NCBI GenBank assembly: GCA_026988035.1
Contig: JALSLY010000070.1
Span: 1-39,924 of the forward strand
Direction: 5' to 3'
Source of the DNA: Thermotogae bacterium
Lineage (GTDB): Bacteria; Thermotogota; Thermotogae; Mesoaciditogales; Mesoaciditogaceae
Length of the DNA stretch: 39,924 bases
Notes under the pieces: generated by a model
Told to the model about the DNA's origin: nothing
Seen by the model: the letters and a program-made list of their open reading frames with translations, nothing else
Database searches by the model: none
Part shown: one piece after another, positions 1-39,924 of the stretch
Position numbering within the stretch: position 1 is the first letter of the stretch
How the letters are laid out: each line of letters begins with the position of its first letter
Program-made: the position numbers and the translations under genes

Positions 1-463
1 GATCTCTAGCAGGATGCCATTCGGGTGTGTTTAAAGCTTCAAAATTGTAGTAAGAAGTTTCTATTTCAGGCCCTTCAACAACCTTAAAGCCCATTTTGCT
101 GAATACCTCAACGCATTCTTGAGTTATCTGGGAAATGGGATGAAGTTTTCCAAAGCTCCTACGAGCTCCAGGTAATGTGAGGTCTATCGATTTTTCTACG
201 ATCTCACGTTGTTTTTCTAATCTCTTTAGTTCGCGAATTTTCTCTGACAACAAAGATTCTATTTCGCGTTTTGCATCGTTCAAAATTTTTCCAAATTCGG
301 CGCGTTTTTCGGGGGGAAGCTTTTTGATCTCCTTAAATTTTGACTTGAGCATGCCATTTTTCCCAAATACATCAACCCTTATCTTTTCAGCTTCCATAAG
401 AGTTTTCAAATTCTCAATCTTCTCTTTTATAGATTTTATGAATATTTCCCTTATCTCTTCCAT
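1..463 (-). CDS. pheS: Phenylalanine--tRNA ligase alpha subunit, N-terminal part (cut by window edge)
   Basis: This is the first 154 codons of the alpha subunit of phenylalanyl-tRNA synthetase, which charges tRNA-Phe in the cytoplasm as an alpha2-beta2 enzyme. The visible part is the N-terminal coiled-coil arm (about residues 1-85, rich in Lys and Glu), then the class II entry region: a TLPGARRSFGKLHPISQ stretch, followed by GFKVVEGPEIE, YYNFEALNTP and HPARD. These are strongly conserved PheS signatures. The ATG at 461-463 is preceded on the minus strand by GGAGG at good spacing. The catalytic C-terminal part lies outside the window, and pheT would be expected beyond it. The identification is firm; completeness cannot be judged. 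Confidence 0.95.
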   Translation of the reverse strand, partial: MEEIREIFIKSIKEKIENLKTLMEAEKIRVDVFGKNGMLKSKFKEIKKLPPEKRAEFGKILNDAKREIESLLSEKIRELKRLEKQREIVEKSIDLTLPGARRSFGKLHPISQITQECVEVFSKMGFKVVEGPEIETSYYNFEALNTPEWHPARD

Positions 464-499
464 CACGTTCCTCCGTCTCACTCGTGGATTTGTTGAAAA

Positions 500-505
500 A
501 TTATA
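500..505 (-). promoter_or_regulatory. Extended -10 promoter for pheS
   Basis: Reading the minus strand, TGTTATAAT gives a perfect -10 hexamer with the TG extension. It lies about 37 bp upstream of the pheS start codon and predicts a leader of about 30 nt. No good -35 hexamer is visible. Confidence 0.45.
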
Positions 506-690
506 ACACGCTGAGACCTAAAATATTCTTTTCTTCCGGATTTTGGGCAAGATGGTAATATTCATGCACAACGTGAGTACTACAAATAAGATATCATTCG
601 AAAAACACTAAAAAAACGAGAAAAAGATAGCACAGCCTGTGTAGAGGTCAATATTAGTTGTTAATGGTCTCTAACCTGCTGTAATCGGAT

Positions 691-719
691 TTGACAAGAA
701 TAAAAAGTAGTTTTATAAT
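691..719 (+). promoter_or_regulatory. Sigma-A-type promoter of the ROK/mannoside operon
   Basis: A consensus TTGACA (691-696) and TATAAT (714-719) are separated by exactly 17 bp, the best promoter match in the window. Transcription should start near 726, so the leader is about 30 nt. The -10 box overlaps the left arm of an inverted repeat (716-746), which suggests repression by occlusion. Confidence 0.8.
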
Positions 720-746
720 TAATTAAGTAATTTATTTAATTAATTA
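716..746. promoter_or_regulatory. Inverted repeat, probable operator of the ROK regulator
   Basis: Two perfect 11-bp arms, TAATTAATTAA (716-726) and TTAATTAATTA (736-746), flank a 9-bp spacer. The repeat covers the end of the -10 box, the expected transcription start and the leader just before the ribosome binding site (AGGAG, 746-750). ROK repressors bind AT-rich palindromes at their own promoters, so autoregulation is the natural reading. That is inference from position and symmetry. Because the tract is AT-rich, some symmetry could be fortuitous. Confidence 0.55.
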
Positions 747-757
747 GGAGAATTTTT

Positions 758-1963
758 ATGATCAACAACCATTCTTCATATGCAAATACAAAAGAAGTTT
801 TATACACTTTAATATGCAGATACCAACCAATTGCTCGAAGTGATGTAGCTAACATAGCTGGGTTAACTAGAGCTTCTGTTTCCAACATCGTAAAAGAGTT
901 CTTAGAACTCGGACTTGTTGAAGAAAGTGACAAAGTAGGTAAAAATGTTGGAAGGAAAAAGATCTTGCTGAAAGTTAATGAGCAAAACGCCCATGTGATC
1001 GGTATAGATGTAGGGCGTAGAAACATAGTTGCCACTATTTATAACGCCGGGGGAAAGATGCTAAAAACCGAAAGGTCTTCTTTTCCTTACGTAAAAACTC
1101 TTCGTGAAAATGTCAATGATACAAAAAAATTGTTAGACAAACTCCTCATATGGGCACATTTAAAAAAAATTCAGATTGACGCCATAGGAATAGGAGTTCC
1201 GGGTCCAGTCGATCCCAAAAACGGCATCGTGTATTCAGCTCCTCACTTTCGAAAAAATGAAACCGTAAATATAAAGAAAATAATGGAAGAAACTTACAAA
1301 ATTCCAACATTTGTGGAAAGAGATGCAAATGCAGCTGCTTTGGGAGAACAGTGGTTTGGCATAGGGAAAAAACATGACTCTTTTGTCTATCTGTTATTAG
1401 TTGAAGGAATAGGAGCAGGCATGATTGTGGATGGAAATCTCTACCGTGGCTCGCATGAACTTGCTGGAAAAGTTGGAAAATTTGTCTTTCCCAAAATAGG
1501 TGATAGCGGAGAAATCTGTATCCTTGAGGAATTTGGTAGTGAAATATCAGCTCTTAACATTGCAGAAGAGAATGCCAAAAAAACTCGAATGGGCTATCTG
1601 AACAGCATTATGCAGAAAAGGCCCTTAAACATCGACGATTTGATCAATGGATTCAAAGCAAAAGATCCTGTTGCTATTAAAGTCGTAGACGTGATGACCT
1701 ATTACACGGCAATAACCGTATCAAACCTCGTGCTTCTTGTGGATCCCAATTTAATTGTCATAGGAGGAGACTTCATCAAAGTAGGGTCTCATTTTGTGGA
1801 ACAAGTGCAAGAAAAAGCCAAAAAGATTCTTGGCGAACGCCCTTTAGCTGATCTAAAAGAATCTCCAATATACGATCTGTCCATATCCCTTGGAGCCGCG
1901 ACAAGAGCGATCTCGGAAGTAGTGTCAATGAAATTAACGGGTCTGAAAGGTAAACGTTTCTGA
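758..1963 (+). CDS. ROK-family transcriptional regulator
   Basis: This 401-residue protein has an N-terminal winged helix-turn-helix (about residues 15-65, with TRASVSNIVKEFLELGLV as recognition helix) joined to a ROK sugar-kinase-like domain. Family marks are the glycine-rich GIDVGRRNI phosphate loop, GIGVPGPVD, the ERDANAAALGEQWFG segment and a GIGAGMIVDGNLYRG ROK signature. The usual zinc site (CxCGxxGCxE with a nearby His) is absent: the region reads GDSGEICILEEFGSE with one Cys. It is probably a sugar-responsive repressor controlling the operon it heads, acting on the palindrome at 716-746. The start ATG has an AGGAG Shine-Dalgarno 7 bp upstream. As I recall, the comparable mannan locus of Thermotoga maritima also includes a ROK regulator beside GH130 and GH38 genes. 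The effector, probably a mannose derivative, is not known. Confidence 0.88.
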   Translation: MINNHSSYANTKEVLYTLICRYQPIARSDVANIAGLTRASVSNIVKEFLELGLVEESDKVGKNVGRKKILLKVNEQNAHVIGIDVGRRNIVATIYNAGGKMLKTERSSFPYVKTLRENVNDTKKLLDKLLIWAHLKKIQIDAIGIGVPGPVDPKNGIVYSAPHFRKNETVNIKKIMEETYKIPTFVERDANAAALGEQWFGIGKKHDSFVYLLLVEGIGAGMIVDGNLYRGSHELAGKVGKFVFPKIGDSGEICILEEFGSEISALNIAEENAKKTRMGYLNSIMQKRPLNIDDLINGFKAKDPVAIKVVDVMTYYTAITVSNLVLLVDPNLIVIGGDFIKVGSHFVEQVQEKAKKILGERPLADLKESPIYDLSISLGAATRAISEVVSMKLTGLKGKRF

Positions 1964-1995
1964 ATGTCTTTCAATAATAATGGAGGTGCAAAGAA

Positions 1996-3162
1996 TTGAT
2001 AGATTCACTTGAAACGCTCATCATCGTCCCAACTTATTGGACATATGAAGAAGGGGAAAAGGGACATGAAAACATCATCTACGATCATCCCACACCTTTG
2101 AATCAAAACGGAACTTTGTCGCGTTTACTTGAAAGTTTGAAAATAATTGATGGCAAATTCGGAGTGTTAGTAATCAGCGCAGCCAGTAACTTTGAATTGA
2201 AAGAACAGGTTGAGACTAAAGTTGACAAAATCATTGAACCTTTCAAGGAAATCTTTTCAATTGCTCAATTCTCATTCAGTGATCTGGAGATTCTGAGAGA
2301 ACGGCTGAACAAATTGGGAATCAAAAAGAAAATGGTTAGTCTTGAAGGATATGGGAACATACGTAACATTCAACTGATCTTGGCACAAATAACTGGTGCC
2401 CAAGTGGTTGTCGGATTAGATGATGACGAAATAGTTACAGACAAAGACTATTTGAAGAAGATATGGGAATTTATTGGAAAAGAACATGATGGAAAATTTG
2501 TGGGAGGTATTGCAGGCTTTTACCGTAACAAAGAAGGAAGTAATAAGGTATCAAAAGGTGAAACAAAAAGCAAGAATATCTTCGATAACAAACTCAACAT
2601 TATGGATAAAGCCGTTGAAATAATAGAGAAAAAACAGGATCGATTAGTAGAAACGAATTTCGTGTACGGTGGAAACATGGTGATCCATTGTCAAGTATTT
2701 CAGAATATACCTTTTGATCCTTACATAAGCCGTGGCGAAGATATAGATTATCTTATCAACGCACGAATGGCCGGTTACCACTTCTTCATTGATAAAGAAC
2801 TTTTCATAGTCCATCTTCCACCTCCTTCAGGCTTTCATCTTCAGGAAGACGTTAAAAGGTTTATCTATGAAAAAGGAAAGCTTGACAAAACAAAAGAGAT
2901 GCCGGAATTAAATCCAGTTCTCGCCGAGTCTTTGGAACCATATCCAGGACTCTTTCTACATGAAAATTTAGAAGCACGGAGCCTTGAAGTTATTAACAAG
3001 TACAACTTGTCACAGAAAATCTTGGAAGACGCTAAAAATTACACACAAGAAATGCTTCCTCGATATTTTAATTTTCAAAAAGAATGGCCACATCTTATGG
3101 AAGTTCTACGAGACGACGTGATGCTAAAAGAATGGTTAAAACACAAAATGGAGGTTTTATAA
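1996..3162 (+). CDS. GT-A-fold glycosyltransferase-like protein (GT2-superfamily type)
   Basis: This 388-residue soluble protein starts with a TTG codon at 1996, supported by GGAGGT at 1982-1987. It begins TLIIVPTYWTYEEGEK, like nucleotide-sugar glycosyltransferases. It has a central GLDDDEIVTDKDYL, matching the DxD metal/nucleotide-sugar motif, and a later GEDIDYLINARMAGYHFF segment resembling the acceptor/catalytic ED motif of GT2 enzymes. No membrane segment or signal peptide is visible, so it should act in the cytoplasm. It ends exactly where the GH130 gene begins, so the two are probably translated together. A synthase within a breakdown operon is unusual. It may build a mannose-containing solute or storage glycan, but I do not recognise the exact subfamily and assign no substrate. 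Confidence 0.6.
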   Translation: MIDSLETLIIVPTYWTYEEGEKGHENIIYDHPTPLNQNGTLSRLLESLKIIDGKFGVLVISAASNFELKEQVETKVDKIIEPFKEIFSIAQFSFSDLEILRERLNKLGIKKKMVSLEGYGNIRNIQLILAQITGAQVVVGLDDDEIVTDKDYLKKIWEFIGKEHDGKFVGGIAGFYRNKEGSNKVSKGETKSKNIFDNKLNIMDKAVEIIEKKQDRLVETNFVYGGNMVIHCQVFQNIPFDPYISRGEDIDYLINARMAGYHFFIDKELFIVHLPPPSGFHLQEDVKRFIYEKGKLDKTKEMPELNPVLAESLEPYPGLFLHENLEARSLEVINKYNLSQKILEDAKNYTQEMLPRYFNFQKEWPHLMEVLRDDVMLKEWLKHKMEVL

Positions 3163-4137
3163 ATGAACCTTACCCGGTATGAGAAAAATCCCATAATAAC
3201 GCCACGAGGTTATGATTGGGAAGCTCTGGAGACTTTTAATCCGGCCGCCGTGTACGTAGATGGCAAGATTCATGTGCTTTATCGCGCCACTGGAGATTAT
3301 CAAAATTATATTTCACGGTTTGGTCATGCCGTATTCGATAAAGAACTGAATTTGATCGAACGAGATGATGAACCATGTTTCGAGCCTAATACGAGAGTTT
3401 GGTGGGAAAGATCTGTTGAAGATGCGAGGATAACCGAGATTGACAATGAGTTGTACATGACTTACGTTGTTACAATCACACCGGCCCCTCCTGGAAAAGT
3501 ACGACTTCGTTTAGGTATTCCCAATTCGCCACAGGTGATAACACGTATCGGACTTGCTAAGGTTAGCAAAGATTTTAAAAAATTCACCAGACTTGGAACC
3601 ATTACACCACAAAACGCCGATGAGAGGGATACTGTTCTTTTTCCGGAAAGGATTAACGGAAAAATCGCCGCCTTACACAGACCTTCAATGTGGATAGGAT
3701 CGAATTACGGCCCAAAGCGCCCTGGTATATGGTTTGCGTATCTTAACGAGCAAAACTGGACGATGTCCGATCACAAGTTCGTAATGGAGTCGGAGGAAAG
3801 TTGGCAATCTTACAAGATAGGTTCGGGATGTCCCCCTATAAAAACAGAAAAGGGATGGCTGTTACTCTTTCACGGTGTCGATGATGAACGTGAATATAGA
3901 GCTGGAGCCGCTCTTTTGGATCTAAACGAACCCTGGAAGGTTATTGCACGAACCAAGGACCCGATTATGGTGCCAGAGGAAATCTACGAAGTGGAAGGTG
4001 ATGTTCCAAATGTTGTTTTCCCTGAAGGTGCAGTGGTAATAAATGATGAACTCGTCATATTCTACGGTGGAGCCGACAAAGTTTGTTGTGTGGTTAAAGT
4101 AGGATTAGACGAATTAGTCAACGAGTTACTACATTAA
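3163..4137 (+). CDS. GH130 family beta-mannoside phosphorylase/hydrolase
   Basis: This 324-residue protein has the five-bladed beta-propeller layout of GH130, enzymes that phosphorolyse beta-mannosides (Man-beta-1,4-Glc, -Man or -GlcNAc) to mannose-1-phosphate. Motifs seen are NPIITPRGYDWE at the N terminus, FNPAAVYVDGKIHVLYRA, SVEDARI (D87 is the likely acid), and VLFPERINGKIAALHRP (about 158-174), where phosphate-contacting residues usually lie. R155 stands where many phosphorylases have Lys, so phosphate dependence is not certain. The N-terminal ATG follows the previous stop directly, and GGAGGT inside the end of the glycosyltransferase gene serves as ribosome site. Its neighbours (ABC importer and GH38) suggest use of imported mannosides, possibly high-mannose N-glycan fragments. 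Family confidence is high, substrate confidence low. Confidence 0.85.
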   Translation: MNLTRYEKNPIITPRGYDWEALETFNPAAVYVDGKIHVLYRATGDYQNYISRFGHAVFDKELNLIERDDEPCFEPNTRVWWERSVEDARITEIDNELYMTYVVTITPAPPGKVRLRLGIPNSPQVITRIGLAKVSKDFKKFTRLGTITPQNADERDTVLFPERINGKIAALHRPSMWIGSNYGPKRPGIWFAYLNEQNWTMSDHKFVMESEESWQSYKIGSGCPPIKTEKGWLLLFHGVDDEREYRAGAALLDLNEPWKVIARTKDPIMVPEEIYEVEGDVPNVVFPEGAVVINDELVIFYGGADKVCCVVKVGLDELVNELLH

Positions 4138-4139
4138 GC

Positions 4140-4161
4140 AGGGCGTTTCTATATTCGCCCT
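4140..4161 (+). terminator. Short intercistronic hairpin after GH130
   Basis: AGGGCG (4140-4145) and CGCCCT (4156-4161) can pair around a 10-nt loop directly after the GH130 stop codon, followed by TATATTTTA. The U-tract is weak, so it may only attenuate or mark an RNA processing point before the highly expressed binding protein. Confidence 0.45.
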
Positions 4162-4194
4162 TATATTTTAAGTGAAAGGAGATGAAAAAAAGAA

Positions 4195-4236
4195 TTTTAA
4201 TTAAAGGCAACTCTAAATTTACTCTATTTTTAATTA
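4195..4236 (+). promoter_or_regulatory. AT-rich motifs resembling the ROK operator, upstream of the binding protein
   Basis: The gap before the binding-protein gene holds the palindrome TTTAATTAAA (4196-4205) and a TTTTTAATTA (4227-4236). Both resemble half-sites of the inverted repeat at 716-746. They could be a second site for the same regulator. No convincing promoter hexamers accompany them, and AT-rich sequence makes chance matches likely. Confidence 0.25.
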
Positions 4237-4250
4237 CGGAGGTGTGGTAA

Positions 4251-5561
4251 ATGTTTAGAAAGTTGACAGTTTTGTTGGTGACGTTAGGTTTAATTGGAAT
4301 GCTCGTCAGCGCGGCTACTCTGGTAACCCCTACACACATAGGTTCGTACAACGCTCCTATCTCTATAACAATGGATTTGCTCCCTCAGTATTCCATGCAA
4401 GCTGTAAATCCAGCGCGGCAACAGTATCTGAAAAAGGCATACGAAGAATGGATAAGGAAAAATCCTGATGTGCAAGTATATTTTCAGATCATATCAGGCC
4501 CTGCAGCTATGGCCAAATTACTTACTCAAGCTCGAAGTGGAACAGCACCAGATGTTTCACAGGTTGACTCTTTTGTTCTGCCAAGATTTTATCCCTATCT
4601 CCAACCTTTAAATAAATACTTCACAAGTGACGAAATAAGTGATCTGCTTCCTTATTGCCAAAAGGGAATGATACATAACGGGCAATTAAAAGCATTGTGG
4701 TTTACGACGGATGCACGCGTACTATATTACAGAAAGGATCTAATTTCAAAACCACCAAAAACGTGGGCTGAACTTTTTGAATTGGGAAAGAAATTGAAAA
4801 AAGAACATCCTGACATGAATGTTTTCATGTATCCTGCAGGCAAAAATGAAGCGACTATAATATGCCTGATGCCACTTTTCTGGGCTCAAGGCGGGAAACT
4901 TGTAGATACAAATGGTAAGCCCGTATTCAATGAAGGTAAGAATCGCGAATACATGCTAAATCTTTTGAAATTCTTGAAAGAAACTGTCGATAGCGGTATC
5001 ACTCCTGAACGTGTAGACGCAATTACAGCTGAAGCTCAATTAAATCAGGATGTTGCTGCCGGAAACGTCGCAATGTTCATCGGAGGAAATTGGCAAGTTA
5101 AACAAATGGAAAACCTTTTGGGCACGGCAACTTTTAATAAAGAATGGGGTGCCGCTCCACTTCCACAAATAAGAGATAACATAGAATCAACAGGAGTTGG
5201 AGGATGGACATGGGGAATATTCACCAAAGATCCCGCAAAACAAGCAGCGATAATTCGAATGGTCAATGCGATTTATTTCGGCTCACACGGCATGTTCGGT
5301 TGGACTAAGGCTGCCGGTTATATGCCCACAAGGGAAAGCGTGTACAAAGACTATGCCTATTACGCAACAAACCCATGGATGCAAAAATTCCTTTCCATAA
5401 TGAAATACGGCAGACCAAGACCTGGATTTGCAATATATCCAACAATCTCTACAAATCTTCAAGTGGCTATTTCCAGTGTTGTTAGCGGCATTTCATCACC
5501 TCAAGAAGCGTTGGATACTGCTTGGAAGAATGTTATGGAAGAATACAATCGCATGAAATAA
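4251..5561 (+). CDS. ABC transporter sugar-binding protein (family 1, CUT1 type)
   Basis: This 436-residue exported protein captures a sugar or oligosaccharide for the two permeases downstream. It begins with a signal peptide (MFRKLTVLLVTLGLIGMLVSAA) that has no lipobox Cys, so it should be a free periplasmic protein, as is common in Thermotogota. The mature part shows the family 1 solute-binding layout: ARSGTAPDVSQVDSF, then LKALWFTTDARVLYYRKD (substrate-cleft strand), MFIGGNWQV and GGWTWGIF. The start ATG has GGAGGT 8 bp upstream. It is separated from its neighbours by a hairpin on each side, which fits separate control of mRNA level. The ligand is probably a mannoside, inferred from the adjacent GH130 and GH38. 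Confidence 0.9.
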   Translation: MFRKLTVLLVTLGLIGMLVSAATLVTPTHIGSYNAPISITMDLLPQYSMQAVNPARQQYLKKAYEEWIRKNPDVQVYFQIISGPAAMAKLLTQARSGTAPDVSQVDSFVLPRFYPYLQPLNKYFTSDEISDLLPYCQKGMIHNGQLKALWFTTDARVLYYRKDLISKPPKTWAELFELGKKLKKEHPDMNVFMYPAGKNEATIICLMPLFWAQGGKLVDTNGKPVFNEGKNREYMLNLLKFLKETVDSGITPERVDAITAEAQLNQDVAAGNVAMFIGGNWQVKQMENLLGTATFNKEWGAAPLPQIRDNIESTGVGGWTWGIFTKDPAKQAAIIRMVNAIYFGSHGMFGWTKAAGYMPTRESVYKDYAYYATNPWMQKFLSIMKYGRPRPGFAIYPTISTNLQVAISSVVSGISSPQEALDTAWKNVMEEYNRMK

Positions 5562-5578
5562 GGATATTTTGGTAGACA

Positions 5579-5610
5579 TTTAGGGAAGGAAGTTTTCTTC
5601 CTTCCCTAAA
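5579..5610 (+). other. Strong intercistronic hairpin between binding protein and permeases
   Basis: A perfect 14-bp stem (5579-5592 with 5597-5610) closes a TTTT loop 18 nt after the binding-protein stop codon. It is followed by ATTAAAAAAG, not a U-run, so it does not look like an ordinary intrinsic terminator on the plus strand. It resembles the stabilising hairpins found between binding-protein and permease genes of other sugar ABC operons, where they protect the upstream message from 3' decay. Confidence 0.7.
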
Positions 5611-5636
5611 ATTAAAAAAGTCAAGGTGATTTAACA

Positions 5637-6530
5637 ATGAAAAATGATATATCAAAAAAAGAAACGTGGGCATGGTTATGGATCCTTCCAGTTATAGCCA
5701 TCTTATCTCTGTTCTACGTGGTTCCTATTGTAAAGGTTGGACTTTACAGCTTTACGAACGCATCTTTCTTCGGAGGTAAATTTCACTACACGTTGAACAC
5801 ATATGGATTTTTGTTTTCATCAGGCACTTTCTGGATAATGTTAAAAACAACATTGCTTTTCGTTATAGCGAGTGTAATATTCCAATTCTTATTAGGTTTT
5901 TCTATATCGCTCGCCCTTGTTGATGGAGAGAACAGGAAACTCTTAGGAACAACGTTTGTACGCACAGCCGTTCTCTCTGCATGGGTAATACCGGGCGTGG
6001 TAATAGGTATTGTATGGAAGTTGTTACTCACCGGAGCAAGTTATGGGATTCTTAATTATTATATAAAAGTATTAACCGGGTACGCAATTCCGTTTCTTTC
6101 TTCTCCAACTTGGGCTTTAGTTTCAATTATCATAGCGAATGTCTGGAGAGGTACTGCGTTCAGCATGATAATTCTCTATGGTGGCTTAAAGCAGGTACCC
6201 CAAGAACTGTATGAAGCAGCACAAATAGATGGTGCATCTGCGTGGAAGAGACTTATACACGTTACCATCCCCCAACTAAAACAGGTAATATTCATAAATC
6301 TGGCGTTGATAACTATTTATACTTTCAATACATTCGACATGATAATGGCTTTAACGGGTGGAGGCCCGGGCAGAGCCACTGAGGTCTTGTCAATATACAG
6401 CTACGATTCTGTATTCGAGCGATGGGCATTATCACAAGGAGCTGCTTCTGCGATAGTGTTGTTGGTGATCAATCTGATCATTGTGATCTTCTATTACAGA
6501 ACAATGAAAGTGGGTGAAAACAATGCATAA
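5637..6530 (+). CDS. ABC sugar transporter permease, MalF type
   Basis: This 297-residue inner-membrane protein has about six hydrophobic helices, starting with WLWILPVIAILSLFYVVPIVKV. The EAA loop that docks on the ATPase is visible as YEAAQIDGASAWKRLIHVTI, near residue 200. The downstream permease starts inside its last codons, so the two are translationally coupled. With the binding protein it forms a CUT1-type importer. No ATPase gene is present in this operon, so the pair probably shares an ATPase encoded elsewhere, as other CUT1 systems do with MsmX/MalK-type proteins. Confidence 0.9.
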   Translation: MKNDISKKETWAWLWILPVIAILSLFYVVPIVKVGLYSFTNASFFGGKFHYTLNTYGFLFSSGTFWIMLKTTLLFVIASVIFQFLLGFSISLALVDGENRKLLGTTFVRTAVLSAWVIPGVVIGIVWKLLLTGASYGILNYYIKVLTGYAIPFLSSPTWALVSIIIANVWRGTAFSMIILYGGLKQVPQELYEAAQIDGASAWKRLIHVTIPQLKQVIFINLALITIYTFNTFDMIMALTGGGPGRATEVLSIYSYDSVFERWALSQGAASAIVLLVINLIIVIFYYRTMKVGENNA

Positions 6531-7362
6531 CCGCAGAAAAGAACTGTACAGAAATATCCTTCTGTATTCGATCTACGCATTAGTTATAATTTTCTTCCTC
6601 TTTCCAGTTTTGTGGGCTCTCTCACTTTCATTTCGTTCATTAAAAGATGTGTTCAGATATCCTCCACATTTGATACCATCACATTTCACTTTCGAAAATT
6701 ACACTACGGTTTTCAATACGAGCCTTATAAAGACATATCTTATAAATTCGTCAATATACGTTCTATTCACCGTAATTGGAACTATAATACTGTCTGTACC
6801 TGCTGCCTATGCGTTCTCGAGAATGAGAAACAAGGCAAAAGGACCACTTTTGATTATCATTCTGGCGTTTCAGATGATCTCTCCTTTGATCATAGCAATA
6901 CCTATCTATGGTTATTTTCAACAGCTTCATTTACTCAACAATTATTTAGGAGTTATCATCGCATACATTGCGATTCAATTGCCATTCGCAACATGGCTTA
7001 TGAAGGGATATTTCGATACTATTCCCATAAGTATCGAAGAGGCGGCCAGGATCGATGGTTGTACAAGATTTCAGTCCTTGATTAGAGTCGTCTTGCCTCT
7101 TTCGCTACCTGGGTTGGCAACTGCCTTGATATTTACCGTTATTCAAAGTTGGGGACAATTTCTAATACCATTTATTCTTCTAAGTAATTCAAGGCTTTTC
7201 CCGATAACTCTTGGTTTGTATCAATATCAAGTATCGGAAAGTATACACACTAATTTCATAGCATCTGCGAGTATAATAAGCATAATTCCAGCAATATTAA
7301 TATTCCTAATCCTTCAAAAATTCATCGTGAAAAGTCTAACGAGAGGAGCGGTAAAAGGCTAA
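6523..7362 (+). CDS. ABC sugar transporter permease, MalG type
   Basis: This is the second permease of the importer, about 279 residues with six predicted helices. Its EAA motif is IEEAARIDGCTRFQSLIRVVLP. I chose the ATG at 6523 because AAGTGGGTG lies at suitable distance before it; a GTG at 6514 in the same frame would add three residues. It overlaps the previous gene by a few codons. Its stop shares one base with the start of the alpha-mannosidase gene (TAATG). The family is clear; substrate follows from context only. Confidence 0.88.
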   Translation: MHNRRKELYRNILLYSIYALVIIFFLFPVLWALSLSFRSLKDVFRYPPHLIPSHFTFENYTTVFNTSLIKTYLINSSIYVLFTVIGTIILSVPAAYAFSRMRNKAKGPLLIIILAFQMISPLIIAIPIYGYFQQLHLLNNYLGVIIAYIAIQLPFATWLMKGYFDTIPISIEEAARIDGCTRFQSLIRVVLPLSLPGLATALIFTVIQSWGQFLIPFILLSNSRLFPITLGLYQYQVSESIHTNFIASASIISIIPAILIFLILQKFIVKSLTRGAVKG

Positions 7363-10211
7363 TGGACAAAATTCGTATTCACATCATCTCTCACACACAT
7401 TGGGATAGAGAATGGTACTTAAGCAGTGATTACACAAATAAATGGCTCGTGCCTTTTTTTGACAAACTATTTTCTTTATTTGAATCAAATAAAAATTACA
7501 AATTCGTCCTTGATGGTCAAATGCAAATGATAAATGATTATTTGTCCCAGTTTTCGTCTGACGATCGTGAAAAGAAAGTGGCACTCCTTCAAAAATATGG
7601 AAAAGAAAAGCGTCTTTTTTTTGGTCCATATTGGTCACAAATAGATTGGCGGATAGCCGGCTCTGAGTCGACTGTACGAAATATCCTAATTGGTCATAAA
7701 TTTGCTCAAGCGTATGGCAATTTCATGAACGTTGGCTGGCTCTTGGACGATTTTGGCCAGATTGGCCAAATTCCTCAGATACATAAGTTAGCAGGCATAA
7801 ACTCTTTATTCGTTTGGAGGGGTGTAAGCTTTCCGGATGATAATGTAAAATCTGAATTTCTTTGGCAAAGCCCAGATGGCTCAAAAGTGATCGCATCCTA
7901 CTTCCTTAACAGCTATCGAAATTTGATGGGATTAACCACCTATCCTGAAATCGCTTCTCACAGAGTAAAAAACGAAGTAAAAAAGATGGAAAAATTTTTG
8001 GTAAGTCCCAACGTGTTACTCATGAATGGATATGACCTCGATAATCATCCTGAAGATCCCTTTGAAGTAATAAAAACTAATAGACGAAAAGAAAAATCTA
8101 TTTTCCAGTCCAGTCCCATGGAATACATTAATGAAGTCCAAAAAAACAATCCACAACTTGAACTATTAAAGGGAGAGTTACTTTCAGGAAGATACCTATC
8201 TGTTTTCCCTGGAACACTTTCTTCACGTGTATATCTAAAGATGTGGAATTATCTTTGTGAATACATGCTGACAAAATTGGTAGAGCCAATTGGTGCAATG
8301 GCTTGGTATTTCACAGGTTCCTATCCTCATGATGACGTTGAAGAATTATGGCGACAACTCATAACCAATGAAACACATGACAACATATCAGGAGTGTGCG
8401 TAGATCAAATTCATGTACAAATGGAAAAACGATACGAAAAATTGATGAACAACGCAAAAAAAACCTTACAAAGTTTACTTTCATCCATCGTCGGGAAATT
8501 TCCAAAGGATTCAACTATTGTTTTCAACACGAACCCTTTTTCAATTACGCTTCCTTTGGAAGTAAACGACGAAATTGTAACTCTTAAGGACATTCCTCCT
8601 TTAGGATACAAAGTGATGCAAAAAATCACGACACATAAAATATCCTACAAAGCACAAGAAATCAAGGAGTTTTCTTGGGAAAACGATTTTTACCGTGCTT
8701 CGATCAATCCAAACGGTACGCTCAATGTATACGATAAAGTCTCTGAAACGTGGTACAGAAATGTTGGTTACTTTCACGATGAAGGTGATGCAGGTGATGA
8801 ATACAATTACTCACCACCATTACAGGACAAGATCTTTACAAATCAAAATCGTGTTGCTAAAGTCCATCTCTTGTACAAAACACCCGTTGCTGCTAAAGTA
8901 GGAGTGGAAACCCAGATGGACGTGCCGGAGTCCTTAGATAGAGACAAACGTTCAGATAAAAAAGTGACTCTGCCAATTATGTACGAGATTTTGTTCGATA
9001 CCACTCCTTTGATCAAATACCACTTGATCGTGAAAAATGTTGCACGTGATCACAGATTAAAGATGGCCTTTCCCGCTGGCATTAAAAACGGGGAAATTAT
9101 TGCAGAGATGCCATTTGAGTACGTTAAAAGGCCCGAGTATATAAATAATTCAAAACCGATACCACAAAATTTGCAAAGATTGTTGATAGGAGCAAGAGAA
9201 TGCGAAAAAGAGTACACTTTCCCGATGAAAGATTTTGTTGCTATCACCGATGACTCAAAGACGTTTAGTGTTATGACAAAAGGGTTGTCAGAATATGAAG
9301 TAAGAGAAGATACATTATTCATAACTCTTCTAAGAGCTGTTGAATGGATAGCACGAAGTAATTTAAAAACAAGAATTGGTGACGCTGGACCTGCCATGTA
9401 TACTCCAGATGCACAATGTTTGAGGGAAATGAATTACGAAATCGGGCTCTTTGTGGGAAAGGGAAACATCCAGCGTTCTAATCTTACAAAGTGGGTACAA
9501 GTATTCCACAATCCACCAATGATCGTGAAAATAGGTGAGAGCGCCGGTAAAGAAGTTAGAGGTTTTTCTCTTTTGGATCTCAAAGACACGAATCTAAAAT
9601 TAACAGTGGCAAAGATCGCTGAAGACGCAGATGGCGTCGTAGTTCGCCTTTTCAATCCCTACGACGAAACCATATCTTTAGAACTTCCAAAGACAAATGC
9701 AAGAATTTTCAAAGTTGACTTGTTGGAAAACACTGTGGCAGAAGTGCCAGAAAAACTAAAAGTTACTCCCCATGAAATCATTACTTTGAAATTCAAAATA
9801 CCTCACCGTGACGAACAATATCCCGCTTCTTCATTTCAATTGCTTACCCCAAAGATTGACTCACCTGTCAGCGAAAAAAAGGCAGATTTCCAGGATCCAA
9901 AAATTTTGAAGCTTTTGAAGAATAAAAGAAACGAACTTTTAAATCATCTTGAACATCTGAAATTCGCACTTAACGATGATGATGGATTGGAATATCACGA
10001 AAGAATGTTTGAATTCCTTTGCACAGAAAGAACTTGCCTTGAAATTGATCTTTCCATTCTTTTAAATGAGGAAATCACCGCAAAGGGCGAGAAAAAAGAA
10101 AAGTTAAAAAAGCGGATTGAAGAAGTTGGCCTTCGTTTGAACGACTCAAGGATAAAAAGAAGAGCTTACGAATACGTGTTGGATTATTGGAAAACGGTAC
10201 TGAAAGATTGA
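7362..10211 (+). CDS. GH38 alpha-mannosidase
   Basis: This 949-residue enzyme hydrolyses terminal alpha-mannosyl residues with a zinc-dependent retaining mechanism. The N-terminal domain opens with IHIISHTHWDREWYLSSD, in which His11 and Asp15 match the zinc ligands. GWLLDDFGQIGQIPQI carries the likely nucleophile Asp129. THDNISGVCVDQIH matches the conserved His-Asp-Asn region of the three-helix domain. The rest fits the family's beta-sandwich domains. A C-terminal Lys/Glu-rich helical tail of about 120 residues follows. No signal peptide is seen, so it should act on imported oligosaccharides in the cytoplasm. It starts within the permease stop codon (TAATG) with GAGGAG upstream. Together with GH130 it could dismantle glycans with both alpha- and beta-mannosyl links. 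Confidence 0.92.
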   Translation: MDKIRIHIISHTHWDREWYLSSDYTNKWLVPFFDKLFSLFESNKNYKFVLDGQMQMINDYLSQFSSDDREKKVALLQKYGKEKRLFFGPYWSQIDWRIAGSESTVRNILIGHKFAQAYGNFMNVGWLLDDFGQIGQIPQIHKLAGINSLFVWRGVSFPDDNVKSEFLWQSPDGSKVIASYFLNSYRNLMGLTTYPEIASHRVKNEVKKMEKFLVSPNVLLMNGYDLDNHPEDPFEVIKTNRRKEKSIFQSSPMEYINEVQKNNPQLELLKGELLSGRYLSVFPGTLSSRVYLKMWNYLCEYMLTKLVEPIGAMAWYFTGSYPHDDVEELWRQLITNETHDNISGVCVDQIHVQMEKRYEKLMNNAKKTLQSLLSSIVGKFPKDSTIVFNTNPFSITLPLEVNDEIVTLKDIPPLGYKVMQKITTHKISYKAQEIKEFSWENDFYRASINPNGTLNVYDKVSETWYRNVGYFHDEGDAGDEYNYSPPLQDKIFTNQNRVAKVHLLYKTPVAAKVGVETQMDVPESLDRDKRSDKKVTLPIMYEILFDTTPLIKYHLIVKNVARDHRLKMAFPAGIKNGEIIAEMPFEYVKRPEYINNSKPIPQNLQRLLIGARECEKEYTFPMKDFVAITDDSKTFSVMTKGLSEYEVREDTLFITLLRAVEWIARSNLKTRIGDAGPAMYTPDAQCLREMNYEIGLFVGKGNIQRSNLTKWVQVFHNPPMIVKIGESAGKEVRGFSLLDLKDTNLKLTVAKIAEDADGVVVRLFNPYDETISLELPKTNARIFKVDLLENTVAEVPEKLKVTPHEIITLKFKIPHRDEQYPASSFQLLTPKIDSPVSEKKADFQDPKILKLLKNKRNELLNHLEHLKFALNDDDGLEYHERMFEFLCTERTCLEIDLSILLNEEITAKGEKKEKLKKRIEEVGLRLNDSRIKRRAYEYVLDYWKTVLKD

Positions 10212-10231
10212 GTCCTTTGGAAGGTGAAAAG

Positions 10232-10591
10232 ATGATGCTAATATCAAAAGAGTTTAAATTCGACGCCGCGCACAATCTCGTTCACTATCATGGCAAATGT
10301 GAAAAACTCCACGGCCACACTTACAAATTGAGAGTTACTCTTGAAGGAACACCTGACAAAGAGGGAATTGTCTTCGATTTTGCGGAGTTGAAAAAAATTG
10401 TGAATGAACTTGCCGTGTCAAAACTTGATCATTCTTACATCAACGAAACGATAAAACAGCCCTCGGCTGAAAACATAGCTCTGTGGATATGGAACAGGAT
10501 AGAAGAACCTTTAAAAGGCCCAAATTACCATTTGTATGAAGTGAGAATTTGGGAAACTGAAACTTCTTTCGTCACTTATAGGGGAATTTAA
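10232..10591 (+). CDS. queD: 6-carboxy-tetrahydropterin synthase / PTPS family (QueD)
   Basis: This 119-residue protein of the 6-pyruvoyl-tetrahydropterin synthase family converts dihydroneopterin triphosphate to carboxytetrahydropterin on the way to queuosine. Zinc ligands His14, His27 and His29 are visible. The catalytic Cys23 sits in KCEKLHGHTYKL, giving the CxxxHGH pattern typical of QueD rather than the Glu-containing folate-type PTPS-III. LDHSYIN and a C-terminal WETETSF complete the family marks. I chose the ATG at 10232 because AAGGTG precedes it by 5 bp; the ATG three bases on is possible. It lies only 20 bp after the alpha-mannosidase gene and may share its transcript, although the functions are unrelated. 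No other queuosine gene is in the window. Confidence 0.88.
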   Translation: MMLISKEFKFDAAHNLVHYHGKCEKLHGHTYKLRVTLEGTPDKEGIVFDFAELKKIVNELAVSKLDHSYINETIKQPSAENIALWIWNRIEEPLKGPNYHLYEVRIWETETSFVTYRGI

Positions 10592-10599
10592 AAAACAAA

Positions 10600-10633
10600 A
10601 CAACCGCCCGTTCTTAACAAAGTAGGCGGTTGT
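10600..10633. terminator. Bidirectional intrinsic terminator between queD and the exported protein gene
   Basis: ACAACCGCC (10600-10608) pairs with GGCGGTTGT (10625-10633). On the minus strand the stem is followed by a U-rich run (TTTGTTTTTT), a good terminator for the gene ending at 10656. On the plus strand it is followed by GTGATTTTAT, a weaker one for queD. Confidence 0.75.
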
Positions 10634-10655
10634 GTGATTTTATGTTTCTATTCTC

Positions 10656-11141
10656 TCAGAAGTAGTAGAAAAATCCAGAAGCCCAGTCAAAACTGAGTGG
10701 AAAAGTTTCTTCTCCAAATGTAAGTGCTGCACCTAAAGCTGCATATGACATGACTTTTCCCATAAGGCCAGGCAGCTGGCTTTCAAAGTTTATGAACAGC
10801 GCAGGGCCTATAAAAGCTCCGAAAGCAGAATAGCTACCCCAAAATTCAACACTTCCAGAAGCTACGGCTCCATATCCTATGTCCAACTTCCCTATTTTTT
10901 TGTTTTCCGCCGTTGTTCCCAAATCTGTGGTGTATATATTTCCAAGTTTCATTCCGCCACCAACTGTAAGTCCAAGTGGAAATGAGATTCCAGCATACGC
11001 AAAAGTGTTATTCCCAAGTTCTGTTCCAAGAGAGATTGCACCCCATCCAATTATGTCGTAGGTAACACCGATCATGATTCCAAATCCCACACTTCCCACT
11101 ACGATCGTAACAACTGCAAGAGCTATCAGACTTTTTTTCAC
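10656..11141 (-). CDS. Small exported glycine-rich protein, possible envelope (toga) component
   Basis: This 161-residue protein starts with a GTG at 11139-11141 behind AAGGAGGGG. It has an N-terminal hydrophobic signal segment (KKSLIALAVVTIVVGSVGFG). The remainder is Gly-rich with alternating hydrophobic residues and ends in an aromatic run (SGFFYYF), features often seen in outer-membrane beta-strand proteins. It contains no Cys. I do not recognise the family. It is transcribed divergently from the OstA-like gene at 11329, so both may serve the outer sheath. A short transmembrane or surface-associated beta structure is plausible but unproven. The gene is monocistronic, with its own extended -10 promoter and a terminator. 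Confidence 0.7.
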   Translation of the reverse strand: MKKSLIALAVVTIVVGSVGFGIMIGVTYDIIGWGAISLGTELGNNTFAYAGISFPLGLTVGGGMKLGNIYTTDLGTTAENKKIGKLDIGYGAVASGSVEFWGSYSAFGAFIGPALFINFESQLPGLMGKVMSYAALGAALTFGEETFPLSFDWASGFFYYF

Positions 11142-11182
11142 CGAAAATCCCCTCCTTATAATTGTGTGTAAGATACATGAAA

Positions 11183-11212
11183 ATTATAACATACACATTG
11201 AATATCAATCAA
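11183..11212 (-). promoter_or_regulatory. Promoter of the exported glycine-rich protein gene
   Basis: On the minus strand TTGATT (11207-11212) is followed after 18 bp by TATAAT (11183-11188), with a TG extension upstream of the -10. The start codon is about 42 bp further on. Confidence 0.6.
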
Positions 11213-11264
11213 ATATTTCAAAATCAATCACATTTCAAGATCCACTCCGACTCAACTTCGATTA

Positions 11265-11273
11265 TGATATAAT
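11265..11273 (+). promoter_or_regulatory. Extended -10 promoter of the OstA-like gene
   Basis: TGATATAAT provides a perfect -10 (11268-11273) with TG extension. No clear -35 is seen. The predicted start site is near 11280, about 50 nt before the chosen start codon. Confidence 0.5.
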
Positions 11274-11328
11274 TTCCACGTTGAAAAACAAGGAAGGGAG
11301 GAAGCCGCTAACTCAAAGGGCGCACCTT

Positions 11329-11964
11329 TTGAAAAAAGTATTAACACTCTTGCTCTTTATTATAGGAGTTTCTGTATTGTCTTTTGCAGGGATGCTTCAT
11401 ATCATCGCCGGTAATATCAGTTCCAAGCTTGGAGGCAGTACGATGACGATCTCAAGTGCAAAGATCGTCATTGGAGATACAACTATCATAGCAACAACAA
11501 TCGTTGTATCAGGTAAAAAAAGTGCGAATGGAGGCGTGAATTGGACAAGCGCTGATGCAATTGGTAATGTGACTGTCATACTAAAAGACGCAACAGCGAC
11601 GGCAAAGGGAATGCACTACAATTTGAAGACAGACAGCGGAACTTTTGACGAAGATGTTTTCATGACTATTGCAGCAAGCAAAGGAAATATCACCATTCAG
11701 GCATCTAAGATGAATTTTGATACCAAAACAGATCTCTACACCGGTCAAGGAAGCCCTGTCATTATCAAGAAAGGTGAAACTCATATAGAGGGTAAACTTT
11801 TTACTTATAATGGAGAAAAAAAGACATTCATCGTTGAAAAAGACGTTTATCTCTATAACACCAAAAATAAGCAAAAGGCATGGGCAGATGAGTTGATGAT
11901 GAACACAGCAGATAATTCGATCAGCCTTAAGCACGTGAAAATGGAGATAACACTTGGGAGTTAA
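11329..11964 (+). CDS. OstA/LptA-like exported protein
   Basis: This protein of about 211 residues has an N-terminal signal segment (LKKVLTLLLFIIGVSVLSFAGM). The body is made of repeating short beta-strands with the OstA/LptA pattern, for example TATAKGMHYNLKTDSGTF, IQASKMNFDTKTDLYTGQG and VIIKKGETHIEGKLFTYN. Family members form a beta-jellyroll that binds lipid-type ligands in the periplasm, as LptA does for lipopolysaccharide. I chose the TTG at 11329 because it begins the signal peptide and follows AAAGGG by 8 bp. A TTG at 11281 lies almost at the transcription start and is less likely. Thermotogota lack typical lipopolysaccharide, so the real ligand is open. The ferritin-like gene follows within 35 bp. 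Confidence 0.65.
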   Translation: MKKVLTLLLFIIGVSVLSFAGMLHIIAGNISSKLGGSTMTISSAKIVIGDTTIIATTIVVSGKKSANGGVNWTSADAIGNVTVILKDATATAKGMHYNLKTDSGTFDEDVFMTIAASKGNITIQASKMNFDTKTDLYTGQGSPVIIKKGETHIEGKLFTYNGEKKTFIVEKDVYLYNTKNKQKAWADELMMNTADNSISLKHVKMEITLGS

Positions 11965-11998
11965 AATACAAAGTAAAATTAAGAAGGGAGTGTTTTTA

Positions 11999-12460
11999 GT
12001 GGTCAAAAATGTCGATGAAATTTTAGAAACCGCCAAAAGAATAGAGGAAAGTTCCTACAATTTTTATACGAATGCTCAAAAAATTGTGCCCCTGCCTTAT
12101 CTCAAGGATCAGCTCAAAGAACTTGCAGAGATGGAAATAGACCATAGGAAAAAAATAGAAGCCCTAATAGAAGAGGGACCAGAAAAAGTTGCTAAAGATA
12201 TAATCATAGAACGAATTCAGGACATGAAACTCAGTGATTATCTCATGCCGTCTAAAATAAATTCAAAAGCGAACTATCAAGATATTCTTATAACTGCTAT
12301 GAAGCGAGAGGATCTAACTCACCAATTCTACCAAAATTTGCTGAGAGCTGCCAATTCTGATGATCTTCGTAAGATTCTCGAGTACCTCTCAATAGAAGAG
12401 CTAAAACACAAGAATAAACTTCAATTTTTGTACGACGATATAGTATACAAAGAAAACTGA
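11999..12460 (+). CDS. Ferritin-like / rubrerythrin-type diiron protein without rubredoxin domain
   Basis: This 153-residue all-helical protein carries the doubled Glu...ExxH pattern of diiron four-helix bundles: Glu17 in KRIEESSYNFY, EIDH (46-49), then Glu in MKREDLTHQFY and EELKH near the C terminus. Rubrerythrin-like members detoxify peroxide or store iron in anaerobes. The C-terminal rubredoxin CxxC domain is missing, so electrons must come from a separate partner. The GTG at 11999 is preceded by AAGGGAG at 8 bp; earlier in-frame codons extend into the previous gene and lack a ribosome site. The fur-type gene about 3 kb downstream on the same strand may or may not regulate it. Confidence 0.75.
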   Translation: MVKNVDEILETAKRIEESSYNFYTNAQKIVPLPYLKDQLKELAEMEIDHRKKIEALIEEGPEKVAKDIIIERIQDMKLSDYLMPSKINSKANYQDILITAMKREDLTHQFYQNLLRAANSDDLRKILEYLSIEELKHKNKLQFLYDDIVYKEN

Positions 12461-12500
12461 AAGTGAGGAGGTGGCTTCTCCGAAATACCGGGGAATAAAA

Positions 12501-13712
12501 ATGGGTGATTTGATGATTTCAAGAAGGGCTCAAGCGGTGCCGGCATCTCCGATAAGAAAACTTATCCCATACTCAGATGAAGCAGAAAGTAAGGGGATAC
12601 ATGTCTATCATCTTAACATCGGTCAGCCGGATTTGGAAACTCCGAAGATATATTTTGACAGAATTCGATCTTTCAAAGGTACAGATGCTTACACAAATTC
12701 TGCTGGACTCATGGAATTAAGAGAAAAGTTTGCTAAATACTATAAAAAGTGGCAAATTCCTTTTGAAAAGGACGAAGTGATAGTGACAGAAGGCGGGAGT
12801 GAAGCTGCTATATTTGCCATCGCTGCTGTTGCAGACCCAGGAGATGAAATAATAGTCATAGAACCATTCTACGCTAATTACAAGGCATTCGCTGCCATGT
12901 TAAACGTGAAACTTATTCCGGTCACTTCCCGCACCGAAAATGGATATGAGATGCCTCCAATATCAGATTTTGAAAAGGTGCTGACTTCTAAAACAAAAGC
13001 AATACTTTTTCCAAATCCTGGAAATCCTACAGGAGCTGTTTACACACCTGAAAAGTTGAATGAAATTGTGAATTTTGCAGTTAAACACGATCTATACGTG
13101 ATTTCTGACGAAGTTTACAGAGAAATAACATTTGATGGCCTTAAAGCACATTCAACTATGGAATTTGGTAATTACAACAACCTTATAGTCATCGATAGCT
13201 TGTCCAAGCGCTTCAACGTATGCGGAGCAAGAATTGGAGCGCTTGCCACTAAAAACAAAGCCATTTTTAATAACGTACTGAAAATGGCCATGATGCGACT
13301 CTCCCCTAATCGTTTATCTCAATATGGCGCTGTAGGTCTTTTCGAATTGGATGATTCGTACTACAAAGCAATGGTTGATGAATACCAAAAGCGACGTGAT
13401 ATTGTTTATGACGAATTGTCTAAAGTTCCTGGAATTGTGTTGTCAAAACCACAAGGTGCCTTTTACTTTGCCGCAAAGATTCCTGTTAATGATGCGGAAG
13501 AATTTGTAAAATGGATGCTTACCAGTTTCTCAGTGAGCGGCAAAACAACAATGGTAGCTCCTTTGTCGGGTTTTTACGTAACACCTGATCTTGGAAAAGA
13601 TGAAATAAGAATCGCTTACGTTCTAAAAGAAAAAGAGCTCAGACAAGCATGCCAAATACTTAAAATGGGAATAAGTGCTTACAAATCGGAAAGAAAGAGA
13701 GTCGAAGTTTAA
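12501..13712 (+). CDS. Class I/II PLP-dependent aminotransferase
   Basis: This protein of about 403 residues is a fold-type I aminotransferase, probably using aspartate or another amino acid. Visible marks are HLNIGQPDLETP (substrate-carboxylate region), PNPGNPTG (171-178), ISDEVYREITFDG and the PLP-binding Lys236 in SLSKRFNVCGARIG. I chose the ATG at 12501; the in-frame ATG at 12513 gives the family-like beginning MISRRAQAVPASPIRKL, and a GTG at 12471 lacks a spaced ribosome site. It lies in a plus-strand series with the ferritin-like gene upstream and murJ immediately downstream. The exact amino donor cannot be read from the sequence. Confidence 0.87.
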   Translation: MGDLMISRRAQAVPASPIRKLIPYSDEAESKGIHVYHLNIGQPDLETPKIYFDRIRSFKGTDAYTNSAGLMELREKFAKYYKKWQIPFEKDEVIVTEGGSEAAIFAIAAVADPGDEIIVIEPFYANYKAFAAMLNVKLIPVTSRTENGYEMPPISDFEKVLTSKTKAILFPNPGNPTGAVYTPEKLNEIVNFAVKHDLYVISDEVYREITFDGLKAHSTMEFGNYNNLIVIDSLSKRFNVCGARIGALATKNKAIFNNVLKMAMMRLSPNRLSQYGAVGLFELDDSYYKAMVDEYQKRRDIVYDELSKVPGIVLSKPQGAFYFAAKIPVNDAEEFVKWMLTSFSVSGKTTMVAPLSGFYVTPDLGKDEIRIAYVLKEKELRQACQILKMGISAYKSERKRVEV

Positions 13713-13716
13713 AAAC

Positions 13717-15228
13717 TTGAGAGAAAAAAGTGTGTTTTTCCAAGCATCCCGTGCTGCCACAGGCACCTTTCTAAGTCGTGTGTCTGGTCTTGTACGGGAT
13801 GTTTTGATTGCATACAGTTTCGGCGCAACTTATCAATACGACGCTTATGTAGTTGCCATTTCCATTCCGTTCATTCTAAGAGCGATCTTTGCTGAAGGAG
13901 CTCTTTCTTCTGCGTTTATCCCTATATATGCACGTGTTGAAAACAAAAGTGCCTTTGCCACAAAAGTGATGAGCTTTTTGATTTTATCCGCAACATCAAC
14001 GTCAATTTTACTGATCGTTTTTGCACCACAGATAGTTTATGTTTTTGCCACAGGACTCACAAAAAACTCTGTCACATTTCGCGATGCCGTATTGCTCGAA
14101 AGAACTGTCGCTTTTTTTGTGCTCTTCATAAGTCTGTGGTCGTGGGGAGCCGGCATGCTTAACTCGCATGGCTCTTTCTTTGTTCCCTCTCTTTCTCCAA
14201 TGTTTAACAATTTTGGAATTATAGTCGGCGTGCTCTTTTCTCCTCTGTTCCACCCACCTATACTTTCGGTGGCAATTGGATTCGTTGCTGGTGGAGCTGC
14301 ACAGTTTATTTTCGAAATTCCATATTTGAAAAAGCTCGGATTCAAGATAACTCCATCAACAGAATGGGAACCAAGGAACGAATTCTTAAGATCTTTTTTC
14401 TTTACAACTTTGTCGGTCGCATTGGGAAACATCAACTTTTTCGTAGACATAAATATAGCATCAAGATTGGCAGTGGGAACGATCTCTGTGCTTCAGTATG
14501 CAAACAGAATCTATCAACTCCCTATGGGTATACTCGTCATCTCATTAGCTACTGTTTATCTTCCAAAGATGGCAAAAAGAAAAGACATTTCTTCATTAAG
14601 GGAATCCATCCACGATTCATTTTCAAAAGTTTTGTTTGTGGCAATTCCATCAACGGCATTTGTGGCACTTTTTTCCAAAGCAATAATTGCTACACTTTTC
14701 GCTCATGGTGCTTTCGGAGTTCAAGCTTTGAATCTGACCTCCAACGTGTTGATATTCTATATACTTGGATTCCCTTTTCAGTCAGCTGTCATTGTTATGA
14801 GCAGAGCATTATACGCGTTCAGAGAGGTCAAAAAAGCAGCACTTGTTACAATGTTCGGAGTAGGAGTAAATGTTACGGGAGACATTTTTTTAGGGTTCAG
14901 GTTTGGAGCGGTTGGTCTTGCAGCTGCAACCACATTGGCAAGTACAGCGAGTTTTTTCTTCCTATATATACTTGAACGCCATCTCTATGGTATCAAATTC
15001 TCAACCATTTGGATTGAAGCGTCGAAAATCTTGATCGCAACCGCTTTCGCTTCCATCATATCTCTTACAGCATTTCTTTTGGAAAATCAGTTTTTATCAT
15101 TAATACTTGGATTCACACTGTTTATTCTTCCTCTTTTCGCCATTCTTTTTCTTTTCAAGAGTGAGAACATTCTTGCGACAGCAACACTTTTGGGTTCAAA
15201 GAGAAAAGAAGAATCCAAAAATTTATAA
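13717..15228 (+). CDS. murJ: Lipid II flippase MurJ (MVF family)
   Basis: This polytopic membrane protein of about 503 residues with roughly 14 helices belongs to the MOP/MVF superfamily and moves lipid II to the outer face of the inner membrane for peptidoglycan synthesis. The N-terminal signature SRAATGTFLSRVSGLVRDVLIAYSFGA and the segment RAIFAEGALSSAFIPIY are typical of MurJ, including the arginines of the central cavity. Start choice is uncertain: TTG 13717 was taken, GTG 13732 has a GAGAG element before it, and GTG 13675 would overlap the aminotransferase by 38 bp. It appears to be co-transcribed with the aminotransferase upstream. Confidence 0.87.
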   Translation: MREKSVFFQASRAATGTFLSRVSGLVRDVLIAYSFGATYQYDAYVVAISIPFILRAIFAEGALSSAFIPIYARVENKSAFATKVMSFLILSATSTSILLIVFAPQIVYVFATGLTKNSVTFRDAVLLERTVAFFVLFISLWSWGAGMLNSHGSFFVPSLSPMFNNFGIIVGVLFSPLFHPPILSVAIGFVAGGAAQFIFEIPYLKKLGFKITPSTEWEPRNEFLRSFFFTTLSVALGNINFFVDINIASRLAVGTISVLQYANRIYQLPMGILVISLATVYLPKMAKRKDISSLRESIHDSFSKVLFVAIPSTAFVALFSKAIIATLFAHGAFGVQALNLTSNVLIFYILGFPFQSAVIVMSRALYAFREVKKAALVTMFGVGVNVTGDIFLGFRFGAVGLAAATTLASTASFFFLYILERHLYGIKFSTIWIEASKILIATAFASIISLTAFLLENQFLSLILGFTLFILPLFAILFLFKSENILATATLLGSKRKEESKNL

Positions 15229-15298
15229 ATCATTTGCAAAGCTATATAAGTACAATAAAGAAGTTATTCCAAAGTTTAGAATGATGAGGTGATAATGT

Positions 15299-15778
15299 AT
15301 GCGAATTTATGAGAGACTAAGAAGTGAACTTAAGATGAGAAGTTTGAGAATCACCTCGCAAAGAGAGGCTGTGCTTTCCATATTCGTAGAAAACAATGGG
15401 AAACACCTCACTCCAGACGAGGTGTACGAGCGGTTAGCACACAGAAACTCACACATAAGTAAAGCAACTATTTACCGTTCTATAGAGCTACTTGAAGAAA
15501 TGGGGTTCTTATCCAAAATAAACTTCGGTGACGGACTGGAGCGGTACGAGCTCAAAAACGAACATGGCCATCAGCACCATCATGTGGTTTGCACCGAATG
15601 CGGACAAATATATGCGTTGGAAGAGGATCTTCTCGACGATATCGAGAAAATAGTTGAAAAACGCACTAATTTTACGATCACAGATCATCAATTAAATTTC
15701 TATGGCTTGTGTCCAAAATGTCGCGCTCGTCATGAAGAAGAATCCAAAGAATCACAAGTGCAAAAACTACAAAAGTGA
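15299..15778 (+). CDS. Fur-family metal/peroxide-responsive repressor
   Basis: This 159-residue protein has the Fur winged-helix domain (residues about 10-85, with TSQREAVLSIF, HLTPDEVYERL and ISKATIYRSIELLEEMGFL), then a dimerisation domain with HEHGHQHHHVVCTECGQIY and CPKCRARH. The two CxxC pairs would hold the structural zinc, and the His-rich segment the regulatory metal. Whether it senses iron, zinc or peroxide (Fur, Zur or PerR) cannot be decided. The ATG is preceded by GAGGTGAT. Its last 101 bp lie opposite the 3' end of comEC, so the zinc-binding tail of Fur is encoded antisense to the ComEC tail. Confidence 0.9.
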   Translation: MRIYERLRSELKMRSLRITSQREAVLSIFVENNGKHLTPDEVYERLAHRNSHISKATIYRSIELLEEMGFLSKINFGDGLERYELKNEHGHQHHHVVCTECGQIYALEEDLLDDIEKIVEKRTNFTITDHQLNFYGLCPKCRARHEEESKESQVQKLQK

Positions 15779-17063
15779 TCCAGAATGCTGTCACTTTTGG
15801 GTGAATTTTCACAACCGAAAGTGGCAGTTTATTTGTGAATCTTACCAACCAATCAAGTGAACCCGCAAAAGGTAAAACTCCTGTGCCAATAATTCTTTCC
15901 ATAGTCGTAATTCCCAGTAAGGCAAAAAACGAAAAGAGCATTGCACCTTCTAAAATAAATATCATAAGTACTGGAACTGCGATAGCGTTAAACAAAAAAG
16001 AAGCAATGTAAATTCGCCCAAAGTTTAAAATGAGAAAGGGAATCACCCCTATATTTGCCGCAAGCGTAAAATTCAAAGCCTCTGATACCCATTTTGGCTT
16101 GAAGACAGGAATTTTGGGGCCAAGCACTGCCATTGCGATAACAGCTGAGTAAGAAAGTTGAAACGACGCATCAAAAATTATCGAACCATCGTTTAGAACT
16201 TCAAAGAGTCCTACCATTCCAAGAAGGTTTAGAAAGTTCTGAGGCCTATCGATAATTTTAAAAAATGCAAAGAGTGTAAAAAGTGATATTGCACGAAACG
16301 TTGGAATTGAAAATCCCACGGTTGCTCCGTATATGGTGATTATTACAAAGACAGCAGGATACTTAACAATACTCCACGGGACAAGCTCAGAAAGGATTAA
16401 TAAAGTGATCATAGAAATTATGCCAACATGCATACCTGAAACGGAAAATATTTGGGCGTATCCACCATTCCGATACAGCCTTTTTAGATTGAACGAGACG
16501 TCTTTCCTTCCAAGAAACACAGATGCAACCGTATCCGCCTCTTTAAACATGTAGCGTTTCATTTGAAAGTACAAATAATCAGAAACTTTTACTCCCCATC
16601 TGATTAACTTGTCTAATAGAGAAAAAGACAGTTCCGTCCAAAAAACATCTACTGCTTCCACTTTTCCATCCTTTTTGTTAACTTTCGCCATGAACTCATC
16701 AGCGAGTTTTGGAGTAGTACGTACCCATCTTGGTAAAAAAACCGTAATTGCCCCTCCCTTTTTCCAACCAGAAGAAGTGTGAAACTGAACATTGGATACC
16801 CTAACAATGTTTGAATTTGATCGGCTTACTTTCCCGATCACAAATGATTCTCCATTAGGTAATGTTTGGGGAGCGATAATCCAAGAAAGTCCAACGAAGA
16901 AAAACGACAAGATCAAAATAGGATTCAAAGCCAGATTCGAAAAGAAGCAGATAATCGTTAAAATGCAAAAGCTCAAACCAATCCACCATGGAAAGAGCAA
17001 CGATAGAAATGAGCCTGCAACTGTAGCTAAAAAGAGGAAAAAAAGAGGAGACTTTGATGCCAT
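15678..17063 (-). CDS. comEC: ComEC/Rec2-type DNA-uptake channel protein without nuclease domain
   Basis: This 461-residue membrane protein has an N-terminal pair of helices, a soluble periplasmic OB-like segment (about 70-150), then the Competence domain with around eight helices. Its hallmark is NGGYAQIFSVSGMHVGII (near residue 205), the conserved ComEC SGxH motif. VGFSIPTFRAISL and FQLSYSAVIAMAVLGP also fit. Family members often carry a C-terminal metallo-beta-lactamase nuclease domain; this one ends shortly after the membrane region, so any strand degradation must be done by another protein. Its ATG shares a base with the stop of the HD-GYP gene upstream (TAATG), with GAGGAA as ribosome site. 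It overlaps fur tail-to-tail by 101 bp. A role in DNA uptake is the family expectation. Confidence 0.85.
   Translation of the reverse strand: MASKSPLFFLFLATVAGSFLSLLFPWWIGLSFCILTIICFFSNLALNPILILSFFFVGLSWIIAPQTLPNGESFVIGKVSRSNSNIVRVSNVQFHTSSGWKKGGAITVFLPRWVRTTPKLADEFMAKVNKKDGKVEAVDVFWTELSFSLLDKLIRWGVKVSDYLYFQMKRYMFKEADTVASVFLGRKDVSFNLKRLYRNGGYAQIFSVSGMHVGIISMITLLILSELVPWSIVKYPAVFVIITIYGATVGFSIPTFRAISLFTLFAFFKIIDRPQNFLNLLGMVGLFEVLNDGSIIFDASFQLSYSAVIAMAVLGPKIPVFKPKWVSEALNFTLAANIGVIPFLILNFGRIYIASFLFNAIAVPVLMIFILEGAMLFSFFALLGITTMERIIGTGVLPFAGSLDWLVRFTNKLPLSVVKIHPKVTAFWITFVVFALVILWILLHDERDILDTSHRNLIDDL
15770..15799 (+). terminator. Hairpin spanning the fur stop codon, inside comEC
   Basis: CAAAAGTGA (15770-15778) and TCACTTTTG (15791-15799) form a perfect 9-bp stem with a 12-nt loop. 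The left arm contains the fur stop codon. The whole element lies within the comEC coding sequence on the other strand. The following T-run is modest, so terminator function for fur is possible but not certain. Confidence 0.45.
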
Positions 17064-19078
17064 TATTTCCTCAGTTTTTTTGCGTATTCTCTAAGAGCGT
17101 CGACTGAAAATTCAACAATTTTGGGATCGTACTTTGATCCAATTTCTTTCAAAATTTCCTTTATCACATCCTCCGCATCCATTTTTTGAACGTTGATCAT
17201 CATGTCGAAATCATCTGCTATCAATATTATTCTTGAGAGAAGGGGGATCTCATCACCTCTGATTCCATCAGGATATCCATTCCCGTCAAAATGTTCGCGG
17301 TGGTGTAGTACCACCTTTTTAAACCTCTTAGGAAGATCGAAACTGGAAACTATATGTTCACTCAAAACGGGATACGTTTTAACTATCTCATACTCTTCAT
17401 TCGTTAATTTTCCGAATTTGAGTATTATCGCATCTGGAATCCCAACTTTTCCAGCATCGTGAAACAAAGCACTCCATCGCAGATCTTCAAGTTGATCTGT
17501 TGAAAGTTCCATTTGCTTTCCTATCATTATTGATATACCAGCGACCCTTTCTGAATGTCCACGAAGATAAGGATTTTTCATTTCCATAAGGTGGATCATC
17601 GTTCTTAAGAAACTTTTCCGATTCTCGACACTAAACTCATTAACCTGTTTCAGCGTGACAAAAGAAGAAGCCAATTTACCAAACGCCCTCATAAGATACT
17701 TTGATTCTTCAGAAAATTGCACGTCTTCTAACGCGTCGAGGAAAATATTTCCAACAAACTTGCCATTTGCCATAATTGGAACAGCTAAACTTCTGTATAT
17801 ATGACCAGCAGTCGCACTTTCTATCTTTTCAGCAATATCTTTAGGCAAAATCACAAAATCTTCGTTTACCAGCTCTTCGATAACTTCGAGTTTTTTTACC
17901 TTAAACATCCATTTTGCTTCTAAATCAAGACTTTTCAACTTTTCCTCATCGTGCCCGCGAACCGCAACAAATCTCCATTTTTCTCCCTTTACTAAAGACA
18001 CACTTCCAGCGGTTGCTTCAGGAACAAGGTTTATCGCTATATCGAGTAAATCATTGAAAAATTCTCTTTCATCAGATAGGGGTGAAAAACTGGATATAAG
18101 TTCCACCATCTTCATAAACTTTTCGTTCATTTTCAACAGGTGGAGGTTAACTTGAGAGAGGCTATCTGAAAGATTGCTCATCTTTTTTCTTATTTCTTCT
18201 TTCTCTTCAATTGTTTTCTCAAGTTCTCTGATCTTACGTTTAACCTTAAAATTCAAAGTTTGGTTCCACGCAAATAATGTAAGAAAGATCCCACCAACAA
18301 TTGCGATCACAAGTATTAGATATGGAAAAAGAGCTGTTAAATTATAAGATACATTTGCTCCCTTCCATTTTTTCATGATATTTTCTACAGTGAATTTGGG
18401 AACCTTTGAAAATCCATCGTTTATAATTTTGACAAGTGTCTTTCTCCCTTTTTTCACTGCACGATATAACTTTGAAGTGTAAAGCGGAGGAGAATACTTA
18501 AATTGTTTCATAAGGTTGTATTTTGCAAGGTAATAGATGGCTGGTTCTTTGTCTGCGATGAAAATATGCACGTCTCCCTCTTTTGCCGCTCTTACCAATG
18601 AATCGTAAGAATCATAGTAAACAAGAGTTGTTACGCCGTGCTGAGAAGCGTAGAGTGCATCGTAATCTCCTGATTTGACACCAACTTTAAAACCTTTCAA
18701 GGATTTCAAATTTGCGATTCCAGAGAGCCTTTTGTCAAAAAAGATCACTGTCTTGATTTCATCAAATGGTTTAGTGTAGTCGAGAAATTTAGCTCTTTCG
18801 TTAGAGTAAAAAATACCGTCAACGACATCGGCTTTTCCATTTACTACCATGGGAATGGCGTTCTTCCAATCGACCATCAAGAATTCAACTTTTATATTCG
18901 TAACTTTTTCCCATTCTCTCCAAAGATCGACGGATATACCGACTGCTTTTCCATTGCTATCGACAAAAGAATACGGGGGATAATTTTTATCCATAACAAT
19001 TTTTAACGTTTTGATGGTTGAACCAAACAAACTAAGTGTTAATAAAGCTATTACAAATAATGATAAAGTTTTTCTCAT
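17063..19078 (-). CDS. Ligand-sensing c-di-GMP phosphodiesterase: periplasmic binding domain, membrane helix, GAF, HD-GYP
   Basis: This 671-residue receptor has four parts. A signal peptide (about 1-20) leads into a family 3 amino-acid-type binding domain (about 21-235: IVMDKNYPPYSFVDSNGKAVG and DGIFYSNERAKFLDYTKPF). A membrane helix (about 248-270) is followed by a coiled-coil linker (about 275-325). A GAF-like domain spans about 330-480. An HD-GYP domain (about 490-671) has His508, HDAGKVGIPD (540-549), HHREHFDGNGYPDG (592-605) and IPLLSRII. HD-GYP enzymes hydrolyse cyclic di-GMP, so an extracellular small molecule probably changes its turnover. The segment after the GYP motif is diverged from the usual AD.FDALTS.RPYR. 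Translation is coupled to comEC by TAATG. The ribosome site is AAAGGGGG before ATG 19078. Its ligand is unknown. Confidence 0.88.
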   Translation of the reverse strand: MRKTLSLFVIALLTLSLFGSTIKTLKIVMDKNYPPYSFVDSNGKAVGISVDLWREWEKVTNIKVEFLMVDWKNAIPMVVNGKADVVDGIFYSNERAKFLDYTKPFDEIKTVIFFDKRLSGIANLKSLKGFKVGVKSGDYDALYASQHGVTTLVYYDSYDSLVRAAKEGDVHIFIADKEPAIYYLAKYNLMKQFKYSPPLYTSKLYRAVKKGRKTLVKIINDGFSKVPKFTVENIMKKWKGANVSYNLTALFPYLILVIAIVGGIFLTLFAWNQTLNFKVKRKIRELEKTIEEKEEIRKKMSNLSDSLSQVNLHLLKMNEKFMKMVELISSFSPLSDEREFFNDLLDIAINLVPEATAGSVSLVKGEKWRFVAVRGHDEEKLKSLDLEAKWMFKVKKLEVIEELVNEDFVILPKDIAEKIESATAGHIYRSLAVPIMANGKFVGNIFLDALEDVQFSEESKYLMRAFGKLASSFVTLKQVNEFSVENRKSFLRTMIHLMEMKNPYLRGHSERVAGISIMIGKQMELSTDQLEDLRWSALFHDAGKVGIPDAIILKFGKLTNEEYEIVKTYPVLSEHIVSSFDLPKRFKKVVLHHREHFDGNGYPDGIRGDEIPLLSRIILIADDFDMMINVQKMDAEDVIKEILKEIGSKYDPKIVEFSVDALREYAKKLRK

Positions 19079-19124
19079 GAAACCCCCTTTAGAGATGTTT
19101 TTCTAAACTACCATTATACATCAA

Positions 19125-19148
19125 AAGCGACCTCTCACGAGGCCGCTT
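19125..19148 (-). terminator. Intrinsic terminator after hppA
   Basis: AAGCG-A-CCTC, loop TCAC, GAGG-C-CGCTT forms a nine-pair stem with one mismatch. Read on the minus strand it is followed by TTTTGATGTAT. It sits a few bases beyond the hppA stop codon and upstream of the HD-GYP gene. Confidence 0.7.
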
Positions 19149-19152
19149 CAAA

Positions 19153-21312
19153 TCATTTCATAAAAAACGGTAATGATGGGAAAAGTGAACCAAAGAAAAG
19201 CGAAAGCACAGCCATCAATTTTATAAGTATATCCATAGAAGGTCCAACGGTGTCTTTCAGTGGATCGCCAACTGTGTCACCAACTATTGTTGCGTCGTGA
19301 AGAGGAGTACCTCGTCCTCCAAAATTACCCATCTCTACATATTTTTTCGCGTTGTCCAGTGCGCCACCTGAATTGGCAGTAAATATCGCGATCATTATGG
19401 CAGACAAAAGGCCCCCAAGCAAAACGCCAGCGAGTGCGCTCTTACCAAACAGATACCCAACTACAAATGGAGTGGCAATCGCAATCACACCTGGTAGAAG
19501 CATCTTCGAAATGGCTCCTGTAGCTGTAATGGATATGCAGCGCTTGTAATCAGGCATAACTTCACCTTTAAGTATACCTGGATTTTCTTTAAATTGCCTT
19601 CTTACTTCTTTAACCATGAGAAAAGCATTTTCACTCACACCATTTATAAGTAAGGCTGAGAAATAGAACGGCAACATTGCTCCCCATATAAGACCAATGA
19701 TAGAATACGGACTGATCATGTTTATCACTGGATTGAGGCTTAACTGTCCTGTGGTTTGAGCGCTTGACCATATAAATGAAACTATTAGGGACAATGCGGC
19801 AAATGCGGCGCTACCGATAGCAAATCCTTTTCCTATTGCAGCGGTCGTGTTACCAACAGCATCAAGACCATCTGTGATCTCACGAACCTTTGGATCAAGT
19901 TCGGCCATCTGTGCTATTCCACCAGCATTATCAGCTATTGGTCCATACGTGTCAACGCTAACAGTATATGCCACAAAGGATAGCATGCCAAGTGCCGCTA
20001 TCGCGATTCCGTACACCCCGGAAGACAGATAAGCTCCGAGAATGGCAAGAATCACCACAAGTACAGGCCAAAATGTTGATTTCATTCCGAGAGCCAGACC
20101 TCCTGTTATGTTTATCGCAACGCCGCTTTGTGATTGCTCAGCGAGATGTCTGACAGGTTTATAGTCGTATGATGTGTAATACTCACTGAATTTACTTATA
20201 GCAAGACCGGCTACGAGACCACAAAGAATTGAACCAAATGGTCTCCATATAAACGGAACTCCAGTAGCAATGACATATATTTCTTTGAAAGCATAATCCA
20301 CTTTGAATACATAAACAATTAGAAACGATATGATCAGCATTACCACACCGGTAAATAGATTTCCCGACGAGAGAGCTGCACGGGCGTTGGTGGTTCTTCT
20401 CATTTTTACAAATGCTATACCCAGCATGGCAGCTACAATTCCACCACCAGCAAGTGCAATCGGAAGATACAACAACTTGTAAAATTGAATAGAAGTCATA
20501 TCTTTGTCTGCGATGGCCATAAACATCACGAGAGCTATGGCAGATATTATCGATGCCACGTAAGATTCAAGGATATCCGCACCAAGACCGGCTACGTCTC
20601 CAACGTTGTCTCCAACGTTATCAGCGATCGTTGCAGGATTTCTGGGATCGTCTTCTGGTATGTGCTCTTCAACCTTTCCAACGAGATCGGCTGACATGTC
20701 AGCAGCTTTTGTGTATATTCCACCACCCACTCTGTCAAAAAGTGCAATTAGAGATGCACCAAAAGAGTAGGCACTAACAAGCATTACGCCATCTACAACA
20801 GATATTCCATGAATGTGAGGCATGCCACCTGTACGTATAGCTTCAACCGCAGAAAAAGAGAAGGATCCCTTAAAAAACATCATAACAGAGGTCAACCCAA
20901 CAATGGAAAATCCAGCAACTACAAGTCCCATTACACTTCCGCCAGAAAAAGCAGTAGAAAATGCCTCAAAGAGTCCTTTTTTTGCAGATTCGGTTACTCT
21001 CACATTCGTATGAGTGGATATGTACATTCCTGTAATCCCAGCCATTTCGGAAACAAACGCCCCTATCAACATCACAACTCCATATCTTATCCTGAAAACA
21101 AACGATATGAATACGGCAATTATAATAGCTATAAGCGCTATGTGTTTCGCCTCTTCTTTTAGAAAAGCAGAAGAACCATCTTGAATAGCACGAGCCATAT
21201 TTTTCATTTTTTCATTTCCCTCGGGGCGAGACAACGCATTACGCGCCATAAAATACGCCATTATCGCTGCTGCTATACCCGCTGCAAATGCAAAATAAAG
21301 CGCACTTTCCAT
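19153..21312 (-). CDS. hppA: Membrane-bound, K+-dependent ion-translocating pyrophosphatase
   Basis: This 719-residue protein with about 16 helices splits pyrophosphate to drive export of Na+ and/or H+. The catalytic motifs are DRVGGGIYTKAADMSADLVGK, EDDPRNPATIADNVGDNVGD and GDTVGDPLKDTVGPSMDIL. GNTTAAIGKGFAIGSAA carries Ala where K+-independent enzymes have Lys, so it should need K+. In the ion-gate helix GLGADILESYVASI, the Glu sits as in the Na+-pumping Thermotoga maritima enzyme rather than in plant H+ pumps. Na+ transport is therefore the better guess. The ATG follows GGAGGGAG. It lies 90 bp after the molybdenum hydroxylase operon on the same strand and ends with its own terminator. No clear promoter was seen in the 90-bp gap. 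Confidence 0.95.
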   Translation of the reverse strand: MESALYFAFAAGIAAAIMAYFMARNALSRPEGNEKMKNMARAIQDGSSAFLKEEAKHIALIAIIIAVFISFVFRIRYGVVMLIGAFVSEMAGITGMYISTHTNVRVTESAKKGLFEAFSTAFSGGSVMGLVVAGFSIVGLTSVMMFFKGSFSFSAVEAIRTGGMPHIHGISVVDGVMLVSAYSFGASLIALFDRVGGGIYTKAADMSADLVGKVEEHIPEDDPRNPATIADNVGDNVGDVAGLGADILESYVASIISAIALVMFMAIADKDMTSIQFYKLLYLPIALAGGGIVAAMLGIAFVKMRRTTNARAALSSGNLFTGVVMLIISFLIVYVFKVDYAFKEIYVIATGVPFIWRPFGSILCGLVAGLAISKFSEYYTSYDYKPVRHLAEQSQSGVAINITGGLALGMKSTFWPVLVVILAILGAYLSSGVYGIAIAALGMLSFVAYTVSVDTYGPIADNAGGIAQMAELDPKVREITDGLDAVGNTTAAIGKGFAIGSAAFAALSLIVSFIWSSAQTTGQLSLNPVINMISPYSIIGLIWGAMLPFYFSALLINGVSENAFLMVKEVRRQFKENPGILKGEVMPDYKRCISITATGAISKMLLPGVIAIATPFVVGYLFGKSALAGVLLGGLLSAIMIAIFTANSGGALDNAKKYVEMGNFGGRGTPLHDATIVGDTVGDPLKDTVGPSMDILIKLMAVLSLFFGSLFPSLPFFMK

Positions 21313-21402
21313 TTTCTCCCTCCTTCAAAGTAGAATATTCAACGCATCACATCAATTTATGGCCGCGTACGTCTAACATTTACAAGTCGGCGCAGTTGCT
21401 CC

Positions 21403-23745
21403 CTACAGTGATTTTGCCATATTTTTAAGCGCAAAAAATATGTCTTCAGACTTTATAGGAAGCTTTTTTACTCTTATCCCCACTGCATCAAAAATAGCAT
21501 TTGCTATGGCTGGAGCGGGAGTATCAAGACCAATTTCCGAAACGCTCTTTGCCCCAAACGGACCGGTTGGTTCGTAACTCTTGGCAAACTCCACCTTGAT
21601 ATTCTTAACATCTTTTCTTGATGGAATCTTGTACGTGAAAAAGTCATTTGTCACCATGCGCCCATTTTTATCAAATACGTGTTCCTCATAAAGTACCATA
21701 CCGATACCTTGTACTGTGGCACCTTCGACTTGCCCACGCGCCAACTTTGGATTTATAGGTGTACCGCAATCCACATAACTTAGAAAATTCAGCACATCCA
21801 CTTTGCCAGTTTCAAGATCAATCTCAACTTCAGCAAAGGACACCATATAAGGTGGCGGGGAAACTTCACTGACAAATGATTCGGTAACCTCAAGTTGACG
21901 CTGCTTGAACGAATAGAAAAGCTTAGTCTGTATTTCAGAGTAAGTGATAGAATGCCCGCTTTCTGATATAACCTTTCCATCTTCCAAATGTAACTCTTCA
22001 ATAGGTTTATCCATTATCTCTGAGGCAGCTTTGAGTATTTCTTGAGCCATTCGTTCAGCGGCACGCTTGGTAGCATTTCCAGAAACATATGTCGTAGAGG
22101 AAGCATACGCACCTTTATCAAATGGCGTGACATCAGTGTCGGAAGAGTAAACGATGAATTTGTCTGTCGTGGTGTGAAGAGCTTCAGCAGCAATCTGAGC
22201 AAGTATTGTGTCACTTCCAGTGCCAAGATCTGTAGCTCCGATCATGAGGTTGAAAGTGCCGTCGTCATTCATTTTTATCGTGGCACCTCCCATGTCTATT
22301 GCCGGAATTGAAGAACCTTGCATTGCAAATGCCACACCACAGCCACGTGCCTTTGTTCCCTTCACTTTTGGGCGTTTCTTCTTTTCATACCAATTAAAAA
22401 GCTTTGCACCCGCCAGTGCACATTCCTCAATCTTACAACTTTGAATAATTTGTTCAACTCCCTCGCGACCTTCACCCATCATTCTAAAAACAGGGGACGT
22501 CTCTCCCTCACGAATGGAATTTTTGAGCTTAAAGTCGATTGGGTCCATCCCAAGCTTGTAAGCAAGCTCATCCAACGCAGAATCAAGCGCAAACATACTT
22601 TGAGGAGCACCATATCCTCTAAAAGCGCCTGCGGGCTCGATATTTGTGTAAACAACATCTCCTTTAAATCTCACAGCTTTCACCTTGTTGTACAGTGGAA
22701 GAGTCTTAGAACCAGCCACCATAAAGGTCGTGAGTGCATGTTCTCCATATGCTCCTGTATTCGAAAGTCCATCCATGTCGATTACTCGCAATTTACCGTC
22801 TTTGCTTGCACCAACTCTGACTTTGAATCGCATGGCGTGACGGGTATTTGTAGCAGTCATTGTTTCTTCACGAGTATAGACACAACGAGCAGGCCTACCT
22901 GTTTTGAGTGTAACAGCTGTAACATATGCCTCAACATGAATGGCTTGCTTCCCGCCAAATCCTCCTCCAATTCTTGGCTTTATAACACGTGACTCAACAC
23001 CAAATATATGCCTTATGATCCTTCTAACATGGTACGGAACCTGCGTTGATGAGATTATCGTAAGTCTTCCATTTGGATCGAAATATGAAATCGCGGTATG
23101 AGGTTCCATCATGGCGTGAGATGGATTTGGGGTGTAATAAGTACCCTCCACAACAACATCGCATTTTGCAAGTTCTTTATCAACGTCTTCTATATGCATC
23201 TCGTAATGACTCGCAATGTTGCGAGAAGGATCATACGCACCAGATATTTCTGGCTCATCATGTATTACAGGCATTCCATCATCACTTGCATGTTCGTAGT
23301 CGAGAACAGCAGGAAGTACTTCATACTCAACCTTTATCAACTTAAGAGCACGATTCGCTATTTCTTCGGTTTCAGCCGCCACAATTGCAACCGCATCCCC
23401 CACATATCTAACCTTTTTATCAAGAACAAATGTGTCATAAGGTGAAGGCTCCGGATACCCTTGACCCGCACGAGTATAAGCAACTCTTGGAACGTCTTTG
23501 TGAGTAAGCACACATACAACGCCTTCAAGCGCGAGAGCTTCGGAGGCATCCACGAATCTTATGATTGCATGAGCATGAGGACTTCTCAGAATTTTCACCA
23601 CAAGAGCATTTGGAATGTTAAAATCATCCGTAAAAACTGTCTTTCCTTTAACGAGAGCATATCCATCAACTTTTGGAACTGATGTATCAACGACTTTGAA
23701 CTTCGTGGATGTGGTAAGTGTTGTTCCCAAATCTGGTACCTTCAT
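21403..23745 (-). CDS. xdhA: Molybdenum hydroxylase large subunit (XdhA-like xanthine dehydrogenase family)
   Basis: This 780-residue subunit binds the molybdopterin cytosine dinucleotide cofactor. Visible marks are PRIGGGFGGKQ (Moco contact), NTGAYGEHALTTFMVAG, AFRGYGAPQ (its Arg matches the substrate-binding Arg of xanthine oxidases), DTDVTPFDKGAYASS and GPFGAKSVSEIGLDTPAP, in which Glu737 is the likely catalytic base. Gln follows GGGFGGK where bovine xanthine oxidase has Glu802. Escherichia coli XdhA, as I recall, has the same Gln, and the two agree well across several motifs. Purine or another N-heterocycle is the likely substrate. It starts with ATG inside the stop of the 2Fe-2S gene (ATGA), behind AAGGTGA. 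No Moco-insertion chaperone is adjacent. Confidence 0.88.
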   Translation of the reverse strand: MKVPDLGTTLTTSTKFKVVDTSVPKVDGYALVKGKTVFTDDFNIPNALVVKILRSPHAHAIIRFVDASEALALEGVVCVLTHKDVPRVAYTRAGQGYPEPSPYDTFVLDKKVRYVGDAVAIVAAETEEIANRALKLIKVEYEVLPAVLDYEHASDDGMPVIHDEPEISGAYDPSRNIASHYEMHIEDVDKELAKCDVVVEGTYYTPNPSHAMMEPHTAISYFDPNGRLTIISSTQVPYHVRRIIRHIFGVESRVIKPRIGGGFGGKQAIHVEAYVTAVTLKTGRPARCVYTREETMTATNTRHAMRFKVRVGASKDGKLRVIDMDGLSNTGAYGEHALTTFMVAGSKTLPLYNKVKAVRFKGDVVYTNIEPAGAFRGYGAPQSMFALDSALDELAYKLGMDPIDFKLKNSIREGETSPVFRMMGEGREGVEQIIQSCKIEECALAGAKLFNWYEKKKRPKVKGTKARGCGVAFAMQGSSIPAIDMGGATIKMNDDGTFNLMIGATDLGTGSDTILAQIAAEALHTTTDKFIVYSSDTDVTPFDKGAYASSTTYVSGNATKRAAERMAQEILKAASEIMDKPIEELHLEDGKVISESGHSITYSEIQTKLFYSFKQRQLEVTESFVSEVSPPPYMVSFAEVEIDLETGKVDVLNFLSYVDCGTPINPKLARGQVEGATVQGIGMVLYEEHVFDKNGRMVTNDFFTYKIPSRKDVKNIKVEFAKSYEPTGPFGAKSVSEIGLDTPAPAIANAIFDAVGIRVKKLPIKSEDIFFALKNMAKSL

Positions 23746-24242
23746 GACAATTCACCTTGATTTCCGGCAGGTACAGAAGCGCTGTTCCTGCGGAGTTCCG
23801 CTGCTTTCATTATTGCATGATTTTGGCTCACATAGCCTGTACATCTACAAAGATTGCCATTAAGATATGTTTTTATTTCTTCTTCGGTTGGATTGGGATT
23901 TTCATTTAGAAGTGCTTCAGCAGTCACAACGAGGGCTGGAATGCAAAAGCCACACTGTACAGCTCCTTCCTCAACAAGTGCTTTCTGTACCGCTGAAAGC
24001 TCGCCCTCTTTTGAAAAAGCTTCAACAGTCTTAATCTCGTGGCCGTCAACAGCAGCTGTAAAAGTTCTACACGACAACACAGGATTCCCGTCAAGCTGCA
24101 CGGAACATGCCCCACAGCTTGCCGTATCACATGCATGTTTGACACTCTTGTATCCAAGACGCCTTAAAGTTTCAACAAGTAGTTCTCCTGGCTCTATTTC
24201 GATCGAATGTTTTCTATCATTAACCTTGAATTCCACTTTCAT
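23742..24242 (-). CDS. xdhC: Molybdenum hydroxylase 2Fe-2S subunit
   Basis: This 166-residue electron-transfer subunit contains two [2Fe-2S] clusters. The plant-ferredoxin-type N-terminal domain has Cys38, Cys43, Cys46 and Cys58 (HACDTASCGACSV and LSC). The C-terminal helical domain has Cys97, Cys100, Cys132 and Cys134 (QCGFC and CRCTGY). Electrons pass from the Mo subunit through these clusters to a flavin subunit. Length is usual for the small subunit. It overlaps the second FAD subunit by 23 bp upstream and the Mo subunit by 4 bp downstream, with GAGGAGG before its ATG, so the subunits should be made in step. A short tail of about 20 residues past the CRCTGY helix is unremarkable. Confidence 0.92.
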   Translation of the reverse strand: MKVEFKVNDRKHSIEIEPGELLVETLRRLGYKSVKHACDTASCGACSVQLDGNPVLSCRTFTAAVDGHEIKTVEAFSKEGELSAVQKALVEEGAVQCGFCIPALVVTAEALLNENPNPTEEEIKTYLNGNLCRCTGYVSQNHAIMKAAELRRNSASVPAGNQGELS

Positions 24243-25044
24243 AGCAAATCCTCCTCATTGCTTTTTTAAGAAGGGCCCCAGCTAATGCTTTTCTATATTC
24301 AGCACTTGCTCTCATATCCGTTCCTACTTTTACAACACTCTCCATTAAATTGGCAGCTTTATCTATGGAATTTAAAAGATCCTTTCCCTTCAAAAAATCT
24401 TCAACTTCCCTTACTCTCTCAGATATCATGGGTCTTGATCCAACCACAATGGTTATCTCTTTAATCAGCTCATTCTCAAGTGACAAAGCAATCCCAAGGT
24501 TAAGCGTCGCTATATCAAATGTCGATTTGGCAAACTTTTCAAAAGCCATGAACTTAGTATTCTTTGGCAAATAAACTGCTGTTATGATTTGATCGCGTTT
24601 CCCATCTTTTATAAAGTTCTCTAACGTCGTTTTATGAAAATTCCCATCGTAGAATTCCACTTGTGACTCTGTCACCATAAAAATTGTTATAACATCCGAC
24701 CAACCAAGCTTGAAAGCTATTGAACCGCCAATTGTTGCCATATTCCTGATTTGCGTACTTCCAATATCTTTAGCCACTTCTTTGAAAAAGCCGTTATTCT
24801 GAGATGATAGTATCGGATTATTCATAAAAGTTGTTAGTTTTGCGTTCGCTCCAATTTTCACAATACTTCCATCCTCAATTTCGTCCATTCCAAGAGTTTT
24901 GAGATCTACAAGACGCTCAAGCCGTGATATTTTAAGTTGAGCAGCTATCAAACCACCACTTACATAAAGCGAATTAGGAAGACTACCCATTTCATAAGCT
25001 TCCTCGATCGTTTCCGGCCTCAAGTACTCCTTTATTTTTAACAT
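24220..25044 (-). CDS. Second FAD-type subunit of the molybdenum hydroxylase, flavin site apparently eroded
   Basis: This 274-residue protein has the CoxM/XdhB fold layout and the C-terminal CO-dehydrogenase flavoprotein domain (TDMRASAEYRKALAGALL). Compared with its neighbour encoded at 25038-25871, the two flavin motifs are altered. The first reads YVSGGLIAAQLKIS (27-40) instead of TGGTDLLVKVR. The second reads NMATIGGSIAFKLGWSD (101-117) instead of NxGTxxGNxxNASPAGD. Loss of the Thr-Asp pair and of the Asn and Ser-Pro suggests weak or altered FAD binding. Both flavin-type genes sit in the same overlapping operon, so it may be a structural partner, or use another flavin, or a different electron acceptor. 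Start ATG 25044 has GAGGAGGG upstream. The paralogy is clear; the functional reading is inference. Confidence 0.78.
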   Translation of the reverse strand: MLKIKEYLRPETIEEAYEMGSLPNSLYVSGGLIAAQLKISRLERLVDLKTLGMDEIEDGSIVKIGANAKLTTFMNNPILSSQNNGFFKEVAKDIGSTQIRNMATIGGSIAFKLGWSDVITIFMVTESQVEFYDGNFHKTTLENFIKDGKRDQIITAVYLPKNTKFMAFEKFAKSTFDIATLNLGIALSLENELIKEITIVVGSRPMISERVREVEDFLKGKDLLNSIDKAANLMESVVKVGTDMRASAEYRKALAGALLKKAMRRICYESGIQG

Positions 25045-25871
25045 TTTGTTCCCTCCTCGATCATTCGATACACAAGATTAGCACAGAGTATTTTACGATA
25101 CTTAGCACTACCCCTAACATCATCTATAGGATGAACGCGTTCCTCCACCATTTTGGATATTGAATGTGTAAAATCCTCATCGATATGCTTCCCTTTCGCA
25201 AACTCTTCAACATCTCTAAGCCTCAAAACGGTCGGAGCAACAGAACCGTACGCAATTCTGAATTCGTCAATTATCCTGTTCTTGCAACGAATCAACCATC
25301 CAACACTGGCAATCGATATTGTCATGGAATTGCGTTGTCCTACTTTCTCGAAGTAATGGACACTCCAATCGTATTTAGGAATGTGAATTGCTCTTACATA
25401 CTCTCCGCTTGGTAAAGCAGTTTGCCCAGGTCCAGTCACAAACTCTTCAACTGGGACAACACTGCCGTCAGAAATTTCTATTTTGGCATTCAAAAGATAA
25501 AGGGCAAGAAGTCCGTCACCAGCTGGCGACGCATTGACAACATTTCCAACTAAAGTACCACGATTTCGTATTTGAGGAGATCCTACAGTGTAAATTGCAT
25601 CATAAAGAAGCGGAAAATTTTTTATTAACGGCTTGAAATCCATCAACTCCGAATAAGTAATTGTTGCGCCGATAACAATTTCATCAATTTTATCTTTTAA
25701 AAAGTGAAGTGTTGGTATTCTTATGGTACTGACCACTCTCTTCGGTTTGATTTTTCCAATTCTCACTTTAACCAAAAGATCAGTTCCACCTGTCATTAAA
25801 AAAGAGCCTGGTTCGGAAAGTTGTGTTTTTAATTCCTCTTCAGTGTTGGGAATCATAAAGACAAAATCCAC
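25038..25871 (-). CDS. xdhB: Molybdenum hydroxylase FAD subunit
   Basis: This 277-residue subunit binds FAD and passes electrons from the 2Fe-2S subunit to NAD+, ferredoxin or another acceptor. Both FAD signatures are intact: MTGGTDLLVKVRIG (26-39) and IRNRGTLVGNVVNASPAGD (101-119). The C-terminal domain has the usual VRGSAKYRKILCANLVYRM. Translation starts with GTG at 25869-25871 behind GGAGGGGG; an in-frame ATG five codons on has no ribosome site. It is the first gene of the four-gene hydroxylase operon and overlaps the second FAD-type gene by 7 bp. The probable promoter lies at 25947-25974. Confidence 0.9.
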   Translation of the reverse strand: MDFVFMIPNTEEELKTQLSEPGSFLMTGGTDLLVKVRIGKIKPKRVVSTIRIPTLHFLKDKIDEIVIGATITYSELMDFKPLIKNFPLLYDAIYTVGSPQIRNRGTLVGNVVNASPAGDGLLALYLLNAKIEISDGSVVPVEEFVTGPGQTALPSGEYVRAIHIPKYDWSVHYFEKVGQRNSMTISIASVGWLIRCKNRIIDEFRIAYGSVAPTVLRLRDVEEFAKGKHIDEDFTHSISKMVEERVHPIDDVRGSAKYRKILCANLVYRMIEEGTKC

Positions 25872-25946
25872 TCACACACCCCCTCCTAATTTGTTGGCTT
25901 TTCTTTTTTAACACATTGCTTCTAAAAGCACGCTATTGTTAAATCA

Positions 25947-25974
25947 ATGATACCACAAAAGCAAAGCAACACAA
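25947..25974 (-). promoter_or_regulatory. Probable promoter of the Mo-hydroxylase operon
   Basis: On the minus strand TTGTGT (25969-25974) and TATCAT (25947-25952) are separated by 16 bp, and the -10 has a TG extension. This would give a leader of about 70 nt before the GTG start of the FAD subunit. Each hexamer deviates from consensus. Confidence 0.45.
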
Positions 25975-26008
25975 ATCGTTGGAAATGATCCACATGAGTA
26001 ACTCACAA

Positions 26009-26101
26009 ACTTAAATTATGCGTCAACTTTACAACCTAAGAGATTTATAAAACAAACATCGCTTTTCAAGCAATAAAGGAATTTTTCGAAGTCTTATCAA
26101 G
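26009..26101 (+). repeat. Dispersed intergenic repeat, copy A (inverted copy at 35408-35502)
   Basis: This 93-bp segment aligns with the reverse complement of 35408-35502 with 11 mismatches and two single-base gaps, about 86% identity. Shared blocks include GTCAACTTTACAACCTA, GCTTTTCAAGC and TTTTTCGAAGTCTTATCAAG. The copies are about 9 kb apart, both intergenic, and in opposite orientation. Neither encodes a protein. In this copy the right end forms a small palindrome, AGTCTT-ATC-AAGACT. Confidence 0.85.
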
Positions 26102-26132
26102 ACTCGTACAATAAAAAGTATAAAAATAAAAG

Positions 26133-26163
26133 AGCACAACATCTTAGCAAGAAACGTTGTGCT
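26133..26163 (-). terminator. Probable terminator downstream of the helicase gene
   Basis: AGCACAAC (26133-26140) pairs with GTTGTGCT (26156-26163). Read on the minus strand the stem is followed by CTTTTATTTTTATAC, a fair U-rich tract. It lies about 125 bp past the helicase stop codon. Confidence 0.55.
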
Positions 26164-26287
26164 TGTTAAACAATGTTGGTATTTATTGCAAGTTGCGAGA
26201 TAGCCAAAAAACGAATCGTTTTTTCACTTCAAAAATTCAAAATTTCTCACAAAAATTGCTATGATACGCTCTCAAAAAGCAACACGA

Positions 26288-27718
26288 TTACCGACCCTTC
26301 TTGCTGCTTTGACGAACTCTCCTGAAGTTTCTGATCCTTTTCTTTCCCGGAGTTTCCTTTTTAAAACGACGATTTGGTCCTTTAAAATCATCGTTTATCG
26401 TCTTTTCAATCAAAGGATGAGCAATTTCAGATGAATTTAAAACCATTTTTAATAGAGCAGCAGCTATATTAACAGAAGGATAGTTCTCATCAACAAGAAT
26501 TTTTACAATCTTTGCATATCTATCCAGATTTTTTTCTTCAGCAATTTTCCTCACTTGTTCGATCAACACATCTGTCTTACTTCTTTCCACATCCTTGACA
26601 GATGGAACCTTAGCAAATTTTACATTCGCCTTTGCATACCTTTGAATGATTTTCAATTTATTTATTTCTTTTCCGGTCACAAACGTGAACGCTTTCCCGC
26701 TTTTTCCCATACGTCCCGTTCTACCAACCCTGTGAATGTAATATTCATGGTATTGTGGCAAGTCGTAATTGAAAATAATCTCAACGTTTTTCACGTCAAT
26801 TCCTCTTGCCGCAACATCCGTTGCAACGAGTATTTTGGTATTTCTACCTCTGAAACTCTCCATAACTCTATCCCTTAATGACTGTCTGATGTCTCCATGA
26901 ATTGCATCTGCTTGGTATCCTAAAGATTTCAAAGCATTTATGAGTTCATCAACTTTTCTTTTAGTATTACAAAAAATGATGGAACTTTCAGGATTATACA
27001 TGCTCAAAAGGCGCGAGAGAAGAATTGGTTTGTCGCTTTCACGAATTATAAAATAGAGTTGTTCCACATTTTCCATCATCAATTTTTCATGGGGAACCTT
27101 AAGTAATTGCTGATTTTTCTGGAACTTCTTGCTGAGTTCTAAAATAGCTTTTGGTATCGTTGCAGAAAATAATGCAATTTGTCTTTCAAAGGGAATTTCG
27201 TTCAGTATCGTTTTTATATCATCGATAAAGCCCATGTTTAGCATCTCATCTGCTTCATCAATAATAACCATTTTAACATTATTGAATTTCAAAGTTTTTC
27301 TTCTCATGTGATCCATAATTCTTCCAGGAGTTCCAATGATCACTTGCGCACCTTTTTTTATGGCCCTTATTTGCAAATCTATCCGTTGACCGCCATAAAT
27401 TGCAACAGCACTGGCTTTCCGTCTGTATTTAAGCAAAATTTCCAGTATACTTGATACCTGAATTGCAAGTTCCCTGGTAGGACAAAGTATCAAAACTTGA
27501 GGATTTGGATTTTTCTCTTCAACTATTTCCACAGCTGGTATTGCATACGCCAGCGTTTTGCCGGTTCCTGTTTGTGCTTGACCTATAACATCTTTACCTT
27601 CCAATAAAGGGGAAATTGCCAAAGACTGAATAGGTGTTGCCTCCTCAAATTTCATCTCTGCTATAGATCTTTGCGTTTCATCTGACAAACTCATTGATTT
27701 AAATCTCAGTTTTTCCAT
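26288..27718 (-). CDS. DEAD-box ATP-dependent RNA helicase (DeaD/CshA type)
   Basis: This 476-residue RNA helicase shows the full motif series: TPIQ, AQTGTGKT (Walker A), PTRELA, TPGR, DEAD, SAT, then in the second domain HGD, ATDVAARGID and YIHRVGRTGRMG. A C-terminal extension of about 120 residues follows. It includes a helical segment ending in SVNIAAALLKMVL, like the dimerisation region of DeaD/CshA, and a very basic tail (KKETPGKKRIRNFRRVRQ) for RNA binding. Such enzymes unwind mRNA and rRNA, often at low temperature. AGGA lies 8 bp before the ATG. The gene is transcribed alone, divergently from HU across a 576-bp gap. Confidence 0.93.
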   Translation of the reverse strand: MEKLRFKSMSLSDETQRSIAEMKFEEATPIQSLAISPLLEGKDVIGQAQTGTGKTLAYAIPAVEIVEEKNPNPQVLILCPTRELAIQVSSILEILLKYRRKASAVAIYGGQRIDLQIRAIKKGAQVIIGTPGRIMDHMRRKTLKFNNVKMVIIDEADEMLNMGFIDDIKTILNEIPFERQIALFSATIPKAILELSKKFQKNQQLLKVPHEKLMMENVEQLYFIIRESDKPILLSRLLSMYNPESSIIFCNTKRKVDELINALKSLGYQADAIHGDIRQSLRDRVMESFRGRNTKILVATDVAARGIDVKNVEIIFNYDLPQYHEYYIHRVGRTGRMGKSGKAFTFVTGKEINKLKIIQRYAKANVKFAKVPSVKDVERSKTDVLIEQVRKIAEEKNLDRYAKIVKILVDENYPSVNIAAALLKMVLNSSEIAHPLIEKTINDDFKGPNRRFKKETPGKKRIRNFRRVRQSSKKGR

Positions 27719-28033
27719 AAAAAGTCCTTTCTTTTTCCATTTTGGAAGTATACACTGTCGGTGTAGTTCACGACTATTCGCAAGTTCTTATTCAATTGAA
27801 AGCAGGCATCACTTTTTTCTATAGCAAAAACTTTTTGAGCAGTCGCAAAAAACCTTGATAACATATTTTACCATCAATGAAGAAGTAAAAAACAAATGGG
27901 TGTACAAATTTGCCTTTTCAACCGAAGCAGCAGCAAAATAACAAGCATTTTATAAATTTTCAAGAAAGTCAATCACGAAATTAGATGAAAATAAGCGTTT
28001 TTAGCATATTAATTCCATCTATATGCGATTAGA

Positions 28034-28085
28034 AGCAAAAATCTAAGATTATCTTTGATTTGCTACGCAAATTGCGATTTTTGCT
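28034..28085. repeat. Nested inverted repeat
   Basis: Outer arms AGCAAAAATC (28034-28043) and GATTTTTGCT (28076-28085) are perfectly complementary. Within the loop, ATTTGC-TAC-GCAAAT forms a second hairpin. Its role is unknown. It could be an RNA structure on either strand or a site for a protein. Confidence 0.55.
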
Positions 28086-28161
28086 ATAACCACGGCATTT
28101 TGATTGATTTCGATTTTAGTGTATATTCTTTATTGAGTTAAAGCGGAGAGACCGAAAGAGC

Positions 28162-28190
28162 TTGAATAACACGGCATAATGTAGTATCAT
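28162..28190 (+). promoter_or_regulatory. Promoter of the HU gene
   Basis: TTGAAT (28162-28167) and TATCAT (28185-28190) are 17 bp apart. Transcription from about 28197 would give a leader of roughly 98 nt, unusually long for this window, which leaves room for translational control. Confidence 0.6.
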
Positions 28191-28294
28191 ATTCGAAAGC
28201 AAGGTTCGTCAAAGAACTTCGTACAAATAAAATTTGTTGTTTTCAGCAACACACAATTTGTAATTTCACCTCATTGAGGAAAGGGGGAACTTTA

Positions 28295-28567
28295 ATGAAC
28301 AAGAAAGAATTAGTGGATCGAGTATCAGAAGGTACAGGATACCACAAGAAAGAAATCAAGGAAATTCTCGAGGGAACGCTGGACGCGATCTCTGATGCAC
28401 TTGCAAAAGGAGAGAGAGTTCAGCTCGTCGGATTCGGAACATTCGAGGTTTCCAAAAGAGCTGCACGCGAGGGCAGAAATCCGCAGACAGGAAAGAAGAT
28501 AAAGATAGCAGCAAGAAAGGTGCCAAAATTCCGCCCTGGCAAAGCTCTTAAAGATCAGGTTCAGTAA
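28295..28567 (+). CDS. hup: DNA-binding protein HU
   Basis: This 90-residue histone-like protein is a dimer that bends and compacts DNA. MNKKELVDRVSEGTG begins the helical body, and VQLVGFGTFEV leads into the beta-arm. The arm signature GRNPQTGKKIKIAARKVPKFRPGKALK has the intercalating proline and the basic residues. Length is exactly usual for HU. The start ATG follows AAGGGGG; an upstream in-frame codon at 28274 would add seven residues and lacks a ribosome site. The gene has its own promoter and a strong terminator. Confidence 0.96.
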   Translation: MNKKELVDRVSEGTGYHKKEIKEILEGTLDAISDALAKGERVQLVGFGTFEVSKRAAREGRNPQTGKKIKIAARKVPKFRPGKALKDQVQ

Positions 28568-28570
28568 TTT

Positions 28571-28596
28571 GAAAGCGCGCCCAAAGGCGCGCTTTC
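28571..28596 (+). terminator. Intrinsic terminator after HU
   Basis: GAAAGCGCGCC (28571-28581) and GGCGCGCTTTC (28586-28596) form a perfect, GC-rich 11-bp stem with a CAAA loop just after the stop codon. The trailing U-run overlaps the stem end and is short. Confidence 0.8.
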
Positions 28597-28614
28597 TCAA
28601 GAAAGAGAGGCAAG

Positions 28615-28809
28615 ATGCTTTTACTTGTATTCCTTGTTGTAGTGTTAATTTCTTCAGGTGCTTTGATCATCTGGAATATTTTGCTTTTGAGAAACTATGA
28701 GCATAAAAACATTTTAGAAAGTAAAAAAACGCTCTGGTTTTATACAATGATGGGGATTTTTGGTGTATTTCTTTCTACACTTATGATAGTAATGTTTGTG
28801 ATTGTTTAG
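28615..28809 (+). CDS. Small two-helix membrane protein of unknown function
   Basis: This 64-residue protein begins 18 nt after the HU terminator with ATG at 28615 preceded by GAGAGGC. It has two hydrophobic helices (about 2-25, LLLVFLVVVLISSGALIIWNI, and about 43-64, WFYTMMGIFGVFLSTLMIVM). A short charged linker joins them (LRNYEHKNILESKKT). The hydrophobic pattern and the ribosome site support a real gene, but I recognise no family. It may be transcribed by read-through from HU. Its 3' half contains one arm of an 11-bp inverted repeat whose partner lies just after the stop codon. Confidence 0.6.
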   Translation: MLLLVFLVVVLISSGALIIWNILLLRNYEHKNILESKKTLWFYTMMGIFGVFLSTLMIVMFVIV

Positions 28810-28830
28810 TAGTTATTCCAAAACCAGAGC
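28731..28830. repeat. Long-range 11-bp inverted repeat across the small membrane protein gene end
   Basis: GCTCTGGTTTT (28731-28741) is the exact reverse complement of AAAACCAGAGC (28820-28830). The second arm also lies in the loop of a possible terminator-like hairpin (AGTAGTT 28808-28814 with AACTACT 28844-28850, followed by TTTTTATAAT). The two structures would compete in one RNA. Confidence 0.5.
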
Positions 28831-28852
28831 ACCTCACTAAGAAAACTACTTT

Positions 28853-29758
28853 TTATAATCTCTTCTTTCGGCACAGTTCTTCAATTATGTGATCTCTCAT
28901 TTCCTTAGGACTAATACCATCAATTTCAAAGCTCTGAACCAGACGATCGAGTTCTCTCCTTATCATTGATTTCACATGATTAAGAAGTCTTTTACGTCTC
29001 TTTTGAGACAAAGTACCATCTGACAAGATTTGAAAAAATCTGCTATCGAGAGCCCTGACTAATCTTTCCACCCCTTCGCTTGTTACAGCATTTGTAAGAT
29101 ATATAGGAACTTCTTTGCTTCCTGCCGTCATAGCACGGAGTCTTGACAATAAAATCTGCGAGCGTGGGTTATCAGATTTGTTTATCACAAAAAGATCCGC
29201 AATCTCCATGAGACCAGCTTTCATCATTTGAATCTCATCACCGTTATCCGGCGATAGAACAACTATGACCGTATCCGCTATGTTGGATACGTCAATTTCA
29301 GATTGTCCCACACCAACTGTTTCAATTATCACATTATCCATACCGAAGGATTCAAAAGTATCGCATGCTTCATATATCGATGGAGATAATCCACCAAGAG
29401 CTCCTCTATTTGCAAAACTTCGTATAAAAAATTTTTCGTTGGTGGCATGCGACTGCATTCTAACACGATCTCCGAGAAGAGCACCACCAGTGAATGGACT
29501 TGATGGATCCACCACGATAACGCCAACATTTTTCCCATTCATTTTATCAAGAATAGCACTTATAAGCGTTGACTTGCCAACTCCAGGACTGCCCGTAATA
29601 CCGACCACGTGGGAAGTTTTCTTTTCCAGTTTGTCAAGAAGGACATTGGCCGTCTCCGGATCTTTTTCACAAAGCGAAAGCATTTTCGCAAGTGAACGCC
29701 TGTCATGAGATTTTATTCCCTCCAAAAATTCATCTTCACGCATTCGAGTGTTCGACAA
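28853..29758 (-). CDS. meaB: MeaB/ArgK-type GTPase, chaperone of the B12-dependent mutase
   Basis: This 301-residue G3E-family GTPase loads and protects the adenosylcobalamin cofactor of methylmalonyl-CoA mutase. The P-loop [13 protein letters not shown] is near residue 55. It is followed by [22 protein letters not shown] (switch region), [12 protein letters not shown] and NKSD (guanine specificity). The C terminus has the helical dimerisation segment. Translation begins with TTG at 29756-29758, supported by GAGGAAA; the first in-frame ATG, five codons on, has no ribosome site. It overlaps the cobalamin-binding subunit gene by 23 bp, fitting a shared role. It is the last gene of the dnaE-mutase operon. 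Confidence 0.92.
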
Positions 29759-30128
29759 ATTTCCTCACCTGCTCCGCTATTTCTGAAGTTGGAGTTCCTG
29801 GACCGTAGACTTCCACAACACCTATTTCTTTCAACCTTTTAGCATCTTCCTTCGGAATTATTCCTCCCACAAAAACTGGCATGTTGCTTCCCATTTTCTT
29901 AAGAAGCTCAAGAATTTTGGGAACCAGTTTCATGTGTGCACCCGAAAGTATAGATATCCCGAGAACATCCACATCTTCATCAACAGCGGATTGTGCTATC
30001 TGTTCAGGAGTTTGTCTGATCCCAGTGTATATCACTTCCATTCCGGCATCTCTTAAAGCTTTAGCGACGACTTTTGCACCTCTATCATGCCCATCAAGTC
30101 CCGGTTTGGCAATCATGACTTTTATCAT
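29736..30128 (-). CDS. Cobalamin-binding subunit of methylmalonyl-CoA-type mutase
   Basis: This 130-residue protein is the separate B12-binding domain of a two-polypeptide acyl-CoA mutase. The motif [11 protein letters not shown] (9-19) holds His14, which replaces dimethylbenzimidazole as the lower cobalt ligand. SILSGAHM and [11 protein letters not shown] form the rest of the cofactor pocket. I chose the ATG at 30128 because AGGAGG lies 8 bp upstream; an upstream in-frame ATG at 30134 is too close to that site. In many bacteria this domain is fused to the catalytic chain, but separate subunits are common in archaea and thermophiles. The gene lies between the catalytic subunit and meaB. Confidence 0.93.
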
Positions 30129-30141
30129 TTTCATCTCCTCC

Positions 30142-31794
30142 TCACAGCGTGATCGATTCTTTGTATTCTCCAAAAACTTTTCTCATAACATTTGCGATCT
30201 CACCTATCGTGGCATATGCTTTCACAGCATCAACAATGGGATACATTATATTCTCATCTGATTTCGCAACATTTTCTAATCTTTTCAAAGCATTCTCAAC
30301 TTTTTCATTGTCTCTGCCCTTTTTTAAAATTCGCAATTTTTTGATCTGCTCTTTCTCAGCATCATCATTGACTTTTAATGTTGTTTTGAGTGGCTCCTCT
30401 TCTGATGTGAATTTGTTGACCCCCACCACGATTTGTTTTTCAGATTCGATAGCTTGTTGATATTCATAGGCTCTGTTGCTTATTTCCTGTTGCACATACC
30501 CTGCTTCAATAGCTTTCACCATACCACCCATTTTTTCGATCTTGTCTATATAATCAAAAGCTCGCTTTTCTATCGAATCAGTAAGTGACTCTATGTAATA
30601 AGATCCAGCCAGTGGATCAACCGTCTTAGGAACTCCAGATTCATATCCTATTATTTGCTGGGTGCGGAGGGCTATTCTGACTGATTCTTCAGTTGGAAGG
30701 GCAAGAGCTTCATCACGCGAGTTGGTATGTAATGACTGTGTCCCTCCAAGTACTGCTGCAAGGGCCTGAATAGTGACACGTACTATGTTGTTATCAGGTT
30801 GCTGAGCTGTCAGAGTAGAACCTGACGTCTGTGTATGAAATTTAAGTCTCATTGCAGAATGATTGGTAACACCAAATCGTTCTTTCATTATCTTTGCCCA
30901 CATTCTTCGAGCAGCACGGAATTTCGCTATCTCTTCAAGGAAATCGTTATGAGAAGCGAAGAAGAAAGACAACCTTCTACCAAACAAATTCGGATCCAGT
31001 CCCGCCTCTATAGCGGCTTTCACGTACTCTATACCATCTGCAAGTGTAAAGGCAACTTCCTGAACTGCGTCAGCACCTGCTTCTCTTATATGATACCCAC
31101 TTATACTTATGGTATTCCACAGTGGCATTTCTTTTGAACAAAACTCAAATATGTTGGTTATTATTCTCATTGAAGGCTGTGGCGGATATATGTACGTACC
31201 TCGCGCTATGTATTCTTTCAATATATCGTTCTGAATAGTTCCTCGAAGTTTCTCCCTACTTACTCCCTGTTTCTCACCAACTGTCATGTACATGGCAAGA
31301 AGTATTGAAGCGGTGGAATTTATTGTCATTGAAGTACTGACTTTATCAAGTGGAATCCCATCAAACAAAGTTTCCATGTCAGAAAGAGAATCAATCGCTA
31401 CCCCAACTTTCCCGACTTCCCCAAGAGAATGAGGATCATCCGAATCATAGCCTATTTGTGTAGGAAGATCAAAAGCAACAGAAAGGCCACTTTGTCCTTG
31501 TTCTAAGAGATATTTATATCTTTTATTAGATTCCTCTGCATTACCAAAACCTGCATATTGTCTCATCGTCCATAGCTTTCCTCTATACATGGTTGGTTGA
31601 ACACCGCGAGTGAAAGGGTACTCTCCTGGAAACCCAATATTGGAATAGTCACCGACATCAAGTGGAGTGTAAAGCCTTTTCGTTTCCCCACCCCAAGTAG
31701 TTTTGAATTCTCCACGTTCTGGATATTTTTTAAGAATTTCTTCTGTTTTCTTGTCCCATTCCTTGTATTTCTCATTCAATTCACCGTTGTTCAC
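30142..31794 (-). CDS. Methylmalonyl-CoA mutase-type catalytic subunit
   Basis: This 550-residue TIM-barrel subunit carries out carbon-skeleton rearrangement of acyl-CoA with adenosylcobalamin, usually (R)-methylmalonyl-CoA to and from succinyl-CoA. Conserved stretches are [68 protein letters not shown] and [17 protein letters not shown]. The Arg in QPSMR matches the carboxylate-binding Arg207 of the Propionibacterium enzyme, in favour of methylmalonyl-CoA. However, Gln replaces the Tyr89 equivalent (RGVQP instead of RGPYA), and [15 protein letters not shown] departs from the usual GWSLTAQQPYNN. Substrate is therefore likely but unproven. It starts with GTG 31794 behind AGGAGGAG, overlapping dnaE by 14 bp. 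No epimerase gene is in the window. Confidence 0.88.
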
Positions 31795-34700
31795 CGTAAC
31801 TCTCCTCCTCTTTCGGCATTTTATTCTCTATAACCAGAGAGATTCTATTGAATTTTATGACCACTTTTTTCCCTTTAGCGTCTACTAACTTAGATGTCAC
31901 TTTTTCTATCTCACTTGCATCTTTAACATAGATAAAATAGGATGAAGGAGTTTTCAAAAGTCTGTCAAGGCTCATCGTATCACCTTTGTAAATGAATTCA
32001 CCTTCGTAAGGTCCCTCTTCAGGTAGTGGAAACGGAGATAGTATTTCTATTTCAGTTTCTCCGTCTGTAGCAAGTATATTTTTTCCACTTTCAAAAACGT
32101 AAAACGTTGCCTTACCATGCCCATTTTCCATAATCTTTGAAAATCCCATTTCAGTTTGCTCAACGATCGTAATAGCAAGATATTGTCTCTGAAGACGAAT
32201 TCGCTCAGCCAAATCATAGTCAGGATACCCATCAATCGATGGAAGAACAGACTTTTTCCCGCCTCCGAAAAGTTGCTGCTGAAGGGCTTTCAACCCCCCT
32301 TCAGCCATATCCCATATTTTTTCAAGATTATCAATCGCATACTTCCGATTTGGACAGATAGAGTCCAACGCGCCAGCAAGTATCAATATCTCCACCAATC
32401 TTTTGCTTGGACGCCTTTTCTTGAGGCGGCTTAAAAAATCCTGAATGCTTTCGTATCTCATCATTTTTCGTTCTTCTTCAATGTCTTTGCCAAATGCCAA
32501 ACCCACGCCTTTGATCGCAGCCAAGCCAATACGTATACCGTTATTTTCTGTTTTGAAAAGAGCTTTAGATTCGTTGACATCTGGTGGAAGAAGTTCCAAG
32601 CCAAGACGCTTGGCTTCGTTTGCATAAATCGAGAGCTTCGCAGGATTTGATATGTTAGAATTCATCAATGAAGTAAGATATTGAGCAGGTTTTGTCGCCT
32701 TTAAGTAAGCAGTCCACGCAGTTATATAAGCATATGCTACACTGTGGGACTTGTTGAAGCCATAAGACGCAAAAGAATTTATGAGTTCAAAGAGTCTTTT
32801 GGCCTTCTCCCTATCATATCCCTTTTCCATGCATCCATAAATAAATTCACTTTCAAGCTCACTCATAAGACTGGTTTTCTTTTTAGATACCGCTTTACGA
32901 AACACATCAGCTCGAGCTGGCGTAAACCCTGCAATCTGTGTTGCAATTTTCATTATTTGTTCTTGATAAACTATCATACCATAGGTATCCCTTAGCAACT
33001 CATTAAGACCAAAGTCATCTTTGCTTACCGAGAGTCCATGCATTCTTTTTATATATTCATCAGCCATACCTGAATACATAGGACCAGGACGATTTAAACT
33101 TAAAAGAGCGACAATATCTTCAAAACACCGTGGAGCCATTTTCTTTGTCAACGTCGTAGCAGATGCGCTTTCAAGTTGAAAAACACCAAGAGTTTCTCCA
33201 CGTTTCAACAGGTTGTAAATACTTGGATCGTCAATGGGCAATTCATTCATTTTTTCTCTATTTGCACCTTTTTCAAGGGTTTCCTTAATGTTGGTCAGCG
33301 TTCTCAAACCCAGAATGTCTATCTTTATCACGCCGAGAGAAGCAAGCGATTCCATATCAAACTCTGTAACCCACGTGCCGTCATTAAAAACAAGTGGCAA
33401 TCTTTCTGTTATGGCTGTATCGGATAACAATATCCCAGCAGCGTGTATGGTCCTATGATGCACAAGTCCCTCTAACATCTGGGAATAATTCAGAGTTTCA
33501 CCAATCGTCGGATCATGCGAAATGCGCTCAAGGGCAGGATTCTTAGCGATCGCATCTTTCACGGAATCGTAGCCAGAGACCCTCCACGCCAAATCATTTA
33601 CGACTCGCTCATTTAAATCTAAAGCTTTCCCTACAGCACGTATGACAGCTCTTGCCCCGAGCGTCCCGTAAGCACCAACTTGTACGACACGGTCCTTACC
33701 ATATTTTTCCATGATACCATTTATCAATCGATTACGTTCAGTATCCTCCACGTCTATGTCAATATCCGGATCCCCAGCTCTTGACTCATTTAAAAACCTT
33801 TCAAAAAGCAGATCATACTTCAAAGGATCTATTGTAGTAATACCAAGCAAATATGCAACAAGTGATGAAACTGAAGAGCCTCTTCCAGGGCCAACAATTA
33901 CACCAAGTTTTTCGGCTGTTCGTACAATATCTGAGACAACGAGAAAATATCTGGAGAAGTTTTTCGATTCTATTACTTTTAATTCTGCATCAGCTCTTGA
34001 TCTGCGCTTCCCTTTGAGATTTTCAAAACCTATCATCTTTCTCAAAGTCGAACGATCATCTTCTGAGATCTTTGGAAGTTCCAAATTTGGTTCAATACCA
34101 TATTCTTCGCACTTCTGAGCTATCTCAAGAGTATTCTCAAGAGCGCCTTTTACATGACCAAAAAGCCTTTCCATCTCCTGTGGAGATTTAAGATAATATT
34201 GGTCACTCCCATAGGCGAAATTTCCATCCCAGCGCATGTTTCTTCCAATCGATACAAACAATCCATGTGCCTTTGCATCTTCTCTTTTCAAAAAGTGAAC
34301 ATCATTTGTAGCCACAAGTTTTATTTTGTACTTATTTGACAGATCGATGAGTACTTCATTCAGTTCTTTCTGCTTTGGAAGCGCTGTATCCATAAGTTCC
34401 AAATAAAAATCATCACCAAAACGAGATTTGTAAGCTTCCACTAATTCTTTTGCTTCAGTAATTTTGCTATTAAGGATTAAAGAAGGAATTTTCCCACCTA
34501 TGCATCCTGAAAGGATAATAACGTCTTCAAGAGATAAAATTTCTTCATCCGTGAATCCCCTTTTCTTTTCACCGGCAAGCAAATTCAGGGCTTTCACAAT
34601 TGAAAAATACCCATTGCGATTTTTTGCAAGGACCGTGAGATGATAACGCTTCCGCCCTTCACCAACCAGATACATTTCACAGCCAATTATAGGTTTTATG

Positions 34701-34888
34701 CCGTTCTTCAAAGCAACTGAATGAAACTTTTCAGCACCAGCAATTGTGCCATGATCTGTTATAGCCACAGCACTCATACCCATTTCTTTAACTGTTTTCA
34801 TCAACGGAGTGATCCTCAAAATTGAATCTGTTAAACTATACTCCGTATGAAGATGAAGATGAACAAAGTCTGTCACTTTCTTCACCAT
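31781..34888 (-). CDS. dnaE: DNA polymerase III alpha subunit
   Basis: This 1035-residue replicative C-family polymerase starts with a PHP domain whose metal-binding residues look intact: [10 protein letters not shown] (10-19), [10 protein letters not shown] (42-51), [14 protein letters not shown] and TNDVHFL. PHP-based proofreading is thus possible. The polymerase palm has [19 protein letters not shown], the catalytic PDIDIDVED and the third acid in [27 protein letters not shown] and [14 protein letters not shown] follow. The C terminus past the helix-hairpin-helix region is short, with a reduced OB/tau-binding portion compared with Escherichia coli DnaE. The ATG at 34888 has only a distant AAGG, so initiation may be weak. 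It heads the mutase operon, with which it overlaps by 14 bp. Confidence 0.93.
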
Positions 34889-35200
34889 CTAACTGTTTGA
34901 CCTTCTCTTAGCTAAATGCCAATATTCATTACTAAGTCACTCGGAATGTGCATTAAGATTACAAGACGATCCGAATCTTTAAAGAAAGAGATTTTTCACA
35001 TCTTGCTCAAAGTTTTCATCAAGACATATGAGCTCGCCATCGCCAAGTTCACAAGAGTGAGGAGTGGATGTGCAATGTCTTTCCCACTTTCCTGACCGTT
35101 CTGTTGTCCTTTACAGTGCGCGTAGGCGCTGACGGTAGCCGAGAAGCGACAACTGCAAAGCACTCACTTATGAGTATCTGAGCGTGCCCTGATCTCTAAT
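34889..35200. other. Intergenic region upstream of dnaE without recognised features
   Basis: Nothing coding is supported in these 312 bp. The dnaE promoter should lie at the left end on the minus strand, but I saw no good hexamer pair. The segment has higher GC islands (around 35120-35150, GTGCGCGTAGGCGCTGACGG) than usual for gaps in this window. It could be a decayed gene or structured RNA, but nothing specific was recognised. Confidence 0.4.
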
Positions 35201-35313
35201 AGAGTCCTTGGCCGTAATGTTATTGTGGGTTTGACAATCATAACAGAGTCCTTGACCATAATGCCATTCCGGCCTACGAGCCGTTGAATGGAGTCCTTGA
35301 CCATAATGTCATT
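35201..35313 (+). repeat. Three tandem degenerate units of 44-45 bp
   Basis: The block AGAGTCCTTGGCCGTAATG recurs at 35201, 35245 and 35290 with few changes (GAGTCCTTGACCATAATG in copies 2 and 3). Each is followed by an ATT and a hairpin-forming stretch. In unit 2 it is ATTC-CGGC...GCCG-TTGAAT. In unit 3 it is the perfect ATTCCGGG-CTTGA-CCCGGAAT. Unit 1 is the most diverged. Confidence 0.75.
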
Positions 35314-35406
35314 CCGGGCTTGACCCGGAATCTAAGGATGAGATCCTGAAACAAGTATGAGATCCCGGATTAGGTCCGGGACGACCTACGGTCGGTTCAG
35401 GATGAC
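35309..35406. repeat. REP-like palindromic element
   Basis: The segment has stacked perfect hairpins: ATTCCGGG/CCCGGAAT (35311-35318, 35324-35331) and CCCGGA/TCCGGG (35364-35369, 35375-35380). The outer pair ATCCTGAA (35343-35350) and TTCAGGAT (35396-35403) encloses the second hairpin and GACC-TAC-GGTC. Sequences of the type ATTCCGGGCTTGACCCGGAAT are widespread small intergenic repeats in unrelated bacteria. The element directly abuts dispersed repeat copy B. Confidence 0.75.
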
Positions 35407-35407
35407 G

Positions 35408-35502
35408 CTTGATAAGACTTCGAAAAAATTCCTTTATCGCTTGAAAAGCAATGCTTATTTGATAAATACTCATAGGTTGTAAAGTTGACATACAACTTAA
35501 GT
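35408..35502 (-). repeat. Dispersed intergenic repeat, copy B (inverted copy at 26009-26101)
   Basis: The reverse complement of this 95-bp segment matches 26009-26101 at about 86% identity. It begins 11 bp from the stop codon of the tautomerase gene and ends against the REP-like element. See copy A for shared blocks. Confidence 0.85.
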
Positions 35503-35513
35503 AAGTCAATCTT

Positions 35514-35849
35514 TTAAAATGTTGCTCCATTCCACCCCCACATCGAGCCCTTTACATTTGCAAAGTTTATGTATATTCTATCTGCTTCTAATTTTAAATG
35601 TTTCCCGAGGAAATCGCAAATCGCCTTTGAAAGCTTTCTTGTTTCCGATTCCGCGAGTCCTATACTTCTCAAATCAACAAACGCGCATAGTTCTTCACTT
35701 CCACCGAATAGCATTTCTTTTTCTTCCAAAGAGACCATGACATATCTTTCAGGTTTTCCAAGCTCCTTAGCAATGAAAGAAGAAAGTTCTCTAATCAAAG
35801 AAAACTTTTCATCTATTTTTGCGTTGGTTTGTACACTAAAATAAGGCAT
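35514..35849 (-). CDS. MIF-family tautomerase
   Basis: This 111-residue protein resembles macrophage migration inhibitory factor, a trimeric ketonase/enolase-type tautomerase whose N-terminal proline is the catalytic base. Pro2 follows the initiator Met (MPYFSVQTN). The family elements LGKPERYVMVSL (active-site Lys32), LRSIG, DRIYINF and the C-terminal WGWNGATF all match the animal-type MIF pattern closely. The CxxC that gives MIF its thiol-reductase activity is broken: the segment reads CAFV (55-58), with no second Cys. The gene has a strong GGAGGTG ribosome site and stands alone, divergent from the iron-sulfur operon. Its substrate, perhaps a phenylpyruvate-like keto acid, is unknown. Confidence 0.9.
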   Translation of the reverse strand: MPYFSVQTNAKIDEKFSLIRELSSFIAKELGKPERYVMVSLEEKEMLFGGSEELCAFVDLRSIGLAESETRKLSKAICDFLGKHLKLEADRIYINFANVKGSMWGWNGATF

Positions 35850-35895
35850 CCCCTACACCTCCATTTTGATCGATCATGCTCATACCATTTTACCA

Positions 35896-35948
35896 CATCA
35901 CATTGACTCCTGGATTCATTGACATGTGATGGTTTAAAGGTATATCAT
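35896..35948 (+). promoter_or_regulatory. Promoter of the iron-sulfur operon with flanking inverted repeat
   Basis: TTGACA (35919-35924) is followed after 18 bp by TATCAT (35943-35948); TATATC at 35941 with 16 bp is an alternative. CATCACAT (35896-35903) and ATGTGATG (35924-35931) are an 8-bp inverted repeat bracketing the -35 box, and CATTGAC occurs twice (35901, 35918). A regulator bound here could control this operon and perhaps the divergent tautomerase gene. Confidence 0.55.
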
Positions 35949-35987
35949 ATATATGCAAAATGTATAAAATTTTTGGGAGGTGCTTTT

Positions 35988-36317
35988 ATGAAAATCATGC
36001 TTGCAACAAACGAACCATCACTTGAAAGCCAAATAGCAGACAGATTCGCAAGAGCTCCATATTTTCTAGTATACGAGGATAAGTCCAACAAGTACAAAGT
36101 TATAGAGAACAACGCGGATATATCGCGCGGTATGGGGCCAAAAGCTGTTCAAATTGCCATTGACAACAAAGTTAAAGTGCTCATTTCAGCACTGCCAGGC
36201 GGAAACGCCATGGAGGCGTTGAAAAGTTCTGAAATAGATGTCTACGATGGCAGAGGTTTAAAAGTCTCTGAAGCTTTAGAAAAATTCAAAAACGGAGAAT
36301 TGAAAAAAGTATCATGA
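35988..36317 (+). CDS. NifX/NifB-type metal-cofactor-binding domain protein
   Basis: This 109-residue single-domain protein belongs to the dinitrogenase iron-molybdenum cofactor family, whose members carry or bind metal-sulfur clusters. Family marks are the N-terminal MKIMLATNEPSLESQIADRFARAPYFLVY and ISRGMGPKAVQIAIDNKVKVLIS, then GNAMEALKSSEIDVYDG. No Cys is present. Several thermophiles without nitrogenase encode such proteins beside MinD-type ferredoxin ATPases, so a nitrogenase link is not implied. The ATG follows GGGAGG. The stop overlaps the next start (ATGA), making it the first gene of a coupled five-gene operon. It may be the carrier or target of the product assembled by the ATPases. 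Confidence 0.85.
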   Translation: MKIMLATNEPSLESQIADRFARAPYFLVYEDKSNKYKVIENNADISRGMGPKAVQIAIDNKVKVLISALPGGNAMEALKSSEIDVYDGRGLKVSEALEKFKNGELKKVS

Positions 36318-37168
36318 AGATTGCTGTGCTTTCAGGAAAAGGAGGGACAGGCAAAACCACTGTCGCAACGAATCTGGCATATTCGCTGCGACAGAATGGT
36401 AAAAAAGTTCAACTTCTTGATGCCGACGCAGAAGAACCGAATTCTCATATCTTTTTCAACGTGGATTACGTTACGGAAGAACCGGTGAACATCCTGATTC
36501 CAAACATTGATAGAAGCGCATGCACCCACTGTGGGAAGTGCGCCCAGGCGTGTGAATTTTCAGCGATCAGTGTTTCACAAAAACATATAATGGTGTTTGA
36601 ATATTTGTGCCACGGCTGTGGAGTGTGTTCGATGGTTTGCCCAGTAAATGCTATATCTGAAATGCCAAAAGAGATCGGAAAAGTAAGAGTTGGCCTAACA
36701 CACGAAGGCATAGTGTTTGGAGAAGGAGTTTTGAACATAGGAGAACCGTCTCCAGTTAGAGTTATAAGGCAAATGAAAAAGCATATCGATCAAAATATGG
36801 ATGTCGTTATCCTGGATTCTCCACCTGGAACATCTTGTCCTGTTATTGAAACGCTTCAAGGTATTGATTTCGCGTTGCTCGTTACCGAACCAACCCCATT
36901 TGGGCTACACGATTTGAAATTATCTATCAGTATCATAAGGAATTTAAACGTGGAAACTGGCGTCGTTCTAAACAGATACGATGGAGTTTACACAAAAATC
37001 GAAAAATACTTAAATAAGGAAAACATCCCTTTGTTGATGACCATTCCATACGATGTGATCATCGCACGCAGCTATTCAAACGGACAACTTTTTTCTAAAG
37101 TTAGAAAAGAGTATGTCGAGGAGTTTATTAAACTCTTTCAAAGAATCGAGGCGATGGCTGCGTGTTAA
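36314..37168 (+). CDS. MinD/Mrp-type ATPase with inserted two-cluster ferredoxin domain (first of two)
   Basis: This 284-residue protein is a deviant-Walker P-loop ATPase (SGKGGTGKTT, 7-16) of the MinD/Mrp/NBP35 class. An inserted bacterial ferredoxin domain carries two CxxCxxCxxxC motifs (Cys70-73-76-80 and Cys99-102-105-109), enough for two [4Fe-4S] clusters. Later motifs are VVILDSPPGTSCPVIETL (Walker B region), LLVTEPTPFGLHDL and a VLNRYD base-specificity motif. Relatives in the Mrp/NBP35 group hold and transfer Fe-S clusters using ATP. It shares bases with both neighbours and is paralogous to the next gene. Its precise partner is unknown, and the NifX-like protein is the best guess. Confidence 0.87.
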   Translation: MKIAVLSGKGGTGKTTVATNLAYSLRQNGKKVQLLDADAEEPNSHIFFNVDYVTEEPVNILIPNIDRSACTHCGKCAQACEFSAISVSQKHIMVFEYLCHGCGVCSMVCPVNAISEMPKEIGKVRVGLTHEGIVFGEGVLNIGEPSPVRVIRQMKKHIDQNMDVVILDSPPGTSCPVIETLQGIDFALLVTEPTPFGLHDLKLSISIIRNLNVETGVVLNRYDGVYTKIEKYLNKENIPLLMTIPYDVIIARSYSNGQLFSKVRKEYVEEFIKLFQRIEAMAAC

Positions 37169-38037
37169 GACAAATCGCCATAGTAAGTGGTAAAGGTGGA
37201 ACTGGGAAAACAACGCTTTCAGCGTCATTTTCATATCTCACGCGAGAACGCGTAATGGCAGATTGTGACGTTGACGCTCCAAACTTACATATAATATTAA
37301 AACCAGAAGTAAAAAATGCCCACAAATATATCGGTTCAAAAAAAGCTATCTTGGACCAATCAAAATGTGTGAAGTGTGGTATATGTCAGCAAGTGTGCAG
37401 ATTCGATGCCATCAGCTTTGATGATGACAAGTACTTCATTAAAGAATACGCATGTGAAGGCTGCAACGCGTGTGTTATGAAATGCCCAACGAAAGCATTG
37501 AAACTTATCGACTCTTTGAGTGGAGAATATTACTTATCCGAAACCCAAAAAGGGCCTATGGCTCACGCACTCTTACAACCCGGTGAAGAAACAACTGGGG
37601 GACTTATTGCAGAAGTGAGAAAAGAGGCTGTAAGAGTAGCCAGAGAAAAGGATATTCCGATCGTGGTAATAGATGGGGCTCCCGGCATAGGATGTCCAGC
37701 AACATCATCCGTAACTTCAGCAAACTACGTTGTCATCGTTGCAGAACCAACTATGAGCGGGTTACACGATCTTAAACGTATAGTTCAAACAGTCGAACAT
37801 TTTAGAATACCAATGGGAATCGTCATAAACAAGTACAACATAAACGAATTTCAAACAAATAAAATAGAAAAATACTGTGAAGACAGATCATTGGAAATAT
37901 TGGGAAAGATACCATACGATGCAACTGTCAAAACAGCAACTGAACAAGCCAAATCCATTATGTTTTACGAATGTCCTGCTTCCCATGAAATACGAAAAAT
38001 ATGGAACAAGATCGAAAATAAAGTGATGAAGAGGTGA
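37162..38037 (+). CDS. MinD/Mrp-type ATPase with inserted two-cluster ferredoxin domain (second of two)
   Basis: This 291-residue paralog of the preceding protein starts with GTG 37162, overlapping it by 7 bp. It has Walker A SGKGGTGKTT (9-18), the ferredoxin insert with Cys69-72-75-79 and Cys98-101-104-108, IVVIDGAPGIGCPATSSV, VIVAEPTMSGLHDLKR and VINKYN. The G-A-P-G-I-G-C-P segment differs from S-P-P-G-T-S-C-P of its neighbour. A conserved Cys is present in both. The pair could act as a heterodimer, as MinD-family ATPases work in pairs across an ATP sandwich. Context points to cluster assembly or ATP-driven electron transfer. Confidence 0.87.
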   Translation: MLRQIAIVSGKGGTGKTTLSASFSYLTRERVMADCDVDAPNLHIILKPEVKNAHKYIGSKKAILDQSKCVKCGICQQVCRFDAISFDDDKYFIKEYACEGCNACVMKCPTKALKLIDSLSGEYYLSETQKGPMAHALLQPGEETTGGLIAEVRKEAVRVAREKDIPIVVIDGAPGIGCPATSSVTSANYVVIVAEPTMSGLHDLKRIVQTVEHFRIPMGIVINKYNINEFQTNKIEKYCEDRSLEILGKIPYDATVKTATEQAKSIMFYECPASHEIRKIWNKIENKVMKR

Positions 38038-38043
38038 TGAATC

Positions 38044-38325
38044 ATGCCATGGGTTAGAGAAGAACAATGTAAAGGATGCGCAATTTGTGTTGATGCTTGC
38101 CCGATTGAAGGTGCAATAAAGATGGATAGCGGCAAAGCTCACATAAACAACGCTATCTGCACGCGATGTGGAAAATGCATGGAGGTCTGCCCAACAAACG
38201 CTATAAGACCAAACTCCGAAAATCCGGCGCTTCGTGGATTAGGAAGAGGACGTGGAACTGGAATGGGGTATGGTAGAGGCCAAAGGCGTGGCATGGGCCG
38301 TGGTCGCGGAATGAGAGATTGGTGA
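38044..38325 (+). CDS. 2[4Fe-4S] ferredoxin with arginine/glycine-rich tail
   Basis: This 93-residue protein has a small ferredoxin domain (1-58) with Cys9-12-15-19 and Cys39-42-45-49. An unusual tail (about 63-93) made of Gly, Arg and Met follows, including GLGRGRGTGMGYGRGQRRG. The tail recalls the glycine-rich DUF5320-type small proteins often encoded beside NifX/MinD clusters, here seemingly fused to a ferredoxin. Such a low-complexity cationic tail could bind RNA, membrane or an acidic partner. GAGGTGATG precedes the ATG. The stop TGA overlaps the start of the radical SAM gene (TGATG). It is probably the electron donor or cluster carrier of the operon. Confidence 0.87.
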   Translation: MPWVREEQCKGCAICVDACPIEGAIKMDSGKAHINNAICTRCGKCMEVCPTNAIRPNSENPALRGLGRGRGTGMGYGRGQRRGMGRGRGMRDW

Positions 38326-39266
38326 TGACTTACAAGTACGTTTACGGTCCGGTTCCTTCAAGAAGACTTGGCAGGTCTTTGGGGGTAAGTCCCATACCTT
38401 CAAAGACCTGCAATTATTCTTGTGTTTATTGTCAATTAGGGAGAACCGATCATATGACAAACACGAGACAGGATTTTTTCGATCCGAGGAAGGTGTTGAG
38501 CGAAATAACAAGCGCTGTGAAAGAAAATCCCAACGGGATCGATTACATAACTTTCGTTGGAGAAGGCGAACCCACCTTGTGTGCTTCGCTTGGATATCTT
38601 ATTCATCAAGTTAAATCCAGAACGCATTTACCAGTTGCTGTAATAACAAATGGTTCTTTACTTTACGATCCATTTGTAAGGAATGAGCTTTTGAATGCAG
38701 ATGTCGTGCTTCCCTCTTTAGATGCAGGTGATAGTGAAACTTTTCTGAGAATTAACAGGCCGCACAAGTCAATAAATTTTGATTCAATGTTAAATGGGCT
38801 CAAAGAATTTTCAAAAGTTTTCCATGGGCAGTTCTGGATCGAGGTAATGCTTGTTAAAAATCTGAACGATTCTGAAAAAGAACTTAAAAAGATCTCAGAA
38901 GCACTCGAAGATATAAAACCAGATCGTGTTTACATAAATGTTCCAATTCGTCCACCAGCCGAATCATGGGTTGAGATTCCTGACGAAGACACGATAGTCA
39001 AAGCGCATGAAATTTTACATAGCTACGTCATTGCAAAATATGAAGAGGGAGACTTTCACATAGACGACCCTTCTCAGCTTTACGATGCGATCTTGAAAAT
39101 ATGCGAACGTCATCCAATGAGAGAAGAGCAAGTAAGAAATCTTGCAAAGAAATTCGTTGCAAACGCTGATAAGATCATTGTGAATCTCAAAAACGATCCA
39201 AATGTGAAAGTCATCCAATATAGAGGAAAAACCTTCTTCGTGGTAATCCAAAAAAATTATTTTTAA
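38325..39266 (+). CDS. Radical SAM protein (COG0731-like)
   Basis: This 313-residue radical S-adenosylmethionine enzyme has the cluster motif CNYSCVYC (Cys29, Cys33, Cys36). YVYGPVPSRRLGRSLGVSPIP precedes it, a beginning typical of the COG0731 group related to wybutosine-type enzymes. FVGEGEPTL (SAM-binding GE motif), VAVITNGSLL, DVVLPSLDAGD and INVPIRPPAESW follow along the barrel. A C-terminal helical part of about 80 residues resembles a small winged helix (MREEQVRNLAKKFVANADKIIVNL). ATG 38325 was chosen because it overlaps the ferredoxin stop and starts at the conserved YVYGPVPSR. Earlier GTG/TTG codons add only two residues. The reaction is unknown; the preceding ferredoxin may supply electrons. 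Confidence 0.88.
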   Translation: MTYKYVYGPVPSRRLGRSLGVSPIPSKTCNYSCVYCQLGRTDHMTNTRQDFFDPRKVLSEITSAVKENPNGIDYITFVGEGEPTLCASLGYLIHQVKSRTHLPVAVITNGSLLYDPFVRNELLNADVVLPSLDAGDSETFLRINRPHKSINFDSMLNGLKEFSKVFHGQFWIEVMLVKNLNDSEKELKKISEALEDIKPDRVYINVPIRPPAESWVEIPDEDTIVKAHEILHSYVIAKYEEGDFHIDDPSQLYDAILKICERHPMREEQVRNLAKKFVANADKIIVNLKNDPNVKVIQYRGKTFFVVIQKNYF

Positions 39267-39440
39267 CCCATCAATCCAGCTTACAACCTTGAGATTGTGA
39301 TATACTCGATACACTTCAAAATTGAAGTCCAAAAAGTAATCATCGGCGATGACATTGCCTTGCAGGAGCCTCCGCAGCGTAGCGAGGACAGATCCGAAAG
39401 ACAATTGTCAGAGCCATCAACACTTATCTTTTAAAGTTAA

Positions 39441-39470
39441 ATTAGTATACACTATATTAGTATACACTAT
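39441..39470. repeat. Two exact tandem 15-bp units upstream of glf
   Basis: ATTAGTATACACTAT occurs twice head-to-tail (39441-39455, 39456-39470), ending 29 bp before the glf start codon. Tandem units at a promoter suggest a regulator site or slippage-prone spacing. They may contain the -10 (TATACA- or TATATT-like hexamers). The rest of the 233-bp gap (39267-39499) holds a small palindrome, ACTTCAA-AA-TTGAAGT (near 39314-39330), that could end the preceding operon. Confidence 0.65.
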
Positions 39471-39499
39471 AGTTGAAAAATGATATAGAGGAGGAAGGT

Positions 39500-39924
39500 A
39501 TGAAGAATTTCTGTGTGGTGGTAGGAGCCGGTCTTGCTGGTGCCACGACTGCAAGAGTTTTGGCAGAGGCTGGTGAACGTGTTCTCGTGGTGGAAAAATT
39601 GCAACACATCGCGGGTCATGTTTATGATGAATTTAATGAAGATGGGATATTGATTCACACTTACGGTCCACACATATTTCACACCAAAAATGCGGGTGTT
39701 TTCAAATTCTTGAGCAAGTTCACAAAGTGGCACTATTACCAACATAAAGTGCTAACTTACGTGGATGGAATGCTTGTGCCTTTTCCAATAAATCGAGACA
39801 CGATTGCACAGCTTTTTGGAGTGGAAATATCAACAAATGACGTGAAAAAATTCTTAGAACAAGAAGTGAAAAACTCCGAGTTCAGAGATCCACCAGAAAA
39901 TTTTGAAGACGCGGTTGTTTCACA
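39500..39924 (+). CDS. glf: UDP-galactopyranose mutase, N-terminal part (cut by window edge)
   Basis: The visible 141 codons encode the start of a flavoprotein that converts UDP-galactopyranose to UDP-galactofuranose for surface glycans. The dinucleotide-binding fold is CVVVGAGLAGATTARVL followed by VLVVEK. QHIAGHVYDEFNEDGILIH and TYGPHIFHTKN match the flavin/substrate regions of bacterial Glf enzymes (usual forms are HIGGNxY and GAHIFHT). Here Gly-His replaces Gly-Asn. GAGGAAGG lies before the ATG at 39500. The rest of the gene is outside the window. An unrelated amine oxidase-like protein is unlikely, given the GPHIFHT motif. Confidence 0.9.
   Translation, partial: MKNFCVVVGAGLAGATTARVLAEAGERVLVVEKLQHIAGHVYDEFNEDGILIHTYGPHIFHTKNAGVFKFLSKFTKWHYYQHKVLTYVDGMLVPFPINRDTIAQLFGVEISTNDVKKFLEQEVKNSEFRDPPENFEDAVVS

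Follow-up and report, generated by a model that had tools for sequence, protein, structure and literature searches.

A degenerate HD-GYP receptor gene paired with comEC in one family of Thermotogota

In a 39,924-nucleotide stretch of Thermotogota DNA (the window; contig JALSLY010000070.1), the gene of a putative ligand-sensing HD-GYP receptor ends in a base shared with the start of comEC. The question raised by this locus is whether the junction ties an external small-molecule signal and the breakdown of cyclic di-GMP (c-di-GMP) to a DNA-uptake channel, as a preliminary description of the sequence proposed. Overall, that interpretation is partly supported. Both reading frames and the base-sharing TAATG junction were confirmed in the sequence, and the proposed link between signaling and DNA uptake lacks support, although direct regulation of uptake by the receptor is possible.

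Domain architecture of the receptor

The receptor gene and its parts are as follows.

17063..19078, minus strand: receptor gene, 671 aa, with the order SBP-TM-GAF-HD-GYP
18359..19006, minus strand: periplasmic amino-acid-type binding domain (SBP_bac_3, aa 25-240; Pfam)
17663..18100, minus strand: GAF-like domain (aa ~327-472; weak Pfam match, alignment to PmGH, AlphaFold/Foldseek)
17099..17611, minus strand: degenerate HD-GYP domain (aa ~490-660), with the GYP motif and HD retained

A signal/TM segment precedes the binding domain, and a second TM segment (aa ~250-272) and a coiled coil lie between it and the GAF region. Pfam assigns aa 25-240 to SBP_bac_3 (PF00497, 3e-27) and aa 493-654 to HD_5 (PF13487, 4e-34), whereas the GAF_2 match at aa 336-472 is weak and under its cut-off. 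Residues 327-657 can nevertheless be aligned to PmGH, the phosphodiesterase of Persephonella marina, and the AlphaFold model (mean pLDDT, 85) has this GAF/HD-GYP protein (4mcw) as its top PDB match in Foldseek, which supports the GAF assignment. The domain content first read from the sequence was borne out.

In solute-binding protein family 3, a conserved Arg binds the carboxylate and a conserved Asp binds the amine of the ligand. The binding domain retains an Arg (..NERAK..) and an Asp (..IADKE..) aligned with those of AncQR and other amino-acid-binding proteins, and both are aligned in all five comEC-linked orthologues that carry this domain. Fold and residue pair place the receptor in family 3, with predicted ligand binding. 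The domain is absent from the four genomes of genus g2, where the TM-GAF-HD-GYP core is retained, and the external small-molecule signal of the preliminary description is thus not a constant part of the gene pair. A scan of genome contigs with the receptor alignment yielded generic HD-GYPs and one member of the window's family.

Loss of active-site residues in the HD-GYP domain

Two codons of the receptor lie at positions of PmGH metal ligands (apart from Y569 and R594, residue numbers in this section are those of PmGH).

17372..17374, minus strand: codon of Y569, aligned with PmGH metal ligand H250 (alignment)
17297..17299, minus strand: codon of R594, aligned with PmGH metal ligand H277 (alignment)

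Seven metal ligands are common to both HD-GYP subfamilies (H189, H221, D222, H250, H276, H277, and D305), and all seven are intact in 82 of 82 other complete Thermotogota HD-GYP domains. In these background counts, weak matches were added, since the best-scoring loci alone were biased to canonical domains. H250 and H277 are replaced by Y and R in the window receptor and in G015, the two g1 genomes with a complete gene. The HDxGK lysine K225 is kept in these two, but the remaining seven linked orthologues have a replacement, K225L in g2 and K225F/Y plus D305N in g3 and g4. Each of the nine comEC-linked orthologues is consequently without one or more of the residues that PmGH needs (H250 and H277, or K225, in some also D305). 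The PmGH mutants H250A, H277A, and K225A are inactive, and the activity of D305A is strongly reduced (PMC4159591). Judged from these residues, the receptor HD-GYP very probably lacks c-di-GMP phosphodiesterase activity, and the c-di-GMP breakdown earlier attributed to it is not supported, the active site being broken in every linked orthologue.

The guanine-contact motif R-x-[YF]-[RK] (PmGH R314/K317) is found in none of the nine linked genes, compared with 139 of 161 background domains, and the window HD-GYP is missing the R314/K317 substrate loop. Loss of the motif argues against the canonical mode of c-di-GMP binding, although the PmGH mutants R314A and K317A are still active. GYP, I294, H189, H221, D222, H276, and D308 are retained in all nine linked orthologues, so that some residual or altered activity may persist.

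Several readings of these substitutions were rejected. A sequencing error behind H250Y and H277R is at odds with the presence of both in G015, and ambiguity of alignment at HHREHFDG with its gapless alignment to HHHERYDG. E185Y is not a loss, as Y/F at this position defines a large normal subfamily, and K225L is no unique mark of the linked genes, as K225L alone also occurs in another paralogous HD-GYP family of the same genomes.

The comEC-linked HD-GYP genes form one clade (support, 100/99). In the G000-G015 comparison, the receptor gene as a whole has a dN/dS of 0.13 and its HD-GYP domain one of 0.15, indicating that the gene is maintained by purifying selection.

Junction and gene neighborhood

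The receptor gene is followed by comEC and a convergent regulator gene and preceded by hppA.

15299..15778, plus strand: fur-family regulator, convergent, its 3' end overlapping comEC by 101 bases
15678..17063, minus strand: comEC, 461 aa, with the Competence domain PF03772 (aa 186-443) alone (Pfam)
17061..17065, minus strand: TAATG stop/start junction, 1-base overlap, with GAGG upstream (sequence)
19079..19152, minus strand: 74-base gap after hppA, with a 9- to 10-bp hairpin followed by TTTT, and TATAAT
19153..21312, minus strand: hppA (membrane pyrophosphatase), upstream neighbor

The junction reads ...GAGGAAATAATGGCA, in which the stop TAA and the start ATG have one A in common, and the GAGG upstream of the comEC start resembles a Shine-Dalgarno sequence. 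Overlap as such is not rare in the window, where 10 of 21 same-strand neighbor pairs, receptor-comEC included, abut or overlap. The HD-GYP-comEC pair is present in all nine comEC-bearing genomes of the window's family (f1), which represent four genera, and in no genome elsewhere in the phylum; its recurrence throughout the family makes the pairing more than chance. No gene has been inserted between the two in any of the nine genomes, while nearby hppA and murJ come and go, and a functional link would also account for this. In g2, however, the receptor gene also overlaps a molybdopterin dehydrogenase gene on its upstream side, in the same way that it meets comEC (by overlap or by abutment), so overlap is no proof of common function. 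None of the papers searched joins HD-GYP and ComEC in one operon; the only one to mention all of these terms is a genome announcement.

Conservation of the pair, suggested as a check for Thermotogota as a whole, holds within the family but not outside it, where the partner of comEC is mostly apgM (phosphoglycerate mutase), the upstream gene in 58 of 97 loci across the phylum. The comEC neighbor does change between families, the pattern that the preliminary description had associated with an accidental link. In 31 apgM-comEC loci, the genes are joined by the same kind of ATG overlap (-1/-4; 1 or 4 bases). A tight junction upstream of comEC, here with an unrelated gene of sugar metabolism, is generic in the phylum. 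All genomes of the window's family still carry apgM elsewhere.

Pfam found neither DUF4131 nor Lactamase_B in the window ComEC, which, as originally described, lacks a nuclease domain. The trait is phylum-wide, as the 94 full-length ComECs of the phylum (392 to 514 aa) are too short for Lactamase_B, and the Competence-only profile is considered common and ancestral (PMC6299819). A scan of genome contigs with the ComEC query gave no match.

The convergent fur gene adjoining comEC is widespread in the phylum, and the block around receptor and comEC, unrelated genes included, is syntenic in the window's family. Upstream, hppA is found in g1 and G012 and is not a constant partner. The TATAAT hexamer and the hairpin sequence of the hppA-receptor gap are not conserved in G015, and the hexamer's absence there led us to reject a promoter/terminator in this gap as proof of a separate transcript.

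Possible roles of the receptor beside comEC

The version originally put forward, in which an active phosphodiesterase switches competence by locally lowering c-di-GMP, draws on the preserved overall HD-GYP fold and GYP motif and on published effects of c-di-GMP in Vibrio and Thermus, where it acts on pili or on regulators of competence. The family genomes encode 3 to 12 GGDEF proteins each, so c-di-GMP signaling exists in the family. With two metal ligands gone from the window receptor, other essential residues gone from its relatives, and the substrate loop missing in all linked orthologues, this version is very improbable. An altered enzyme, in which a reduced metal site (H189, H221, D222, and H276) handles another substrate or fewer metals and the changed residues reflect a new specificity, would fit the low dN/dS and the conservation of HD, H189, H276, D308, and GYP in all nine orthologues. 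It too is improbable, because the residues lost are not the same from genus to genus, a pattern that suits relaxed catalysis better than a single new specificity, and because most PmGH mutants in one ligand are dead (PMC4159591).

Direct control of DNA uptake by a pseudo-enzyme receptor is possible, though less likely than not. The ligand- or nucleotide-driven conformation of the receptor would gate or localize ComEC, or ComEC assembly would need the receptor, which would explain why the genes are cotranslated and never separated. Adjacency in nine of nine genomes at about 50% ComEC identity across four genera, persistence of the cytoplasmic core even without the binding domain, and purifying selection on the receptor are in its favor. 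Also in its favor, DprA, a double-HHH ComEA-like protein, and PilB/PilT-like ATPases are found in all ten genomes, and a secretin is found in nine. Outside the family, however, comEC manages without the receptor and is equally tightly tied to apgM; fur and other unrelated neighbors are conserved in the same block, and in g2 the molybdopterin dehydrogenase gene overlaps the receptor gene likewise. A more specific form is unlikely: the pseudo-enzyme, descended from an HD-GYP phosphodiesterase, would be a dedicated ComEC partner and would gate the channel or assemble it while c-di-GMP levels stay the same. Its drive would come from an amino-acid-like ligand in the periplasm in some genera, and in others from the cytoplasmic GAF/HD-GYP part alone.

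We favor, as reasonably probable, a conserved nonhydrolytic pseudo-enzyme receptor that came to lie beside comEC by a lineage-specific rearrangement, with a linkage that reflects a generic expression benefit and probably no more. The receptor would be a dimeric, membrane-anchored protein (periplasmic amino-acid-type binding domain, TM, coiled coil, and GAF) whose HD-GYP domain, c-di-GMP hydrolysis being very probably lost, may act as a ligand-driven conformational module, as in the hydrolysis-dead receptor DvhD. In the family ancestor, comEC, with convergent fur, would have split from apgM, its usual partner, and ended up behind the receptor gene. Cotranslation may then have fixed modest, coordinated expression of both membrane proteins, as for apgM-comEC elsewhere.

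If the receptor did act on ComEC, the environment would directly control the DNA channel itself, rather than pili or gene expression. The HD-GYP lineage is of interest in having lost catalytic residues that differ between genera, yet being under selection. Stop/start overlaps with comEC should not be taken as signaling links.

Comparison with known systems

PmGH (4mcw/4mdz/4me4; PMC4159591) shares GAF, long helix, and HD-GYP with the receptor and is its best match over both domains in sequence and in fold. PmGH has eight metal ligands and is active, whereas the receptor has other residues for H250 and H277, lacks the R314/K317 contact loop, and carries SBP and TM ahead of GAF-HD-GYP. The same SBP-TM-output fusion occurs in one-component SBP_bac_3 receptors (EvgS-type kinases and Thermotogota SBP-HD-GYP paralogues), but the output here is a degenerate HD-GYP, while those paralogues (G000:C41, L162) keep the catalytic residues. 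The window ComEC matches the Competence-only 'C' profile of the CDCP scheme (single PF03772; PMC6299819), and its gene differs by its partner alone, HD-GYP instead of apgM.

The receptor also has the layout of DvhD from Desulfovibrio vulgaris (9RBZ/9RC0; PMC13090378), with a periplasmic sensor (SBP, absent in g2), TM, a cytoplasmic sensor, and an HD-GYP lacking metal ligands. As a case of probable catalytic loss, it joins DvhD, a dead HD-GYP receptor of known structure that senses in the periplasm. The sensors of DvhD are dCache and PAS rather than SBP and GAF, and DvhD lost a different ligand set (its HD is SQ). DvhD binds c-di-GMP partly via R650/Y652, probably equivalent to the motif missing in the receptor, and acts on an adhesin protease system, not on ComEC.

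Receptor gene and its junction with comEC

Two minus-strand genes meet in the window:

17063-19078, minus strand, receptor gene (671-aa product)
15678-17063, minus strand, comEC (461-aa product)

The receptor stop and the comEC start have one base in common (TAATG), with GAGG upstream; coordinates, shared base, and domain content bear out the preliminary description of a receptor gene running into comEC. The receptor carries an SBP_bac_3 domain, a transmembrane (TM) segment, a weak GAF domain, and an HD_5/HD-GYP domain, and the window ComEC consists of a Competence domain alone. The GAF assignment is correct despite a Pfam score below the cutoff, since the AlphaFold model of receptor residues 250 to 671 (mean pLDDT, 85) best matches PmGH, a GAF/HD-GYP enzyme of Persephonella marina (4mcw), and its middle part also matches several stand-alone GAF structures.

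Across the family Mesoaciditogaceae, the constant core of the HD-GYP proteins linked to comEC comprises TM, coiled coil, GAF, and HD-GYP; orthologues in the four genomes of genus g2 (424 to 425 aa) lack the binding domain. In amino-acid-binding proteins of the SBP_bac_3 family, an Arg and an Asp hold the ligand carboxylate and amine, respectively. An amino-acid-like ligand is plausible because, in alignments, the domain retains both residues wherever it is present.

Conservation of the gene pair and its neighborhood

Phylum searches found ComEC in 98 and HD-GYP relatives in all 103 Thermotogota genomes. The same-strand gene upstream of comEC was scored in 97 genomes, including that of the window (G000). 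An HD-GYP gene occupied this position in 9/9 Mesoaciditogaceae (four genera; spacing of -4, -1, or +2 bases) and at none of the comEC loci outside the family. Outside it, 58 genomes had apgM, encoding 2,3-bisphosphoglycerate-independent phosphoglycerate mutase (PF10143), whose stop is overlapped by the comEC ATG (1 or 4 bases) in 31; the remaining 30 loci had assorted upstream genes or contig ends. The link had been considered accidental if neighbors varied in relatives: they do vary between families, but within the Mesoaciditogaceae the pairing is invariant. All 10 genomes of this family still carry apgM at another site. In genus g13 of family f6, apgM is missing upstream of comEC at 9/9 loci, and an rve-type integrase gene takes its place in at least one genome (L083 9598-10830, G022).

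Downstream, a convergent fur adjoins and usually overlaps the comEC 3' end in most Thermotogota families (overlaps of ~50 to 116 bases, with short gaps in some genera; 101 bases in the window, 15678-15778). Thus, comEC is habitually joined to whichever gene lies upstream. The wider Mesoaciditogaceae block is also kept: molybdopterin dehydrogenase genes, HD-GYP, comEC, the convergent fur, and an aminotransferase gene, with hppA before HD-GYP in some genomes and murJ after fur in some. In g2, the HD-GYP gene overlaps the dehydrogenase gene that precedes it in the same way that it meets comEC, by overlap or abutment. Neither adjacency nor overlap therefore says much about common function, and the reason for the linkage is inferred; on the other hand, no gene separates receptor and comEC in any of the nine genomes. 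Within the dehydrogenase operon of the window, two adjacent FAD_binding_5/CO_deh_flav_C flavoprotein genes (24220-25871) represent a duplicated FAD subunit. A 118-aa ORF before the receptor gene of G016 (L064 6867-7223) matches part of HppA only and is possibly a decayed or frameshifted hppA.

Degeneration of the HD-GYP active site

The metal ligands of PmGH are E185, H189, H221, D222, H250, H276, H277, and D305; Ala at any ligand except E185 or D305 abolishes activity, and K225 and D183 are likewise essential (PMC4159591). Alignment to PmGH places Y569 at H250 and R594 at H277 in the window protein, identically in its congener G015. The three g3/g4 proteins (G012, G013, and G016) have F/Y at K225 and N at D305, the g2 proteins (G008 to G011) have L at K225, and D183 is retained in two of the nine linked proteins. 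Tyrosine at E185 in the window protein is usual for the Y/F subfamily. None of the seven ligands shared by the subfamilies is missing from any of 82 other complete Thermotogota HD-GYP domains; nine of these domains lack K225, and all nine belong to a single additional paralogous family (L289-L299). An R-x-[YF]-[RK] motif, corresponding to the guanine contacts R314/K317 of PmGH (PMC4159591), occurs in 0/9 linked proteins versus 139/161 background domains; its loss bears on binding mode more than on catalysis, as R314A and K317A mutants remain active (PMC4159591).

Two other HD-GYP-like families also lack R-x-Y-R. One, of ~367 aa, is the paralogous family lacking K225; it occurs in the same genomes (L289, L291-L297, and L299; e.g., G000:C46:32270-32725), has HDxGL/Y for HDxGK, carries I or V where GYP has its tyrosine, and is probably another non-phosphodiesterase. 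The other, of ~300 aa (L298 and L300-L306; e.g., G000:C76:15701-16168; tail DFYDEALNTVSSEI), retains all metal ligands.

The nine linked proteins form a single, fully supported clade branching as g2, then (g1,(g4,g3)). The differing lost residues point to at least two, and probably three, separate routes to loss of catalysis within a clade never parted from comEC. Rough (Nei-Gojobori) dN/dS values for G000-G015 were 0.13 for the receptor, 0.15 for its HD-GYP domain, and a close 0.17 for comEC; the domain gave 0.05 to 0.09 in two g2 pairs. The receptor gene is not decaying and very probably has a role not needing canonical hydrolysis.

Signaling, DNA uptake, and comparison with DvhD

Mesoaciditogaceae genomes encode 3 to 12 GGDEF proteins, several canonical HD-GYPs, DprA, PilB/PilT-like ATPases, a double-HHH ComEA-like protein, and, in 9/10, secretins. 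ComEC lacks a nuclease domain phylum-wide (94 full-length proteins, 392 to 514 aa), a Competence-only profile thought to be ancestral (PMC6299819), and Thermotoga RQ7 is naturally transformable (PMC5637354). It is plausible that the organism has both c-di-GMP signaling and DNA uptake; a direct role of the receptor in uptake is possible but unlikely.

On its residues, we class the receptor as a degenerate HD-GYP receptor, very probably inactive, rather than a phosphodiesterase, and any switch mechanism is suggested by comparison. DvhD, the hydrolysis-dead membrane receptor of Desulfovibrio vulgaris, combines a periplasmic sensor with a dead HD-GYP, binds c-di-GMP, and changes its dimer (PMC13090378). 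Its Arg/Tyr contacts appear, by inferred position rather than alignment, to fall in a stretch shortened in the receptor, so the two would resemble each other in working at most in outline; DvhD is the nearest functional analogue.
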